Below, one piece after another: positions 1 through 64,000 of a stretch of 64,000 nucleotides of DNA. Within the stretch, counting starts at the first letter, position 1; each line of letters starts with the position of its first letter. The position numbers and the translations under genes were made by a program. The notes beneath the pieces were generated by a model that had not been told where the DNA came from, ran no database searches, and worked only from the letters and a program-made list of their open reading frames with translations. The stretch lies in the NCBI RefSeq assembly GCF_002356295.1, contig NZ_AP018042.1:1-64000 (forward strand). The letters run 5' to 3'. Source of the DNA: Labilibaculum antarcticum. Lineage in GTDB: Bacteria > Bacteroidota > Bacteroidia > Bacteroidales > Marinifilaceae.

Positions 1-100
1 AAAAAGTCAATAGCCAAATAATTTTTTTTTCATTTTTTTTTTTACAATCTTGCGTAAGCAAAATTTAACACACCCTATTTTTTAAAACGCTGACAGAGAA

Positions 101-1531
101 ATGAATAATAATCACCTCCAGGTCTGGAACAATTGCTTGGCTGTAATAAAAGACAATGTGCCTCCTATTAGTTACAAAACATGGTTCGAACCTATCGTCC
201 CATTAAATTTGGAGAACCAGATCTTGACATTACAAGTACCAAGTCATTTTTTCTACGAATATTTGGAGGAGCAGTACATTGATATCCTTAGAAAAACACT
301 GAGAAAAGAAATTGGAAACAGTGCTAAGTTAGAATACAATGTTGTAATGGAGAATAATCACATTGCAAATGCGAAACCATTTTCGGTTGTAGTTCCAGGT
401 AATAATGGCACAAATACAAAAAACCGTCCGGTAAGCATGCCTTCTGATAAGGAAGAACTTACTATTCGCAATCCTTTTGTTATTCCAGGAATAAAAAAAC
501 TTCACATTGATTCTCAGTTAAATCCTGATTATTCTTTTGCAAACTTTATTGAAGGAGATTGCAACCGATTGGCAAGATCAGCGGGTGTGGCTGTATCGGA
601 GAATCCTGGAGGAACTGCTTTTAATCCATTAGTATTGTATGGTGATTCCGGTTTAGGAAAGACACATCTTGCTCAAGCTATCGGAATTAAAACAAAAGAA
701 CTGTATCAGGATAAAACGGTATTGTATGTAAGTGCAAACAAATTCCAAACACAATTTACTGAAGCGATCAGAAACAATAATAAGAATGACTTTCTTCATT
801 TTTATCAAATGATTGATGTTTTAATTATTGATGACATTCAGGAATTGGCTGGTAAAGAAAAAACGCAAAATACTTTTTTCCACATATTTAATCACCTTCA
901 TCAATCGGGTAAGCAGTTAATTCTTACTTCAGATAAAGCTCCTATTGATTTGAAAGGAATGGAGAATCGTTTGCTTTCAAGATTTAAATGGGGACTTTCA
1001 GCTGATCTTCAGAATCCTGATTACGAAACAAGAGTTCGGATTTTACATCAGAAAGCATATAAAGATGGCATCGTTCTGGAGAATGAAGTAATTGAATACA
1101 TTGCCAGTCATGTTGTCAATAATGTTAGAGAACTGGAAGGAGCATTAATTTCATTATTAGCTCAGTCTACTTTAAATAAAAAAGAGCTTAACCTTGAACT
1201 AGCAATTACTATAATTGACAGACTGGTTAAAAATACCAAGCGTGAGCTTTCTATCGACTACATTCAAAAAGTAGTGTGTGATCATTTTTCATTGCCAATT
1301 GATGTATTGCAGGTAAAAACAAGAAAAAGAGAAATTGTGCAAGCCAGACAAATTGCAATGTACTTCTCGAAAACACTTACAAAAGCTTCTTTAGCTTCCA
1401 TTGGTTCACAAATTGGAAAAAAAGATCACGCTACCGTGTTACATGCATGCAAAACTGTAAATAATTTGATTGATACCGACAGAGGGTTCAAAACTCAAAT
1501 TGACGAAATTGACAAGAAATTAAAAATGTAG
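101..1531 (+). CDS. dnaA: Chromosomal replication initiator protein DnaA
   Basis: This 476-residue protein is DnaA, the ATP-dependent initiator that binds oriC and loads the replicative helicase. The N-terminal domain I is seen at residues 1-80 (WNNCLAVI, SYKTWFEP). The AAA+ domain has a Walker A motif GDSGLGKTH at 181-189 and a Walker B motif VLIIDDIQ near 245. The C-terminal DnaA signature with KKDHATVLHACKTV binds DnaA boxes. Length is typical of the family. The ATG at 101 follows an A/T-rich stretch with runs of T, and no Shine-Dalgarno is visible, which is normal in Bacteroidota. I saw no cluster of DnaA boxes in the 100 bases upstream, so the origin is not proven to be here. Confidence 0.98.
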   Translation: MNNNHLQVWNNCLAVIKDNVPPISYKTWFEPIVPLNLENQILTLQVPSHFFYEYLEEQYIDILRKTLRKEIGNSAKLEYNVVMENNHIANAKPFSVVVPGNNGTNTKNRPVSMPSDKEELTIRNPFVIPGIKKLHIDSQLNPDYSFANFIEGDCNRLARSAGVAVSENPGGTAFNPLVLYGDSGLGKTHLAQAIGIKTKELYQDKTVLYVSANKFQTQFTEAIRNNNKNDFLHFYQMIDVLIIDDIQELAGKEKTQNTFFHIFNHLHQSGKQLILTSDKAPIDLKGMENRLLSRFKWGLSADLQNPDYETRVRILHQKAYKDGIVLENEVIEYIASHVVNNVRELEGALISLLAQSTLNKKELNLELAITIIDRLVKNTKRELSIDYIQKVVCDHFSLPIDVLQVKTRKREIVQARQIAMYFSKTLTKASLASIGSQIGKKDHATVLHACKTVNNLIDTDRGFKTQIDEIDKKLKM

Positions 1532-1564
1532 TTTTATTACTAACTATTATATTACGACCCTGGG

Positions 1565-1592
1565 AAGCAGATTCAAATTGAATCTGCTTTTC
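1565..1592 (+). terminator. Hairpin terminator after dnaA
   Basis: AAGCAGATTC (1565-1574) pairs with GAATCTGCTT (1580-1589) around the loop AAATT, followed by a short T run. It lies 33 bases past the dnaA stop, so dnaA is probably transcribed apart from the next gene. Confidence 0.7.
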
Positions 1593-1641
1593 TAATTTTA
1601 GGTAAAGTATTTTTTCATTACTTTGCGCCAAAATTACGACT

Positions 1642-2502
1642 ATGCTAAATCTACTTCTTGCAATTCTTACCTCAACAGGAATATTTATCACCTTTAAATA
1701 TCTTGAGAAATTTAAAATTGATATTCTTTCAGCGATCATTATCAATTACTTAACAGCTTCTCTTTGTGGTTACTTCTTGTCTGATGCAACATTCAATTTC
1801 GATCACATAATTCACCAGAACTGGTTCGGAATTTCAATACTCATTGGAGCACTTTTTATCATTGTCTTTTTTATTATTGGCCGATCGACACAGAAAGCTG
1901 GTATATCAGTAACAACTCTGGCAAGTAAAATGTCTTTTGTCCTCCCCTTGCTTTTTTCCATTATGTACTATCAGGAAGCAATAACTGCAAAAAAGATTTT
2001 GGGGATTGTAATCGCTGTTAGTGCAGTATTACTGAGTATCTATAAAAAACGAGGTGATAAAATAAATCGCCAGTTTATTTGGTTGCCAATACTACTGTTT
2101 TTTGGAGCAGGCACCGTTGACTCACTAGTGAAATTTGCACAACAAGAATACCTAAACTCAGGAGGAACTGAACAATTCACAACTCTACTTTTTGCTATTG
2201 CAGCCATTGCAGGATTGGTTACTCTATTTATTCGCAAAGAGAAATTCCGCGATCTGTTTCAGTTAAAAGTTTTAATTGGAGGAAGTGTTTTGGGCTTGGT
2301 AAATTACGGCTCGCTCTATTTTTTAATAGCCGCTTTAAACCATTCAGGATATGACAGTTCTGTGGTATTTAGCATTATTAATATTGGAATTGTAGCTTGT
2401 TCTGTATTTATTGGTTTAAGCATTTTTAAAGAAAAGCTGAACAAAGTAAACATATTGGGAATACTGCTGGCATTTATTGCTATTTTTATCCTAACCAATT
2501 AA
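1642..2502 (+). CDS. EamA/DMT-superfamily transporter
   Basis: The 286-residue protein is almost entirely hydrophobic, with about ten predicted membrane segments arranged as two five-helix halves. That is the layout of drug/metabolite transporters of the EamA family. A short charged stretch near residue 135 (YKKRGDKINR) separates the halves. Substrate cannot be told from sequence; relatives move amino acids, nucleotide sugars or other small metabolites across the inner membrane. The next gene starts only 4 bases after its stop, so the two are probably one transcript. Confidence 0.85.
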   Translation: MLNLLLAILTSTGIFITFKYLEKFKIDILSAIIINYLTASLCGYFLSDATFNFDHIIHQNWFGISILIGALFIIVFFIIGRSTQKAGISVTTLASKMSFVLPLLFSIMYYQEAITAKKILGIVIAVSAVLLSIYKKRGDKINRQFIWLPILLFFGAGTVDSLVKFAQQEYLNSGGTEQFTTLLFAIAAIAGLVTLFIRKEKFRDLFQLKVLIGGSVLGLVNYGSLYFLIAALNHSGYDSSVVFSIINIGIVACSVFIGLSIFKEKLNKVNILGILLAFIAIFILTN

Positions 2503-2506
2503 TTCA

Positions 2507-3139
2507 ATGAGCATTTTGAGTAAAGTAATGAATAGCGATACCTATAAAACAATCAAAGAAGCATCCGAAGGATTGTACAAAGAGAAAGGAAGTAAGTTTA
2601 TTGCTCTTGCCTATCCCGTTGCCTGCGAAGAAGAAGCAAAAGAACACATTGCCCATCTTAAAAAAGAGTACTACAATGCCCGTCATCATTGCTATGCTTA
2701 TATGCTCGGGGCCGATAAATTAGAATTCCGGGCAAACGATGATGGAGAACCTTCTTCAACTGCAGGAAAACCAATTTTGGGCCAAATTTTATCGAATGAT
2801 ATAACCAATATACTTATAGTTGTAATTCGTTACTTTGGCGGGACTAAATTGGGTGTAAGCGGTTTGATACAGGCCTATAAAGCTGCTGCTGCCGATGCTA
2901 TATCAAATGCAGAAATTATAGAAAAAACGATTAATGATATTTACGATATCAATTTCGATTATCTCGCCATGAATGATGTAATGAAAATCATTAAAGATGA
3001 TCAGCCGGAACAATTGGGACAAGATTTTAACCTGAGGTGCAAAATAACCTTAAGCATTCGACAAAGTGAAGTAGATAAGATCATCGAGAAATTTTTAAAA
3101 ATTGAAGGGGTAAAACCAAAATACTTACATACCATTTAA
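2507..3139 (+). CDS. YigZ/IMPACT family protein
   Basis: This 210-residue protein belongs to the YigZ/IMPACT (UPF0029) family. The N-terminal domain carries the family signatures KGSKFIALAYPV, HHCYAYMLG, DDGEPSSTAGKPIL and YFGGTKLGVSGLI, residues about 27-130. A smaller C-terminal ferredoxin-like domain (DUF1949 type) follows. Eukaryotic IMPACT modulates GCN2; the bacterial role is not settled. The listed start gives MSILSKVMN, and an alternative ATG at 2528 (MNSDTYK) fits family length equally well. It is tightly coupled to the DMT transporter before it. Confidence 0.92.
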   Translation: MSILSKVMNSDTYKTIKEASEGLYKEKGSKFIALAYPVACEEEAKEHIAHLKKEYYNARHHCYAYMLGADKLEFRANDDGEPSSTAGKPILGQILSNDITNILIVVIRYFGGTKLGVSGLIQAYKAAAADAISNAEIIEKTINDIYDINFDYLAMNDVMKIIKDDQPEQLGQDFNLRCKITLSIRQSEVDKIIEKFLKIEGVKPKYLHTI

Positions 3140-3227
3140 CTTCATCCATATCAACTCCATATACAATAATATATATCAACTGCCTTTTTCACTTTTTAAA
3201 ATTTGTTACTAATTAATCAATTTCGAA

Positions 3228-3260
3228 TTTGATTATTAGCATTATTTATACCTATATTTG
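3228..3260 (+). promoter_or_regulatory. Promoter of the pyrBI leader
   Basis: TATATTTG at 3253-3260 matches the Bacteroidota -7 element TAnnTTTG, and TTTG at 3228-3231 lies 21 bases upstream, the usual -33 spacing. Transcription would begin at about 3265-3270, leaving a leader of roughly 260 nucleotides before pyrB. Confidence 0.65.
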
Positions 3261-3269
3261 TAATCTAGA

Positions 3270-3524
3270 ATGAAGAAACAACTAATTCAATCTAGAACCG
3301 CAAATAGTACTAAAAGAAGTAAGAACCTTTACTTCTTCTTACACATTTTCCATTATTTATTTAGAAGAAAACACGATGTAAGGATTGATTCCCATTTTCG
3401 TTATTTGGATAATTCTTTTCAACAATATTTCTCAAAAATTCCAACATTACTATCATTTTTAGTAATTGTTGGTTTTTTTTTGTGCCGAAAAAACAATCAT
3501 ATTATAAACACACTTAATTTTTAA
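3270..3524 (+). CDS. Candidate pyrBI leader peptide (84 codons)
   Basis: An open frame of 84 codons spans the pyrB leader and ends 3 bases before the pyrB ATG. It resembles no enzyme. Residues 20-35 are rich in Phe, Tyr, His and Leu (LYFFLHIFHYLF), encoded by a pyrimidine-rich run. The frame reads straight through the terminator hairpin at 3441-3481. This is the arrangement of the enterobacterial pyrBI leader peptide, in which a ribosome following a paused polymerase prevents terminator folding when UTP is low. The predicted transcript start is so close to the ATG that translation would be nearly leaderless, and the frame could be chance. Function is inferred from position only. Confidence 0.4.
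   Translation: MKKQLIQSRTANSTKRSKNLYFFLHIFHYLFRRKHDVRIDSHFRYLDNSFQQYFSKIPTLLSFLVIVGFFLCRKNNHIINTLNF
3314..3337 (+). promoter_or_regulatory. Upstream hairpin in the pyrBI leader
   Basis: AAGAAGTAA (3314-3322) pairs perfectly with TTACTTCTT (3329-3337), with a short central loop. A pyrimidine-rich stretch follows to about 3366. A hairpin followed by a U-rich transcript would suit an RNA polymerase pause site ahead of the attenuator, which is my inference. Confidence 0.5.
3441..3481 (+). terminator. Intrinsic terminator (attenuator) before pyrB
   Basis: CCAACATTACT (3441-3451) pairs with AGTAATTGTTGG (3461-3472), with one bulged T and the loop ATCATTTTT. Nine T residues follow at 3473-3481. 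This is a complete rho-independent terminator 46 bases upstream of the pyrB ATG and well downstream of the leader promoter. It would stop transcripts before pyrB unless prevented, so it is best read as an attenuator. Confidence 0.75.
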
Positions 3525-3527
3525 TCA

Positions 3528-4433
3528 ATGGATAACAAAAGTTTAGTATCGATCGACGACTATACAAAAGAAGAAATCCTTGAAGTATTAGCTAGAGCTG
3601 CTGAGTTCGAAAAAAATCCTAACTGTAACTTATTAGAGGGAAAAGTTATTGCTTCACTATTCTTTGAGCCATCTACCCGTACTCGCCTTAGTTTTGAAAC
3701 TGCAATTAGTCGCATGGGTGGACGAATTGTTGGGTTTACCGATTCTTCTTCTTCAAGCGTTACCAAAGGGGAAACTTTAAAGGATACAACTAAGATGGTG
3801 AGCAATTATTGCGACCTAATTGTTATGCGCCATCCAATTGAAGGTTCTGCCCGCTATGCCTCGGAGGTGTCAGATGTTCCGGTGATAAATGCAGGAGATG
3901 GTGCCAATCAACACCCAACTCAAACCATGCTAGATCTTTATTCAATCATGAAAACTCAGGGAACTCTTGAAAACCTGAACATTTTTATGGTTGGTGACCT
4001 TAAGTATGGTCGTACTGTTCATTCATTGCTAATGGCACTTTCTCACTTCAACCCTACTTTCCATTTTATAGCTCCCCCTGAATTGGAGATTCCCCGCGGA
4101 TACAAAATTTTTATGGACAAAAACGATATCAAATATTTCGAACACACCGAATTTGATGATATTATTAACGATGCCGATATTTTATACATGACACGTGTTC
4201 AGAAAGAACGATTTGTTGACCCTTTGGAATATGAAAAAGTAAAAAATGTGTACATCCTTAAAAATAATATGCTTGCGAATACAAAAGACAACTTAAAAAT
4301 TCTTCACCCGCTGCCAAGAGTTAATGAAATTGCCGTGGATGTTGATACAAATCCTAAAGCATACTACTTTCAACAAGCTTTAAACGGTGTTTATGCCCGA
4401 CAAGCTATTATCGCGAAAGCTCTTAATCTATAA
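3528..4433 (+). CDS. pyrB: Aspartate carbamoyltransferase, catalytic subunit
   Basis: PyrB joins carbamoyl phosphate and aspartate to give N-carbamoyl-L-aspartate, the committed step of pyrimidine synthesis. The 301-residue length is normal. The carbamoyl-phosphate loop [12 protein letters not shown] is at 46-57, the HPTQT motif near 130, and the aspartate-site HPLPRVNEI motif near 262. The regulatory subunit gene follows 31 bases downstream, so the enzyme is probably the class B catalytic-regulatory holoenzyme. The leader before it carries a likely attenuator. Confidence 0.98.
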
Positions 4434-4464
4434 TTTCATACTCACAAAAAAAGCACCTCATCAT

Positions 4465-4923
4465 ATGAACGCAAAAAAAGAATTACAAGTAAGCGCTATT
4501 CAAAATGGAACTGTTATTGATCACATTCCTGCAGAATATCTATTTCAGGTAATCACCATATTAGGCTTAGACAAATGTGGGAACTCCGTAACCTTCGGAA
4601 ACAATTTGGAAAGTAAACTATTGGGAAGGAAAGCCATAATAAAAATTTCCGAAAAGTTTTTTAAGGATGAAGAGATCAATAAAATTTCATTAATTGCCCC
4701 ACACGCTAAACTAAATATCATTCGTGATTACAAGGTAGCAGAAAAGAAAATTGTTGAAACACCTAAAAAAGTGGTTGGAATTGCCAGATGTATGAATCCT
4801 AAATGCATAACTAATGTGGAAGCTGTAACCACGCGTTTTCATGTTATTAATACTTCACCAATCACCTTAAAATGTCACTATTGTGAAAAAATCACCGATC
4901 TTAAGAACATTAGAATTGTATAA
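4465..4923 (+). CDS. pyrI: Aspartate carbamoyltransferase, regulatory subunit
   Basis: PyrI binds nucleotide effectors and holds the catalytic trimers together. The allosteric domain begins at MNAKKELQVSAIQNGTVIDH, so the ATG at 4465 is preferred; upstream frame sequence overlaps pyrB and looks non-native. The C-terminal zinc domain has CMNPKC and CHYCEK, giving the four cysteine ligands in the spacing of known PyrI proteins. At 152 residues it is full length. It ends the pyrBI operon, with a strong terminator just after. Confidence 0.96.
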   Translation: MNAKKELQVSAIQNGTVIDHIPAEYLFQVITILGLDKCGNSVTFGNNLESKLLGRKAIIKISEKFFKDEEINKISLIAPHAKLNIIRDYKVAEKKIVETPKKVVGIARCMNPKCITNVEAVTTRFHVINTSPITLKCHYCEKITDLKNIRIV

Positions 4924-4950
4924 ATAGCATTTTTTTGTTTCTCAACTAAA

Positions 4951-4977
4951 AAGAAGCCCCAAAAGGCTTCTTTTTTT
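4951..4977 (+). terminator. Rho-independent terminator after pyrI
   Basis: AAGAAGCC (4951-4958) pairs perfectly with GGCTTCTT (4965-4972) around the loop CCAAAA, followed by a run of seven T. It closes the pyrBI transcript. Confidence 0.85.
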
Positions 4978-5021
4978 GTAGAATACAATATTCCTACCCC
5001 TTAGGATAAAAGGATAATTAC

Positions 5022-5029
5022 TACCTTTG
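5022..5029 (+). promoter_or_regulatory. Putative -7 promoter element
   Basis: TACCTTTG fits TAnnTTTG and lies 28 bases before the next ATG. I see no clear TTTG at the -33 distance, so this is a partial match. Confidence 0.4.
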
Positions 5030-5057
5030 TTTTCTTAAAAAATTAAATATCCAAAAC

Positions 5058-5717
5058 ATGAATTCTTCTATAGAACAGCTTCGTGAGCTTATATTACAAG
5101 CGATTGAGAAAGGACAAAACGGAAAGATACGAGCTTGTAATAAAGACTTGAATGCCATTTATAAGAGTATCAAAAAAGATCCCTTCTTGCTTTGGGATGA
5201 TGTTGCAATTTCCCAATTAGGAAAGGCAATCATCATGATGTTACATTTTGATTTAATTGATGAAGAAGAAAAAAATATTGGCCTGGCTCATCTCTCCTAT
5301 CTGTTTATTACCAGAGGAATTGAAAGAGAAGAAAGCTTAGCTCCGGAAGAAGATCAAAGTGAGTTATTTCGCTTACGGAAAGACCGCATTATTCTGCTTA
5401 AGAGTTGTGATGATTCCTTTGTTGACAGTTTACAGGAATTTTATTTTTCGGATAGTGAAGCCGAAGACTTAGATACTTATAATCAACAGAGAAAAGCTGT
5501 TTTAGCCCGATTGCCGTATCTTCAGTTTGCAGATATACATTTGATTGAACAGAATTATACTAACCTGAGAGATGATGAATATTTGCTTGAAACGGCTAAT
5601 TATATTGAGAATGAAAATGAGATAAGTGATGAGAATTTAAAAGAGGGACTTTTACTTCTCAAGATTTTGTATAAGCATACCTATCAGCAATTAAAAGAAG
5701 GCAAATTGCATTTCTAA
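5058..5717 (+). CDS. Conserved hypothetical helical protein
   Basis: I do not recognise this 219-residue protein. It is soluble, acidic, without signal peptide or membrane segment, and reads as mostly alpha-helical with many Glu, Leu and Lys residues. A highly acidic patch near residues 126-138 (FSDSEAEDLD) separates two helical halves. It stands alone between the pyrI terminator and a long repeat-rich spacer. The start is supported by the -7-like element just upstream. No function is proposed. Confidence 0.75.
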   Translation: MNSSIEQLRELILQAIEKGQNGKIRACNKDLNAIYKSIKKDPFLLWDDVAISQLGKAIIMMLHFDLIDEEEKNIGLAHLSYLFITRGIEREESLAPEEDQSELFRLRKDRIILLKSCDDSFVDSLQEFYFSDSEAEDLDTYNQQRKAVLARLPYLQFADIHLIEQNYTNLRDDEYLLETANYIENENEISDENLKEGLLLLKILYKHTYQQLKEGKLHF

Positions 5718-6005
5718 CAACTCATTATAATCATTTGTAAATTAATCAATTGTTTTTAAGTTGGCTGACGAATAAAGAGAGAATACAAGAACTTGAAATT
5801 TCATTTCGAGAATAAAGCATCAATCCAATCGAAAGCTGTAGGGTGTTCCAATTCAAGCTTGGAAGCCCGAATTGCGATCGATTGACAATTCCCGATTGAA
5901 AACTAAATCCGCAAATAATTAAGGACAGAATTGATTTCATGATTTCTGTTTTAATCAAATTTCCATTAAGATTACGGTACGCTGTACCTCCTTGTTACTT
6001 ATTTA

Positions 6006-6240
6006 CTACAAATACTACGCAACTCTGTTGCTTGACTTAAAAACCGTAAAAAAATCTGCCTACTTAAATTTCTGCTACTTACACCTTTTTACTTGTCTCT
6101 TGAATTCTTGTTCCTTGAAACTTGCTTTGCTACAAATACTACGCAACTCTGTTGCTTGATTTAAAAACCGTAAAAAAATCTGCCTACTTGAATTCCTGCT
6201 ACTTGTCCCTTTTTACTTGTCTCTTGAATTCTTGTTCCTT
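6006..6240. repeat. Tandem pair of about 111-bp repeats, period 124
   Basis: The segment beginning CTACAAATACTACGC at 6006 recurs at 6130 and continues similarly for about 111 bases to the TTGTTCCTT segment, with few substitutions. The copies are 124 bases apart. They lie in a 925-base gene-free stretch (5718-6642). Confidence 0.85.
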
Positions 6241-6352
6241 TCTCTTTTTTCCTTTCTCCTTGTTACCTGCACCTTTTTACTTGTTACTTCTTACTTGCCA
6301 CTTGCCACTTGTAACTTGTAACTTGATTTACTTGTAACTTTAAACTTGTTTC
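6241..6352. repeat. Degenerate ACTTG-type short repeats
   Basis: About 110 bases made of imperfect units such as TTACTTG, CCACTTG and TAACTTG on the plus strand, continuing the pyrimidine-rich tail of the preceding repeat pair. No coding signal is seen; a 71-codon open frame across it is low-complexity and rejected. Confidence 0.7.
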
Positions 6353-6369
6353 TAGCGACAAACGAAATT

Positions 6370-6448
6370 GTGTGAGGGATAGCAGCGGTATCCTTTTTTG
6401 AGGAACGAAGAAAAGATTTAGCGAATAGCCCGACCCGAAGGGACACAC
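6370..6448 (+). ncRNA. Structured intergenic element, possibly a Flavo-1-type RNA
   Basis: GTGTG (6370-6374) can close a domain with CACAC (6444-6448). Inside it GGATA (6377-6381) pairs with TATCC (6389-6393), and CCC GAA GGG forms a tight hairpin at 6434-6442. The conserved-looking words AGGGATAG, AGCGG and AGCCCGACCC are, from memory, typical of a repeated structured element of Bacteroidota intergenic regions resembling the Flavo-1 RNA family. The family name is a recollection, not a search result. It lies about 195 bases before the next gene. Confidence 0.5.
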
Positions 6449-6642
6449 CCAAACCTAAGAAAAAGACTTTTTTATCCGTAAAACATATAAAAGCTTATCG
6501 ATTTGCACTTTTATTTATATCTTTCAACTTGATTTGGCAGGGAGCACAAAAATGGCTGCTATTCTTTCTGTTACAAGTACATTTCATTCAATCATAATGT
6601 GCCTGATGTTCAGCCAAATGAAACAATAAACAAAAGTTTTTT

Positions 6643-8133
6643 ATGAGTATAGAAAAATACGATCTTGTTGTACTGGGAAGTGGCCCGGCGGGTTTTTCGG
6701 CAGCAATGCGTGCCATTGATTTTAATAAATCTGTTTGTATCATTGAGGCGAGTCATTTAGGCGGTGCCGGTATTATGAATGGTGCTTTAACTTCGAAGGC
6801 GATGTGGGAATTGTCCCGGGATTTCTCAATTGCTTCATCGGTGATGAGAGGTTATCGTGCTTCTGGTTTAAATGTGGATTACAATAAAGTTCAACAAACC
6901 ATTTTACAGGCAGCCAAACAAAAGCAATTGCAGATGCTATCGCAAATTGAGACTTATTCGCAACCTTCGGTAACTTGCGGCAATATTACGTTAAAATATG
7001 GCTGGGGAAAATTTATTGATTCGCATACTGTTGAGGTAATTTCCAATGACAAAATAGAGCAGGTTAAAGGTGATAATTTCATTATCGCAACAGGCTCCCG
7101 TCCGCGTCCGATGCCTGACGTTGAGATTGATAATGAGCGAATTATTGACTCGGAAGGCATCATGGGTTTGAAAGAATTTCCGGAACGAATGATTATTATT
7201 GGCTCGGGAATTATTGGTTGTGAATACGCCACTATTTTCTCCAATTACAGCCAGACAGAAGTTCACTTACTAGACCGACAGCATAAGGTAATTCCTTATG
7301 AAGATGATGATTTAAGTAGTTTTGTGGGTCGAAATTTAGAAAGCAATGGTGTAATTATTCATCATACGGCCAACTTAAGAACAATTCGAAAACGTCCGGA
7401 CTTTTTGGAAGTTGTATTGGATTACCAAGATGGTCACTCGACGGTTTTAGAGGTAGATGTGGCCATAGTGGCCATTGGCAGAATACCGAATTTGGATAAT
7501 ATTGGTTTGGAAAATGTTGGAATCAACACTACAAATCGTGGTTATCTTGATATTAATGAAGTTTGTGCCACGGATAATTTTCAATCGTGTAACATTTTTG
7601 CAGCAGGTGATGTATCGGGGCATGCGCAATTGTATTCGGTTGCTGAACTACAGGGCAGATATATTGTTGAGGCTTTGTATGGCAATTCGGAATATCCGTT
7701 GGACTACTCGAATATGGCGACATTAATGTTCTTTAAACCTGAAGTAGCAGCTGTTGGTTTGAACGAGAAAGCTTGCCAAAAACGTGGTATTCCATATAAG
7801 GTTGCGACCTATTCGAACTCATTGGTTAACCGTGCTATTGCAATGCGTGCTACCGATGGATTTGTGAAAATTATTGTAAGCGATGATGGTAAAGATACAA
7901 TATTAGGGATGCGTGCTGCGGGTCCGCAGGCTTCTACCCTAATTACATCTATAGCCTACCAAATTACACAACATGGTACGTTGAAAGATATACGGCAAAA
8001 TGTTCACCCACACCCAAGTATTAGTGAGGGTATTCAGGAATGTTTGCGGGTTTTTGAAGGAAAATCGATTTATAAACCGAAAGCCTTTCCCGATTTAATA
8101 AAATTGGAGACTTGGAAACCGGAAGAGGTGTAA
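6643..8133 (+). CDS. Dihydrolipoyl-dehydrogenase-like flavoprotein lacking the redox cysteines
   Basis: This 496-residue protein has the full architecture of class I pyridine nucleotide-disulfide oxidoreductases. An FAD-binding GSGPAGFSAA is at 12-21, ATGSRP and an NAD(P)-binding GSGIIGCEYA lie in the middle, IFAAGDV is the second FAD motif, and the C-terminal dimerisation domain has HPHPSISE. In lipoamide dehydrogenase the active site reads GG-x-C-x4-C-x3-K; here it reads GGAGIMNGALTSK (40-52), with Gly43 and Ala48 in place of both cysteines. It cannot do disulfide chemistry, so a transhydrogenase or diaphorase-like role is possible. It is monocistronic with its own terminator. Confidence 0.85.
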   Translation: MSIEKYDLVVLGSGPAGFSAAMRAIDFNKSVCIIEASHLGGAGIMNGALTSKAMWELSRDFSIASSVMRGYRASGLNVDYNKVQQTILQAAKQKQLQMLSQIETYSQPSVTCGNITLKYGWGKFIDSHTVEVISNDKIEQVKGDNFIIATGSRPRPMPDVEIDNERIIDSEGIMGLKEFPERMIIIGSGIIGCEYATIFSNYSQTEVHLLDRQHKVIPYEDDDLSSFVGRNLESNGVIIHHTANLRTIRKRPDFLEVVLDYQDGHSTVLEVDVAIVAIGRIPNLDNIGLENVGINTTNRGYLDINEVCATDNFQSCNIFAAGDVSGHAQLYSVAELQGRYIVEALYGNSEYPLDYSNMATLMFFKPEVAAVGLNEKACQKRGIPYKVATYSNSLVNRAIAMRATDGFVKIIVSDDGKDTILGMRAAGPQASTLITSIAYQITQHGTLKDIRQNVHPHPSISEGIQECLRVFEGKSIYKPKAFPDLIKLETWKPEEV

Positions 8134-8137
8134 GCAT

Positions 8138-8168
8138 AAAAGACGCGATTTATATCGCGTCTTTTTTT
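8138..8168 (+). terminator. Rho-independent terminator
   Basis: AAAAGACGCGAT (8138-8149) pairs perfectly with ATCGCGTCTTTT (8154-8165) around TTAT, followed by further T residues. It lies right after the flavoprotein gene. Confidence 0.9.
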
Positions 8169-8425
8169 ATATAAACTCATAAGATCTATAATCACAACAA
8201 ACGACCTAATCTCAGCTATCTTCTATCAACCTGAGCCACACCTATAGCTACTTAATTTACAGAAGATATACTTATCACTTTAACGTGAAAGGTAAACTTA
8301 AAATAGCTTATAGGTTACGATCTTTTTACATTTGATGCTTATTAAAAGCCAGATCTTAGATCGTGTTTTAATTTAGCACTGTGCTTACTAAATTATCAAT
8401 TCTTCACTTGCACTGGTTCGTGTTG

Positions 8426-9373
8426 CTATTCCAGTGGTCTTTTTTTAATCATACCTCCTTTAGCATCTTTAATACTATGCATAACAACAAAGGCATCTTT
8501 ATCGATTTTATCGATTTCGGTGTGTAGTTTTGCTAATTCCAGTCGGGTTAGCAGGGTATATATGATATCAGTATCAACCATAGAATGACCTCTTTTACCG
8601 CAATAAACGGTACAACCCCGTCCAAGTTTTTTGAGTATCGCTAACCTAACTTTGTCACTATCATTCGAAATGATAGTTACTCCTACATATTCTTCAATAC
8701 CCGATACAACAAAATCGACTGTTTTTGATGCAGCTAAATAGGTAAGTATTGCATACAACGAAATTTCAATTGAAAATACATAGGCTGCAACTGAAAAAAT
8801 AAGCACATTAAATATAAGAATTACATCTCCCACAGTTAATGAAGTTTTTTTGCTTAAAAAAATTGCAAGCACCTCTGTTCCATCAATAACAGAACCACCT
8901 CTAATAGCTAAGCCAATCCCTAAGCCTAAAAAGAATCCACCAAAAATTGCAATCAGTAATTTGTCATTGGTGATTAAAGGAAAGGGGATAAAGTGAACAG
9001 TAATAGCTAACAATAAAATGGCAACAATACTTTTTACGGCGAATTGCCTGCTGATTGTCGAAAATCCCATGACTATGAATGGAAGGTTTATCACTACGAT
9101 TAAAATAGATAATGGAATTTCGGTTAATTCGGCTATCGTTAAAGAAATACCCATTACCCCACCATCTATGAACATATTTGGCAGTAAAAACCCTCTTAAT
9201 CCAAAACCAGCCGACAATACCCCCAATAAAATGAGGAAGCTATCGCGCATTAAATGAGTGAATTCAACTTTTGTGCTTTTTACAGCTTTCTCAAATTGAG
9301 TTGATTTATAACTTCTTTTTTTAAGTCTATGCCTTACGGCCTCGGAGATCATATAGTTAAAAATCGGATTCAT
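8426..9373 (-). CDS. YitT family membrane protein
   Basis: The 315-residue protein has about five or six membrane segments from residue 45 to 210, followed by a soluble C-terminal domain (about 225-310). This is the YitT arrangement: a DUF161-type membrane part with motifs such as GGVMGIS and GGSVIDGTEVLA, then a DUF2179-type domain (YVGVTIISNDSDKVRLAILKK, GRGCTVYCGKRGHS). An N-terminal cytoplasmic stretch of about 40 residues is longer than usual. The function of this family is not established. The gene faces the flavoprotein gene convergently. Confidence 0.9.
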   Translation of the reverse strand: MNPIFNYMISEAVRHRLKKRSYKSTQFEKAVKSTKVEFTHLMRDSFLILLGVLSAGFGLRGFLLPNMFIDGGVMGISLTIAELTEIPLSILIVVINLPFIVMGFSTISRQFAVKSIVAILLLAITVHFIPFPLITNDKLLIAIFGGFFLGLGIGLAIRGGSVIDGTEVLAIFLSKKTSLTVGDVILIFNVLIFSVAAYVFSIEISLYAILTYLAASKTVDFVVSGIEEYVGVTIISNDSDKVRLAILKKLGRGCTVYCGKRGHSMVDTDIIYTLLTRLELAKLHTEIDKIDKDAFVVMHSIKDAKGGMIKKRPLE

Positions 9374-9658
9374 ATTTTGTAGTGTTTGTAATTTATCATT
9401 AACTTAATAATTTTTAAACGACTCTAAACAAGCTTCTTATATAACTATCTGCAAGTACTAAATATACATTTTTTAAAACTTAAACGATTCACTTTTGGAC
9501 TTAAATACGTTGTATAATCATTTGCTCTATTCTGTCGACAATCCTTATCATATTATGTGATATTTATGCAATTTATCCGGTGAAACAAGGTTTAATTCAA
9601 TCTATATAGTCGTAACTCATCCAATTCTGATTTTATACTTTAAATTAAACTGCGATTT

Positions 9659-10060
9659 ATGATGGAAATTTCACAGAAAATAAAATCAGTACAAAGCACA
9701 GAATTTCGTAACTTATGGTCTAACAAAAGCTTAAACCAGACAGCTATGAACTCAACTCAAATGATGAACATTATTATGAATGGTGATTGGCGAAATGCTG
9801 AAACCAATGATGTCTGTTGTTTTTTCTGGTCGGATTCGGATCATTCAATAACAATTAAATACAAATCGGGAGATAAAACAGGACTTCAAAATCCACATCA
9901 ATTTGTAAAACTTTATCATGACGCTGAATACCTGAAAAATTGCAATCGGTTACGCTATCAGAGTAATTTGTTCACCACTGAGTTTACTCTTGATTCGGAA
10001 AATGGACCGCTACTGGTCGTTTCGAATGTATTCGGGAAAATGAAACTAATTCGACAATAA
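9659..10060 (+). CDS. Hypothetical protein
   Basis: I do not recognise this 133-residue protein. It has no signal peptide or membrane segment. The C-terminal half (YRLR..TTEFTLDSENGPLLVVSN) looks beta-rich. The double ATG leaves the start uncertain by one codon. It is followed by a hairpin, supporting a single-gene transcript. 285 gene-free bases precede it, in which I see only AT-rich sequence. Confidence 0.6.
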   Translation: MMEISQKIKSVQSTEFRNLWSNKSLNQTAMNSTQMMNIIMNGDWRNAETNDVCCFFWSDSDHSITIKYKSGDKTGLQNPHQFVKLYHDAEYLKNCNRLRYQSNLFTTEFTLDSENGPLLVVSNVFGKMKLIRQ

Positions 10061-10063
10061 TAA

Positions 10064-10098
10064 AAACCATCCTACAAAAACAAGTAAGATGGTTTAAT
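10064..10098 (+). terminator. Hairpin after hypothetical gene
   Basis: AAACCATCCTAC (10064-10075) pairs with GTAAGATGGTTT (10084-10095) with one mismatch. The T tract is weak on the plus strand (TTTAATTT). Confidence 0.5.
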
Positions 10099-10271
10099 TT
10101 GGTATGAGTCGTATGAGTTTTCGTTGCTACAAGCTATCAAAACGCGCACTCTTTAGTGTATATTTTCACTTTCAAATTAAGCAGACTGTGTTTGTTTTTT
10201 CCATTGACGATATAATTATTCTTCATTTGCTGCAGATTAGTCGTATGAAATTCCTCACCAAATTGATTAGT

Positions 10272-10460
10272 TTAATTTTGCGAGTCTGAAATTTGAGGTT
10301 TTTTCAATGCCATATACAAGCTACTACCAGCACCAACAAGTAATATTAGTAGCCCCTGAGTAAGACAAATAGATCCTGCAATATTATCGAATAAAGCTTC
10401 CTCTTTATTAATTGCGATTATTATAAATGTTATAGAAACCAACAGAAACAAAAATAGCAT
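10272..10460 (-). CDS. Small two-helix membrane protein
   Basis: The 62-residue frame holds two hydrophobic segments (LFLFLLVSITFIIIAI and ICLTQGLLILLVGAGSSLYMAL) joined by a short acidic loop, with a polar tail. The frame stays open upstream of the ATG with coding-like sequence (KNRYSSKKAYLGIASA) but without ATG, GTG or TTG, so the true start is unclear. It lies downstream of, and in the same direction as, another small membrane protein. Function unknown. Confidence 0.45.
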   Translation of the reverse strand: MLFLFLLVSITFIIIAINKEEALFDNIAGSICLTQGLLILLVGAGSSLYMALKKPQISDSQN

Positions 10461-10601
10461 AGCACTTGCTATTCCTAAATAAGCTTTTTTACTTGAATAC
10501 CTATTTTTGATTTTTTAAGTTGTTACTTTTTTAAGGATGTAAAAGCAAACAAAATCCCATTAACTATCGCAACCTTGACACCGTCCTGATATGAAAGTAG
10601 A

Positions 10602-11126
10602 TTAAATGGCTCTCCTACTGCTTACCTCAGCAACAACTGCGTCAGAATCTTCTAAAATGGCTTGCTCCCCGCTATTCAATTCCAATTCTCTTACCAGTTT
10701 TTCTTTTGCTGGAAAGTAAGTGGCAAACAGTAGCATGATCATGACGGCAAAACCCAACAATAAATATTCCCCCGTAAGTAAATAAGTGATAATTGCGAAG
10801 AAAGAGGTTCCTTGGAGCATGGCATACTTAATAATGCTGACTGATCGGTAGGCTTCCATTTTAGTTTTTAACTGCTTCTCCTCTTTGGCCAACTTTACTC
10901 TTTTATTCGCAATCCTATTGCCAATAGTATAAGTAGCAAGGAAAAATACAGGTAGCACAATCATGAAAACCATTCGAATGACATCATCACCTCCATTAAG
11001 TGGTCCTATTATTTGAATAATAAAAATGGCAAAGGATGCAAAAAACACCTGCCCCATTAATAAGGCAGCAAAAACGATGGTGTTGCTCCGTTGGTACTGC
11101 TGAAAGTTTTGTTCTGTTTTGTTCAT
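10602..11126 (-). CDS. Conserved hypothetical four-helix membrane protein
   Basis: The 174-residue protein has membrane segments near residues 18-40, 48-66, 98-114 and 120-138. A charged basic helix at about 70-90 (RIANKRVKLAKEEKQLKTK) lies between the second and third, and the tail is acidic. I do not recognise the family. The ATG at 11126 gives a sensible cytoplasmic N-terminus rich in Gln and Asn. It may be co-transcribed with the small membrane gene that follows. Confidence 0.7.
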   Translation of the reverse strand: MNKTEQNFQQYQRSNTIVFAALLMGQVFFASFAIFIIQIIGPLNGGDDVIRMVFMIVLPVFFLATYTIGNRIANKRVKLAKEEKQLKTKMEAYRSVSIIKYAMLQGTSFFAIITYLLTGEYLLLGFAVMIMLLFATYFPAKEKLVRELELNSGEQAILEDSDAVVAEVSSRRAI

Positions 11127-11285
11127 GATGATTTTGATTGTTGCTTTATTCCTTTTTGATGAAAAATAGTAGAGTGTACTGAAAATTTACTTCCTGATCA
11201 TATAATTTCTGGCAAGCCAACCGAAATAGATTACTATCAAGTCTTACATTTTAGACAGTATGATGCTGGCAATAGCAAAATAACA

Positions 11286-12431
11286 TTAGCTAAGAGGTAA
11301 TGAAAAACTAAAGATACTACCACTAATGCCATTGCTTTTAGCCCAAATCTTTCCCCCGTGTTTTTCAACGAATTCCTTGCAAAGCAACAAACCCAATCCG
11401 GTACCGGTCTCCTTATTTGTTCCCAATGTTGAGTAGCGATGATCAATCCGAAACAAATAATCGATATTTTCTTTTTTTATTCCAACGCCGTTATCGGTTA
11501 CAGAGACAATCAATTCTTTCGGTTTCTGTTCAAGACTAATTGTAATTTCACCTCCGCGATTGGTGAATTTTATCGCATTCGATATCAGATTTCTTAAAAT
11601 CGTTTTTACCATAGCCTTGTCTGCTTCTACAGGCATATCGTGAGGTAAGTTTTTTGAAATAAATATGGATTTTTGTTGCGCTGATGCATTCAATAATTCC
11701 ACAACATCATTTATTTCAGTTACAAGCTCATGGTACTCCGGATTAAATTCTATTTTCCCGGTTTGTGTTCGAGACCATTCCAGTAAATTGGTAAGCAAAT
11801 TCATTGCCCTTTCCGAGGAATCATGGATTATTGTAGCATATTCTTCAATACCTGCATAGTCCTTTTCGTTAATCTGCTCTAAGAGGATTTCGCTAAATCC
11901 AACAATACTATTAAAAGGACTCTTAAGATCGTGCCCAATGATAGAGAAGAAACGATCCTTGGTAAGATTGGCTTCCCTCAAACGGGCTCTACTCTCGAGT
12001 AACTCTTCTTCCGATTTTTTTCGTTCAGTAATATCCCTAACATTAAGGACAACAGATTTAATCAACGGATTATTAATTTGATTGGTGCCAAATGCTTCCA
12101 GATACACCCAACTTCCATTTTTATGTCGATGCCGGTATTGTGAACCTCCATTCGCCGAATTTTTTATGATCTCAGTTAGCCCTGCACTTGTTTTTTCCTG
12201 ATCATCCGGGTGAATCATTGTCTCGATAATAGGAATATTAATTAATTCCTCTGGCTTAAAACCTAAGATCCGCTCACACGATTCACTCACATAATGCTGA
12301 AACCCATTCGAATCCAACAACACTATCATATCAAATGAATTCTTAACGAGTTGATTTAATTTTTCTTTATCACTCTTTTTGAATTCTTTTATTTGCTGTT
12401 CTAATTCTTCATAGCTTGGCTTCATGCTCAT
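11286..12431 (-). CDS. PAS-domain sensor histidine kinase
   Basis: This protein of about 381 residues has a short coiled N-terminus, one PAS domain with PAC motif (about 15-135), a HisKA dimerisation domain and a HATPase domain. The phosphoacceptor is His167 in FFSIIGHDLKSP. The N box (NLISNAIKFTN), G1 box (VTDNGVGI) and G2 box (GTGLGLLLCKEF) are intact, so it should be active. It has no membrane segment and is probably cytosolic. The ATG at 12431 (or 12425) is preferred over an upstream TTG. No response regulator lies beside it, so it is an orphan kinase. Confidence 0.92.
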   Translation of the reverse strand: MSMKPSYEELEQQIKEFKKSDKEKLNQLVKNSFDMIVLLDSNGFQHYVSESCERILGFKPEELINIPIIETMIHPDDQEKTSAGLTEIIKNSANGGSQYRHRHKNGSWVYLEAFGTNQINNPLIKSVVLNVRDITERKKSEEELLESRARLREANLTKDRFFSIIGHDLKSPFNSIVGFSEILLEQINEKDYAGIEEYATIIHDSSERAMNLLTNLLEWSRTQTGKIEFNPEYHELVTEINDVVELLNASAQQKSIFISKNLPHDMPVEADKAMVKTILRNLISNAIKFTNRGGEITISLEQKPKELIVSVTDNGVGIKKENIDYLFRIDHRYSTLGTNKETGTGLGLLLCKEFVEKHGGKIWAKSNGISGSIFSFSLPLS

Positions 12432-12506
12432 CTTTTTTATTACTACCAAGTCCAATTTATTAAATAAACTATAGCAATTCGCTTACATTCTTATATTTTT
12501 TCATTT

Positions 12507-13032
12507 TTAAGCAGAATCAGGTTTTATTTTAAAATTGCCTTTTTAAGTTCGTTCAACTCATTGACACTATCATTATAATCAGGCATAATGAATATTTCAA
12601 GCCAATTTCCCCTTTAAATTCTTTTCTAAAGTCAATTAATTCTTGAATGTATTTGTCAATTCCCAAGCCTTTTGTATTGATTCCCTTACAGATCCTACTC
12701 TAAAGCATTGTTCCGCTGGTTACTACTGCAATAGAAACAGATGCTTTGATGGGTTTTATCAATTGAAGGATTTCTCCCATATGACTATTTAAGCTAGGTT
12801 CTCCTGATCCGGAAACGTGATGTAGGCGGTCGATTGGTTTTAAAACAATCTGTTAATTCTTCTTTACTCGTATGCGGTTTAAGATATTCCTTTTGTCTAA
12901 GTATCAGTTTTGTAGTTTTACCTAATTCACAATCAACACAATCCAACGAACATGCCTGTTAGGAACTAAATCAACATCTAAGGACATTCCCAGTCATCGT
13001 GACGAAACGGGCCCAAAAATACACTTATGCAT
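12507..13032 (-). pseudogene. Frameshifted radical SAM protein (COG0731-like)
   Basis: On the minus strand from an ATG at 13032 the reading is MHKCIFGPVSSR, then a TGA where Arg is expected, then LGMSLDVDLVPNR. A one-base loss follows, after which CSLDCVDCELGKTTKL appears in another frame; this is the CxxxCxxC iron-sulfur motif of radical SAM enzymes. Further frames give VSGSGEPSLNS, IAVVTSGTM, FRKEFKGEI and FIMPDYNDSVNELNELK. The order matches wyosine-synthesis-like radical SAM proteins, as I recall them. At least one stop and several frameshifts make it dead. It begins 12 bases after the CGGC gene, so both were probably one operon. Confidence 0.85.
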
Positions 13033-13043
13033 TTTCAATCCTT

Positions 13044-13481
13044 TTAATCATATGTTAGCCTTACTTTCGCATTGGTAATGCTGGCACTTAGTAAGTCTTT
13101 CCATTCTTTGGAATTCCAGGTTCCCAATTTTTCGTGTGTTATCAAATACTTTTGTGGAATGGGATGTGTTCCTACTACAACAGGCAAATTGTATTTTTCT
13201 TCAATAAATTTCTTAAAATGAGAAATATAAGGACAAGGAGGGTATCCTACCACAAAACCGGTAGCCAAATGAACTGCTTCTGCTCCATTTTTAATCATTT
13301 CTTCGGGAACATATTCAATATTTCCTCCAGGACATCCACCGCAAGTCGTATAACCAACTATTTCTAAAGCTTCTTCTTTAGAATACAAATCAAAAGCACC
13401 TTCTCGGTTTTGCATGGCTCTGAAACATTTGCCACCAGCACAATTCTTGTATCTATCACAAATTATTATCCCTATTTTCAT
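13044..13481 (-). CDS. CGGC-domain protein
   Basis: The 145-residue protein has the CGGC motif (YTTCGGCPGGNIEYV, near 45-59), an N-terminal cysteine pair around NCAGGKCFRAM, and PPCPYISHFKKFIEE near 100, typical of the CGGC family of putative metal-binding proteins found in anaerobes. Its function is not known. An unusually strong Shine-Dalgarno, GGAGG at 13489-13493 in minus-strand sense, stands 7 bases before the ATG; this is rare in Bacteroidota and suggests acquisition from another phylum. Its presumed radical SAM partner downstream is a pseudogene. Confidence 0.88.
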   Translation of the reverse strand: MKIGIIICDRYKNCAGGKCFRAMQNREGAFDLYSKEEALEIVGYTTCGGCPGGNIEYVPEEMIKNGAEAVHLATGFVVGYPPCPYISHFKKFIEEKYNLPVVVGTHPIPQKYLITHEKLGTWNSKEWKDLLSASITNAKVRLTYD

Positions 13482-13651
13482 AATAATTCCTCCTTATTTA
13501 GGTTTGTATAATCCCAATTTATGAAAAAAACGAAAGCAAGTCACTTATATTCTTGGAGTTCTTCATTTTTACTGACGACTACTTGCATAAATTCCAATCC
13601 AATTTTACTTCTCAGTCTATCTGATGGTCAGGATAATCGTAACTTTTTTCA

Positions 13652-14326
13652 TCATTTGCTGAGTAAGCTCTTAAATTGGTCGTATTGTAAGTATTCGGTG
13701 CCGGCTCCGGCAGTTAAAATATTGTTCGCAATGGCTTTACCCAGTTCCTCCACTTTAATACCGCGATACTTTTTCGCTTTGCCTTGCAGTAGAAAGTCTA
13801 GCATAGGCCACACTTTTAAAACAATGGCTTGCGAGAGTCCGTATCTATTAGTTGGTGTAAGAATCATTGATGGTTGAAAAATGCTTAAGCGGTCGAACTT
13901 GAGCTCTTCTAAGGCTTCGATCAGCTCTCCCTTTGTTCTCAAAAAAAAACTTTTTGATGCAGCATTCACCCCAACAGAAGATAACAATTGAAAATGTTTT
14001 ACGCCATTTGTTTTGCATGCTTTCGCAAAATCGAGCACTGCTGTTTTATCAATTTTCACAAAGTCAGCTTTGCTTATTTTCGAAGGTTCACCAACACCAA
14101 GGGTGCAAATAGCGGTATCGAAATCAGTAATGTAGGCTTCATAGGTGGCCGGGTCGCTTATGTCAATTATTTGCTGATCGAGATTTCCAGAATCCGCAAG
14201 ATTGAGCTTTCTCCGACCTAAAAGCAATAACTTATTGATACCTGAAAAACGTAAAATAGTATCGAGTGCGGCAGCGCCTACAGCCCCACTAGCACCTAAA
14301 AAAACTATCGATTTTGACATACTCAT
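13652..14326 (-). CDS. NAD(P)-binding Rossmann-fold oxidoreductase
   Basis: The 224-residue protein starts with a Rossmann beta-strand and dinucleotide loop, IVFLGASGAVGAAALDTIL (residues 6-24), and continues as an atypical short-chain dehydrogenase of the NmrA/HTATIP2-like type. CTLGVGEPSK near 75 and HFQLLSSVGVNAASKSFFLRTKGELIE near 115-140 (with the YxxxK position occupied by FLRTK) fit that group. It is soluble. Substrate is unknown. The listed ATG and the one two codons on are equally likely. Confidence 0.85.
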   Translation of the reverse strand: MSMSKSIVFLGASGAVGAAALDTILRFSGINKLLLLGRRKLNLADSGNLDQQIIDISDPATYEAYITDFDTAICTLGVGEPSKISKADFVKIDKTAVLDFAKACKTNGVKHFQLLSSVGVNAASKSFFLRTKGELIEALEELKFDRLSIFQPSMILTPTNRYGLSQAIVLKVWPMLDFLLQGKAKKYRGIKVEELGKAIANNILTAGAGTEYLQYDQFKSLLSK

Positions 14327-14486
14327 GCATTTATTTTATGGATTGAGACCAAGCGTTGAGGGTATAAAATGTGGTCGATTTCGGGTGAATTTTCTGTCAA
14401 GCTACACAAAAGTCAAAACGGACAACAGCCCGTGATATTACTACTGAACCGGCTATTATTTTTATACATTAGTAAGCTTTCGTGCT

Positions 14487-15590
14487 TTATTTTTTAATCT
14501 CTTGAATTCTATATAATTTGTACAACTGTTCATTATACGGATAATCCCAACATCCCATTCTATGATAAAGATTTCCACCAAATCCTTTCTTAAAAATATG
14601 TATTCCATGTAAAGGATGGGCCTGATTTAAATTAGGAGCAGAGCCAAACATATCATATTCTGAACACCCCCATTCTTTTGCAATTCGCATAGATGCCCAT
14701 TGCAAAGAATAACTTGCCATTAAGTCATCTTTAGAGGATGTTGATGCTCCATATAAATATGTTCCTCGTTTCTTTGATAAAACTAAAAACATTGATGAAA
14801 GAAAATTACCTTCAAAATCAGCCATTAACATTTTAACAGTTACTCCTTTTTTACTGTTGTCCTGATTCCTTAAAATGGCAGCAAAGTATTCTTGATTTTG
14901 TGCTGGTATGTTGTGTCGAATTGCTGTTTCAAGATATAATTTATACCATTCTCCAATATGATCAATTCCATATTCACGCACTTTAATTCCTTTTTTATTG
15001 GCTTTTCTTACGTTATACCTTGTATTGTATCTCATATTATCGAGTATATCCTGCTCTTTTAAAGTCAAATCAAGAAAAAAGGTGTTTTTTGGTAAATGAT
15101 CCTCTATGCTTTTGTATAAATTCCAATTAATCGTATTAAAGTTTATTCTATATTCTTGAGTCTTATCTGATGGTGGACCAGACCAATTACCAGAATTGTC
15201 GAAATACTCCTCTTCAATTGCCCATTGGTTCTCCCAAATCAAATCATAACGAATAAACATGCAAGTTGATGGAAGATGTGGTTTTATAGATTCAGATAAT
15301 TGTTCTAAAAATAGACCTTGGTTTTCAAAGGTAGGTTCTAATTTAGGTCCGTATGGAATATATGCAAAGCAATTAACATCATCTACGTACTTGATTAAGA
15401 CTAATAAATCTTCATTTATTTTTTCTGCAGAACTAGCTCTACAAAACAATAAGTCTTTTGAAATTGTCAACTCGAATCCCTTTGGTATAAACCCTTGCTT
15501 TCTTTTTACTCGTGCCCAAAAAGGAGTTTGAGGCAATATATTTGTAGTCTTAAATTCTTCAATAGGCTTCTTCTCTAAATTACAAATCAT
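14487..15590 (-). CDS. FemAB-like acyltransferase
   Basis: The 367-residue protein resembles FemA/FemB/FemX-type aminoacyltransferases, which add amino acids to peptidoglycan precursors with aminoacyl-tRNA, or related GNAT-fold enzymes. Seen features are FAYIPYGPKLEP near 95, RYDLIWENQW near 138, NTRYNVRKANKKGIKVREYG near 195-215, and the second half with GTYLYGASTSSKDDLMASY and YDMFGSAPN. No membrane segment is present. It is monocistronic. Whether it acts on peptidoglycan or another acceptor cannot be told. Confidence 0.85.
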   Translation of the reverse strand: MICNLEKKPIEEFKTTNILPQTPFWARVKRKQGFIPKGFELTISKDLLFCRASSAEKINEDLLVLIKYVDDVNCFAYIPYGPKLEPTFENQGLFLEQLSESIKPHLPSTCMFIRYDLIWENQWAIEEEYFDNSGNWSGPPSDKTQEYRINFNTINWNLYKSIEDHLPKNTFFLDLTLKEQDILDNMRYNTRYNVRKANKKGIKVREYGIDHIGEWYKLYLETAIRHNIPAQNQEYFAAILRNQDNSKKGVTVKMLMADFEGNFLSSMFLVLSKKRGTYLYGASTSSKDDLMASYSLQWASMRIAKEWGCSEYDMFGSAPNLNQAHPLHGIHIFKKGFGGNLYHRMGCWDYPYNEQLYKLYRIQEIKK

Positions 15591-15810
15591 TCTTTTTTTC
15601 TGCGAAATTAAAAAAACAAATACAGAATATAAAATTTAAACTGGATTTGGTATTATTCCTAAGAAAACTTACTCTAACAAACTAAATCAACGCAGCTATC
15701 TTCCTGTAGTTATTCACTTTACTCTTACCAAACAAATTGCAATCCAATTCTACTTTTTAGACAGCTTTTCACCGCGCGTAATAATTTAGATTTTGTTGGG
15801 ATTTTCTACT

Positions 15811-16260
15811 TTACCTTACAAGTTCAAAACTTTCCTCTTTTGCTATTTCACTAAGTGCATTCAAGTAACTATTTCTCGCGCTTTCACTGGTTTTGATTCC
15901 TTTAATTTTGTCATACAATTTCTGATAGTTATAGTCCAATAATGGCGCTCTGAATGACTTTAGAATACAACTATCATTTGTGATATTTTCAGACTGCAGC
16001 ACTTTAAAATAAAGCTTCGTTCTTTTGTCGATTACTTTATACAACAATTCGTTGCTCCATTGTGAATACTCAACATTATTCTTACATGCTTCATCGAAGG
16101 TGTAAAGAAAATCTTCAACCATTTGAAAAGATAAACTATCTATATTATCATGAATTACAAGTAATTTATCGATGTTGCATTTCTCTGATTTTGCAAATGC
16201 AACATTTGACACGTTCATAAATGTTAATAGAATTATTGAGATCTTAATTATCTTTCTCAT
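15811..16260 (-). CDS. Small exported protein, unknown function
   Basis: From ATG 16260 the 149-residue product begins MRKIIKISIILLTFMNVSNVAFAKSEKC, a clear type I signal peptide cut after AFA. That start is preferred over one 30 bases upstream because it places the signal at the N-terminus and clears the preceding gene. The mature part is helical with four cysteines (KC, ACKN, SCIL pattern) suited to disulfides in the periplasm. It follows the GyrI-like gene by 5 bases and is probably co-transcribed. Confidence 0.7.
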   Translation of the reverse strand: MRKIIKISIILLTFMNVSNVAFAKSEKCNIDKLLVIHDNIDSLSFQMVEDFLYTFDEACKNNVEYSQWSNELLYKVIDKRTKLYFKVLQSENITNDSCILKSFRAPLLDYNYQKLYDKIKGIKTSESARNSYLNALSEIAKEESFELVR

Positions 16261-16265
16261 CGTTT

Positions 16266-16742
16266 TTATTTCGCTCGTATTGGTATCCATATTTCCTCTT
16301 CCGAATTTGGATCCGCATTTTTATATTTCTCTCCCAACACTTCAAAATGGGGTCTATTGTCCAACAAATAAGTGGAGTTTGGAATCCAAGTCTCAAAAAT
16401 ATATTGAAAAACACCAGGGTCCTTGCTTGAACCCTTGTAATCGAAAACTGCATAAAGGCCACCTGTCAAATTAAAAGTTTCCATATCCGTTGGCACCCGA
16501 TCGAAATTAGCAACTTCAACTGCCGCCCATTTTTCAAATTCGTAGGCCGGATTAAAGTCTGCAAAGTAAGTCGGTTTATATATCTGCATTGAAATCAGAT
16601 CCTTTGTGCTATTGTTTTCTATTTCGATGCGTCGAGGCATAAAACGTTTCCAAAGTTCACCTGTCCTATTGTCAATTAAGGACATTGTTAATCTTATTCC
16701 CACCAATCTTTTTTCGCTTAGGTTTTCAATTCTAGCTTCCAT
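16266..16742 (-). CDS. Stand-alone GyrI-like effector-binding protein
   Basis: The 158-residue protein matches the GyrI-like/AraC effector-binding fold in length and pattern: MEARIENLSEKRLVGIRLTM at the N-terminus, a central FEKWAAVEV, then PTDMETFNLTGGLYAVFDYKG and IFETWIPNSTYLLDNRPHFEVL, ending EEEIWIPI. There is no DNA-binding domain, so it is a free-standing small-molecule-binding domain, as in SbmC/GyrI. Ligand unknown. Confidence 0.85.
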   Translation of the reverse strand: MEARIENLSEKRLVGIRLTMSLIDNRTGELWKRFMPRRIEIENNSTKDLISMQIYKPTYFADFNPAYEFEKWAAVEVANFDRVPTDMETFNLTGGLYAVFDYKGSSKDPGVFQYIFETWIPNSTYLLDNRPHFEVLGEKYKNADPNSEEEIWIPIRAK

Positions 16743-16855
16743 ATTGATTTATACGCTTTATTGAATTAGATAATCCGAACCATGTTAACCCCAGAAACTT
16801 AGTTCAATTCCTGAAATTTTATCTCTGTCCCTCCAATTCACAGCACAATGGATGA

Positions 16856-18046
16856 TTAAGACCTCTTTATTCTGCTTAGTGAATATCTAAAAGCAAAGTA
16901 GGCCAAAACGAAGTAAACCACAACCTGTCCCATCATAAATATCAACTCAAAGCTTACATCGTGAAGCCCCACACCCATGGTTCTAACCCTTAGATATGCT
17001 GGAATCATAAGAGTGCTGGGAAACACATGAGCTAAATTATAGAGAAATGCTGGGATCTCTGTGGCGGGCCATGATAATCCACTCAGGAAAAGTACAGCCG
17101 GGGAGAGAAACAACAGAAACATCAATGAGTGTTCCCTTCTTTTAAAAAGTACCGATATTGCCAGTCCCATGAATGATACAGCCAATAGAAATGGTATCAA
17201 TAGGATAAACACATCTAACATTTTAGCCTTATCGGGAAAACCGAACCAATAGTGGACCAGTATCAATGCAAAAATCGAGTCGATAAGATAGATCAACATA
17301 TAAGCCCCAGTTTTTCCAAATATGATGGGCGCAATCTGACCCTTTTGCAAGCCTTTGGGCAACTGATACTGATTCCTGAAACGCTCCTTTCGTGTTCCTC
17401 CCATCATCCCTATGCCAATAAGTAATGTTTGCTGAAGGATGATGAGTATCAATCCTGGCATTAAAAATGAGCCATATCCCGATGATGGGTTATATAATTT
17501 ATAGGTCTTGGTGGACAAAGGATCTCTCTGAGCCATTGCCTGTTCCATGCGGGCACCTCCTGCCAACAATTTATTTACTTCGACACCTGCAGAGAATGTG
17601 CTTGTGGCAAAAGCTGCACCCGAAAGGGTCTGCTTATAGACCAAAAAATAGCTGGCATCACCATATATGCTGACAGATGTTTGGACACCTCGATAGATGT
17701 CTTTTTCGAAATCGGCAGGAATGAGCACTACTCCTTTAACCTCTCCAGCGTAGAACGACTGCTCGGCCTCGTGCATACTCATGACCTTTTTCACCACATC
17801 AAGCTGTTCGGTAGCATCCACCATACGAGAGTACTGACGACTCAATACAGTCATATCCTGATCGATCACAGCTACAGGCATTTCGCGCAATACCTCATTG
17901 GAATAAGCCGTTGAATAAATGATAGAATATGCCACTATGGCTATAACAAATAGCAGGAATACACCCGCATCCTTTATTACGGCTCGCAACTCCGCAATAA
18001 AGAACTGACCTGTCATCCGCAACCCTTGTAATAAGTAGTTCAACAT
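16856..18046 (-). CDS. ABC-2 type transporter permease (second of pair)
   Basis: The 396-residue protein has an N-terminal membrane helix (about 27-45), a large extracytoplasmic domain (VAVIDQDMTVLSRQYSRMVDATEQLDVV..) and five C-terminal membrane helices from about residue 195. This is the ABC-2/YhhJ-YbhR permease layout. It is the last gene of a four-gene efflux operon with a TolC-type channel, a membrane-fusion protein and a homologous permease. No ATP-binding subunit lies in the operon. The region looks richer in G+C by eye than the rest of the window. Confidence 0.92.
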   Translation of the reverse strand: MLNYLLQGLRMTGQFFIAELRAVIKDAGVFLLFVIAIVAYSIIYSTAYSNEVLREMPVAVIDQDMTVLSRQYSRMVDATEQLDVVKKVMSMHEAEQSFYAGEVKGVVLIPADFEKDIYRGVQTSVSIYGDASYFLVYKQTLSGAAFATSTFSAGVEVNKLLAGGARMEQAMAQRDPLSTKTYKLYNPSSGYGSFLMPGLILIILQQTLLIGIGMMGGTRKERFRNQYQLPKGLQKGQIAPIIFGKTGAYMLIYLIDSIFALILVHYWFGFPDKAKMLDVFILLIPFLLAVSFMGLAISVLFKRREHSLMFLLFLSPAVLFLSGLSWPATEIPAFLYNLAHVFPSTLMIPAYLRVRTMGVGLHDVSFELIFMMGQVVVYFVLAYFAFRYSLSRIKRS

Positions 18047-18073
18047 CGGAAAGTATTATTTATATCGTAAAAA

Positions 18074-19255
18074 CTATTCTCCACCCCAATATTTCTCATG
18101 TTGAAGTGTTTTTTTAAACTTAGGGAATGATAAAAGCCCCATAGTGATGAATATCAGAAATATATAGAGGGGATGAATGGCGTTAATTGGAGCCTCTCCC
18201 CTGAGTGTCTGCCCCATAAATATTTCCAGCCAAAATGTAAAAGGAAAGATTGCTGAATATATCTGAGCAATCATGGGCATCCCAAAACGGGGAAATGTCA
18301 ATCCCGAAAAGGTGAGTGACATCATGGTATAGGCCCCAGCCAGTGATAGAGAAAGACGCAAATTAGCCGTCACAGCAAGAAGGAACACCGCCAGCAGAAG
18401 ATAGGCCACTACCATAATGAATTCTGACAATAGGATGATCGTAAGACTCCCGTGTATGGGCGTACCCATGTAACGAAAGAGTATAAGGTTCATAACCATG
18501 GCATCCATCATAAAAAGCAACAGATAGGGCAATAGTTTGGCCGTTATGGCCGTCATCACACTGTCGCCGGAGATCTTCAGAAGATCTCTTCCGGTTCCGT
18601 CCTTTAGCTCCACTCCCAAAGCATACAAAGCTCCCAAAAGGGTGAATACAATAAGCATCACGGGCAGTATCCCCACAGTAAGGAAATACGAATAGCTAAC
18701 AAATGGATTAAATAGTGCGTGTTTATCCAATCTTACGGGCAGCACCGCCGCTTTGGCCTGATGTAAGGTGGCTCCCTTCTTTATGGCCATTTGGAGCTTC
18801 ACTCCTCCCGAGACGGTAGCAAGGGTCTCGTAGAGACCGCTCTGCAGCATCCCCCCTTTAACCACATTGGTGTTATTGATATATAGTGCGATGTTGGATT
18901 GCTCTCCTCTTATCACATTGCGTTCCGTATCATTGGGGATCACAATTATGGCTTCCACATCCCCTTTATTCATCAGTCCATGTGCCTGCTCAAGGCTGGC
19001 GCATTGATAATCAACGCTAGCAATGGATGTGGCATCTGCCATTCGGGATATGTTCCTGGATAGGGCGGTATGATCCTGATCTACCATTGCGATGGGTAAA
19101 TCCCGGGGCACTCCTTTAGAGAATATCCCCATTAAGACAAAGAAAGATATGACAGGAGCCAAGATGGAAAAAAACAGATACACCGGTGAGGTGAATATGC
19201 GTTTGATCTCTCGAATTAGCACCTTATAAAAACAACTGGTAAAAAATGATTGCAT
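18074..19255 (-). CDS. ABC-2 type transporter permease (first of pair)
   Basis: This permease of about 393 residues has the same layout as its downstream neighbour: an N-terminal helix (about 22-42), an extracytoplasmic domain with LPIAMVDQDHTALSRNISRM, and five C-terminal helices. I prefer ATG 19255 (MQSFFTSCFYK) because the longer frame begins with TTG and adds an atypical hydrophobic stretch. It lies 27 bases before the second permease and 77 after the membrane-fusion gene. The two permeases probably form a heterodimer. An ATPase must come from elsewhere. Confidence 0.92.
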   Translation of the reverse strand: MQSFFTSCFYKVLIREIKRIFTSPVYLFFSILAPVISFFVLMGIFSKGVPRDLPIAMVDQDHTALSRNISRMADATSIASVDYQCASLEQAHGLMNKGDVEAIIVIPNDTERNVIRGEQSNIALYINNTNVVKGGMLQSGLYETLATVSGGVKLQMAIKKGATLHQAKAAVLPVRLDKHALFNPFVSYSYFLTVGILPVMLIVFTLLGALYALGVELKDGTGRDLLKISGDSVMTAITAKLLPYLLLFMMDAMVMNLILFRYMGTPIHGSLTIILLSEFIMVVAYLLLAVFLLAVTANLRLSLSLAGAYTMMSLTFSGLTFPRFGMPMIAQIYSAIFPFTFWLEIFMGQTLRGEAPINAIHPLYIFLIFITMGLLSFPKFKKTLQHEKYWGGE

Positions 19256-19332
19256 TCGAAAAAAATTTAAAAAATAGAATACAAATCCTATGATTACGCC
19301 CCACAAAAAGACTTCGTAAAATGTATTAGTAA

Positions 19333-20325
19333 CTATTGAATAAGCTTATCCCAATTCACAAGGGCACTCATGCCAGGACGAAGACCATCAACCTTTGCAG
19401 TGGGACGGGCATGAATCTCAAAAGTTTTCATATCGAAATCGCCCCTTGTTTTGGTGGCATTCCAGTTGGCATAATCACCCAGAACATTTATAAAGGTGAT
19501 CTCCAATTTTATGGTTTTATTTCCCAGGGCAGGGAATGTAGCAGGAAGGATACTCCCTTTGCGTACTTTGGAGAGAAGATCCTCACGAATATTAAAGGTA
19601 ACCCACACATCATCAAGATCTACCAAGGTAATCACAGGATAACCCGCAGGTATCAATTCACCTCTCTCTGCTATGATATTAGCAACTTCTCCATCTGCCG
19701 GAGATAGAATCTTCATCTCACTAAGGTAGGAAGAGACCTCCTGAATAACGGCTTCGGCTCTCTTTACCAGGGCCCCGGCAGCTTCCTTATCCTCCACACG
19801 AGCACCCTTTTGGGCTTTCTCCCATATGGCTTTAGCCGCCTTTGCACTCTCCTGTGCCACCTTCATCTTTGTCTCGATCTCATCCCTTTTCTGAGCAGGA
19901 ACAACACCATCCTGAAAAAGATTATCGATACGTTTAAATGTCTTATTGGCAAATTCGGTAGCAGCCTCTGCCTTTAAATAGACATTGTATGCTGCCTGAA
20001 TATCTTCGCTTCGGGCACCGTTATAAGCCTTATTTTTCTCAGCCTGAGCCGCCAACTTGGCGGCAATAGCCTGTTGAAACTTAGCCTCCACTTCGGGACT
20101 GCTAACGGTGAATAGAAGGTCTCCCTTTTTTATGGACTCTCCCTTGTGTACGGGAAGACTATCGATACGTCCAATTAGTTTAGATGCAACCTTAAACTGT
20201 GTAGCTTCCACCTCACCTTGAATCTGCATAGGCATAGGTTTACTGAGTATCCATCCGGTATACACAAAAAACAGTACAATTGCTGCAAAAGCCACTCCAG
20301 CAATAATGGTCTTGGTCTTATTCAT
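19333..20325 (-). CDS. HlyD-family membrane fusion protein
   Basis: The 330-residue product starts with one membrane anchor (TIIAGVAFAAIVLFFVYTGW) followed by a first lipoyl half-motif (ATQFKVASKLIGRIDSLPVHKGESIKKGDLLFTV). A long helical hairpin rich in Ala, Lys and Glu (about 70-195) comes next, then the second lipoyl half (SPADGEVANIIAERGELIPAGYPVITLVDL) and a beta-barrel. It would bridge the inner-membrane permeases to the TolC channel. ATG 20325 is preferred over a GTG eight codons upstream. Confidence 0.92.
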   Translation of the reverse strand: MNKTKTIIAGVAFAAIVLFFVYTGWILSKPMPMQIQGEVEATQFKVASKLIGRIDSLPVHKGESIKKGDLLFTVSSPEVEAKFQQAIAAKLAAQAEKNKAYNGARSEDIQAAYNVYLKAEAATEFANKTFKRIDNLFQDGVVPAQKRDEIETKMKVAQESAKAAKAIWEKAQKGARVEDKEAAGALVKRAEAVIQEVSSYLSEMKILSPADGEVANIIAERGELIPAGYPVITLVDLDDVWVTFNIREDLLSKVRKGSILPATFPALGNKTIKLEITFINVLGDYANWNATKTRGDFDMKTFEIHARPTAKVDGLRPGMSALVNWDKLIQ

Positions 20326-20390
20326 CTCTATTAATTTATTTTTTTTCACTATCCTATTATCTCTCAGCGCAACAGTTGCAAAACCTGACT

Positions 20391-21923
20391 CTACTTGCTG
20401 TAGGATTCAAATTCAACATCTCCCCTAAGCTGATAATTCACAAAATCGTTATGCATACCTGCATACTGCAGCAATCGGGCCAGCGCAACATCATAATTAT
20501 AGATGGTCTCCAGCCGTTCAATCTTAACCTTGGCAACCACAAGACGAGCATCTACAACCTCCGTGGATGTGCTCATCCCTTCTGCGAAGGCCTTTTGACG
20601 CACCTGCGAATACTCATTGGCGAATTCAAGTGCCGTATCCAGCTCATTGAGCTGCTCTATGTCCATCAAAACCTCGTGATGAGACTTCTCTATGACGGTC
20701 TCGATATCGGCATTGGTCTTCTTTTTAATCTCATCAACCTGGTTCTGCAGATATCCGGCAGCTTTTACCTTGCGTGTGCGAGCCATACCATCAAAAAGGG
20801 TCCATTTCAAGCCCAAGCCCAAAGTATAATCGGGCATGTAAGGAGAGCGATCCTTGTTGGCCACATCGTAAACACCTATGGCCGCCAGACTGGGGAAATA
20901 GGCTGATTTCTCTACTCTATATTTCTGATGAGCAAGGTCCTTTTTACTATCGATCTGCTTTAAGAGGGGTGAATTATCGTAGGCCATATCCTTAAAATAG
21001 GCTGCCGACTGAATCGACGGAACGTAAAAAAGCTTGGAAACAGGTGTTACTACAGCTCCATCGCCCAGTGACATGGTGTTTGAAAGTGCCTCATTAACAA
21101 TCTCCAACTTGCGCTTGGATTTCTTCAATTCTCGATCTGCCTGGGCGCAAAATACTTTGGCATGCAGAAGCTCGGCCTTTGGTATGATCCCCTGATCAAA
21201 CATCTTTTGAGCATCATCCAAGTGATATGTCATGGCCTGAAATACTTCCTCACGAATACAAACAACACTATATGCCAGAGATGATCCATAATAACGTACT
21301 ACAAGCTCAGTGAGTACCTCTCCCTCTTTTTGCTCCTTTATCTCCCCCGCTTCCCGAGTCTTAATCTCCGCTGCCTTATTGGCCGCAGAAATCTTGCCCC
21401 CGGTAAACAGTGCCCAGCTGAATCCGGCGCTAATCACTCCAAATCGATTTTTCTGAATCACCTGATCCCAGTTGGCGGCATTTATCTCATCCAGCCCTTC
21501 GTTTAAATTTCCTCTAACGGCAGCGGTAGACATATTATCGGAAAGTGTCGTCATACCTCCTGCTCCATCGGGAACTGATACTCCTGAAAAATTACCATAA
21601 TTGCCTAAGGCATCATAGAGAGGAGTTATGGCATTCTTCACCGGATTCAAATCCAGAGTAATATCTTCGCTCATGGCCACATAATTTGCACTAACGAATA
21701 CAGTAGGAAGATATAAGCCACGGGCTGCCTTCAACTCCTGCTCCCTCTGACTGTAAAGAAACTCGTACTGCTTCAAAACATGACTATTCTGACGGGTTAT
21801 TCCCAAAGCCTGTTCAAAGGTTAAGTGTGACAAACTATCAGTCTGGCTACCTGCCTTTACAAGACTAGATCCACCAGCCAATAAAAGCCCTACACAAAAC
21901 CATTTTCCAATATTAAAACTCAT
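20391..21923 (-). CDS. TolC-family outer membrane efflux protein
   Basis: The protein of about 510 residues begins with a signal peptide (GKWFCVGLLLAGGSSLVKAGS) and carries the duplicated outer membrane efflux repeat: LTFEQALGITRQNSHVLKQYE near the start and a second helical hairpin ending in EGMSTSTEVVDARLVVAKVKIE. ATG 21923 places the signal peptide correctly. It is the first gene of the efflux operon (TolC, HlyD, two permeases). It forms the outer-membrane channel of the tripartite pump. Confidence 0.93.
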   Translation of the reverse strand: MSFNIGKWFCVGLLLAGGSSLVKAGSQTDSLSHLTFEQALGITRQNSHVLKQYEFLYSQREQELKAARGLYLPTVFVSANYVAMSEDITLDLNPVKNAITPLYDALGNYGNFSGVSVPDGAGGMTTLSDNMSTAAVRGNLNEGLDEINAANWDQVIQKNRFGVISAGFSWALFTGGKISAANKAAEIKTREAGEIKEQKEGEVLTELVVRYYGSSLAYSVVCIREEVFQAMTYHLDDAQKMFDQGIIPKAELLHAKVFCAQADRELKKSKRKLEIVNEALSNTMSLGDGAVVTPVSKLFYVPSIQSAAYFKDMAYDNSPLLKQIDSKKDLAHQKYRVEKSAYFPSLAAIGVYDVANKDRSPYMPDYTLGLGLKWTLFDGMARTRKVKAAGYLQNQVDEIKKKTNADIETVIEKSHHEVLMDIEQLNELDTALEFANEYSQVRQKAFAEGMSTSTEVVDARLVVAKVKIERLETIYNYDVALARLLQYAGMHNDFVNYQLRGDVEFESYSK

Positions 21924-22194
21924 AATGGCTATCCTTTTTAATGTATTTTTACAAAAAGAAATCACTTTCTCTATATCTTGATGATTAAACCCCTCTTTAC
22001 CGGAGAAACCCTTTAGCTTACTATTTATAAAGTCTATGGATTTAAGGCATAAAAGTAATGAACAGTTGCTGTCAGCCAGGTTTCAATCTGCTTTATGACT
22101 TATCCATTTTGGGCGCTAAATTCCTTCCATAAAACACCACCAAATATAACAAGTAAAAAACCTCAGGACAAGCTCCCAAGGCATTAATATGAAC

Positions 22195-22462
22195 CTATTT
22201 TATTATTCCGAGGCAAGCCTTGAGGGAATAAACCTGAATTTGCAGATACTTGTTGATATAATGAGCAATACTAAAATCTGTTTCAGGCAGATCATCTTTT
22301 ATTGTCCCATTATTCATTAGCGATGAAAGCAATTTCATTGCTGCATCTTCTGTTTTTGCACTTCCGTGATAAGCACCAAAACCGATAATTTTAAAATCTC
22401 TTTGAGGAAAATCAAACTGCCCGGAAATTAAGTCGAACCGATTATTTACTAAATAAGTTTAC
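22195..22462 (-). pseudogene. Relic of an esterase-like protein
   Basis: The minus strand encodes, without a start codon, a stretch containing GQFDFPQRDFKIIGFGAYHG, SAKTEDAAMKLLSSLMNNGT and LPETDFSIAHYINKYLQ, ending at a stop at 22195. The pattern recalls the N-terminus of erythromycin-esterase-like proteins of Bacteroidota, from memory. The remaining several hundred residues are absent. It lies in the 1-kb gene-free stretch 21966-22927. Confidence 0.4.
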
Positions 22463-22540
22463 TTGCTCTGTGCAATCAAATTTTAAATCTCTATTTATAT
22501 TACAAATCCATTATCATGCAATAGTGCCGCAGCCCAGCTA

Positions 22541-22728
22541 TTATTGCTCTTTTAGCCAATCGCAAACAGGATCAACGCCCTTTTTATCATCTTCAAAACT
22601 GTTTTCCAATTGCACATCTGGTTTTAAAGAGTTCATCTCTTCATCTGTTTCTTTAAAATATTGAGTGAAATAAAAGACACTGGCTTTCCCAGTTTTTCAA
22701 TTTTATTCTTGTCTTCTTCTTTACTCAT
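22541..22728 (-). pseudogene. Relic of the C-terminal end of an S41-peptidase-like protein
   Basis: The minus strand reads GKPV, then, after a frameshift, FYFTQYFKETDEEMNSLKPD and VQLENSFEDDKKGVDPVCDWLKEQ, ending at a stop at 22541. The pattern tail (TxYF..D....L.PD...E.SFEDY..G.DPV.EW) resembles the end of S41-type peptidases, from memory. No intact frame exists. It is another sign that 22-22.7 kb is a graveyard of genes. Confidence 0.35.
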
Positions 22729-22927
22729 GATAAGTAGGGCTAAGGAAGTTTGTCTGGTAAGATCAAGTTTTACTTTTTAGATGGGCTAAACGTATATGGT
22801 ATGGTGTCGTGCGGGACTACGAAGCACTTTCCTATAATTTTACACCGACTTTTTTTTACGAGCCACAAACGCTCGAAACCCTCTGAAACGCGCATGCACT
22901 ATGCCATGTGTTGTGCTTCCGCACTTT

Positions 22928-23506
22928 TTATTTATCATTTTTCGACCCACTTACTATGCTTGAAATAATTCCTTTTTGATTAGTAAATTCGGCTATTAGT
23001 ACGCCTGCCAAATGGATTCCGATGAAAGCTATCAGGTAGTAAATACTTAACACGTGGATTTCTTCCATTGACTTTTTTAATTCTTTTGGTCCTAATACTA
23101 TAATGAGTCCGGTAACAAGCGAAACAATGACACAGAAATAAAATATAATATATGTCCATTTTTGAAATTTCATTTTTGTGGTCAGGGTTTTATCAAGAGG
23201 ATTTTGAATCTTCATATGCCCGAATGCAGGAAGTATCAAACGAATACTAAATAGTCCTACCAAAACATAACCAATGTAAATATGCCAACTCCACATTGGT
23301 TGCCTTATATTTTTTGCTAAATCAATGAGTTGTTCCTGAGATAAAACCTGGTCGGTACCACTCAGGTAAGCCTGTATGATATCTGCCACATTATATTTAT
23401 TCATCCACGTCAATCGCAAAAAAATTGTAACTAACAATAGAAGAAATGAAACCGCAATTGCCCAATGAATTATTCGATATACCTTAGAATACTTTGTATT
23501 TCCCAT
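22928..23506 (-). CDS. Cytochrome b561-type membrane protein
   Basis: The 192-residue protein has four membrane helices with histidines placed as heme ligands: His14 (YRIIHWAIAVS), a histidine in MWSWHIYIGYVLVGLFSIRL near 75, and two in the last pair of helices (EEIHVLSIYYLIAFIGIHLAG). That is the bacterial cytochrome b561/Ni-Fe hydrogenase cytochrome b fold, a di-heme electron carrier of the inner membrane. The insertion between the first two helices is longer than usual. Its redox partner is not encoded nearby. Its 3' side carries a cassette-like spacer. Confidence 0.88.
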   Translation of the reverse strand: MGNTKYSKVYRIIHWAIAVSFLLLLVTIFLRLTWMNKYNVADIIQAYLSGTDQVLSQEQLIDLAKNIRQPMWSWHIYIGYVLVGLFSIRLILPAFGHMKIQNPLDKTLTTKMKFQKWTYIIFYFCVIVSLVTGLIIVLGPKELKKSMEEIHVLSIYYLIAFIGIHLAGVLIAEFTNQKGIISSIVSGSKNDK

Positions 23507-23615
23507 AATAGCTATTATTAAATAATGATTTTTCTTGTCACAAAACCTTTTGTCTAACTGATTGAAAGTTTTAGATTAACTCCTGTCTCTATTTCTTCTT
23601 CTTCTTTTGCTTGAT

Positions 23616-24026
23616 TTAAAAAGTATTTAAGTCAGTCATAGTTATTTTGTATGTTCTTAGTATTCGAATTCTGTTATATCGTTGAACAAATATTGGATAC
23701 AAATTTATTACAATATTTATTAGGGTAATTTTAAGAGCCTTATAATACTCTGCATTAATAGTTGATTGAATTGTAAGCCATAAAAGAAAAATAAGGGCAG
23801 TACAGTGCACAAATTCAACAACAAGAGTGAAAATGAACCAAAGAATTGCATTCTGTCTTGAAGTAAAAACACTTAATTGTTTGGTGAAAACCTTATTATA
23901 TAATCTAATCCAAAAGTCTCCAAACGGAACAATCTTTTTGAAATGACGAACACCTAATCTTTCATATACTTCGGTTTGGATTTCTGTTTTAAATCCAAAA
24001 ACAATGCTTTTTGTAAAATTTCTCAC
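23616..24026 (-). CDS. CrtO-like acyltransferase family membrane protein
   Basis: The 136-residue protein has two membrane helices and the motif set VYERLGVRHFKKIVPFGDFWIRL near residue 20-42 and NLYPIFVQRYNRIRI near the end. I recognise this as the family containing glycosyl-4,4'-diaponeurosporenoate acyltransferase CrtO. Most bacterial members lack carotenoid neighbours, as here, so the actual acceptor is unknown. The start would be GTG (no early ATG). A cassette-like CCGTTATAG spacer lies 20 bases upstream. Confidence 0.65.
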   Translation of the reverse strand: MRNFTKSIVFGFKTEIQTEVYERLGVRHFKKIVPFGDFWIRLYNKVFTKQLSVFTSRQNAILWFIFTLVVEFVHCTALIFLLWLTIQSTINAEYYKALKITLINIVINLYPIFVQRYNRIRILRTYKITMTDLNTF

Positions 24027-24120
24027 TAGTATATTTATTTATTGGCTATAACGGTCTTGCTTAGTTTCTTGGGCAATTCAATCATATTGCCTGATCAATT
24101 CACGAAGAAAGAAAGTTCAT

Positions 24121-24939
24121 TTATTCTTCCGAAGGCTTCAACAATTCGTTGATCTTCTCAACCAATTCGTTCAATTTCGCTTCGCTATACCCTACAGAAG
24201 TATAAATGACAGTGCCATTTTGGTCGACAAGGAAATTTCGAGGAATAAAGTCGTTGGCATATTGTTTATAAATATCCTGATTAAGATCTAATCCTACATT
24301 AAAATCAATCCCTTTGGTCTTTAGCTTTTCCATTTTTTTGCTTACCACATCTTCCTTCTCTCCTCGCGAAATTGGAAGCAGAACAAAGTCTTTGGAAGCA
24401 AATGGGTTTATAATTTTATCAGGAAATTCGTAAAATTCACTCATGCACGGAGCACACCATGTAGCCCAAAAATTAATCAGAACAACTTTTCCTTTTAGTT
24501 CCGATAATTTAACTTTTTGCCCATCAAGCATGTCAAGCACAAAGTCTGGAGCCCTATCGCCTGTTTTAATTACAGTAGACTCATTCAGCTTTTTTTCGTG
24601 TTCATCAGCATTCCTTTTATTAATTGCAGCAGTTTCTTCAGGGCTAATTGGCTTTACGTTCTTCATCTCGGCATCGGAGTACAGATCAAATAGAATAACA
24701 ATACTTTCGTTCACTTTCTCCCCATATTTCTTAAGTAAGGCTTCTTTTGCCTCACAAGAAACACCCATTGTCATATTCTTAATTCGTTCGGGTTTTAGGC
24801 TGTAAGCATAATCTTGAGTCACCTCTTCCCCATTTATAACAAACATCTTTTGGGGCTTCTTCACTTTTTGATCCTGCGCCAAAGAGGCAAACGTGAAAAC
24901 CATACTAAACAATACAACAAAAATTAATTTTATTCTCAT
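24121..24939 (-). CDS. TlpA-type thiol-disulfide oxidoreductase
   Basis: The 272-residue exported protein has a signal peptide (LIFVVLFSMVFTFASLAQ), an N-terminal Bacteroidota-specific region of about 100 residues, and a thioredoxin-like domain of AhpC/TlpA type: GDRAPDFVLDMLDG at 127-140, active site WCAPC with Cys162 and Cys165, and the cis-Pro segment FIPRNFLVDQNG. It would reduce disulfides in the periplasm. Start ATG 24939 is supported by the signal peptide. No cytochrome c maturation genes are beside it. Confidence 0.92.
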   Translation of the reverse strand: MRIKLIFVVLFSMVFTFASLAQDQKVKKPQKMFVINGEEVTQDYAYSLKPERIKNMTMGVSCEAKEALLKKYGEKVNESIVILFDLYSDAEMKNVKPISPEETAAINKRNADEHEKKLNESTVIKTGDRAPDFVLDMLDGQKVKLSELKGKVVLINFWATWCAPCMSEFYEFPDKIINPFASKDFVLLPISRGEKEDVVSKKMEKLKTKGIDFNVGLDLNQDIYKQYANDFIPRNFLVDQNGTVIYTSVGYSEAKLNELVEKINELLKPSEE

Positions 24940-25056
24940 CTCTTTTGTGTTTTTTAATTGGTTGTGTTTTAGTTCATTATTTTCATTCTAGTCCTAACAA
25001 CCAGCATCAATACTCATGATCGTTTAGCTTTTGACTACATAAAAGTTTCTTCTCAT

Positions 25057-25500
25057 CTAGTTAATTTTAGAAATCTGATCTTGTGACTTAATAAGTAGAA
25101 ACGAGTCCAAATACGTATAACGAATCTCACTTATATCCTTCAACACCAATGAGTCTTCTGTAAGTTTCAATATTTTGAATTTATAATTATTGTAATCATT
25201 TATTTCAAGTAAAGAATCGGTAATCTTGAAAGAGAAGCCATCCCATATTATATCTCCGTAATTTATTTTTTTTCTATTCCCATCATTTGAGTAACCATAC
25301 TCGACAAACTCTTTCTCTTTAGTTAAAACCCACCCTTTACCATTCATTGTGCTATCAAATTTGTAGTATGGATCCCAGTATTTAACGCTATCCGCGGTGA
25401 GCATTTTCATTCTAATTCTATCGCCATTTTGTTTTAAATTGGAAAACCCTAAAATCAGAAATAGAAAACTAAATAGTAGTAATATTTGCTTTGTTCGCAT
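25057..25500 (-). CDS. Small exported hypothetical protein
   Basis: From ATG 25500 the 147-residue product begins MRTKQILLLFSFLFLILGFS, a signal peptide or anchor. The mature part is beta-rich and polar (YWDPYYKFDSTMNGKGW, ISEIRYTYLDSFLLIK), like small lipocalin-type or stress-response exported proteins, but I recognise no family. The upstream extension to 25548 is rejected since it would bury the signal peptide. The CCGTTATAG spacer sits 9 bases before the start. Confidence 0.7.
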   Translation of the reverse strand: MRTKQILLLFSFLFLILGFSNLKQNGDRIRMKMLTADSVKYWDPYYKFDSTMNGKGWVLTKEKEFVEYGYSNDGNRKKINYGDIIWDGFSFKITDSLLEINDYNNYKFKILKLTEDSLVLKDISEIRYTYLDSFLLIKSQDQISKIN

Positions 25501-25635
25501 CAGATTAACTATAACGGCAAATGTATGAGTAATGATAGTCCCGAACACTTTAGGGAGCGGGGTCTCTGCCTACCATAGCAAAGAAAAATTAAAGCGGATT
25601 GAATTCTTGATTTTTACGTTTGAACAAGCAATCAA

Positions 25636-28600
25636 TTATAGCGTGTGTTGGGGCATCGTACTTTCTACTTGCTCAGTTAGTAATTTTTCAAAATATATTT
25701 TTGCCACATTTACATTATAATTTCTACTCAACCCTTTTTTAACAGCTGTTTTTAAATCCCTAGACTTGCCTATATGTTCCATTATGTGTGGTCTGTCAAA
25801 AGATAATATCCAATTTAGATTAAACTTCGAATAATCAAATGCATCTGGTTTTAAAATCCATTTAAACATTTCTGAATCTATGCTACTATGTATATCATTT
25901 ATAGATTCCATATCAAAAAGTTGATTTTTATATATTAAGTTGACATAGAAATGAAGCTGATTCCACACTGAAGTACTTTTGATATTATTTGGAAAACCAT
26001 CATTATTAATTTCATAATCGGGAAAACCTTTACACGCCAAGTATAAATTTGCAACATACTTATCAAATATCGAAGATTCATTTCTAAGTTCCCAGACCCC
26101 CCAATTATATAAATATTGAATTAACTTATTGTTATCAAGAGATGGTTTTATTAATTTCAGGTATTTAGTTTGTTGTTCCTTATTTAACAGGCGAAAAAAC
26201 GGTGCTATTTTCTTTTTATCCTTACACTGCAGTAATTGAATATAAAATTCTTCTCCTAAAATCTGCTCATTACCTTGTTTATTAATGATAGCATCACATA
26301 TTGGTTCGACTAAACTATTTGTTCCAATATGTTTGGAAACTATATAATTAAGTAATCGAAATATATTTTGTTCATTAAAGGAATTAATATACTGAACTGA
26401 AAATAAAGAAAAATATGAAAATGAATCATGGTATTCGTAGATAGAATTCACTTCTAAATAATTAAGAATTTTATCTAGTACTTCATTGACTTGACTATTA
26501 CTTAGATCAATCTTAGTAAACAAAACGAGAAAATTATTTAAAGACCTAACCATTTTGCTTTTAAATAAATCAGAATCTTTTAATGCTCTACTGTATAATT
26601 TGTTATTATTTATTTTTCTTGAAAAGATTGTGTTAATCTCATAACCAGATGTAATGAATGATTCAAATGATTCAAAAATATTATTAAGCGTTTTTTTATT
26701 ATTTTCAAATTTTAGGGTCTTAACATCATAAGTTTTTAAATGGGATGCTAACTCCTTAGTATTTCCAAGTGTAATAAATGTAATTACAAATAATTCAGAG
26801 AAGTTTGGTAATTTTTGTTTGTACTGTATATTTGTAGAATAGCTCATCAACATGGATTCTAAATACCTGTTTGCTAAATCTATGAAATACTTGTATTCTT
26901 CATTAAACAAAGAATTGTTTTTGTAGAAAATCCACAAAATATAAAATGTTGTTTCCGCTTCATGCCAATACGCAGGCCCCATTGAGTAGTAGTTACCATC
27001 TTTATATTTATCGTAAGTATCTTTTATCGTAGAATAATTCCTTTCAATTATTATTCTGGAACTTTCAAACAATTTATTTTCTTTAATAGCAACTAAGGCT
27101 TCTTTAATAGAAATATCTATTGGTAACTCAAATAAAATTTTGTCTAGATCTATCTTTTTAATTTTAATTTGAATGTCTTCTAATTCATTTTCGTTTAAAT
27201 CCATTATGTCCCAACTTCGCAAAAATGGATAAAGCAACGTTTGATTATACGATGCAATAAAAAATGAGACATATTCTTTCTTTCTCCAAGATTTTGATTT
27301 CATTTCTTCTAAAGTGAAATAAGCTTTGGCGAATTGCCCCATTTTTTGAAACCCCCAAGCCTCTTCAAAACCAATATTCTGGTTTGTACTTTTACAAATT
27401 GCTTTACTTGCAGTAGAGTATAGTTCTTGTAAAAGATTACCTATTTCAAACCGTCCAAATAAACACTTTGGACAATTACAATTTTCATTATTTTCAACAT
27501 GAAATTTGATATATGAGGGAGAAGTATCATTTTTACGACCTACTGCAAAAACACCACTTGAGCAGAGTAAATTAAGTGCTTTGTGTAATTCTTGCTTTTC
27601 GGGTTTTATAGTTTTATCGTTGATCGGTTTTAAAACAATATTATCCATATCTCCTTTTTCATCCTTTAAAAAAGATAGTAAATCTTCATTTAAAGTTTCA
27701 ATAGCAGGATAATTATAGCTTGCCGAAGTATTCAATTCATATTGTGCTTTCTTCTGAAGCTTGAAAGGTGAAATTTTTTCTATAACACTGAGCGGTATTG
27801 CACCTAATTCTTTAAATCTCAATACAGAGTTAATCAATTGATCTTTAACGTTTAGATTCTCAATAGTATCTGAAAATACATCAAACTCTTCTATTGTTTT
27901 TAAGAATTTAAAGACTTTCTGACCAGTTGGACTAAGTTCCTTAAGTTGAATACTCTCCTCGTCTGAGGTTATGCCTTCAAAGTATTTATTGATTGGTAAA
28001 TCTTCGTATTCGACTATAATCAATCCTTTCTTCTCTAGTTTTCTTTTACGTTCCTTGTAATTTTTATCTTTCTTGTCTTGAATTATAAAAAGGTAAGGTG
28101 GTTGATTGTCCTCTTTTAGAATATTTTTAACCGAATTGGTAATATGCTCAAGATTTGGGTCAGTAAATGAAAACCCAACAAATAATACTAATTTAGAAGC
28201 AAATATCCCTTTTATAAACCCTTCAATAAGAGGGAAGTTTTCCGAATATTGCTCGTAATCTTTTTCTTTTAAAACGATATTTCTTTCATCAAAGTCTCCG
28301 TGCATTTTCACAAACAAAGAACTTCCATTAGAATAAGGTAAATCTGTATCTTTTTTAATAACTGAATACCTATAACTTTTTTGTTCAAAAATTTGTTCAA
28401 AATGGGAGTCGTAATTTGTAGAAATAATATGATGTGGTTGTAATTCAACAATTTTCTGATGTATAGGGTTGTACTTTGTAACACCGTGCTTCAATATTTC
28501 TTGTACTCTTGAATTGTATTCTTTCTTCCCTCTTGAGTCATAATACAATTGACCCACCTTCAGAAAATCTTCTTCATCACCGTCTATTCCTGCTTTTAAT

Positions 28601-29193
28601 TCTTGAATAAGCCGCCACCAACCTGGAACTCCCGAATCAATTGACACTCCAGCTCCAGTGAATATAACAAGTTTACCATTTTTCTTTGCTTCTACAATAT
28701 TCTTCAGACTTTCTCTTAGTTTGTTGGAGAAATTCGGAGTCTGAAAGGGAGTTTCTGTTTTAAAAATGAAGTTTTGGTTAGTAAGCCAATTGTCTTTCTT
28801 GGCAAGTAATTCTTCTTCGCTTAACCAAACAATATTATTCCATACCCCTTCATTACTTGGTAGTTTCTGATCAATACGTTCTATTTGCTCATTTGATAAA
28901 ATATACTCATATGATGTCGCATAAGGGTCATTTTTACTTGTTTTAAAAAGACGAGGAGGTTTTTCAAAATCGATTTTTTCATTCTTGTCGTTTATATCTC
29001 GCAAGCCAAAGTAACTTATGATTTTATTTTTAAAATCAGTAAACCTGAATCGATCTCCTATAGCATTACTTTTATAATCAAAAAACTTGTATTTAGAACC
29101 TTCCTTTAATACTAGATAATCAAATTTATTTGAGAAATCATTGGATTTAGCTACTATCTGTTTTTTAATTATTGCAATACTTAAATGATTCAT
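25636..29193 (-). CDS. Large SIR2-domain protein, candidate anti-phage NADase
   Basis: This 1185-residue protein has an unusual N-terminal region of about 160 residues, then a SIR2 domain (about 163-400). The NAD-binding TGAGVSIDSGVPGW is at 179-192, the TNYD motif at 259-262 (Asn260), the putative catalytic His298 in KMHGDF, and VGFSFTDPNLEHI near 339-351. A C-terminal part of nearly 800 residues follows, helical and TPR-like in feel, with a Cys cluster NCNCPKC at 571-577. No P-loop is seen. The architecture is close to defence-associated sirtuins (DSR type), which deplete NAD after phage sensing; that role is inferred. It stands alone, very AT-rich, next to repeats. Confidence 0.85.
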   Translation of the reverse strand: MNHLSIAIIKKQIVAKSNDFSNKFDYLVLKEGSKYKFFDYKSNAIGDRFRFTDFKNKIISYFGLRDINDKNEKIDFEKPPRLFKTSKNDPYATSYEYILSNEQIERIDQKLPSNEGVWNNIVWLSEEELLAKKDNWLTNQNFIFKTETPFQTPNFSNKLRESLKNIVEAKKNGKLVIFTGAGVSIDSGVPGWWRLIQELKAGIDGDEEDFLKVGQLYYDSRGKKEYNSRVQEILKHGVTKYNPIHQKIVELQPHHIISTNYDSHFEQIFEQKSYRYSVIKKDTDLPYSNGSSLFVKMHGDFDERNIVLKEKDYEQYSENFPLIEGFIKGIFASKLVLFVGFSFTDPNLEHITNSVKNILKEDNQPPYLFIIQDKKDKNYKERKRKLEKKGLIIVEYEDLPINKYFEGITSDEESIQLKELSPTGQKVFKFLKTIEEFDVFSDTIENLNVKDQLINSVLRFKELGAIPLSVIEKISPFKLQKKAQYELNTSASYNYPAIETLNEDLLSFLKDEKGDMDNIVLKPINDKTIKPEKQELHKALNLLCSSGVFAVGRKNDTSPSYIKFHVENNENCNCPKCLFGRFEIGNLLQELYSTASKAICKSTNQNIGFEEAWGFQKMGQFAKAYFTLEEMKSKSWRKKEYVSFFIASYNQTLLYPFLRSWDIMDLNENELEDIQIKIKKIDLDKILFELPIDISIKEALVAIKENKLFESSRIIIERNYSTIKDTYDKYKDGNYYSMGPAYWHEAETTFYILWIFYKNNSLFNEEYKYFIDLANRYLESMLMSYSTNIQYKQKLPNFSELFVITFITLGNTKELASHLKTYDVKTLKFENNKKTLNNIFESFESFITSGYEINTIFSRKINNNKLYSRALKDSDLFKSKMVRSLNNFLVLFTKIDLSNSQVNEVLDKILNYLEVNSIYEYHDSFSYFSLFSVQYINSFNEQNIFRLLNYIVSKHIGTNSLVEPICDAIINKQGNEQILGEEFYIQLLQCKDKKKIAPFFRLLNKEQQTKYLKLIKPSLDNNKLIQYLYNWGVWELRNESSIFDKYVANLYLACKGFPDYEINNDGFPNNIKSTSVWNQLHFYVNLIYKNQLFDMESINDIHSSIDSEMFKWILKPDAFDYSKFNLNWILSFDRPHIMEHIGKSRDLKTAVKKGLSRNYNVNVAKIYFEKLLTEQVESTMPQHTL

Positions 29194-29520
29194 TGATTTT
29201 ATTTTTTAATATCTAATTCAATTGAAAATTAAGGTAGTTCTATGTGTACCAACTCCAAAACAAACCCAAACGAGTCCATTTCAATTCTCCAATTCAAAAA
29301 GCCCTTTTCACCCCGCCCTCACGGCACAATAAAAACACTTCTCTCATTTTTAACTTCCGAATCTACGAAACAAAAACTAGCTAACAAAACATTTATATCG
29401 CAAAGTCAACAACTCGTTTTTAGCCAACATAAAAGGACTGCCTTGTCTTATTCTGTTGAACAGGGAGCGCAACACAGCAGTTAACAGCTATCTCCTAACA
29501 CATTTTGGAGCTGCAAGCTT

Positions 29521-29834
29521 GGTGAAAATCGGTTCAGGGTGCTTCCAATGCTCAAAACCCCGCTGCTCTGCAGGGCAGTTTACTTCTAAGGCATCAGAAG
29601 TACATTGCTCTGTGTGGCAGTCTGCTTTTAAGGCAACAATAGTATACTGCCCCGCAGAGCAAGTCACTTTTTAGGCCACAAACAAGCACTGCTCCGTCGG
29701 GCAGTGTGCTTCCAAAGCAAAAAAACCACTCTGCCCCAGCGGGCAGAATGGTTTTTACTCATCAATTCTTGTTTGCTTTGCGGAGCAGTGCACTTTTAAT
29801 GCCTTGAGCGGGCACTGCTCCAATTTTACGTGAA
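29521..29834. repeat. Seven-to-eight-unit array of diverged palindromes with strict 42-bp period
   Basis: Units begin at 29563, 29605, 29647, 29689, 29731, 29773 and 29815, each exactly 42 bases apart, with a weaker unit at 29521. Each starts with a near-palindrome of the type CTGCTCTGCAGGGCAG, followed by a TxACTTTTAAGGC-like segment. Sequence identity between units is modest although spacing is exact. A 10-bp inverted repeat GGAGCAGTGC / GCACTGCTCC links the last two units (29782-29821). The rest of the gene-free stretch 29194-29520 shows nothing I can name. Confidence 0.85.
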
Positions 29835-30497
29835 CTATTCGGGAACAGCCTCTGCTATTACTTCCTTTTTTTTGCTTGCTGCCTTCGGAAACAATCTATG
29901 AGCAAAGGATTTTCCAAATATTTTTACTGCATCTAAATAATTGAATTCGTATTGCCTGCGCAAAGCGGCTTGTGCCATTTCCTCTTCGGCCAATGCTGTT
30001 TTAACCGCGGTAATCGAATTTTGATAGCTGCTGATACCGCTTCGGCAAATAGCAATTGCAGATTCTAAAGGCAACTGATAGCTTAGCAATTCATGTCCTT
30101 CCTCGAATCCTTTCAGGCGTTGCAATACCTGCTCAGCTTTATCGGGTTCGGCACTTAAAGATGCCTCAGTTATGGTGGTTGTTTTTCCATCGGGAAACAA
30201 CATGCTGTGAACCGAACGCCCTGGATGGGCGCGATCGTATTGCTTTGTACCGGCGGATAAATTGCGGATTACATCATCCAAAGCAGCATCGTTAAATTGC
30301 ATGTCGTCGTAAGCTGCTGTTTTATCATCTTCGCAAGCCAATCGAATCTCCTGCTTTTCCTTTAAATTAGTTATTGAGGGTGTAATTGCAGTTACCAAAT
30401 TTTCTGCTCCCTTTATTCTTTTGCAGAGTCGGGTGTGTCTTTTAGAACTATCCAGATGACCATCTGTCGACATCTTGTCGTATAACATTTTTGCCAT
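29835..30497 (-). CDS. Hypothetical helical protein
   Basis: I do not recognise this 220-residue protein. It is soluble, alpha-helical and richer in Ala than its neighbours; motifs include KRIKGAENLVTAITPSI near 28 and LLSYQLPLESAIAICRSGISSYQNSI near 140-165. The base composition is visibly richer in G+C than the SIR2 gene beside it. The end of the gene abuts the 42-bp palindromic array, whose final inverted repeat begins 14 bases past the stop and may serve as its transcript end. Confidence 0.65.
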   Translation of the reverse strand: MAKMLYDKMSTDGHLDSSKRHTRLCKRIKGAENLVTAITPSITNLKEKQEIRLACEDDKTAAYDDMQFNDAALDDVIRNLSAGTKQYDRAHPGRSVHSMLFPDGKTTTITEASLSAEPDKAEQVLQRLKGFEEGHELLSYQLPLESAIAICRSGISSYQNSITAVKTALAEEEMAQAALRRQYEFNYLDAVKIFGKSFAHRLFPKAASKKKEVIAEAVPE

Positions 30498-30960
30498 GTT
30501 AATTAATTTTTAATGAAAAACTATAATTATTTACAAGAATTGATTTTAAGCATTTACGTACGATCATTATCTCTCAATCACCAACAAATCCTACCAACTC
30601 CATCTAATTCTATTTCCTCACCAACAAATTCAACCCAACTCTTCTCTTTTTTTATGATCAGGCATCTAAATTAATAACATTTTTCAAAACACAACATAAC
30701 TACTTGTTTTATTTTCCCATAATTCGAGTGTTTTGTAAAGCAAAGCCCAATTCATGGGGAATTGGGCTACTATTTAATTGCATGCATTTTCTTCTTTTTA
30801 CAGCTCACAGTCTTTTTAATTCGATACAACTATCGGTGATCTTTTGTGCCTCAAACACCCCTCTGTACTTAGTTTCTAACTCTTTCGTGATTCCCTTAAA
30901 AAGAAGAGAATTCGGAACAGGTACATTTACACTCTGTTTTTGTTTAAAACCTCACCCCGG

Positions 30961-30980
30961 CCCTCTCCTATAGGAGAGGG
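30961..30980. repeat. 20-bp perfect palindrome
   Basis: CCCTCTCCTA followed directly by TAGGAGAGGG is a perfect palindrome in the gene-free stretch 30498-31685. It belongs to a class of short dispersed intergenic palindromes; no gene is attached to it. Confidence 0.7.
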
Positions 30981-31000
30981 AGAAAAAAAAGAGAGCATCA

Positions 31001-31100
31001 GACCTGTTTTCTTTGCGTTCTTTGTGATGTCCTTTGGTGTACTTTGTGGTTAAAGCATTTGCTTTGATGTTGTTTTACACGTTAAACACCCCTCTGTCCT
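31001..31100 (+). repeat. Dispersed intergenic repeat, copy 1
   Basis: The segment from GACCTGTTTTCTTTGCGTTC to CACCCCTCTGTCC recurs at 31563-31660 with about 85 percent identity by eye. A third, partial copy (the TTTGTGCC..ACACCCCTCTGT end) is at 30842-30867. No coding signal is seen. Confidence 0.75.
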
Positions 31101-31471
31101 TCGGACATCTCCCCTCGAAAAGGGAGAAACGTTCACAAACCAAGTCTTCCCTTCCCGAGGGGAAGTGCCGACAGGAGAAGGGGTTTCAGAAAAAAAGAAA
31201 ATTAACAGTGAATCTTGTTTTGTGTTTTAGAGCGGGAGTTGCCGATCGGGCGCGATTCGGACTAATTGGATTGATTGGAAAACCACACAGCTTCCGAGAG
31301 GCTTGATTCTTTTGCATACTTTTCTCATCTAAGGAGAAAAGTATGAGCCCATCGGCTTGAGATAAATGCTAAAAACATTTATTTTACTAACTGTTATATC
31401 ATTTCGTCGCATGCATGAACTCATCCTTTATCAAGATTTTTACGTGCGACAATTACACTTTACTTCCAATA

Positions 31472-31535
31472 CCTGGGGTGACATTCGCTCCGCTCATTTT
31501 ACCCCAGGCTATGATGTTCGAGCCCTTCAGGCTCG
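31472..31535. repeat. Inverted repeat pair in intergenic region
   Basis: CCTGGGGT (31472-31479) pairs with ACCCCAGG (31501-31508), and CGAGCC (31519-31524) pairs with GGCTCG (31530-31535). This is a compact two-hairpin element between the two copies of the dispersed repeat. Function unknown. Confidence 0.6.
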
Positions 31536-31562
31536 GGAGTGAAATCCAGAAAGGAAATAGTA

Positions 31563-31660
31563 GACCTGTTGTTTCTTTGTGTTCTTCGTGATGTCCTTGG
31601 TGTGCTTTGTGGTTAAAGCATTTTTTTTGATGTTGTTTTGTGCCTAAAACACCCCTCTGT
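31563..31660 (+). repeat. Dispersed intergenic repeat, copy 2
   Basis: This is the second copy of the repeat described at 31001-31100, ending 26 bases before the 3' end of the hybrid kinase gene. It suggests that 31001-31660 grew by duplication. Confidence 0.75.
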
Positions 31661-31685
31661 CACTATCAAACACTGTTCGTGTAAT

Positions 31686-34547
31686 CTATTTCACGTAATT
31701 TTTAATCAGAGCGTATAATTTTTCCTTTTTAACTGGTTTTTCAATATAATCATCACAACCAGCCTCAAGAGCGATCTCTTTATCCCTGGCTGTGATATAG
31801 GCCGATTGTGCAATTACAGGCAATGATGGATAAATAATTTTAATCAATTTTGTGGCTTCCAGTCCATTTAAAACCGGCATCTTTACATCCATTAAAACTA
31901 AATTGATGTCGACATTATTTTCACAAAATTCAATTGCTTCCCTGCCATTAATTGCATGTAGAATTTGAATATTTTCGCCACTTAGTATTTCTTTCAGGTA
32001 CATGAAACTTATTTCATCGTCTTCGGCAATAAGTACAAGTAGTTTTTTTCCGACTCCAAAATAGGCAGGCTGATCGATGTAGTGATCCTTTACATCACTT
32101 TTTGGTTTCTTAAAAGGCAAATTAAAATAAAAAGTAGACCCTTCACCTTGTTCTGATTCCACCCAAATACGACCACCTAATTTTTCGATATATGCCTTTG
32201 AAATAGCAAGTCCTAATCCACTTCCGTCGCTAGCATTGGCAGGGGTTAAATTTTCCTGTACAAAGCGTACAAATATCTTTTGCTGAAAATCGGTTGAAAT
32301 ACCAACCCCTGTGTCTCTCACATAAAATTGCAAGAGGTCGTTTTGAATCGCATATCCAAAATTTATTTGCCCTTCCTTAGTAAATTTCAATGCGTTTCCA
32401 ATCAGGTTGGTCAGTATCTGGGTTAATTTTGTTTTGTCGGTAACAATACGACTATCCGATTTCCGGAGCTCCGATTCCTGAGTTAACAGCAAGCCCCTTC
32501 GTTTAGCTACTGGTTTAAAAAATACGAGCAAGTCTTCCAATAACTGATTGATTTCAAAATCTTCTTCAATAACCTCTACCTGCCCGGTTTCAATTCGGGA
32601 AATATCAATAAGGTCAGATATAATAGTTAACATGCGATTCCCACTTTGTTCTATAATTTCAATATATTTCTTTTGCTTATCACCTGTCAAACCCGGACTT
32701 TTCAGCAAATCGGCAAAACCAAGAATTCCATTCATAGGAGTACGAATTTCATGACTCATATTGGCAAGGAATGCTGTTTTTAATTTATCGCTTTCTTCCG
32801 CTTTTTCCTTGGCCTTTATCAACTCCATTTCACCTTTCTTAATTTCCGATAAATCAATTGTTTGAATAATGGCATTGGTAACTTCTTTATTTAAGCCAAA
32901 AACCGGTGTCATAATAGTCCGAATAATTTTATGCGTAGCGTCCTTAACCTCTATATGCTCCACCTCCATAAAATTATAGTCAATTATAAAATCGGCAATT
33001 TCTCCTTTGTTAAAAACTCCTTCCACCAAGGGTTTAAATCCCATTTTCTCTATTACATTGTCTTCAAGAAGATTGTATTTTCCAATTACCTCATTCTTTT
33101 TTGCCCCAAATAAATTCAGACTAGCGCTGTTTATTTTTATGGCAGTCCCTTTTTTGTCAGATATCCACATACTTACGGCGGCATCTTCAATAATTGTGTC
33201 CAAAAAATTCGAATTTTCTTTTAATTGATTCTCAACCGCCTTAATTTTACTGATATCCTGAAGTGATCCTGTTACTTTTATAATTTTTCCATTTTTCTTT
33301 ATCGGCTTGCCAATGGTTCGCACCCATTTATGATTGCCTTTGGCAGAAATTAATTCCAATTCCAAATCGTAGGCTTTTCCTTTTTCGAGACACTGCTTTA
33401 AGGCAGTTTCAATTCTTTCTCTTGAACTTGGACAATAATAACTCAAGCCAATTTCAACATTGGGCGCATCTTCAGCATTTAAATCATGAATCCTGGCAAC
33501 CTCCTTTGTCCAGGTTCCTTCACCCGTTTCAACATCGAACTCCCATCCTCCAACTTTTGCCAATTTTCCGGTTTCCTCCAATATTTTCTTAATCTTCAAA
33601 ATTTCTTCCTTTGTGTTTTTACTTGCAGTAATATCATTTATATTCCCAAATATTTGTATCGGTTCCCCTTTTTGATTCCTTAAGAAGATTGTCTCTTTAG
33701 AATGCAACCAAAGCCACTTCCCATTTTTATGCTTCATCCTGTATTCATGCTCAATAAATTCATTATCCTTTGCCGAAATGTAGCGTGGAATTATGCTGTT
33801 CAGATAAATCTCAAAATCATCTGGATGCATCAAGCTGGATATCAAAGAATTTCCCATCTTTTTTATCTCAGACACAGAATACCCAAGTATTTTCTCAATC
33901 CCATTATTGCTGTATACATTTGATTTTGACTGAATATCGTACACATAAATAATATCAGATGAAGTATTCAACAAAGTCTCGTTAAATATTTTACTTTCTT
34001 CCAGAGCTTTGTTTGTTTCAATCTGATTTATATTATTCAATCCGATTTCGCACAACATCTCAGTCATGTTTAACAGAAAGATCAAGATATCCTTTACTTC
34101 ACTTTCTTTTATTACAGGTACTTTAGAGAGGGCATCAAGATATTTCGCCGTATTAAAATTATATTTTACAGACTGAGCTCGAAAAGTCTCGATATTTGGA
34201 GGTTCAAAAAGAAACTGACCCGTAAAAAGGTTGCCAATGTGTTTTCCGCGAATTACTATTGGAACTGCTATATCAACAAGGCCGTTTAAGCATTTGTATA
34301 CATTGTACTTACCTCCTTCAGATAATTTTCCTGCAAGAAATGTATCACTTTTTTTACAATTCATCGCCGTTTTTGAGTGTTCCCGATGATAGCAGGTGCA
34401 GATTTCCCGCCAGCCAGTTTGTACCAATATATTGCCATCAAGATCGAGAATCGCAGTCACAATATTAGTCAGTTTACTAAAACTTTTTAAAATTTTCGAT
34501 ATCTTTTCAATATCTATTATCTCGGGTATTTTATAGTCTTTTTCCAA
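31686..34547 (-). CDS. PocR-PAS hybrid sensor histidine kinase/response regulator
   Basis: The 953-residue protein begins with a PocR-type ligand-binding domain (about 15-165; CTCYHREHSKTAMNCKKSD and GNLFTGQFLFEPP are its marks). Three PAS domains follow (about 185-310, 325-435, 445-570). Next are HisKA with phosphoacceptor His599 (ANMSHEIRTPMNG), a HATPase domain (NLIGNALKFT, DTGVGI, GSGLGLAISKAY) and a receiver domain with acceptor Asp887 (LVLMDVKMPVLNG). It is cytosolic, and PocR domains bind small hydrocarbon-type ligands. The frame has no early ATG; TTG at 34547 is the best start. It carries no DNA-binding output domain, so signalling goes through a partner. Confidence 0.92.
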   Translation of the reverse strand: MEKDYKIPEIIDIEKISKILKSFSKLTNIVTAILDLDGNILVQTGWREICTCYHREHSKTAMNCKKSDTFLAGKLSEGGKYNVYKCLNGLVDIAVPIVIRGKHIGNLFTGQFLFEPPNIETFRAQSVKYNFNTAKYLDALSKVPVIKESEVKDILIFLLNMTEMLCEIGLNNINQIETNKALEESKIFNETLLNTSSDIIYVYDIQSKSNVYSNNGIEKILGYSVSEIKKMGNSLISSLMHPDDFEIYLNSIIPRYISAKDNEFIEHEYRMKHKNGKWLWLHSKETIFLRNQKGEPIQIFGNINDITASKNTKEEILKIKKILEETGKLAKVGGWEFDVETGEGTWTKEVARIHDLNAEDAPNVEIGLSYYCPSSRERIETALKQCLEKGKAYDLELELISAKGNHKWVRTIGKPIKKNGKIIKVTGSLQDISKIKAVENQLKENSNFLDTIIEDAAVSMWISDKKGTAIKINSASLNLFGAKKNEVIGKYNLLEDNVIEKMGFKPLVEGVFNKGEIADFIIDYNFMEVEHIEVKDATHKIIRTIMTPVFGLNKEVTNAIIQTIDLSEIKKGEMELIKAKEKAEESDKLKTAFLANMSHEIRTPMNGILGFADLLKSPGLTGDKQKKYIEIIEQSGNRMLTIISDLIDISRIETGQVEVIEEDFEINQLLEDLLVFFKPVAKRRGLLLTQESELRKSDSRIVTDKTKLTQILTNLIGNALKFTKEGQINFGYAIQNDLLQFYVRDTGVGISTDFQQKIFVRFVQENLTPANASDGSGLGLAISKAYIEKLGGRIWVESEQGEGSTFYFNLPFKKPKSDVKDHYIDQPAYFGVGKKLLVLIAEDDEISFMYLKEILSGENIQILHAINGREAIEFCENNVDINLVLMDVKMPVLNGLEATKLIKIIYPSLPVIAQSAYITARDKEIALEAGCDDYIEKPVKKEKLYALIKNYVK

Positions 34548-34775
34548 ATCATTTGTTTTATAAACTACACTAAACTAGCCTAATTTGCATTGAAAATACA
34601 ACAATATTAAATGACAATCAAGAAGTTGTTATTTTTTCGCAAGTACACAAAAGTGCTGGCTTTTTGTTCCTACTACTATTTCTATAAATATATTATACTG
34701 AATAGATTGTAGACTTGTCGGGAACATCCACAACTATAGTGGCGGGTAGTTGAGATTTCCAGAATAAATCCAGAC

Positions 34776-34890
34776 TCCCTTGTTGCAAATGGGAATTGCT
34801 TCTCCCTTGCAGGGATTTTTCCGGAACATTGGCATCAGAATTAAAGTACAGATTGTTGGTGTTTTTTTGATACTGAAAAGGCTCAGACTT
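34776..34890 (-). pseudogene. Decayed fragment of the 38.7-kb lipoprotein gene (3' part)
   Basis: This stretch is about 80 percent identical by eye to 38901-39016 inside the intact lipoprotein gene; shared words include ATTGGCAT, GAATTAAAGTACAGA and TTTTTTTGATACTGAA. Frameshifts prevent translation. A second fragment at 38346-38540 matches the adjoining 5' part in the same orientation, so both look like halves of one interrupted paralogue. The gene-free stretch 34548-34970 otherwise shows nothing. Confidence 0.7.
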
Positions 34891-34970
34891 ATTTTAGATT
34901 TGCAATAGAATGAGTGAATGCAGTAAAAAGGGGCCAGTAAGCATCTAGATTGAGTAATTCCGACTATCCT

Positions 34971-35657
34971 TTATCCAAATCTGCTAATTTCCTTTAATTT
35001 ATCAGGTTTTAAGATTTCGATAATCTTACCATTACTGCTTATAATTCCTTCTTTTTTGAATTCGCTTAATAATTTAATGGTACTCTCCTTCGAGATGCAG
35101 GCAAAATCAGCAATGTCTTTTCTGGTGATGTAATTAAAAATATTTTCATCTTTAAACTCTTCTGAGCACAAGTTTAATAATGTATCGGCAAGCCTTCCCG
35201 GTATTTGTTTGTAACTAATGCTCTTAATAAAATTTAAAAAGTATTTTTCCCGCACGCAATACTGCTTTATCAATTCTGATGCAAAATCAGAATTGCTTTC
35301 CAATAGTTTCCGAATGGCGTCTTTATCAATCAGGCAAACATCTGTTTCCTTAAGGGCAACAACAGAATAGTTATAAATATTCTCTCCATATATTGAGGCC
35401 AGACCAATAAAATTCATTGACTTAAGTATCTTGATATTCGTAAATTTATTATTGGTATTCTCCAAATAAAGTTTTACCAAACCATTGGGAATATATAACA
35501 CATAAGAAGCAAAAGCTCCCTGTTTACAAAGAATTTCACCTTTCCTATATTGAATCTGAATTTTCATTTGATTAATGAATTCCAATTCAGATGGAATTAG
35601 TTTTTTGAAACATTTCGAAGCTATTTCACAATCGGCACATGTGTTGATTACACTCAT
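34971..35657 (-). CDS. Crp/Fnr-family transcription regulator
   Basis: The 228-residue protein has a cyclic-nucleotide-binding-like sensor fold (about 20-140, KGEILCKQGAFASYVLYIPNG) and a C-terminal winged helix (about 150-225, TRKDIADFACISKESTIKLL). Three N-terminal cysteines (Cys7, Cys10, Cys16 in CADCEIASKC) are spaced like iron-sulfur ligands of FNR-type sensors, so oxygen or redox sensing is plausible though a fourth ligand is not obvious. It is transcribed divergently from the DUF5320/NifX-like pair, which it may control through the palindromes at 35721-35761. Confidence 0.9.
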   Translation of the reverse strand: MSVINTCADCEIASKCFKKLIPSELEFINQMKIQIQYRKGEILCKQGAFASYVLYIPNGLVKLYLENTNNKFTNIKILKSMNFIGLASIYGENIYNYSVVALKETDVCLIDKDAIRKLLESNSDFASELIKQYCVREKYFLNFIKSISYKQIPGRLADTLLNLCSEEFKDENIFNYITRKDIADFACISKESTIKLLSEFKKEGIISSNGKIIEILKPDKLKEISRFG

Positions 35658-35720
35658 AACCTACTAGTTAAGTTCTAACATACAAATTACAACAAAAATA
35701 TTAATCTCATAAAATTAAGA

Positions 35721-35761
35721 TAGCTTATTAAAAATGGTGAGTTATCTCATTCAATAAGCTA
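35721..35761. promoter_or_regulatory. Nested palindromes, candidate Crp/Fnr operator
   Basis: TAGCTTATT (35721-35729) and AATAAGCTA (35753-35761) form a perfect 9-bp inverted repeat, and TGAGTTATCTCA (35738-35749) is a second dyad within it. They lie in the divergent region between the Crp/Fnr gene and the DUF5320 gene. Operator function is inferred from position and symmetry. Confidence 0.45.
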
Positions 35762-35848
35762 ATTACTAAGAAATCGTTTTTTGAGTTTTCGAAAATATTG
35801 TCGGGTAACTTTATAATACAGAATAAAAATCTTAAAACGGAGGTCAAA

Positions 35849-36013
35849 ATGCCAAACAGAGATGGAACAGGCCCTGATGGAAAAGGAGTCAAAACAGGAA
35901 GAAAGTTAGGTAACTGTAAGCCACAGGAATCTGCCAATGAAGAAAAACTCAAAGAAAGAGGATTGGGTAATCGTCGTTTGCAAGAAAAGGGAAATAAACG
36001 AAGACAAAACTGA
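35849..36013 (+). CDS. DUF5320-type small protein
   Basis: From ATG 35849 the 54-residue product begins MPNRDGTGPDGKGVKTGRKLG, the signature of the small DUF5320 family (commonly MPxxDGTGPxGxGPxTGRGxG). A strong Shine-Dalgarno GGAGG at 35839-35843 fixes this start against a longer frame. These proteins are common in anaerobes next to NifX/NifB-like proteins and are thought to relate to metal clusters; function is unproven. The tail is very basic and polar. Confidence 0.8.
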   Translation: MPNRDGTGPDGKGVKTGRKLGNCKPQESANEEKLKERGLGNRRLQEKGNKRRQN

Positions 36014-36080
36014 AATTGAACTTTGCAGAAAGTTAACCGATGCCCCTGCATATTTAATGCGGGATTTTAAAAATACGGAA

Positions 36081-36416
36081 ATGACAAAAATTGCAATTCC
36101 CGTTCTTAACGGGCAAATAAATAATCTTATCGGAGACACACAACAGTTTTACGTATGTAAAATTGTAAAAAATTCTATTGTTGAAGAGAAAGTCTTAAGT
36201 CCACCTGATCATGAACCGGGAGTATATCCTAAATGGCTCGCCGAAATAGGAGTAACAAATGTGATTGCCGAAAGTATGGGTCACAAAGCCATGGCCTTAT
36301 TTAATCAGAATAAAATAAATGTATTTGTGGGGGTATCAATTAAAACACCCAAAGAGTTAGTGATGGATTTACTCAACGGAACTCTTGAGACCAATGATAA
36401 TAGCTGTTCCCACTAG
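36081..36416 (+). CDS. NifX/NifB-associated family protein
   Basis: The product of 111 residues starting MTKIAIPVLNGQINNLIGDTQ belongs to the dinitrogenase iron-molybdenum cofactor biosynthesis (NifX/MTH1175-like) family: GDTQQFYVCKIVKN, PPDHEPGVYPKWLAEIGVTNVIAESMG and FNQNKINVFVGV are typical. No nitrogenase genes are here, so a general iron-sulfur/metal-cluster carrier role is likely. ATG 36081 is preferred; the longer frame overlaps the DUF5320 gene out of register. It is probably co-transcribed with that gene. Confidence 0.88.
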   Translation: MTKIAIPVLNGQINNLIGDTQQFYVCKIVKNSIVEEKVLSPPDHEPGVYPKWLAEIGVTNVIAESMGHKAMALFNQNKINVFVGVSIKTPKELVMDLLNGTLETNDNSCSH

Positions 36417-36550
36417 TTTTTATTTGTTACTGATAATAGTTAGCCTGATTGATAGCTTGCTGAACGTTTCAATGAACTGAATTTATTGTAATTCAAAAAT
36501 ATATTTTGCCTGATGCAGGTTTACTAAATGCAGGTATCACCCTATAAATT

Positions 36551-36730
36551 GATGAGCTTATTGAACTCAATTGCAATTTAAAAAGATGCAAGACAAAGGA
36601 TGGTTCGGAAATTGAATTCGAAAAAATGATTATCGCAACCGGCTCTGCACTCTTAAGACCAAGCTGGTTGAAGGGAATCCAATTGAAGAATGTATTTACA
36701 ATCCTGAAAAATAAAGTTTATCTGTTTTAA
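36551..36730 (+). pseudogene. Fragment of an NADH-oxidase-like flavoprotein
   Basis: A 59-codon frame without proper start encodes TKDGSEIEFEKMIIATGSAL followed by LRPSWLKGIQLKNVFTI, ending at a stop. The ATGSALLRPSW..G....NVFT pattern is the first FAD-domain segment of NADH oxidase/CoA-disulfide reductase proteins. Only this piece remains, 134 bases after the NifX-like gene. It occupies most of the gap 36417-36759. Confidence 0.75.
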
Positions 36731-36759
36731 ACATGATCTGCAAAGCAGACTGAACTTGT

Positions 36760-37653
36760 CTATGATTCATTTTTCCAGTTTTCGTAGCTTTTGTTGTAAT
36801 TAAGTAACTTTGAAATAAATTCCTGAGGCTTTTCCATTTTAATACTTAAAACGGGTTTGGTTACATGTTTTACAAGATCCTCAGTCAGGCTTCCATTAAT
36901 AAGATGGGCGAAACCGGTTCTTCCATGTGTCTCAATTGCTATTAGATCTGAATTTTGTTCGTAACAAAAGTCGATAATGCCTTTTTCTATTTTATCCGCA
37001 TTATATATGTTTTTTGAGTAATCAGTAAGATCAAACTTTTTAGCAAAATTGTCAATCAACTTTTGACTCTTAAGTGTTGATTCAAAATCTTTTGGTGTGA
37101 TTATTTTCAGTAAATCAATGTGAGCATCATATAGGTCAGCAAAGAATTTAATCTTTTCGAAACTCTTGTATGATTCATCCATAAAATTGGAAGCAAAAAC
37201 AATTTTATTAATTCTGAAGTCTTCAATTTCAGTCTTAATGGTTAACACGGGTGCATCTGCAAGCCTTACAATCTTTTCGGTGTTAGAACCTATAAAAGTA
37301 GAGTTAAATCCACTTGTTCCATGTGAACCTATCACTATCAAATCAACATTTTTAAATCTTTCATCGCTTACTGTCTCCCATATTAGCATATCGGTAACAA
37401 TATATTTGTTGACGACAATGCCTTCTAAGCATTCATGCTCAGTTAATTTGATGAGTTGCTCGTTTGCAAGTTTTAGATTTTCTTTATTGTACTGATAGTA
37501 GTACTGATTATACTGTGCAAATCCTGCTGAAAGAAGATTACAAACATGAATAAGTTTTATTTCTGCCTTGATCTTATGTGCAATACTTGCTGCAGCTTTT
37601 AACGCAAATAATGCATGATCAGAAAAATCCGTAGGTACTAAAATAGTTTTCAT
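36760..37653 (-). CDS. Universal stress protein with two USP domains
   Basis: The 297-residue protein has two tandem UspA domains. The first begins MKTILVPTDFSDHALFALKAAA and carries the ATP-binding GSHGTSGFNSTFIGSNTEKI near 120-140; the second ends with ETHGRTGFAHLINGSLTEDLVKH near 250-270. Such proteins bind ATP and help cells survive starvation or low oxygen. It faces the NifX-like gene and the flavoprotein fragment convergently and seems part of the same islet. Confidence 0.93.
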   Translation of the reverse strand: MKTILVPTDFSDHALFALKAAASIAHKIKAEIKLIHVCNLLSAGFAQYNQYYYQYNKENLKLANEQLIKLTEHECLEGIVVNKYIVTDMLIWETVSDERFKNVDLIVIGSHGTSGFNSTFIGSNTEKIVRLADAPVLTIKTEIEDFRINKIVFASNFMDESYKSFEKIKFFADLYDAHIDLLKIITPKDFESTLKSQKLIDNFAKKFDLTDYSKNIYNADKIEKGIIDFCYEQNSDLIAIETHGRTGFAHLINGSLTEDLVKHVTKPVLSIKMEKPQEFISKLLNYNKSYENWKNES

Positions 37654-37782
37654 AGTATCAGAAGTTATATTATCATTTCTAAAAAGTATCCTTCCTGTTT
37701 TGTATTGATATATTTAATAACTACATGTCATTAAGTCCTGAGGTATCCCCCACTAAATTCCTCTCTTCCTGCTCTAAATGTT

Positions 37783-37926
37783 TCAGTAAGCGATTAGTAC
37801 ATCTTTGGTTTCCTCCTCGTTCGTTTCTTTAAGTAAACTATCGTAGATTTTATTAAAATAATTATTCAAATAAAGTGTACCACAAACCAGATCGTCTACT
37901 GACAAACCTGAACTAATTTCGATCAC
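37783..37926 (-). other. Possible small ORF or gene remnant
   Basis: On the minus strand a coding-like frame reads ISSGLSVDDLVCGTLYLNNY followed by FNKIYDSLLKETNEEETKDV and a stop at 37783; it stays open some 20 codons upstream of a GTG at 37926. The helical, acidic pattern looks like real protein but I do not recognise it. It lies in the otherwise unassigned stretch 37654-38101. Confidence 0.3.
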
Positions 37927-38101
37927 CTGTATGTATATAAATTTACGAAACACTGAAGCTTTCCGGAAGACGGGAAAAAGATATACATTACTAAATTACC
38001 TAAGATATCTCACCCATTTTAATGAGCTTCTACGAACATTTCTATTCTGCGAATTGCAAACTTCTTTGTAACTTAATGCAGTTAGTGAAAATTTAAATGC
38101 G

Positions 38102-38284
38102 ATGAAATCAAAATCAATTTTAAGAAAGGAAAAAGAATTACATGAACTACAGAAAAAGAATAAGGAAGCAATTCCTTTTAGAGCTGGGGATTTGAATTCT
38201 TTTAGATTAAAAGAAGTGGAAAAAGTGGAAAAAGCTAATTCAGAGCATTACTCTTATGTAGTTCCATGGCAAATGGAATATTAG
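38102..38284 (+). CDS. Small charged hypothetical protein
   Basis: The 60-residue frame (MKSKSILRKEKELHELQKKN..) has a strongly charged helical first half and ends YVVPWQMEY. It resembles a small soluble protein rather than random sequence, but nothing more can be said. It falls between the stress-protein gene and the second lipoprotein fragment. Confidence 0.4.
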   Translation: MKSKSILRKEKELHELQKKNKEAIPFRAGDLNSFRLKEVEKVEKANSEHYSYVVPWQMEY

Positions 38285-38345
38285 TTACTAATTGGTTTTA
38301 AATAATTTATCACAAACTGCTGTTGTGATACAGGATTCCTTTGTT

Positions 38346-38540
38346 ACCTACTTTTCAGACGACTGAAATCCAGAGGATCCAACTATTAATATCCAATCTG
38401 TAGATTTGCATCCTCTTTTAATGGAATTATTACAGACGTGTTCCCGCTTACTTCGAGCATGACAAAATCCAGAGTGAATATAATCCTGTTTTTTCATGCA
38501 TTATACCCCTATTTTTCAACGGAACGAAATACGAAGGAAG
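38346..38540 (-). pseudogene. Decayed fragment of the 38.7-kb lipoprotein gene (5' part)
   Basis: This stretch aligns by eye with 39127-39320 of the intact lipoprotein gene in the same orientation; shared words include TGCATCCT, CGAGCATG and TCCAGAGTGAA. With the fragment at 34776-34890 it covers two adjoining parts of the same gene, missing about 110 bases between them. It fills most of the gap 38285-38711. Confidence 0.7.
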
Positions 38541-38634
38541 TATCCCTTTGAACGAATTTGCTAAAATGAGCACATCTACAGAACCCATAAGTCTTTTATT
38601 TAGATGGCTTGCATAAAAGAAACAGTCTTATCCT

Positions 38635-38664
38635 AAAAAAGTGCACTTAGCAGTGCACTTTTTT
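38635..38664. terminator. Bidirectional terminator
   Basis: AAAAAAGTGCACT (38635-38647) pairs perfectly with AGTGCACTTTTTT (38652-38664) around TAGC. It has a T tract on both strands, and it ends the minus-strand lipoprotein gene 48 bases beyond its stop. Confidence 0.9.
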
Positions 38665-38711
38665 ATTCGCCTCCTGATTTAATGGATAGATGACGATGCA
38701 TTCCCTTCTTT

Positions 38712-39875
38712 TTACCAATTGCAGTCTGGTAAACCGACTCCCAGTATTTGTTTGCACAGCTTGTTTAGGTCTTCCTGTTTACCCGAGAAATGATAGACCC
38801 TATGAAAATGATTGAGACTATCGCCCGGCTGCAACTCGCGCATTGGCGAACAGCTTTCCAATTCGTAGAAGGAGCTTTCGCTTGTTGGTGAATAATCCAT
38901 GCTTCCATTATTGTAAACAGGGATGACTTCTCCCTTATAGGGATTTTCCTGAATATTGGCATTGGAATTAAAGTACAGACTGTCGCTATTTTTTTGATAC
39001 TGAACAATGCTCAGCCTTTGCTTCTCTTTCGAATAAGAGGCATAAATACTTGGGGCAAATTGGGGCGGAATCCCAATCTTCGAGCGGTACTTGCCATCTG
39101 CCTTAAACAGCACTACATTATTCCTTATTCGCAAACGAGTAGAATCCAGGAGTCCCAAATATTGATAGATATCCTGCAAATCTGCATCCTTTTTTAGTGG
39201 TATAATCACAACAGTATTCTCGCTTCCCTCGAGCATGTTCAAACTCCAGAGTGAAAGTAAGCCACTCTCCTTTCGCCATGCTTCGCCACCCATATTTGTT
39301 AACACATGGGCACTTTCGAAGGCTACAAATTTAGTATCCGCCGAAAGCGAAACAGCTAAATTTTTCTCTGCCTCAATTTTGCTCAGGAGTTTAATTGTAC
39401 GCTTTACGTTCACGTCAAAACGGCTTCCTTTAAAATTGCATAAATGCATTTCATTTTGCATCTCAATTTTGGTATCGCTAAGCGAAACGACTTCAAATGC
39501 CTGATTCAAAGCCGTAGGAACTTTCCAGTTTCCTTCATCTAAAGGTTCAATTTGCTGATAATACAAGGAATATTGTCCGCCCAATGGGCCAATCCATACC
39601 CGATCTTCCCCACCAATTCCATTGTAGTCTTTGGCCGCAAGTGCCTTTCTGTTGAGCCAGCCATTTCTGTCGCCCAACAATCCATCAGCAGTACTGCCGA
39701 CTATTTTCCCTTGATACTTGGGCATGATCATCAATCTGGCCTGGCCATTATTATTTATTAGTTCGATTATCTCGCTGTGTTGTTTCAGCAGTTGCAAGTC
39801 ATCCTGATAAGTATTGGTAGAATGCCGGCAAGCAACAAAGAACAGGCAAAGGGCAAATAAGTGCAGTGTCTTCAT
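38712..39875 (-). CDS. Lipoprotein of unknown function
   Basis: The 387-residue protein begins with a lipoprotein signal (LHLFALCLFFVAC, lipid-anchored Cys16). The mature part is beta-rich with GKIVGSTADGLLGDRNGWLN near 55-75 and EDRVWIGPLGGQYSLYY near 95. I recall similar Bacteroidota lipoproteins of a DUF type with a galactose-mutarotase-like fold, but I cannot name it securely. Decayed fragments of a paralogue lie at 34776-34890 and 38346-38540. It is divergent from the TonB-dependent protein gene. Confidence 0.75.
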   Translation of the reverse strand: MKTLHLFALCLFFVACRHSTNTYQDDLQLLKQHSEIIELINNNGQARLMIMPKYQGKIVGSTADGLLGDRNGWLNRKALAAKDYNGIGGEDRVWIGPLGGQYSLYYQQIEPLDEGNWKVPTALNQAFEVVSLSDTKIEMQNEMHLCNFKGSRFDVNVKRTIKLLSKIEAEKNLAVSLSADTKFVAFESAHVLTNMGGEAWRKESGLLSLWSLNMLEGSENTVVIIPLKKDADLQDIYQYLGLLDSTRLRIRNNVVLFKADGKYRSKIGIPPQFAPSIYASYSKEKQRLSIVQYQKNSDSLYFNSNANIQENPYKGEVIPVYNNGSMDYSPTSESSFYELESCSPMRELQPGDSLNHFHRVYHFSGKQEDLNKLCKQILGVGLPDCNW

Positions 39876-40194
39876 AAATTTTTATAAAGTTTTTTGATCC
39901 TGATAAAAGGGAATTACCAAAGCAAGATAAGTAAAGGACGCTTGCAATTCGGGGGACTAAATGAGTCTATTACAGTCTGTATTTACGAAACAATGATCCA
40001 CGCTAAAAATACCAACACTTCTATTCTTGCCTCAGTCACCAAATGCAGTCGTCTGTTTGTTGCCCGTATTTTTTTGTAGAGTAAATGTAGAGTTATTCTT
40101 TACAGTTTGCCTTTGTAAAGTATTTGTAAATATATTGGGAGTGAAACACGGGCTCAAATCCATAAAAAGACAGACTGCAGCCCCCTAAAATAAG

Positions 40195-40202
40195 TATATT
40201 TG
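40195..40202 (+). promoter_or_regulatory. Putative -7 promoter element
   Basis: TATATTTG fits TAnnTTTG, in the 493-base divergent region before the outer membrane protein gene. The -33 partner is poor. The rest of 39876-40368 shows nothing I can assign. Confidence 0.4.
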
Positions 40203-40368
40203 TAACCAGCTTCACTTTTCGATACATTATCTTTAGGGAGCACAAGTAAAGTTGTTTCCATAATATATCCTAAAATTAATTTATCGAAATACAATGCAAT
40301 TATCTGCTTTTTGCAGGACTCACAATATAAACATCAGCATAATACGGGATAGTCAATCCTATACATCC

Positions 40369-42714
40369 ATGAAATTGAAATTATCATCTTTCTTTGCTCT
40401 CTTACTTCTGTTGAATTGCTCAATGCAAGTCGCTGCGCAAAAGCTAAGCATCACCGGTCAGGTTTTCGAAAGCACTCGCAATGAATCGCTGCCTTTTACG
40501 CAGATTGCCTTATTCGAAAAAGAATCAGACGTATCCTTAAGTGGTGCCTTAACCGATAACATGGGCCATTTCTCCTTGCCTGTGCGTGCGAATACCAACT
40601 ATCGAATTCAGATTCAGTTTCTGGGTTACCAAAGCTACGTTTCCGAAATTCAAATAGACACAAGTTCGCTTGATTTGGGCAATCTTATTCTTGAAGCGTC
40701 GGCACAAAACTTAGCCGAGATTGTGGTTACGGGCGAAAAGAAAACCATTGGAAAAGAAGATGGCAACTGGGTTTTGTATCCCGACAAGTTACCCGATGGC
40801 GGTACCAATTCAACCATCGAATTGTTGAGTACCTTGCCGTCAGTAGCAGTTGATTTGGATGATAATGTGAGCATTCGCGGACGACAGGTAACCATTTTAA
40901 TTGATGGTGTTAAAACCGATGACATAGGTGCCTTGGATCAGATCGCTCCTTCGACCATCGCAAAAATTGAGGTCATTCAAAATCCTTCTGCCAAATACGA
41001 TGCCGAGGGAAGTGTAATTAATATTCTGCTAAAATCTCCTTTGCAGTCGACCTCCTCTACCCGACTTAAGGCAAGTGTGGATCATTTTGGGAATCATCAG
41101 GAAAGCTTTATCACCAACAAACGCTACAAAAACTGGGGCGCATTTCTTCAGGGATCTTCGAACCGGAATCAGTTTGATTCGCAAAACAATTCGATACGTG
41201 AAAATTTCATCAATACTAATACTCCTTTCATACTGCAGGATAGAGATGATCAAGTAGAGAACAATACGTATCAATTGCGAAGCGGAATTAACCACCGTTT
41301 TTCAGAAAATCATTTAATTAAGGTCGATGCTCAGTGGCAAAACAATGAATACTCACCAACTTCAGCAACTCATAAAGAGAACAGAGACAAAGAAATGGCC
41401 TTGTTAAAATCAAGCCAGCAAAATCAGCATTCCAATCGGGATAAAAACATGGGTTTGCTAAGAGCTCAATACATTGGCAACTGGAACACACAAAGTGTAA
41501 AGATTCGGTTCAACTACAGGAAACAAAAACAAGACGAGGATCGATTTTACAAGAGTGAAAACCTTTTGCCCAATGGAGATCTTACCGACGCCAATCCATA
41601 TCTTAAAAAAGACTACCTGAATATGGATATCAATACGATTCAAAGCTCTGTTGATTACGAGAAACAGCTGACTGAAGAACTTGAACTGGAAGCGGGTGCG
41701 GATTACAGCAGCGATAAACAGGATCAGAATTCTCTTCAGGAGAAATTTGATTACGGACTAAACGACTGGATTAGGAATCTTAGCAAAACCTTTACTTACA
41801 AATACAAAAAAAGCACCTCAGCCGTTTACGGCATTATCAACCAAAAAAAGAACAATTGGTATGCTTCGGCAGGAGCCCGCTTGCGCTTGATTAAAGGGAA
41901 AACGGAGAATTTTGGTGACGAAATTGCCAACAAACAAAGTAATTCATACCTATCCATACTGCCTACGCTTAGTTTTGGGCACGATGGAGAATCGAACGGA
42001 TTTTCTTTTTCCTATAAAAAGAGTCAGAAGATTCCCAGGGCGAATCAATTGAATTCCTATCGCAACGATGCAAATCCTTTGAATATCAACTTCGGAAATC
42101 CTGACCTAAAACCTGAAAAAGAACATTCTCTGTCGGTTGATTTTTCGTGGCACAGCGATAAATACCAAATGAGTGTTGCTGTTTTCGAACGAATGATTGA
42201 AGATGTGGTGATGAGCGATTATTATTCGATTGGAGATACTCTGTTTCGCACCTACGCAAACATGGCCACACAGCACCTTACTGGCAGCGAATACACGTTT
42301 AGCTACAAGCTGGTAAAATGGTGTCGCTTAAATGGCAGTGCCAGTGTATTTCACCAAAAATTCTCTGGTGAAAATCTTTCTCTTCCACAAAATAAAATTT
42401 GGAGCTATAACTCTAAAATATCAGCAAACGTGCAATTGCCTAAAAACTATGCAGTGCAGGCCAATTACTCTTACAATTCAAAAACTATTTCGGCCTACGG
42501 ATTAAAAGGGAAACTGTGCAATTTAGATCTTGGTATGAGCAAGAGTATTTTCAATAAAAATTTAAGACTGTCGGTAAGAGGAGTAAATTTGCTTGATAGT
42601 AAAAATCAGTGGAGGGAATCGGAAAACATGCAATTTGCATCGCGTTCTTTCAAATATCAGAACAACCGCCGTCTTGTTTTGGGTGTGATTTACAAATGGA
42701 GTCATGCGGAATAA
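40369..42714 (+). CDS. TonB-dependent-receptor-like outer membrane beta-barrel protein
   Basis: From ATG 40369 the 781-residue product has a signal peptide (LSSFFALLLLLNCSMQVAAQ) and a carboxypeptidase-regulatory-like beta domain (about 25-110; SITGQVFESTRNESLPFTQI). A plug domain follows (about 120-225; STLPSVAVDLDDNVSIRGRQ, ILIDGV, NPSAKYDAEGSVINILLK), then a large beta-barrel ending in VLGVIYKWSHAE. This is the outer-membrane beta-barrel family related to TonB-dependent receptors rather than SusC. Its cargo is unknown. The upstream 25 codons of open frame are rejected because the signal peptide begins at 40369. Confidence 0.9.
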   Translation: MKLKLSSFFALLLLLNCSMQVAAQKLSITGQVFESTRNESLPFTQIALFEKESDVSLSGALTDNMGHFSLPVRANTNYRIQIQFLGYQSYVSEIQIDTSSLDLGNLILEASAQNLAEIVVTGEKKTIGKEDGNWVLYPDKLPDGGTNSTIELLSTLPSVAVDLDDNVSIRGRQVTILIDGVKTDDIGALDQIAPSTIAKIEVIQNPSAKYDAEGSVINILLKSPLQSTSSTRLKASVDHFGNHQESFITNKRYKNWGAFLQGSSNRNQFDSQNNSIRENFINTNTPFILQDRDDQVENNTYQLRSGINHRFSENHLIKVDAQWQNNEYSPTSATHKENRDKEMALLKSSQQNQHSNRDKNMGLLRAQYIGNWNTQSVKIRFNYRKQKQDEDRFYKSENLLPNGDLTDANPYLKKDYLNMDINTIQSSVDYEKQLTEELELEAGADYSSDKQDQNSLQEKFDYGLNDWIRNLSKTFTYKYKKSTSAVYGIINQKKNNWYASAGARLRLIKGKTENFGDEIANKQSNSYLSILPTLSFGHDGESNGFSFSYKKSQKIPRANQLNSYRNDANPLNINFGNPDLKPEKEHSLSVDFSWHSDKYQMSVAVFERMIEDVVMSDYYSIGDTLFRTYANMATQHLTGSEYTFSYKLVKWCRLNGSASVFHQKFSGENLSLPQNKIWSYNSKISANVQLPKNYAVQANYSYNSKTISAYGLKGKLCNLDLGMSKSIFNKNLRLSVRGVNLLDSKNQWRESENMQFASRSFKYQNNRRLVLGVIYKWSHAE

Positions 42715-42817
42715 ATAGGGACTGTTCAGAATCGAGCAAGTATCACCTAAAAAAGTCATATTGAGCAATATTTATAATCATCCGAATCTGACAAAATTAA
42801 TTTAGCAAAAAAAATAA

Positions 42818-42848
42818 AAACCCGAATCCTTATGGAAACGGGTTTATT
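42818..42848. terminator. Hairpin between convergent genes
   Basis: AAACCCG (42818-42824) pairs with CGGGTTT (42839-42845). A-rich sequence precedes it and T-rich sequence follows, so it can end transcripts from both sides. Confidence 0.65.
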
Positions 42849-42871
42849 CTTTTCTGTTGAGTTTTTCTATT

Positions 42872-43198
42872 TTACGACACTAATTGATTATTATCGTTTT
42901 TATTAAAAGACGCTGTCTTAGCATTAAAATAATTGACAAGAATTTCCGTCGACAGTTCATTTCCCTTGTAATCCCAGCCATATAATCTATAGGTTTCAAT
43001 CTCATTAGAAAGTTCACAAATTAGAAAACCGTTTTCCGAATCAAAAATATATCTGAATTGCCAAGGTGAAAATTTGTACAACTCATTATTATATGGCTTA
43101 CTAGTAAATAACCTACCTTTAAATTCCGTTGAAAGATATGCCTCTCCACATAAATCAAAATAATTCTGTTTCTGTTTTTCTGATAAATTTATATACAT
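42872..43198 (-). CDS. Hypothetical protein
   Basis: The 108-residue soluble protein (MYINLSEKQKQNYFDLCGEA..) is rich in Tyr, Phe and Asn, mixed alpha/beta, without signal peptide. I recognise no family. It lies between the outer membrane protein and the polysaccharide locus and has its own downstream hairpin. Confidence 0.6.
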   Translation of the reverse strand: MYINLSEKQKQNYFDLCGEAYLSTEFKGRLFTSKPYNNELYKFSPWQFRYIFDSENGFLICELSNEIETYRLYGWDYKGNELSTEILVNYFNAKTASFNKNDNNQLVS

Positions 43199-43323
43199 GT
43201 TCCTTCCTCTTTAATATCCTATTTTATAAGTAACAAAAGCCTAACATTTCAGGTCTACCAACCCGATTATTGACCTATCTACGGAAGAATTTGTGTAAGG
43301 TTTCTAAAACTTTCGTTGATTAT

Positions 43324-43358
43324 AAAAAAAAGTCCAACTACATAAAAGGAGTCGGACT
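43324..43358 (-). terminator. Terminator after GH16 gene
   Basis: In minus-strand sense AGTCCGACT pairs with AGTTGGACT (one mismatch) around a 10-base loop, followed by a run of T (A at 43324-43330 on the plus strand). It lies 60 bases past the GH16 stop. Confidence 0.7.
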
Positions 43359-43417
43359 ATTCAATTCACACTACATCTAATCAATCGCGCAATAGGCACA
43401 ATAGTACGACCAGTTAT

Positions 43418-44287
43418 CTATTTTTGTTTCCAAGCTCTAAAATAGTTCACCTTATATTCCCCATCCAATCGCTTGTCATCGGGCAATGCACCAAACCACT
43501 TGTTTGATTCACAGTTAAAATTAACTTCCAATGGCTGATGCCAATGGGTATTTTCGGCTTCACGAAACAATATTCCATCGATGTAGAACCGAATGTATTT
43601 TGGAGTCCATTCCAATCCCCACACATGAAAATCGGCCTGCAATTCTTCAGGGAAATAGTACTTCTTGGCTCTCGAAAAATGTTTTTTAATATCTCCTTTG
43701 TCTTTTGGCGTTTTAAAAACATGAATATTGGAATTCAAATCGTGACGATTGTAGGACAAGCCAGGTGCATTTTCACAAATGTCTATCTCTGTCCACCAGT
43801 CTTTACTACCATTTGTCATCCAAAAACCCGAAACCCAGGGAGCATCCATTAATTGCACTTCCGCCTCGAAATATCCGTACAGAAATTTTGTTTTACTCTT
43901 AATAAAACCTGTAGAATGTGTGAAACCTTCGGGAAGTTGTTCATCTCCATGTTTGTTAACGCGAATCACTACATTTCCATTTTCCAAACTCACATTCGAC
44001 CCGTGAAAATAGGTTGGTTGTCTGCCTTTCCAACCAGGATTATTTGGATACCAACGTTTTTCATTTAGTTGTGTTGCATTGAACTCGTCCGAATACTTTT
44101 CCAGTTTCGTCCAATCTTTCGAATTGGCTTGGTCGGAAAGCGGAAAGTCTGCAGTAGACCGTACTGGTGCCTGTTCTAAATTCACCGAATCGACATAGTT
44201 TTTTGGCGGAATGGTTAAGTTCTGGGCAAAAGCAGATCCACCAATTGCTATAGCCAGCGTTAAAAGGGTTATTAATTTTAATTTCAT
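43418..44287 (-). CDS. GH16 endo-galactanase (agarase/porphyranase-type)
   Basis: The 289-residue exported enzyme has a signal peptide ending AFAQ and a GH16 jelly-roll domain. The catalytic signature ExDxxE is seen as EIDICE, with Glu167 as nucleophile, Asp169, and Glu172 as acid/base. The N-terminal part SDEFNATQLNEKRWYPNNP and WKGRQPTYFHGSNVSLENG matches galactan-active GH16 subfamilies (agarases, porphyranases, carrageenases) rather than laminarinases. It would cut agar or porphyran chains at beta linkages outside the cell. It is downstream of the plug-only protein and a sulfatase gene. Confidence 0.9.
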   Translation of the reverse strand: MKLKLITLLTLAIAIGGSAFAQNLTIPPKNYVDSVNLEQAPVRSTADFPLSDQANSKDWTKLEKYSDEFNATQLNEKRWYPNNPGWKGRQPTYFHGSNVSLENGNVVIRVNKHGDEQLPEGFTHSTGFIKSKTKFLYGYFEAEVQLMDAPWVSGFWMTNGSKDWWTEIDICENAPGLSYNRHDLNSNIHVFKTPKDKGDIKKHFSRAKKYYFPEELQADFHVWGLEWTPKYIRFYIDGILFREAENTHWHQPLEVNFNCESNKWFGALPDDKRLDGEYKVNYFRAWKQK

Positions 44288-44314
44288 GAGCGTATTTATT
44301 CCTGTTAAGTCTGT

Positions 44315-44995
44315 TTAATTATTTTTTAAGCTAATCAACACAACACCATTAGCACCTCTTGAGCCATAAGCTGCCGCTTCGTTACCAATTAAGACCTTTA
44401 CCGATTTCACTTGAGCAGGACTCAATCCCGAAATTTGTTCCGTTACAACACCATCGACTAAAATTAATGCGTGCTCGCCTGATGAAATCGAATTTGCCCC
44501 ACGTGAATTTAAAAAGACAGATTCAACTCCATTTACACTACCAACCTGAGCTGTTGGATTAACAGCTTGAATGACCTGAAATATAGAAGACATCCGGTCG
44601 TAATTATTATTCTCATTCATTTGATTTGCAATGCAGTAATCCAGGGTCTCTTCTTTTAAATACTTCTCGTTAACCGCATTGTAGTGAGCACTCTCATTAT
44701 TTAAATAAAGAAGATTAACTACAAGATCATTTTCACCTCGATAACGAACCGTTTGGCCAACGAAGCCATTTGCTTTAAATTTAATTACATCCTTCTTCGA
44801 TTTTACCTGAATGCTAAAGTATCCTAAAGAATCTGTTAGTACTGTTTGCTTGCTTTTCGAAGCTACAACCGTCACATTATTTAATGGATAATATTTAAAG
44901 GCAGTTACTTTTCCTTTTAAGACCGTTGTTTGCGCTTGCACGCCAGTAAAAGCAAAGGCAATTGAAAGGATAAGTACAGCAAGTTTTAGTTTCAT
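44315..44995 (-). CDS. Barrel-less TonB-receptor plug protein
   Basis: The 226-residue exported protein has a signal peptide ending VQAQ and a carboxypeptidase-regulatory-like domain (about 23-95, LKGKVTAFKYYPLNNVTVVA). It ends in a TonB-dependent receptor plug (about 150-226: QVGSVNGVESVFLNSRGA, EHALILVDGVV, YGSRGANGVVLISLK). The sequence stops where the barrel would begin, with a proper stop codon, so this is a plug without a channel. The signal peptide resembles those of the neighbouring GH16 and receptor genes (MKLKL start). Function unknown; it lies 27 bases before GH16. Confidence 0.82.
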   Translation of the reverse strand: MKLKLAVLILSIAFAFTGVQAQTTVLKGKVTAFKYYPLNNVTVVASKSKQTVLTDSLGYFSIQVKSKKDVIKFKANGFVGQTVRYRGENDLVVNLLYLNNESAHYNAVNEKYLKEETLDYCIANQMNENNNYDRMSSIFQVIQAVNPTAQVGSVNGVESVFLNSRGANSISSGEHALILVDGVVTEQISGLSPAQVKSVKVLIGNEAAAYGSRGANGVVLISLKNN

Positions 44996-45088
44996 ATTTT
45001 GGGATTTATTGTTGAATGAATCAACGGTTAGTATTGTCTTTTTGTTTCTATTTCAGATATCAAGAACCTGTTGAGCGGGATCGAATAC

Positions 45089-46633
45089 TTATTTCCGACT
45101 GCTTGTTTCGTTTTTAATTTTTTGAAGTTTAGCATCCAATTTCACTACCAATTTCGGATTAGACTCAGCAAGATTGTTCAGTTCTTTCGGATCATCCTCT
45201 AAATTGTACAATTGAGCCTTGGTACTTAAGCCAGATTCAATATTTTTCTCCGTTTTAATCCAACCACCAGCATTCTTTGTAGCTTGAATGTATTTCCATT
45301 TTCCTTCACGAATGGATAAAGTATATGCTTCTTCAACTAATTCGGCTCTCCCTTTGTTATCAGTACCCAAGTAAGTTTCCAACTGATTGAAACTATCCGG
45401 AGCCTCTCCATCTTGCAATTCATGATTTACTAAAGATGCAATAGATGCATAAAGGTCAACATGACCAACTAAAGCATTGCTAGTTTGTCCGCCTTTAATT
45501 TTATTTGGCCAGTAAGCGATGGTTGGCACACGGGTTCCTGCTTCGTAAGCAGAATATTTACCACCACGGTAAATTCCCCCAGGCTTATGATCGCCTAGCA
45601 ATTCCATAGCTTTATCGTCGTAACCATCGTTTATCACAGGGCCATTATCCGATGAGAAAACAATTAGAGTATTGTCTAGAAGGCCTTTGGACTTTAAATA
45701 ATCAACCAATTGTCCGGTGATGTAATCCATTTGAACAATGGCATCACCACGAACACCCATCGTACTTTTTCCAGCAAAACGAAGAGCAGGCAAACGGGGA
45801 ACATGAATATCAAGAAAAGCAAAATATAGGAAAAATGGAGTTTCCTGATTCTCATCAATAAAGCTTCTCGCCTTTGAAAGCATTTGGAAAGGAATGGTCT
45901 CATCTTTCCAGCGGGCAGCATTTCCTCCTGTCATGTATCCAATTCGGCTTATTCCGTTTACAATGGTATTTGAATGTTGCTTATCGGCACCGTAACGCAA
46001 TAAATCCGGATTTTTGGTTCCTGTAGGATCTGTTCCTACCATTCCATCGTAACTGACTGTTATCGGATCGTTTTGATCCAAGCCAAGAACCTTATGATTT
46101 TCAAGTAATACACAGGGAACACGGTCTCCCGTTGCCGGGATTAGGTAAGAATAATCGAAACCAATCTCCAGTGGGCCTGGTTTCACATCTCCATTCCAAT
46201 CCACATTTCCATTGCCTAATCCCAAATGCCATTTTCCAATTACAGCAGTCTTATAACCTTCCTGTTGTAACATAGATGGCAATGTTGGTGTTCCTGGCTC
46301 AATCAGTAAAGGTGCATCACCTTGTAAAACAGCTGCATTTTTACGGAATGCATAACTCCCCGTCAACAAAGAGTAACGCGAAGGCGTACAAGTAGCCGCC
46401 GAACAATGTGCATCGGTAAATAGGATGCCGTTTTGCGCTAATTTATCCACATTAGGGGTTTGCACTCCAGTAGCTCCGGTACACGATAAATCTCCGTATC
46501 CTAAATCATCAACGTAAATTACGACGATGTTTGGTTTGCTGTTCTCCTTCTTTTCCACTGCGCCAGCAACAGCACTCATACTCAGGATTGCTGCAACAGT
46601 AAATGATGAAAATAGTTTTTGCTTCCAGTTCAT
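45089..46633 (-). CDS. Sulfatase (S1 family, formylglycine-dependent)
   Basis: The 514-residue exported protein is a type I sulfatase. The metal-binding YVDDLGYGDLSCTG is at 40-53, and the maturation motif is C82-T-P-S-R (SAATCTPSRYSLLTG), whose Cys becomes formylglycine. WHLGLG, FSSDNGP and GGKYSAYEAGTRVP are further active-site segments. It would remove sulfate from algal galactan pieces in the periplasm. Its ATG shares one base with the stop of the DUF5060 gene (TAATG), so the two are translationally coupled. Confidence 0.95.
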   Translation of the reverse strand: MNWKQKLFSSFTVAAILSMSAVAGAVEKKENSKPNIVVIYVDDLGYGDLSCTGATGVQTPNVDKLAQNGILFTDAHCSAATCTPSRYSLLTGSYAFRKNAAVLQGDAPLLIEPGTPTLPSMLQQEGYKTAVIGKWHLGLGNGNVDWNGDVKPGPLEIGFDYSYLIPATGDRVPCVLLENHKVLGLDQNDPITVSYDGMVGTDPTGTKNPDLLRYGADKQHSNTIVNGISRIGYMTGGNAARWKDETIPFQMLSKARSFIDENQETPFFLYFAFLDIHVPRLPALRFAGKSTMGVRGDAIVQMDYITGQLVDYLKSKGLLDNTLIVFSSDNGPVINDGYDDKAMELLGDHKPGGIYRGGKYSAYEAGTRVPTIAYWPNKIKGGQTSNALVGHVDLYASIASLVNHELQDGEAPDSFNQLETYLGTDNKGRAELVEEAYTLSIREGKWKYIQATKNAGGWIKTEKNIESGLSTKAQLYNLEDDPKELNNLAESNPKLVVKLDAKLQKIKNETSSRK

Positions 46634-48264
46634 TATTTATTTTTATTAGTAGGTTTGATAATTAGAACAGCATCAGCTTTATTGTACCAAGGCGATTCAA
46701 AGTCTTGTTTTTTATTCACATTCAATAATTCGCTGTACTCTCCGCTAAGTGTATTCATCCACTGAAGTGATATCGATTCATTCTCTTTGAACAGAAATTC
46801 TCCTCGAAATTTGTAGGTATCCTTGGGCACATAAAACAGATAGGTGTCATCACTTTTTAAGCAATAGCCTGCCTGGTTGTGCCAAGGTGTTGGTTTGAAC
46901 TTGCTGAAATCGAATTTTGAAAACAGACTGGTCATGTATTTAAAATACTCAAACTTTGGCTTGATAAAACCCTCCTCTTGTTCGTAAGGATTATAAACCA
47001 CCACATTCCAGCTTGCTGCCTGCCAATAATAGGTAGAATAAACTCCGGCAAAAACACATTGATAATTTCTTTTCAAACATGTTTCGGCATTCACATAACT
47101 ACCCGTAAACACCTCGTAAGGCGACTCCTCGTAGCCTCCGTGCTCAATATTAAAAACAGGTTTATCTGAGTATTTGTTGTAATCATCCAACATGTTGGTG
47201 TAAAGAGAATACGTCCAATCCTGTCGGGATATAAAGTCAACCGATTCGGCATGACGCTTGCAAAAGCCATAATCATGAACCGTAACCAATCGATTAAATG
47301 AATTGTTCTCCCGCAATCTCTTTATACGCTCCAATATATAAGCATCATCAGCACGACCATAATACAAAGCTTCTTTCGATACATCCCACATTACATTTGG
47401 AAAGGCTCCGTATCGTTTCACCACATAATCGTAATACATGTTATCAGCATCAGAATTCATTTCAGGCCAGGCAACCAACTTGTTCCACACATAAATCATT
47501 AAATGAGAAACAATGTTTTTATCATGCATCAATGCAATAGTACGGTCCAGTTTCTTAAAAAACTCAACATTTAAACTTGAATAATCAGGATTCTCATTGT
47601 TTCCCAGAAAAGGAAAAATATCTTTCGGTGCTCCATATTCATGTTCCGGATGCTCCTTTAGTTCGTCGTCTTTTTTCCAACTAACATCGTAAGAAAAAAC
47701 ATTCATAACTACCTGATTGAATCCATTTTCGTGCAACAAATTTAAAAGGTGATCGGTTTTAGGCAAAGCTTCTTGGTTATGATAATCCAAAGCATACAAC
47801 CAATCGCACTCAAAAGCAGTTAGGAAATACGATTCCCCATTTTCGTAAAAGAAGTTTCTTGGTTTTTCAGGATTCAAGACAATTCCACCTTTGTGTTCGT
47901 TACTTGTTTCATTGCTGACAACAAGCTTTCCCTTTTTGCCATTCAGAGTTTTAATTTCTGAGCGAGTTTCGTAGGTCCAAACTCCGGCTACCGATGCCGA
48001 AAAACGAACCACCCAATTTCCAGCTCCATTATAAAAACCGGGAACAATTTGCACTTTACCATTCGGATCGGTAAACTGAGCAACAAAATCAATAACAAAA
48101 GGATTTTGATTTTTCACATCGGCTTTAAAAGCGATATCAACTACTTCCCATTTTTTTATGGTGTTATTTTTTTTTGAATGTTTTACCGTTTTTATTTCAG
48201 CCTGAAGCGAATTAAAATAAATTAATCCCAACAGCACAAATACAAATTGTTTAATAGTAGACAT
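46633..48264 (-). CDS. DUF5060-domain putative glycoside hydrolase
   Basis: From ATG 48264 the product of 543 residues has a signal peptide (FVFVLLGLIYFNSLQAE), an N-terminal DUF5060 beta-sandwich (about 25-120; KWEVVDIAFKADV, GAGNWVVRFSASVAGVWTYE) and a TIM-barrel domain. The barrel has ENGESYFLTAFECDWL, GFNQVVMNVFSYD and NVMWDVSKEA (possible acid/base Glu), and VFNIEHGGYEE (possible nucleophile Glu). Such proteins are frequent in marine polysaccharide loci; the substrate is not established. It is coupled to the downstream sulfatase gene by a one-base overlap. The earlier ATG at 48306 is less likely. Confidence 0.88.
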   Translation of the reverse strand: MSTIKQFVFVLLGLIYFNSLQAEIKTVKHSKKNNTIKKWEVVDIAFKADVKNQNPFVIDFVAQFTDPNGKVQIVPGFYNGAGNWVVRFSASVAGVWTYETRSEIKTLNGKKGKLVVSNETSNEHKGGIVLNPEKPRNFFYENGESYFLTAFECDWLYALDYHNQEALPKTDHLLNLLHENGFNQVVMNVFSYDVSWKKDDELKEHPEHEYGAPKDIFPFLGNNENPDYSSLNVEFFKKLDRTIALMHDKNIVSHLMIYVWNKLVAWPEMNSDADNMYYDYVVKRYGAFPNVMWDVSKEALYYGRADDAYILERIKRLRENNSFNRLVTVHDYGFCKRHAESVDFISRQDWTYSLYTNMLDDYNKYSDKPVFNIEHGGYEESPYEVFTGSYVNAETCLKRNYQCVFAGVYSTYYWQAASWNVVVYNPYEQEEGFIKPKFEYFKYMTSLFSKFDFSKFKPTPWHNQAGYCLKSDDTYLFYVPKDTYKFRGEFLFKENESISLQWMNTLSGEYSELLNVNKKQDFESPWYNKADAVLIIKPTNKNK

Positions 48265-48526
48265 AGAAATTGTGTAATCGGTTAATATGTTATCAAAATT
48301 ACTCAAGCTACAACTGTCATTATGGGATAGAATCGTATGAAAAAAGGGGGCATTTAAAAGCTCTCGAAATCGTCTTTCACCATTACCTTAACTTACTGAC
48401 TGTTAAAACAAATATCAATTCATGAATTTGCAGTTCAATAAATACAGTTTGACCCTCTCCTTTTTAATTAAAAAGTGCGAAATTGCGCTTCGTATTTTCC
48501 AATCGAAATAAAATTAATTTATCAAC

Positions 48527-49615
48527 ATGAAGTATTTCTTAGCTCTGGTTCTCTCCATTTCACTTTTTGTTTCCTGCAACAATCTTCCAAAACAAATTAC
48601 TATTAAGCCAACTTCCGAGGCATTAAATTATATGGGACGAACCGTATGGGCTATCGATTCATCGGTGGCAGAATTATGCTGGTCGGGAGCTTCTGTTTCC
48701 CTAAACTTCGAAGGAGAAAATCTAAAAGCAACGCTTAAGAATAGCGAGCGTGACAATTACTACAATGTAATTATTGACGGTGTGGCAGACACAATTTTGC
48801 ACATCGACACTCTAAGAAAGGAATATGTTTTAGCCAAAAACCTACAGAAAGGAAAACACAACATTCAACTATTTAGAAGAACCGAATGGACCTTTGGTAA
48901 AACTCAATTTTATGGATTTAAGATAGAAGGCAATGCAAAATTGCTTCCTGCAGATTCAAAAAAGAAACGAAGCATTGAATTTTATGGCAATTCAATAACT
49001 GCTGGTCACGGAGTCGACGATCCAACAGATCAAGATCGTTGGGACAGCATCTACTCAAACAATTACCACACCTACGCTTCAGTTGCAGCACGACATTTTG
49101 ATGCTCAGTATTCATGTATTGCGAGAGGTGGGATTGGAATCATGGTGAGTTGGTTCAACCAAATTATGCCCGAATTATATTATCGTCACGATCCAACAGA
49201 TAGTAATTCCAAGTGGGATTTTAAATCAAATCCTGTTGATGTGGTCGTTGTTAACTTGTTTCAAAACGATTCATGGATTGTAAATTACCAAGAACATGAA
49301 GAATACAAAAGAAGATTTACCAACAACACACCAGACAAAAAATACATTATTAAAGCATACGCCAATTTCATAAGCAAAATTAGAGGACATTATCCAAATG
49401 CTAATATTGTTTGTATGCTAGGCAATATGGATGTAACTCAAGAAGGTTCTCTGTGGCCTGAATATGTAGAAGAAGCCATTACAACTTTAAAGGATGATAA
49501 AATATCAAGCTTTTTTATGCCGTACAAAAATAGCGAAGGCCATCCTAAAATAGCAGATCAAAAACTTATGGGCGAAGCACTAATTCAACACATAGAAGAA
49601 ACTATTGGTTGGTAA
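48527..49615 (+). CDS. SGNH-hydrolase lipoprotein with CE2-type N-terminal domain
   Basis: The 362-residue protein is a lipoprotein (LALVLSISLFVSC, anchored Cys17). The N-terminal domain of about 115 residues is a beta-sandwich as in carbohydrate esterase family 2. The catalytic domain starts with the block I motif IEFYGNSITAGHG (Ser nucleophile in GNSIT), has a block III-like VNLFQND, and ends with EGHPKIADQ containing the catalytic His. It probably removes acetyl or other ester groups from polysaccharide. It is the only plus-strand gene inside the locus. Confidence 0.88.
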   Translation: MKYFLALVLSISLFVSCNNLPKQITIKPTSEALNYMGRTVWAIDSSVAELCWSGASVSLNFEGENLKATLKNSERDNYYNVIIDGVADTILHIDTLRKEYVLAKNLQKGKHNIQLFRRTEWTFGKTQFYGFKIEGNAKLLPADSKKKRSIEFYGNSITAGHGVDDPTDQDRWDSIYSNNYHTYASVAARHFDAQYSCIARGGIGIMVSWFNQIMPELYYRHDPTDSNSKWDFKSNPVDVVVVNLFQNDSWIVNYQEHEEYKRRFTNNTPDKKYIIKAYANFISKIRGHYPNANIVCMLGNMDVTQEGSLWPEYVEEAITTLKDDKISSFFMPYKNSEGHPKIADQKLMGEALIQHIEETIGW

Positions 49616-49632
49616 AAAAACCTTATAAATAA

Positions 49633-49660
49633 AACCCCACGCAGTCGACTGCGTGGGGTT
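49633..49660. terminator. 28-bp perfect palindrome between convergent genes
   Basis: AACCCCACGCAG (49633-49644), TCGA, CTGCGTGGGGTT (49649-49660) form a perfect palindrome. It lies 17 bases after the esterase stop and 47 before the stop of the convergent GH86 gene, so it probably ends both transcripts. T tracts are weak. Confidence 0.75.
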
Positions 49661-49706
49661 CTCACTTCAGACTCGCCAAAACAAGCCTTTAACTAACCAA
49701 CTAAAT

Positions 49707-51839
49707 CTAATTAACAATTACTTTTTGGGTATAAACATCATTTTCACCTGTTAATCTCATAATGTACATCCCTTTACTGGTTGGCATATCAGAAATATGA
49801 ATTTCCGATTGTCCTCTGTTTATATTTTCTGATTTAACCACTTTCCCGTTCATTGAAACCAATTCGATAGTTTCAAAAGTATTTTCTGCCATCAACACCT
49901 TCATCCATCCTTCTGTTACTAAAGTTGGATACACCGTAATGCCATATTCTTTTGCATCTGTAATGCCTACAGCCAATCTGTTATCGTGCAAATTCACCTG
50001 CAAAATTACCGAGCTAACCCGACCATCGGAATCAGGAAACTGAATGGATACCTCATTATCCGCTTTTAAATATTCAATCGGCACCGGAATCTCAATCATT
50101 CCAAAGAAATCATCGCGGTTGGCCTGATCGTATCCTGCCCAATTGGTTGGAACCGTTACATTGTTGCCGTTTACTTTAATGCTTGGCGTTTTGGAACGGT
50201 TGTGCTTTCGGCCAATGGACATACGTAAACTTGCTGTTCCTCCATTTTCACCTGCATCAACATCATTAAAATGAAATTTAAGAGCTCCAGAAATTGATTT
50301 CAAGTGTTCACTTGTATAGTATTTTGTTGTATGAATTGCATTATCGAATACAATATTTTTAGAAAATGTATATTCTATCACCACTGTCTCGTCTGCATTT
50401 AGTTTGAGACTGCTTGGCGCTGTATTTTGAGTTTTATCGGAATAAAGCGGATCTTGATTGTCCCAAATCTTTAAACTTTTAATTCGCACACTCGATAAAT
50501 CATTTAGTTCTTCAAAAGTTGCCAAATCAACAGTAGCATCCTTCTCATCCAGATTACTTAGAGCCAAATACATTTTATCTTCATTCACAAATGCCTGAGT
50601 TTGAATATCCGGATTGTTCGAACCAACAAAAACCCTTTTTCCTCTTACATCCTGCCACAACTCAAAAAAGTGCACACGTGGTGTAAAAACCCACTCTGTA
50701 GTGCTCGACAAGGGAACCCCTAAATTTTTAGGACGCCAAAGTACCGATCCATAAGGTTGATAATTGTTGGCCTTAGTTATGTGCCAGGTTGCTTTCGATC
50801 CAATAAAAGGAATTGCAATCATCATATTATTTTCCCGATCCAACAGGTTGAATAAGATGTGATTTATGGATTTTATCGACTGTACGCTTTTCACATCGCT
50901 ATAAGCATCACCATAGCCTTTTTCAATGCCTCCAAACTCAGTAATGGCATGAGGTTTTACAACACCCCATTTTGCAAAGCTATAGGTCTCAATTAAATCT
51001 AAAATTGCTTCGGAATTGGAACCTGATCGTTTTGAATCTGCTCCGGCAACATTAATTCCATCGTATAAGTGAGTTGCAAAAGCATCCATATGCTCACCTG
51101 CAACATCCATAAACATCTTCATGCGTGTGTCCCAGTGACCAAAATCCCACAACTCAACAGAAGGCCATGCACTCGAATAGCCAATCACGCTTACTTTTTC
51201 CAATCCTGCTGTTTCATCAAATTTCTTTCCAATCGCACCAAACCATTCTGCCATACGAACTCTCATCTTCTGATCATCGGGTTGCTCAGCACTAAAATCG
51301 GCATCGCCCGCATGCACAAAAGGTTCATTCATAGGCTCAAACCACAATGGTCGATCCTCATCAGTAAAAAAATACTTGAAGTATTGTGCAGACCAGTCTG
51401 CTGCTTTATCTGCATCCACGCTCCAACGTGCTACGTTGGCCGGATGTTCCGTAATAATCTGCCTATTTGAATGACGCCACCAGTTAGATTGTGATTGGGT
51501 ATAGGCTATTTGACCATTTCCTTGACTTATAATAGAAGCTTCGTCTTCAGGATAAACTCCAACCACTCCACTTGCTTTATTTTTGGCCACAGAAAATGGT
51601 CCCCAAAAACAACGACCAAAACCAGCATTTAACTCTCCGGTATACTGCTCATATTCAGCATCAGAAATATCTTTATCGCCCCAAGTGGTATGCGAATTAA
51701 AATATTTGGCTCTATCCAATTCTGAGACATCGCCAAGATAACGTTGCATGGATGGATCCACCGTAATTTTATTTTGAGCATTTGAACCATTACAAGCAAA
51801 TACGATTAAGAGAGTACAAAGAGTATAAATTTTATTCAT
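49707..51839 (-). CDS. Secreted GH86 beta-agarase/beta-porphyranase with T9SS tail
   Basis: The 710-residue protein has a signal peptide (LCTLLIVFACNGSNAQ). A TIM-barrel of GH86 type carries WFEPMNEPFVHAGD with acid/base Glu172, and HAITEFGGIEKG with nucleophile Glu301. Beta-sandwich domains follow (about 390-620). The final 75 residues (ITVYPTLVTEGWMKV, IELVSMNGKVV, GMYIMRLTGENDVYTQKVIV) are a type IX secretion sorting domain. It is thus exported to the surface or medium to cut agar or porphyran internally. A decayed piece of this gene is found at 54.4-54.54 kb. Confidence 0.93.
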   Translation of the reverse strand: MNKIYTLCTLLIVFACNGSNAQNKITVDPSMQRYLGDVSELDRAKYFNSHTTWGDKDISDAEYEQYTGELNAGFGRCFWGPFSVAKNKASGVVGVYPEDEASIISQGNGQIAYTQSQSNWWRHSNRQIITEHPANVARWSVDADKAADWSAQYFKYFFTDEDRPLWFEPMNEPFVHAGDADFSAEQPDDQKMRVRMAEWFGAIGKKFDETAGLEKVSVIGYSSAWPSVELWDFGHWDTRMKMFMDVAGEHMDAFATHLYDGINVAGADSKRSGSNSEAILDLIETYSFAKWGVVKPHAITEFGGIEKGYGDAYSDVKSVQSIKSINHILFNLLDRENNMMIAIPFIGSKATWHITKANNYQPYGSVLWRPKNLGVPLSSTTEWVFTPRVHFFELWQDVRGKRVFVGSNNPDIQTQAFVNEDKMYLALSNLDEKDATVDLATFEELNDLSSVRIKSLKIWDNQDPLYSDKTQNTAPSSLKLNADETVVIEYTFSKNIVFDNAIHTTKYYTSEHLKSISGALKFHFNDVDAGENGGTASLRMSIGRKHNRSKTPSIKVNGNNVTVPTNWAGYDQANRDDFFGMIEIPVPIEYLKADNEVSIQFPDSDGRVSSVILQVNLHDNRLAVGITDAKEYGITVYPTLVTEGWMKVLMAENTFETIELVSMNGKVVKSENINRGQSEIHISDMPTSKGMYIMRLTGENDVYTQKVIVN

Positions 51840-52078
51840 AGAAATTATTTAAATCGTTTTCGATTCTACAAAGAGGTGAAAAACAGAGCACAAATCAGGA
51901 AAAAAAATCAAAGTAATTACAGGGGGATTTTCTTAGCCAATTCGCTTAAAGATTTAAAGAGCCAAGCCTTTTGTAAAAAAAGCAATTGCTTCTTAAATAC
52001 TAAGAAGCAATTGCCATACAATAAAGATATTCACTTACGAATAAACTCGTTTTTAAAATCTTTTAAAAACTCCATTCA

Positions 52079-53902
52079 CTATTTCTTATTTCTATAAAAT
52101 TCCTGAAGAGTGTAAAAAGCTTTTTTTCGATTGCCGGTTTCCGAAATTAAACCTTTTCGATTCCAACCATCCTGATAAGGAATCAACATTCTTCGAGGAG
52201 AACGAAAGTCAGCAAGAATCCATGGTGTTATTCCACTCAATTGGGGTATTTTATCGAGGGTAGGCAATGTTTCCTTGTAAAGTAATTCTTGGAATTCTTC
52301 ACTCCAACGTGTCAGGCTATCTGCATGAAAACCTTGTAAAGCACCTGCTCCAAACTCTGATATGATAATTGGCTTATCCAAATCGACTTCCCAACGAATA
52401 TTTTTAATGTTATCAACCTCACCACCATACCAACCGTAATATTGGTTAAAACTTAAAACATCAACGACTTCGGCAAATTTATCCTCAACAATCATCGTAT
52501 TTTGTTCCCCTTTTTTTCCATGATCTTCTAATGCTGCACTAATTAATCGTGTATTATCAATAGAGCGCGCAGTTTTTGCAAGATTCGATAAAAAGACAAA
52601 ACGAGCATCGGTTTGTGGAGTTTCGTTGGCCATAGACCAAATTATTACAGAAGCTCGATTTTTATCTCGACTAATAACTTCCTTTAATTGATTTTCGGCA
52701 TTTGCATATGTTTCCAGATTCTCCCATTGAATGGTCCAATAAACAGGATTCTCCTCCCATACTAATATTCCCATTTTATCCGCTAGGCGAAGCATGTTCT
52801 CGTTGTGTGGATAATGAGCCAAACGAACAAAATTACAGCCTAATTCTTTAGTCCAATTCAGAAGCATTTGTGCATCTTCCATTGAATGAGCTCGACCTCC
52901 ACGCATTACATTTTCTTCGTGCATGCAAATTCCTTTCAAGAAAACAACTTCTCCATTCAAGAGAATATCAGAACCTTTGGTTGCAATAGTTCTAAAACCT
53001 ATTTCATCGCTAAGCTGGTCATCTTCAGTGCTAAACTCAACATGATATAGTTTAGGCGATTTATCACTCCAAAACTTCAATTTCTTTACTGGAAACTGAA
53101 ACTTTAGGTATCCATTTTCATCAGTTGTAAATGATTTCTCAATCTTCAATTCGGGAATACTTACATTCACTTTAGAATTTGATTTTCCAGCACCATCCAG
53201 CTGAAAATATCCAGTCATTATTCCAGCATTATCCTTAGCCAGTTGTAAACTATAATCCTGAATAAAAGTTTTATTCAATTCGTAAATCGTAACATCACGT
53301 GTTATTCCACCATAATTCCACCAATCGGTATTTAAAGTTGGAACTTCGTCTGCTGCACGTTTATTGTCGACCCTTACAATCACAAAATTATCTTTCTGTT
53401 TTACCAGATGACTCATCTCAAAATTAAAAGGAGTAAATCCACCTTTATGCATCCCTAATTTCTTGCCATTTACATATACATCAGCACGATAATTAACAGC
53501 TCCAAAATGTAAAAAGTAACGTTTTTCAGGATTGTAATCGGGTAAATCGAATGATTTTTTGTACCACAAGGAACCTTCGTAATAAAAGAGTTTTTCTTTT
53601 TGAGAATTCCAGTCACCAGGCACTAATAAAGTAGGTGCTAAATCAAAATTATATTCAACCAATTCCATCTTATCCTTTGGCTTTTTGTTCAAGTAAAAAG
53701 CTCCCGCTCCTGGATTTTCCGAATCATCATGAGGTTTCCTCCGATAATTGTAATATCCGGTTTCATACACATCAACAATATAATGCCACTTCCCATTTAA
53801 ACTAATTCCTTCCCTTGAAAAGTTATTGTGTATCAATGGCTCATTCGCGTTAGCTACAATACTAAATAACAAAAAGCTAAAGCTTAATATTTGTTTTATC
53901 AT
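52079..53902 (-). CDS. GH2 beta-galactosidase-like glycosidase
   Basis: The 607-residue exported enzyme has a signal peptide ending VANAN, an N-terminal sugar-binding jelly roll (about 30-205), an immunoglobulin-like domain (about 210-305) and a TIM barrel. GICMHEENVMRGGRAHS is typical of GH2. Acid/base Glu427 is in SMANETP and nucleophile Glu516 in IISEFGAGA. Substrate may be galactosides or glucuronides; in this locus galactose from agar or porphyran oligosaccharides is likely. Its last residues (GNRKKAFYTLQEFYRNKK) are repeated at the head of the neighbouring mosaic pseudogene. Confidence 0.92.
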   Translation of the reverse strand: MIKQILSFSFLLFSIVANANEPLIHNNFSREGISLNGKWHYIVDVYETGYYNYRRKPHDDSENPGAGAFYLNKKPKDKMELVEYNFDLAPTLLVPGDWNSQKEKLFYYEGSLWYKKSFDLPDYNPEKRYFLHFGAVNYRADVYVNGKKLGMHKGGFTPFNFEMSHLVKQKDNFVIVRVDNKRAADEVPTLNTDWWNYGGITRDVTIYELNKTFIQDYSLQLAKDNAGIMTGYFQLDGAGKSNSKVNVSIPELKIEKSFTTDENGYLKFQFPVKKLKFWSDKSPKLYHVEFSTEDDQLSDEIGFRTIATKGSDILLNGEVVFLKGICMHEENVMRGGRAHSMEDAQMLLNWTKELGCNFVRLAHYPHNENMLRLADKMGILVWEENPVYWTIQWENLETYANAENQLKEVISRDKNRASVIIWSMANETPQTDARFVFLSNLAKTARSIDNTRLISAALEDHGKKGEQNTMIVEDKFAEVVDVLSFNQYYGWYGGEVDNIKNIRWEVDLDKPIIISEFGAGALQGFHADSLTRWSEEFQELLYKETLPTLDKIPQLSGITPWILADFRSPRRMLIPYQDGWNRKGLISETGNRKKAFYTLQEFYRNKK

Positions 53903-53942
53903 TCTTCGATTTATTTATTAATATGAAGTTATATCTACCCTA

Positions 53943-54395
53943 TTATTTCTGATTTTTAGAGTACAGTTTGTATACCTCAGAACCAGCACTTAAAAATGCA
54001 CCGCTTCCATACACTTCCGACTTATCGGCCCAAGCTTTACCGGGTGCCGCGCCTACTGGTTGTACGTAGCCTAACATTCCATCTTTAGTAATGTAACTGC
54101 ACATTGCCTTCCATCCTTTAGTAACAGCGGGCTCGTAGGTTTCACGATCTAAAATTCCATTATTAATGCCCCACGCCAAACCAAAAACATAAAAAGAAGA
54201 ACCACTGGTTTCTGGAGTGGGATAAAATTCCTGACCGAGTAAACTCATGGCCCAATGCCCTTCGGGAGTTTGTATTTTAACAAGTTTTTTAGCCATTTTT
54301 TTATAGATGCCTAAAAAATATTTGTACTCCTTTGTTTTCTTTCTATAAAATTCTTGAAGGGTATAAAAAGCTTTTTTCCGATTCCATCCTGCCAC
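53943..54395 (-). pseudogene. Chimeric pseudogene: GH2 tail fused to GH105 tail
   Basis: A 150-codon frame begins WNRKKAFYTLQEFYRKK, the C-terminal end of the adjacent GH2, and switches to TKEYKYFLGIYKKMAKKL, the C-terminal part of the GH105 enzyme, then runs to the GH105 end (GSGAFLSAGSEVYKLYSKNQK). It lacks the GH105 catalytic Asp region and has no signal peptide, so it should be inactive. The GH105 portion is about 90 percent identical by eye to the intact gene at 56.1 kb. Immediately upstream is a GH86 fragment, making a three-part scar. Confidence 0.85.
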
Positions 54396-54545
54396 AACTT
54401 ATTAAAGGACACACTTGGTGCAAGACCCCATTCTGTGATCCTCGACAACGAAACGCCCATATTTTTATGGACGCCAAAGTACTCAGCCGTAAGCTTGATG
54501 ATCGTTACGTTCAGAATAGCAATAGTGACCGAATGTTGGCTATAT
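54396..54545 (-). pseudogene. Decayed GH86 internal fragment
   Basis: The stretch aligns by eye with 50660-50790 of the GH86 gene in the same orientation; shared words include CTCGACAA, ATTTTT and GGACGCCAAAGTAC. Frameshifts and stops prevent translation. It directly abuts the GH2-tail part of the chimeric pseudogene. Confidence 0.75.
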
Positions 54546-54623
54546 TTCTGTCAAGTTACATCACTTTATTTTACCGTTAAATAGGCTGTTGTTTTATATA
54601 TATTATTGTGTGGATTTATTATA

Positions 54624-56063
54624 TCATTGCATTTTAGCTGCCAACTCATTTTTTAACTCCTTCACTAATTCAAGGTGTTTATCCGCCACATTTTTGGTTT
54701 CATTTTCCGAAGTTGTATGATCATATAATTCTACAAAACCATCCTTATGAAGAGTCATCCGATGCGTTGCCGTTCTTATTGTAGAAGCCTCATTCGTGTA
54801 AGCTACAGCTGAGTGACCAGTTGTATTCGGATATTCTAATATTTCCTTCAAAGATACTCCTTGAACAAATTCAGGAATCTCAACTCCTGTTAAATCACAC
54901 AAAGTTGGGAAGATATCCAGTGTCTCAACGATAGCATTGGTTTTGTAACCTTCATGTTTCATTCCAGGATAGTAAATTATCATTGGTGAATGTAAGGATT
55001 CCTCAAACAAACTATGCTTTCCCCAAATGGCGTGTTCTCCCAAATGCCAACCATGGTCACCCCAAAGTACAACAATGGTATTTTTATCTGCTCCTGTACG
55101 TTTCAATTCCTCAAGAATTTTCCCCACTTGGGCATCGGCGTAACTAACACAAGCTGCATAATGACGACGCACCTCATCAGCAAAGGCCATATCTTTATTT
55201 GGGTCTTTTCCCCAGCGGTTGTAATTCATAAATTCACCGGAACTGTGCCATGTGGTTTTTCCTTCTGGTTTTTGAGGGTGTTCTATTGATGGAAATTTAA
55301 CACCCTCATACAAGTCAAAATAAGATTTTGGTGCTCCAAAAGGTAAATGTGGTTTAATAATTCCAACGGCTAGAAAAAACGGTTTTTCTTCATCTGTCGA
55401 AAGTACTCTTAATTGTTTCAATGCCTCATTTGTAATCGCTCCGTCTGGATATATATTATCATCCCCCTCTACGGTTTGAAAAACGTCCATATCACCGGCT
55501 TTTATTCGAACTTCTCCATGAGCCAATCCGTGCATCATTCCACGAGGATGCTCCCATTCCGCAATTGGCATAAGGTGTTTGTCCCATGCTTTAGGAACTT
55601 CAATTATTGTGCTATCATTCCAATCACTACCACCCCTTCCGCCAGGGTGATGAGATACTTTTCCAACTGAAACTGTCGCATAACCATGTGTTTTGAACCA
55701 CTCCGGCATACTTGGATGGATAGTCTCAATCCCTTTTGCAATTTTATTTGCTCGAAGGAAAAGTGCATTGTTGTTTGCTGGCCCGTACTGACCTGTTAGT
55801 AAGGTATAACGAGATGGGCCACAACTTGGAGCATTAACAAAATGTTTCTGAAAAGAAACACCATTTGCTGCGAGTCGGTCAATATTTGGAGAAGAAATAT
55901 ACTCTGCCCCAAAACATTTCAATTCAGGTCGAAGGTCATCAATACAAATTAATAGAACATTCTGTTTTCCTTCTTTGGATGGTTTTGAACATTGAAAAAA
56001 TAACAGGGCACAAAAAAACAGTGCAAATAGTATATGCTTATTTTTCATTTTTATAGTTTTCAT
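54624..56063 (-). CDS. Sulfatase lipoprotein (iduronate-2-sulfatase-like, S1 family)
   Basis: From ATG 56063 the 479-residue product is a lipoprotein (LFALFFCALLFFQC, Cys25). The sulfatase core has LLICIDDLRPELKCFG near 37-52 and the formylglycine motif C81-G-P-S-R (NAPSCGPSRYTLLTG). VSVGKVSHHPGG, KPHLPFGAPKSYFDLY and WGDHGWHLGEHAIWGKHSLFEE are typical of iduronate-2-sulfatase-like subfamilies (S1_7 type). It would remove sulfate esters from algal oligosaccharides in the periplasm. The longer frame starting at 56090 would push the lipobox inward. Confidence 0.93.
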   Translation of the reverse strand: MKTIKMKNKHILFALFFCALLFFQCSKPSKEGKQNVLLICIDDLRPELKCFGAEYISSPNIDRLAANGVSFQKHFVNAPSCGPSRYTLLTGQYGPANNNALFLRANKIAKGIETIHPSMPEWFKTHGYATVSVGKVSHHPGGRGGSDWNDSTIIEVPKAWDKHLMPIAEWEHPRGMMHGLAHGEVRIKAGDMDVFQTVEGDDNIYPDGAITNEALKQLRVLSTDEEKPFFLAVGIIKPHLPFGAPKSYFDLYEGVKFPSIEHPQKPEGKTTWHSSGEFMNYNRWGKDPNKDMAFADEVRRHYAACVSYADAQVGKILEELKRTGADKNTIVVLWGDHGWHLGEHAIWGKHSLFEESLHSPMIIYYPGMKHEGYKTNAIVETLDIFPTLCDLTGVEIPEFVQGVSLKEILEYPNTTGHSAVAYTNEASTIRTATHRMTLHKDGFVELYDHTTSENETKNVADKHLELVKELKNELAAKMQ

Positions 56064-56138
56064 TCGACTCTCTATCCGGAATAATGACACACAAAATAAG
56101 AGTAACTCACTCTTACTATCTTTAAAATTTTCAATCTA

Positions 56139-57257
56139 TTATTTCTGAGCTTTAGAATACAATTTAAACACTTCAGAACCCGCACTTAAAAATGCGCCGC
56201 TTCCATATACTTCCGATTTATCGGCCCATGCTTTCCCCGGTGCTGCACCTATTGGTTGCACATAGCCCAACATTCCATCTTTGGTGATATAACTGCACAT
56301 TGCATTCCATCCTTTTGCAACCGCTGGCTCGTAAGTTATGCGATCTAAAATTCCTTGATTTATGCCCCAGGCTAAACCAAAAACATAAAAGGAAGATCCA
56401 CTGGTTTCAGGTGTTGGATAAAATTCCTGACCTAATAAGCTCATGGCCCAATGTCCTTGTGGAGTTTGTATTTGAAGCAGTTTTTTAGCCATTTTTTTAT
56501 AGATACCCAGGAAATACTTGTATTCCTTTGTTTTCGGATTGAGCTCATTCATAATGTTCGCCAATCCCGCAAACACCCATCCATTACCTCTTGCCCAAAA
56601 TATCTTGGTTCCATGATCCAGTTTCCCCATAAAACTCTGATCTCTGTAATACAGATTCTCCTTTTTATCGAATAAAAAATCGGTAGTCGCCTTGTACTCT
56701 TTCACCATAAAATCGAGATACTCTTTCTTTCCCGTAATTTGATACAATTTAGCCCAAACAGGTGGCGACATAAACAAAGCATCGCACCAATTCCATCTAT
56801 CCTGATGAAATTTTGTTCTCCACTCTAAAGAACTTTGCGATGGATGATATCGAATAAAATCGAATTGTTTTATCATAGGAGCAAGCATCTCCTTGTCATC
56901 ATATTTTCGATACAACTCGCAATACAATTGCCCTACGGTATGATCATCGGCATGATACTGTCTGTGATGCAATTTCCATTCATTCTCTTCCCCAATCTTC
57001 TTCAACCACTCATAATACTGATCATCTCCGGCCATTGCCGCCCATTTTACCATACCTACATAAAGCGCTCCGTTTGTCCAGTCAAGCGGATGATGAGCTT
57101 TCTCTCTTCCACTATAGGTATCTCTGAAATGTTCAATTTGCCAATCAGCAACACGTTTCATTTCCTTTTTCACCTCATCGGGCTTTATACTTTGCGAAAA
57201 GCCAGGCAGAATAAATAATACCAAAAGGCTAAGGATAATAAATTTGTTAAGTTTCAT
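56139..57257 (-). CDS. GH105 unsaturated glycuronyl hydrolase
   Basis: The 372-residue exported enzyme has a signal peptide (IILSLLVLFILPGFSQS) and an (alpha/alpha)6 barrel of GH105/GH88 type. Marks are WTNGALYVGMVKWA, YHADDHTVGQLY, DRWNWCDALFMSPPVWAKL with the likely catalytic Asp159, and ARGNGWVFAGLANIM. It hydrates and releases 4,5-unsaturated uronic acids left by polysaccharide lyases, which implies a uronate-containing substrate such as ulvan or a rhamnogalacturonan-like glycan. Two copies of a leader repeat of about 90 bp lie directly upstream. A decayed copy of its 3' third is in the scar at 53.9 kb. Confidence 0.92.
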   Translation of the reverse strand: MKLNKFIILSLLVLFILPGFSQSIKPDEVKKEMKRVADWQIEHFRDTYSGREKAHHPLDWTNGALYVGMVKWAAMAGDDQYYEWLKKIGEENEWKLHHRQYHADDHTVGQLYCELYRKYDDKEMLAPMIKQFDFIRYHPSQSSLEWRTKFHQDRWNWCDALFMSPPVWAKLYQITGKKEYLDFMVKEYKATTDFLFDKKENLYYRDQSFMGKLDHGTKIFWARGNGWVFAGLANIMNELNPKTKEYKYFLGIYKKMAKKLLQIQTPQGHWAMSLLGQEFYPTPETSGSSFYVFGLAWGINQGILDRITYEPAVAKGWNAMCSYITKDGMLGYVQPIGAAPGKAWADKSEVYGSGAFLSAGSEVFKLYSKAQK

Positions 57258-57351
57258 ATGATTATAATTTGTTTTTTAGTTGCCATATGGAACTTACCAT
57301 GCTGGAATAATCATCCTCCTGTGTGTCAAAATCACTTTGGCATGGACGTTT
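57255..57351 (-). repeat. Leader repeat R1 (before GH105)
   Basis: About 97 bases starting at the GH105 start codon and sharing CATATGGAACTTACCAT, CCTGTGTGT and CATGGACGTTTCAT with R2 and R3. It is the most diverged of three copies. TATGG AACTTA CCATA can form a small hairpin. Confidence 0.8.
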
Positions 57352-57440
57352 CATATGTTTATAATTTTATGTTTTTACCATATGGAACTTACCATATAAT
57401 CATTTCCCTGTGTGTAGAAAGCTTTATACATGGACGTTTC
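57352..57440 (-). repeat. Leader repeat R2
   Basis: An 89-base copy directly following R1 and nearly identical to R3 at 58772-58861 (only a few differences by eye). It lies upstream of GH105 in minus-strand sense. Confidence 0.85.
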
Positions 57441-57478
57441 ATATCAACTATTTTAAGGGTTTGGGTATCAGAATATAA

Positions 57479-58774
57479 TTAGTCTAAAATATAATCAATT
57501 CGTGTTTTATAATTGGAATAATGAACATATTTTTCGTTTACCATCCAAAGCAACACCATTTTATCTCCTTGTTTCATGTTTTGAGGAACAACAGGTCGAA
57601 CATTATCGTATTTCGAATTTTGCGTAATTGCCGTTGTTTTCCATGACATTCCATGATCAGAAGTGACTCTCTTTTCAATTTCAAAAATTCCATTTACCTC
57701 TCTAGAAATGTAAATTGTATTTTCCTTTAGTGGATGAATGGTCATTCCTCCCGAATAGTGAGGTTCTTTTTCAATCTCCCCCTCTTGTGTTTGCGGAAAC
57801 CACTTTCCAGAATTACATATCTCATTGTCGATCCATTCTCCTTTTACATATTGGGTATAATGATACAAATGCTCTGTTTCTTTCGGATATCGCGCATATA
57901 GGATAACTGGATTCCCTTTTTTATCAGCACTTACATCGTAAACCCAGGCTCTTCCCTCTTGGTCTGTCGCTTTATAAACTATTGAAGCATCTTTCGGCTC
58001 AAAAGGCAGTTCATCTACATCACATATTTTAGTTCCATCTATTCTCCAAAATGCTCCCTTCTCATAACAGGCATAATATACCGAATTGGTTTTCTCGTTA
58101 CGCGGATGACCATCTGTAAAAACAATATGAATTTTAGATTGTCCATCAGAATAGTATCGCACATACGGACGATTTCCTCCTTGAAATGGCTGGTTGGTGA
58201 TAAACACACGAGCATCCGAGAATGTTTTCCCATTGTCATCCGACCACATCATGTTTGGTTTAAAACCTGTCCATCTTCCAAAACAATAGATACGTCCATT
58301 TTCCTTTTTTAGTTGAAAAGGATTTGCATAAGTCACACACTTTCGTGGATATAATTTAAACTGTTCGTCATTCAATACCTTTTTTGTATAAAGCGTTGAA
58401 AATTCAGTTTCGCCCTTATTCAAATGATGAAATCGAACCACTGTATCCATGTGCTTTGCATACGCCATTAGAACACCACCATCGTTCAATTCCAAAAAAG
58501 CTGGATTGGCATGATCATCCTTATCTAGGTTTGAGCTCACAATTTGAGTTTTCTTCTCACCAGTTTTCAAATTAAGAATTGCTGTTGTAATAGAACCATT
58601 TTCACTGACCCAACCGGTTACTATTTCATCAGCAACATTGTGTTTATAAATAGCTCTTGGCGCAGAGAACCAACACCACGCCCCATCATCGGTTAGTGTT
58701 TTCTGCTGAGCAAACAAATTGCCTGTTAGCAATAAAAAGCAAACGACTGATAAAATAGCTCTTGTCATTTTCAT
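57479..58774 (-). CDS. Exported BNR-repeat beta-propeller protein, candidate polysaccharide lyase
   Basis: The 431-residue exported protein has a signal peptide ending LFAQQ and the pattern of BNR_4-type beta-propellers: DDGAWCWFSAPRAIY at 29-43, DDHANPAFLELNDGGVLMAYA, FKPNMMWSDDNGKTFSDARV and SDHGMSWKTTAI. Ulvan lyases of families PL24/PL25 have similar propellers, and a GH105 gene follows that would act on lyase products, so a lyase role is a reasonable inference. I cannot assign catalytic His or Tyr residues with certainty. Confidence 0.78.
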   Translation of the reverse strand: MKMTRAILSVVCFLLLTGNLFAQQKTLTDDGAWCWFSAPRAIYKHNVADEIVTGWVSENGSITTAILNLKTGEKKTQIVSSNLDKDDHANPAFLELNDGGVLMAYAKHMDTVVRFHHLNKGETEFSTLYTKKVLNDEQFKLYPRKCVTYANPFQLKKENGRIYCFGRWTGFKPNMMWSDDNGKTFSDARVFITNQPFQGGNRPYVRYYSDGQSKIHIVFTDGHPRNEKTNSVYYACYEKGAFWRIDGTKICDVDELPFEPKDASIVYKATDQEGRAWVYDVSADKKGNPVILYARYPKETEHLYHYTQYVKGEWIDNEICNSGKWFPQTQEGEIEKEPHYSGGMTIHPLKENTIYISREVNGIFEIEKRVTSDHGMSWKTTAITQNSKYDNVRPVVPQNMKQGDKMVLLWMVNEKYVHYSNYKTRIDYILD

Positions 58775-58861
58775 ATGTTTATAATTTTATGTTTTTGTCA
58801 TATGGAACTTACCATATAATCATCTCCCTGTGTGTAGAAAGCTTTATACATGGACGTTTCA
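58772..58861 (-). repeat. Leader repeat R3 (before the BNR gene)
   Basis: A 90-base copy nearly identical to R2, placed exactly at the start codon of the BNR propeller gene as R1 is at the GH105 start codon. It lies in the 312-base gap before the divergent regulator. Confidence 0.85.
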
Positions 58862-58996
58862 TAGATTTTAATTTAAAAAATTATCTACTATTACAATTGC
58901 GGATATAAATAAGATTAGTAGAAATTACCATTCCTTCTAATCATTATTCCAAATGAACACTATTCCAGGCATTTTGTTTATCTTTAACACTGCTTT

Positions 58997-59027
58997 AACG
59001 GTACTTGTAACGGTTAAGTTCAACCGT
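58997..59027. promoter_or_regulatory. Candidate operator between regulator and BNR gene
   Basis: ACGGTT (59010-59015) AAGTTC AACCGT (59022-59027) is a perfect inverted repeat, preceded by a direct copy AACGGT at 58997-59002. It lies in the divergent region 60 bases before the regulator's ATG and is a likely binding site for it, by inference. Confidence 0.5.
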
Positions 59028-59086
59028 ATAAAACTAACTAATAGTCAGTTGCCAAACGAAATCATGATACATCCCATTTCCAATCA

Positions 59087-60238
59087 ATGAATATATCCAC
59101 AGAAAAAAAACGATTAGCGGTTGATGAAATCCGTAAAAGCGGGACTTTTTCGAAGGCTCCAACAAGTAGCTCCATGCTACAATATTTGTTCGAGGAAACA
59201 CTAAAAGGAACCGATTTAAAAGAAAAGCTTATCGAGATTGATTTTTTTGGAGAATCAAAAAACACAGACAAAAGCAATCCTCGGGTTCGGGTAAACATTT
59301 ACAACCTGAGAAAAAAACTGACCTCCTATTATGAGAAAGAAGGTAAAAATGATACATGGCAATTATGTATTGACAAGGGACAATATCAGGTAAGCTTCAT
59401 TACAAAGAATCGTAAAGAGCGTTTTCTTGCAGTGAGTAAACCAACTATTCTAATCCCTTACCTGCTTCTGTTTGTTGTCCTATTGGTATTTGCCTTAAAT
59501 AGTATACCGAAAAAAGCCCCAGTATTATGGCGTTCATTTCTTAGCAATAAAACTGCCACAACTTTATTTGTTGGTGATGTGTTTGGCATAATGGGTACAA
59601 CCGCTACGGGAAACGTTGGCTGGAACAGAGATTACAATATCAATGACTTGAAAGAATTTTATCAGTTCTGTGAAAACAAACCTGAGCTTGCCGGCGATCT
59701 AAAACCATCAAACTATTCTTACACAAACGGAATGGCGGCCGTATCAACACAAAGACTTAGCCTGTTGTTTAAAGATTACGAGAAAGAGTTCAACATCCGA
59801 TTTTCAATGCAAAGCACCATTGCTGATATCAAAGAGGGAAATTCCATCTACATTGGTCCCATAAAAAACAACAATAAATTTGTTCACTTTTTTAATGAAG
59901 AAAATCCCTACTTTAAAATTGATGGTGACCGTCTACTGTTTTCGAATCATCCTAGCCTAAAAGATACTGTATTAAATCTTATTTCTAATGGAACAGAATC
60001 TGACTACGCCATTGTTTCCAAAATACCCGGCCCGGATAATAGCGAACAATTCATTTTCTTTTCGAATCACGATATTGGAGTTCGCTCTACCGTTGAATAC
60101 TTTACGAATATTGATTCCATTCAACATTTTACAGAGAAGTATCTAGATGAAAAAAGTCATTTTACCGCTGTTTTTCTTACTAAAGGAGTTAGCCGAACCA
60201 ATACTGATTTGGATTTGATTTGGGCAGTTGCACATTAA
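59087..60238 (+). CDS. Membrane-tethered winged-helix regulator
   Basis: The 383-residue protein has an N-terminal DNA-binding-like domain (about 1-105): LQYLFEETLKGTDLKEKLIE, IDFFGESKN, NPRVRVNIYNLRKKLTSYYE and WQLCIDKGQYQVSF. The pattern resembles OmpR-type winged helices in one-component regulators where a line such as DPxVRVxxxxLRxKLxxYY is diagnostic. One membrane helix (about 119-140) follows, then a C-terminal domain of about 240 residues that would lie in the periplasm as a sensor. This is a ToxR/CadC-like layout. Its position, divergent from the locus, suggests it senses a glycan-linked signal. Confidence 0.8.
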   Translation: MNISTEKKRLAVDEIRKSGTFSKAPTSSSMLQYLFEETLKGTDLKEKLIEIDFFGESKNTDKSNPRVRVNIYNLRKKLTSYYEKEGKNDTWQLCIDKGQYQVSFITKNRKERFLAVSKPTILIPYLLLFVVLLVFALNSIPKKAPVLWRSFLSNKTATTLFVGDVFGIMGTTATGNVGWNRDYNINDLKEFYQFCENKPELAGDLKPSNYSYTNGMAAVSTQRLSLLFKDYEKEFNIRFSMQSTIADIKEGNSIYIGPIKNNNKFVHFFNEENPYFKIDGDRLLFSNHPSLKDTVLNLISNGTESDYAIVSKIPGPDNSEQFIFFSNHDIGVRSTVEYFTNIDSIQHFTEKYLDEKSHFTAVFLTKGVSRTNTDLDLIWAVAH

Positions 60239-60406
60239 ATAGATCAACTCTCAAAATCCATTTAGATTTGATCTAAAGCAAGGATTATAGTACTCCCACC
60301 CAATTATGTCCTTTAAAATCTATAAACCTCTTAAATACTTCCCTTAGTCTTTGAATTTAAATGAATACAACTTATCAGTTCATCAAACTCTGAATTTAAT
60401 ACCCAT

Positions 60407-60439
60407 AAAAAAAGAGGATATCCAATAGGATACCCTCTT
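60407..60439 (-). terminator. Terminator after susD-like gene
   Basis: In minus-strand sense AAGAGGGTATCC pairs with GGATATCCTCTT (one mismatch) around TATT, followed by seven T (A at 60407-60413 on the plus strand). It ends the SusC-SusD operon. Confidence 0.8.
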
Positions 60440-60493
60440 CTCTCACTAATCATCCTTATTCACCTCTAAATAAGAACTTAAATCATTAAATAC

Positions 60494-62014
60494 CTATAAA
60501 TTAGGATTTAAATCAATTTCTGTTTCTGGAATTGGAGCATACCAAAGGGCCTTATTGTTAGGATCTCCTACCAGTGGAACCTCACGTGAATCACGTAAAG
60601 CATTTACAGTACCTACCTTTTCCAAACGAACAAGATCCAACCATCTATTTCCACCAATTTCTGATACAAATTCGTAGGCACGCTCTTTTACAATAGCATC
60701 AATAATTGCTTGTTTAGAGCTCAATTGAGCGGCTGTATAATCAACACTTGCATCAGCATCTTCCCAAAAACCTGCACCCAAAGCCGCAACCTCATCAGAG
60801 GTGGTCGCACCACCAGCGTAAGCTCTTCGCTTCACCATATTTAAATAGTTAATTGCATCAGCTTCAGCGCCTGTATTCGCACAAGCCTCAGCATACATCA
60901 ACAATACTTCAGCGTAACGCATTGCAGCTACATCATTATGACTTTGCCAAGTATGAAGAAATTCTGGTCTACCTTGAATTGTACCGTAAAGCAACTTGGT
61001 ATTCACAGGATGTGCATATGTAATGGCATCTACTGAAGTTGTACTTGTTGTAGCATTCTTACGATATCCGTCAGGAAAACCCGAATAGAAATTCCATTCT
61101 ATGAACATATCCATCCAAGCGGCCCAAAATGCACCATACCAGCGACTCTCACCACTAATTGGCCAAGGCTGACGCTTGTATTGATGTGCAAAAATGATCT
61201 CCTTGTTATTTTCCCAAGGCTCACCAAAATTGTGCATATAATCATCCATTAATGAATAAACATTAGCATCAATAATTTGCTTGGTATAAGATTTAACATC
61301 TGCCCATTTATCAGTTTCACCATAAGGCCATCCTGTTAATTGCATGTAAGCTTTTGCTATGAAAGCTTTTGCCGCAGTTTTAGTTGCATGTCCATCAACA
61401 ACAGAAACATCAGTGTCACGTGCATTAACAGCCCATTGCTCAACAAACTTTAAATCACTTATTACCTGAGTTATCACCTCTCTGCTAGGTGTTTTTAACA
61501 TTTCGTAGTCAGGAGAAGAGGTTAATGGCAAAGGAACATCACCAAAAACTGTTGTCAATCGAAAATATAACAAGGCTCTAACAAAATAAGCATTTGCAAG
61601 CGTATTGTTCACAACTGCTTCATCAACTCCTTCTGGGTGTGCCTTTTCGATAAAAGTATTGGCTGCATTTATAGCTCTGTAGTATGCATTCCAAATACCA
61701 ATAGTACGACCATTTCCACCTGTTAAAGCAAATGTATCACCTTCTCTAAAAACCCACTTATTACCTCCATTATGTGTAGTCAAATCATCAGCACCAGTAT
61801 AAGCTGCTAATATATCAACTCCCCAGCAAGCACGATTCATTAATCCAAACATTCCGGTAACACCAGATTCTAGGCTTAATTCATCAGCATAAAATGAATC
61901 ACCGGAAACAGCTCCCAAAGATCCTTCGTCTAAATCTTCGCAAGATACCATACTCGACAGCATCAATCCTCCGAAGATTAACATGATTAAATATGAATAT
62001 ATATTTCGTTTCAT
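60494..62014 (-). CDS. SusD/RagB-family glycan-binding lipoprotein
   Basis: The 506-residue lipoprotein (LSSMVSC, anchored Cys) belongs to the SusD family: YYRAINAANTFIEKA near 110, ANAYFVRALLYFRLTTVFGDVPL near 139-161, the TPR-like helices, and AAMRYAEVLLMYAEACANTG with IVKERAYEFVSEIGGNRWLDLVR in the C-terminal third. It sits on the cell surface and caps the SusC channel, delivering oligosaccharides. Its gene is 13 bases downstream of the SusC gene in the usual order. Confidence 0.96.
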   Translation of the reverse strand: MKRNIYSYLIMLIFGGLMLSSMVSCEDLDEGSLGAVSGDSFYADELSLESGVTGMFGLMNRACWGVDILAAYTGADDLTTHNGGNKWVFREGDTFALTGGNGRTIGIWNAYYRAINAANTFIEKAHPEGVDEAVVNNTLANAYFVRALLYFRLTTVFGDVPLPLTSSPDYEMLKTPSREVITQVISDLKFVEQWAVNARDTDVSVVDGHATKTAAKAFIAKAYMQLTGWPYGETDKWADVKSYTKQIIDANVYSLMDDYMHNFGEPWENNKEIIFAHQYKRQPWPISGESRWYGAFWAAWMDMFIEWNFYSGFPDGYRKNATTSTTSVDAITYAHPVNTKLLYGTIQGRPEFLHTWQSHNDVAAMRYAEVLLMYAEACANTGAEADAINYLNMVKRRAYAGGATTSDEVAALGAGFWEDADASVDYTAAQLSSKQAIIDAIVKERAYEFVSEIGGNRWLDLVRLEKVGTVNALRDSREVPLVGDPNNKALWYAPIPETEIDLNPNL

Positions 62015-62027
62015 AATTGTTTTATTT

Positions 62028-64000
62028 TTAGAATGTTACTTTTAAACCTGCTGAAAATGTTCTAACAAGAGGATAAGAAAATGCATCAATACCCGCCTGA
62101 GAATCACTATTAATATTAGAACTTGATGCCTCAGGATCAAGACCGGAATAATCAGTTATTGTAAGTAAGTTAGTTACACTTCCGTAAAGTCTTAAATTAC
62201 TAATTCCGATTTGTTGCAACATATTTGCAGGCAAGGTATAACCAATAGTTAAGTTACTTACTTTGAAGAATGAACCATTCTCAACATACTGACTTACTAC
62301 ATAAGAAGCAGAATGATCTGTTCCGACAGGCATAATTTGCTGTGTAGAACCAGAGTTGCTTGGAGACCATCTGTTTAAATATCCTGGATAAAGAATATCC
62401 CGGTTCATAACATTTTTTGAATAGTTGTAAATATCATTACCAACCTGGCCTACGCACTGTACACTAAAATCAAAATTTTTGTAGTATAAGCTAGTGTTGA
62501 AACCATAAATAAAATCAGGAGATGCATTACCAATAATCTGCCTGTCTGTTCCTTCATAAGATCCGCTATCATCAAGATCTTCGTATCTCATTTCACCAGG
62601 TTTTGCGCCATATACTGCAGCTGCAGTGGCTTCATTTTCTTGCCATAATCCGAGAGCTTTTAATCCGTACAAAGAACCCATTGATTTACCCTCTTGTACA
62701 ATAAATTTATTACCTCCTACGATATTCCAAATACCCAAAGCTTCTTCTGAAGCAACAAAGATATGATCTGCATCAATTCCAAGATCAGTTACTTTATTTT
62801 TATTACTGGATACGTTAAAATTAGCAGACCAGCTTAAATCTTTTTTATTCAGGATATTCCAGTTCAAACTAAATTCAAATCCTTTATTTTCAATGTCTGC
62901 GAAATTATCAGTAAATGAATTACCTGATAAACCTAAATATGCAGGAGTTGTTCTTGAAATAATAACATCTGATGATTTTTTCTCGTATACATCGAGAGTT
63001 GCAGATAATTTTCCTCTTAAAACACTAAAATCAAGTCCAAAATTTAATTGTGATGTTGATTCCCACTGTAATGCTGGATTAGTTAGTTCACCAGGAATCA
63101 CACCTGCAACAGGAGTTTGATTGTCCCAATAATAATATAGAGGTTGATTTGTTCTTTGGTCAAGAGTAGACTGTGTATCGTAAGCTCCAATAGCTCTGTT
63201 ACCAGTAACACCATAACCAGCTCTCACTTTCATATTATAAATCCAATCGATATCTTGAATAAAGCTTTCTTCTGAAGCTCTCCAAGCTAATGCCGCAGAT
63301 GGGAAATAACCCCATTGGTTCCCCTCTTGAAATACAGAAGCTCCATCAGCACGCATCGAAACAGTTACTAAATACTTGTCATCAAAGCTATAATTGATAC
63401 GACCCATATATGAGCGCATCTTTGTCTCATTATATTCCGAAGAGGACAATGATGGCTTACCATTATTTAAGATATACCATTCATTTGCAAGAGTTGCCAA
63501 ATCATTCACTTTTGTCTCATTAGATTGATACGAATTCTTTGAAAATTCATAAACAGCTGAAACTTTTAAATGATGCTTGCCAAAATCGTTTTCATATGAT
63601 AAGATGTCAGTATTTAAATATGAGCTACCTCTATTATACGCTTGACTAGCTGTAATATCGGCTCTTTTAATATTAACATTATTAATCAGATCACGTTTAC
63701 CATTAAATCCTGTTGAGAAACTACCTGCATTGGATATAAATAAAGTGAAATTATGCCCTAAATCAAATGTTAAATCCAAGTTAGAAGTAATTTTCTCACC
63801 AAACGTTTCCTGGTTCTGCATAATGAACTGCTCAGGATTAGCCTCCTGACCTGGTTGGTAACGACCACCGTAACTATTGTAAGTTGAAGGAATGATAAAT
63901 TCACCGTCAGCATCTTTACTCTCCCAGAATTGAGGATAAAGAACAGAACGCCCGTATGCATTTGCAACACCATTATTCTGACGACCATTATTTTGAGAAT
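62028..64000 (-). CDS. SusC/RagA-family TonB-dependent receptor (5' end beyond the window)
   Basis: The frame is open from the stop at 62028 to the window end, so this is the C-terminal 656 residues or so of a SusC-type transporter; a first in-window ATG at 63821 is internal. Barrel segments are clear, e.g. YLVTVSMRADGASVFQEGNQ, WGYFPSAALAWRASEESF, TPAYLGLSGNSFTDNFADIE and SLYGLKALGLWQ, ending LVRTFSAGLKVTF, the usual aromatic end. The N-terminal carboxypeptidase-regulatory domain and plug lie outside. It imports the oligosaccharides bound by the SusD partner, using TonB energy. Confidence 0.95.
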   Translation of the reverse strand, partial: SQNNGRQNNGVANAYGRSVLYPQFWESKDADGEFIIPSTYNSYGGRYQPGQEANPEQFIMQNQETFGEKITSNLDLTFDLGHNFTLFISNAGSFSTGFNGKRDLINNVNIKRADITASQAYNRGSSYLNTDILSYENDFGKHHLKVSAVYEFSKNSYQSNETKVNDLATLANEWYILNNGKPSLSSSEYNETKMRSYMGRINYSFDDKYLVTVSMRADGASVFQEGNQWGYFPSAALAWRASEESFIQDIDWIYNMKVRAGYGVTGNRAIGAYDTQSTLDQRTNQPLYYYWDNQTPVAGVIPGELTNPALQWESTSQLNFGLDFSVLRGKLSATLDVYEKKSSDVIISRTTPAYLGLSGNSFTDNFADIENKGFEFSLNWNILNKKDLSWSANFNVSSNKNKVTDLGIDADHIFVASEEALGIWNIVGGNKFIVQEGKSMGSLYGLKALGLWQENEATAAAVYGAKPGEMRYEDLDDSGSYEGTDRQIIGNASPDFIYGFNTSLYYKNFDFSVQCVGQVGNDIYNYSKNVMNRDILYPGYLNRWSPSNSGSTQQIMPVGTDHSASYVVSQYVENGSFFKVSNLTIGYTLPANMLQQIGISNLRLYGSVTNLLTITDYSGLDPEASSSNINSDSQAGIDAFSYPLVRTFSAGLKVTF

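Follow-up and report, generated by a model that had tools for sequence, protein, structure and literature searches.

The SIR2 gene described here (P0001) lies on the minus strand of Labilibaculum antarcticum contig NZ_AP018042.1, within the window, i.e. the whole stretch of 64,000 nucleotides that was analysed, and its open reading frame of 1185 residues is real, as the original prediction had it. The features of the locus and of the encoded protein are as follows.

24979..29325, no strand assigned: stretch of about 4.3 kb, in place of which the congener G004 has about 200 bp (comparison with G004)
25057..25548, minus strand: 163-aa open reading frame downstream of the SIR2 gene, inside the stretch missing from G004
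25636..29193, minus strand: SIR2 gene P0001, 1185 aa (open reading frame)
25678..27906, minus strand: shared C-terminal module (C-module), a putative sensor, residues 430–1172 (profiles; predicted DSR2-C-terminus-like fold at about 571–1172)
27463..27480, minus strand: CxCxxC motif, CNCPKC, residues 572–577 (motif pattern; 19 of 23 members)
27874..28731, minus strand: SIR2 domain of DSR2/ThsA type, residues 155–440 (Pfam SIR2_2, DSR2 sequence match, structure match)
28300..28302, minus strand: H298, aligned to DSR2 H171 (alignment; invariant)
28414..28416, minus strand: N260, aligned to DSR2 N133 (alignment; invariant)
28759..29193, minus strand: domain with predicted Nudix fold but no Nudix box, residues 1–145 (AF2, VIA, Foldseek, motif pattern)

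The gene had been described as AT-rich, and its GC content of 28.8% indeed lies below that of all 42 other non-overlapping window ORFs of at least 150 aa (mean 37.3%, sd 3.8, minimum 30.4%). The accompanying claim that it is flanked by repeats holds upstream of the gene start, where the clearest are a 65-nt pair at 31034 and 31597, with more at 29.5–29.8 and 30.8–31.7 kb, but not on the other side; direct repeats bracketing the gene were rejected, as no long direct repeat among the families listed does so. In the sequence comparison the gene is absent from the matching site of G004, whose flanks align at 91% over 929 columns on one side and 81% over 113 columns on the other. G004 is no longer closely colinear past the short second block, and the place is therefore a variable site rather than a proven clean insertion. 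The 163-aa ORF has an N-terminus that appears hydrophobic by eye, no Pfam match and, in tblastn across the compared loci, no hit beyond the window's own genome; that it forms part of the SIR2 system is doubtful. A Pfam scan of 10 window neighbours identified two ABC-2 permeases, an outer-membrane efflux protein, a cytochrome b561, a CrtO-like protein, a redoxin, a PocR-PAS histidine kinase, a Crp protein and two without match. As predicted, no HerA, TIR or Argonaute partner is among these 10, nor was a defence island seen among them.

The SIR2 motifs are intact, as had been read from the sequence, with TGAGVS at residue 179, TNYD at 259, KMHGD at 296 and GFSFTDPN at 340. Pfam SIR2_2 matches residues 255–391 (E 1.9e-25). 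Among solved structures DSR2 is closest to the domain (E 8.9e-38) and ThsA next (about 1e-20), the PADLOC ThsA models match it with E 4.9e-39, and the SIR2 domain of the AF2 model aligns with DSR2 over 262 residues (Z 28.1, rmsd 2.8). Catalytic residues that vary freely would not be expected of a defence NADase; N260 and H298 are invariant in all seven SIR2 members, and they align with N133 and H171, named as the catalytic residues of DSR2 in one report (PMC11087589). The TNYD and HGD motifs occur in all eight SIR2 domains; when the four motif patterns are considered together, three are found in 8/8 domains and the fourth in 7/8, the pattern having missed L077. Identity to the window protein also peaks in SIR2 (43–73%, other parts 19–58%).

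No Pfam family exceeds its cut-off in residues 430–1172 (Lig_C alone appears, with 14.4 bits vs 25). The CxCxxC cluster noticed earlier begins at residue 572 and may hold a metal, and the absence of a P-loop is borne out, the pattern GxxxxGK[ST] not being found in the 1185-aa protein. Structure prediction and fold searching, which the original prediction had proposed, point to a Nudix-like N-terminus and a region resembling the DSR2 C-terminus at about 571–1172. In the full-length AF2 model (seven sequences, pLDDT 74.5, pTM 0.48) this latter region aligns with four DSR2 C-terminal chains over 518–526 residues (Z 21.6–22.5, rmsd 5.3–5.8, identity 11–12%). The best 50 structural matches to the full model, down to Z 14.3, all come from DSR2 or other SIR2 proteins; the match list is a re-alignment of Foldseek's best 1000 chains, which a single domain can fill. 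With 20 near-full-length DSR2 entries, 668–793 residues align in identical order at rmsd 25–27, so that the relative placement of the domains is not alike in the model and in DSR2. According to one structural study, four parts make up the DSR2 C-terminus: an HTH domain, which includes a beta hairpin, a bundle of helices, a set of HEAT repeats and a final C-terminal domain (PMC11263360). The predicted secondary structure of our model, with helices and short strands at 449–566 and mainly helices from there to 1171, is compatible with these parts. The C-module profile retrieved no DSR2 from the PDB sequences (one chance match, E 0.89), and the stretch 1108–1169 is colinear with DSR2 but not significant alone (i-Evalue 400). 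A BFVD fold search gave nothing at E 0.001 or below. The kinship of the C-module with the DSR2 C-terminus is proposed from predicted fold, the sequence match not reaching significance.

The protein had been held to resemble DSR-type sirtuins in logic and not obviously in domain order. The order is in fact that of DSR2, a SIR2 domain with aligned catalytic Asn and His followed by a helical C-terminus of some 700 residues and similar predicted fold. Unlike DSR2, the window protein has an extra Nudix-fold N-terminus and a CxCxxC in a C-module common to non-SIR2 effectors, and the PADLOC Dsr2 model PDLC02184, which does match the relative L077 (E 4.6e-24), is not among the seven families listed for it at E up to 1. 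As for DSR1, a full-length match to NF041818 was rejected at 21.9 bits vs a cut-off of 1400. ThsA of the Thoeris system shares a SIR2 domain of equal type, yet the window protein is more than twice as long; membership was rejected, there being no SLOG in the Pfam scan and no TIR among the 10 neighbours scanned. Avs5 (SIR2-STAND) likewise combines a SIR2 effector with a large C-terminal receptor, and in Avs systems generally one receptor type serves several effectors. Membership of this group was rejected too, since the window protein lacks the P-loop pattern and has no STAND family match in the Pfam scan.

Full-length relatives with 52–56% identity were found in a member of the Prolixibacteraceae (L017), in an Owenweeksia MAG (L018) and on a 5-kb contig binned as Woesearchaeota (L019), which is 79.4% identical to L018 and probably misbinned. 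Two more, L020 (whose frame stops early, at 1029 aa) and L021, show 31–32% identity, and L002 consists of SIR2 and C-module without the N-terminal domain. No full-length match turned up in the eight congeners searched; two of them, G005 and G007, match in the SIR2 part. Matches in viral contigs (19 loci in a separate search, one extending to residue 660) and in phages (two records by tblastn) concern the SIR2 part, the viral contigs containing no relatives of the N-terminal domain or the C-module; none of 292 plasmid records found by tblastn with P0001 covers 80% of the query.

Homologues in conserved metabolic operons would have spoken for a metabolic or protein-deacylating sirtuin without defence role, a possibility to which membership of the SIR2 superfamily and the ordinary neighbours in the window lend some colour. 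No such operon was seen around L017, L018 or L021/L050, the three close relatives whose flanks are long, as judged by eye from ORF lists, one L018 ORF being family-scanned. The NCBIfam deacylase models fall far under cut-off (best 24.1 vs 221 bits), and the C-module is distributed patchily and carries differing effectors. A profile of eight C-module rows (A2), which include the non-SIR2 protein L008 (first found by P0001 alone, E 2e-13), has matches, some of them weak, in 7/395 genomes of the class set, 8/393 of the order set and 5/395 of the phylum set, the own genome being included each time. We therefore consider a metabolic role very improbable.

Many of the A2 matches are without SIR2. 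We assembled 23 C-module members, leaving out repeat copies of a single locus, matches confined to SIR2 (L003 among them, its C-terminus unmatched), the 205-aa end fragment L014/L065, G438:C80 (56 profile positions), G599 (which stops inside) and G1031 (E 3e-4 only). A second profile, built from seven SIR2-bearing C-modules only to remove the influence of L008 and run on these 23, finds 16/16 members outside it (E 1.1e-13 to 5.9e-90 at Z=1e6), although the 23 are not a blind sample, since the profile that led to them already included a non-SIR2 row; none of 138 controls (23 reversed, 115 shuffled) falls below E 1000. At their N-termini six members have SIR2 with the Nudix-like domain, two SIR2 alone, six an MmeI_N type (Pfam at or above cut-off in L052, L061 and L073; L008, L053 and L101 assigned by similarity), two a DUF4365 type (by Pfam in L075, through a 64-residue match in L055) and one, at a contig end, SMEK (106.9 bits). 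Two Mrr-like and one PIN-like N-termini are presumed such from motif recognition, without Pfam match to those domains, and the remaining three are one unknown, one with no N-terminal domain and one fragment. CxCxxC is absent from L002, L077, L073 (2117–4750) and the fragment L059. This sharing of the C-module with other predicted effectors had not been foreseen in the original prediction. PADLOC 2.0.0 has no model that covers the C-module in the six of 15 non-SIR2 members scanned, apart from a single 68-residue GajB match at chance level, and the literature, judged mostly by listings with subscription journals mostly outside coverage, yielded no recognised description of the module or of DSR2, Nudix and SIR2 jointly.

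In a tree of 21 modules, from which L079 and L059 were left out as incomplete, the MmeI group forms one side of a branch (96/98), while Mrr and DUF4365 need two changes each, forced by starred branches. All effector labels together need seven changes, the minimum possible being six and the shuffled mean 11.6; the labels are thus clustered and few repeated swaps are required. The stand-alone module L051 (G493), on a long branch, groups with the Nudix-SIR2 members (seven rows, 100/99). Upstream of it is the gene P0012, with a Nudix-like start (first ~135 residues) and a weak EAD11 match (20 bits, cut-off 26), and downstream an EAD11 gene (42.9 bits). The placement of L051 and the Nudix-like gene before it suggest that it is the sensor, and not SIR2, with which the Nudix-like domain moves.

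Several members have defence-type neighbours. Of 152 ORFs in 17 loci, 22 in 13 loci were scanned, picked by eye and without a control set, and in these eye-picked ORFs defence-type matches occur at 8/13 loci, to which EAD11 at L051 would add a ninth. They include Eco57I/TaqI_C methylases at L054 and L076 (the latter also with a DUF1016/YhcG nuclease), a type IIG protein at L055, a C5 methylase, HATPase and helicase matching DRT/GajB models at L074, type I R, AAA and RloB at L077, an Aga nuclease model match at L073, an Upx model match at L053 (E 2.7e-20) and AbiGi at L056. L052 has a weak HNH match only (E 6e-6), L018 an AAA ATPase, and the scanned neighbours of L057 and L101 no match. One C-module member is on a Hymenobacter plasmid, and the other effectors on the module are mostly of DNA-nuclease types; both facts would suit a trigger other than a phage protein, namely damage to the cell, an imbalance of NAD or nucleic acid of foreign origin, the protein then acting mainly against plasmids or as a stress toxin. 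Set against the defence-type neighbours and the structural likeness to the protein-binding DSR2 C-terminus, this explanation seems to us improbable.

Residues 1–145 are predicted to adopt a Nudix fold. Modelled alone (AF2, six sequences), they reach pLDDT 83.8 and pTM 0.79, and the best 50 of 999 chains aligned give VIA Z-scores of 8.9–11.0, led by the MUTYH C-terminal domain (Z 11.0, 116 residues aligned, rmsd 3.0), with NrtR at 10.1 and AraR at 9.7. By title these 50 are mostly Nudix proteins, and the MutY/MUTYH, IPP isomerase, mitoribosomal protein and KRIT1 entries among the matches we take to be of Nudix fold as well. Foldseek was weaker (best E 1.2e-3, nothing at or below 0.001, TM 0.27–0.51). 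The strict Nudix-box pattern is missing from all six N-terminal domains; in other words, the fold of a Nudix hydrolase is found on the predicted model and its strict catalytic box is not. The N-terminal profile found nothing among PDB sequences and, outside the window, only G493 C17 in 395 genomes, plus two uncounted matches at E about 0.008. The first ~135 residues of P0012 (G493 C24) match the Nudix-like profile in one pairwise hhalign comparison (probability 78, E 1.8e-5), on which single comparison their kinship rests, P0012 being unreported by the profile search of the 395 genomes.

The domain is probably a ligand- or protein-binding regulator. It shares its fold, in the structural matches, with NrtR and other recognition Nudix-fold domains, unlike which it is fused to a predicted SIR2 NADase. 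NrtR senses ADP-ribose, as stated in one paper (PMC9503650), and by analogy the ligand here could possibly be ADP-ribose, the product of NAD+ hydrolysis, the sensing of which is speculation. Such a domain, or the C-module, might instead bind a nucleotide signal made elsewhere, the protein then being an NADase effector comparable to ThsA with cyclic ADP-ribose isomers. The strong ThsA matches of the SIR2 domain and the capacity of Nudix-fold domains to sense nucleotides are in keeping with this, yet no signal-making partner is present among the 10 scanned neighbours or, by eye, beside close relatives, no SLOG match was obtained, and the C-module has the predicted fold of the DSR2 receptor part and is present in members without the Nudix-like domain. 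We regard such an external signal as unlikely, if somewhat less so than a damage or nucleic acid sensor.

Our preferred reading, to which we assign a probability of roughly 0.7, is that of a solitary, single-protein abortive-infection NADase with a DSR2-like mechanism and a sensor module exchanged between effectors. Homology, structure prediction and context thus favour the earlier view that the protein is a defence-type SIR2 NADase, standing alone and encoded on acquired DNA, although its domain order and two-sided repeats did not stand. The DSR2-like and Nudix folds are supported by the models; NADase activity and a phage trigger we infer. The C-terminal helical module (about 430–1172) would be the receptor for a phage protein, binding of which would alter SIR2 assembly, and the SIR2 domain, through N260 and H298, would then hydrolyse NAD+ and stop the infected cell, with the Nudix-fold domain, lacking the hydrolase motif, as a regulator. 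In DSR2 the C-terminal sensor domains bind the tail tube, activating SIR2, as described in one account (PMC10981675). Activator-binding regions are not conserved among DSR2 proteins, according to another (PMC11087589), and it would therefore be unsafe to take the tail tube as the trigger here. With the sensor module exchanged between effectors, relatives would convert like detection into DNA or RNA cleavage. A wider and more tentative proposal, which we hold at rather less than even odds, is that the C-module represents a superfamily of phage receptors that have no ATPase and are akin to the receptor of DSR2. It would be exchanged among six or more types of predicted effector (SIR2, MmeI_N, Mrr-like, DUF4365, SMEK and PIN-like) and is once apparently coupled through EAD11 adaptors. 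It would be a counterpart of Avs without NTP hydrolysis, in which, in the window's clade, a dead Nudix-fold domain gates the NADase and senses ADP-ribose or a related nucleotide.

If a DSR2-like receptor fold does pass among NADases, DNases and RNases, then phage detection and killing would be separable without an ATPase, and the relatives with nucleases would lend themselves to testing as defence systems. An NADase carrying a Nudix-fold domain that is catalytically dead would, in turn, have a candidate sensor through which NAD+ breakdown could feed back.

A run of three genes at locus L051 (G493, contig C24) looks like a split version of P0001, the SIR2 protein of the window, and includes its C-terminal module, a putative sensor, as a protein of its own:

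6437-10770, in gene order: Nudix-like domain with weak EAD11; stand-alone C-terminal module; EAD11 protein

The same module is carried by both of two adjoining genes at L073 (G1023, contig C35; 2117-4750 and 4795-7692), the N-terminal predicted nucleases of which differ from one another, and the gene that follows this pair matches the PADLOC Aga nuclease model. At L057, a gene at 534-3287 ends 29 bases ahead of a gene encoding SIR2 plus the C-terminal module; its 917-aa product had no match in the Pfam or PADLOC scans at the thresholds applied. In the window itself, short direct and inverted repeats (29450-29830 and 30830-31661) are located between the PocR-type histidine kinase and the SIR2 gene.

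The L019 protein shares 79.4% identity with one encoded in an Owenweeksia MAG, and its contig, binned as Woesearchaeota, has probably been misbinned. The L101 protein (9992-12889), encoded on Hymenobacter tibetensis plasmid NZ_CP094674.1, is annotated as the type IIL restriction-modification enzyme MmeI, probably wrongly; it consists of an MmeI_N-type domain followed by the C-terminal module.
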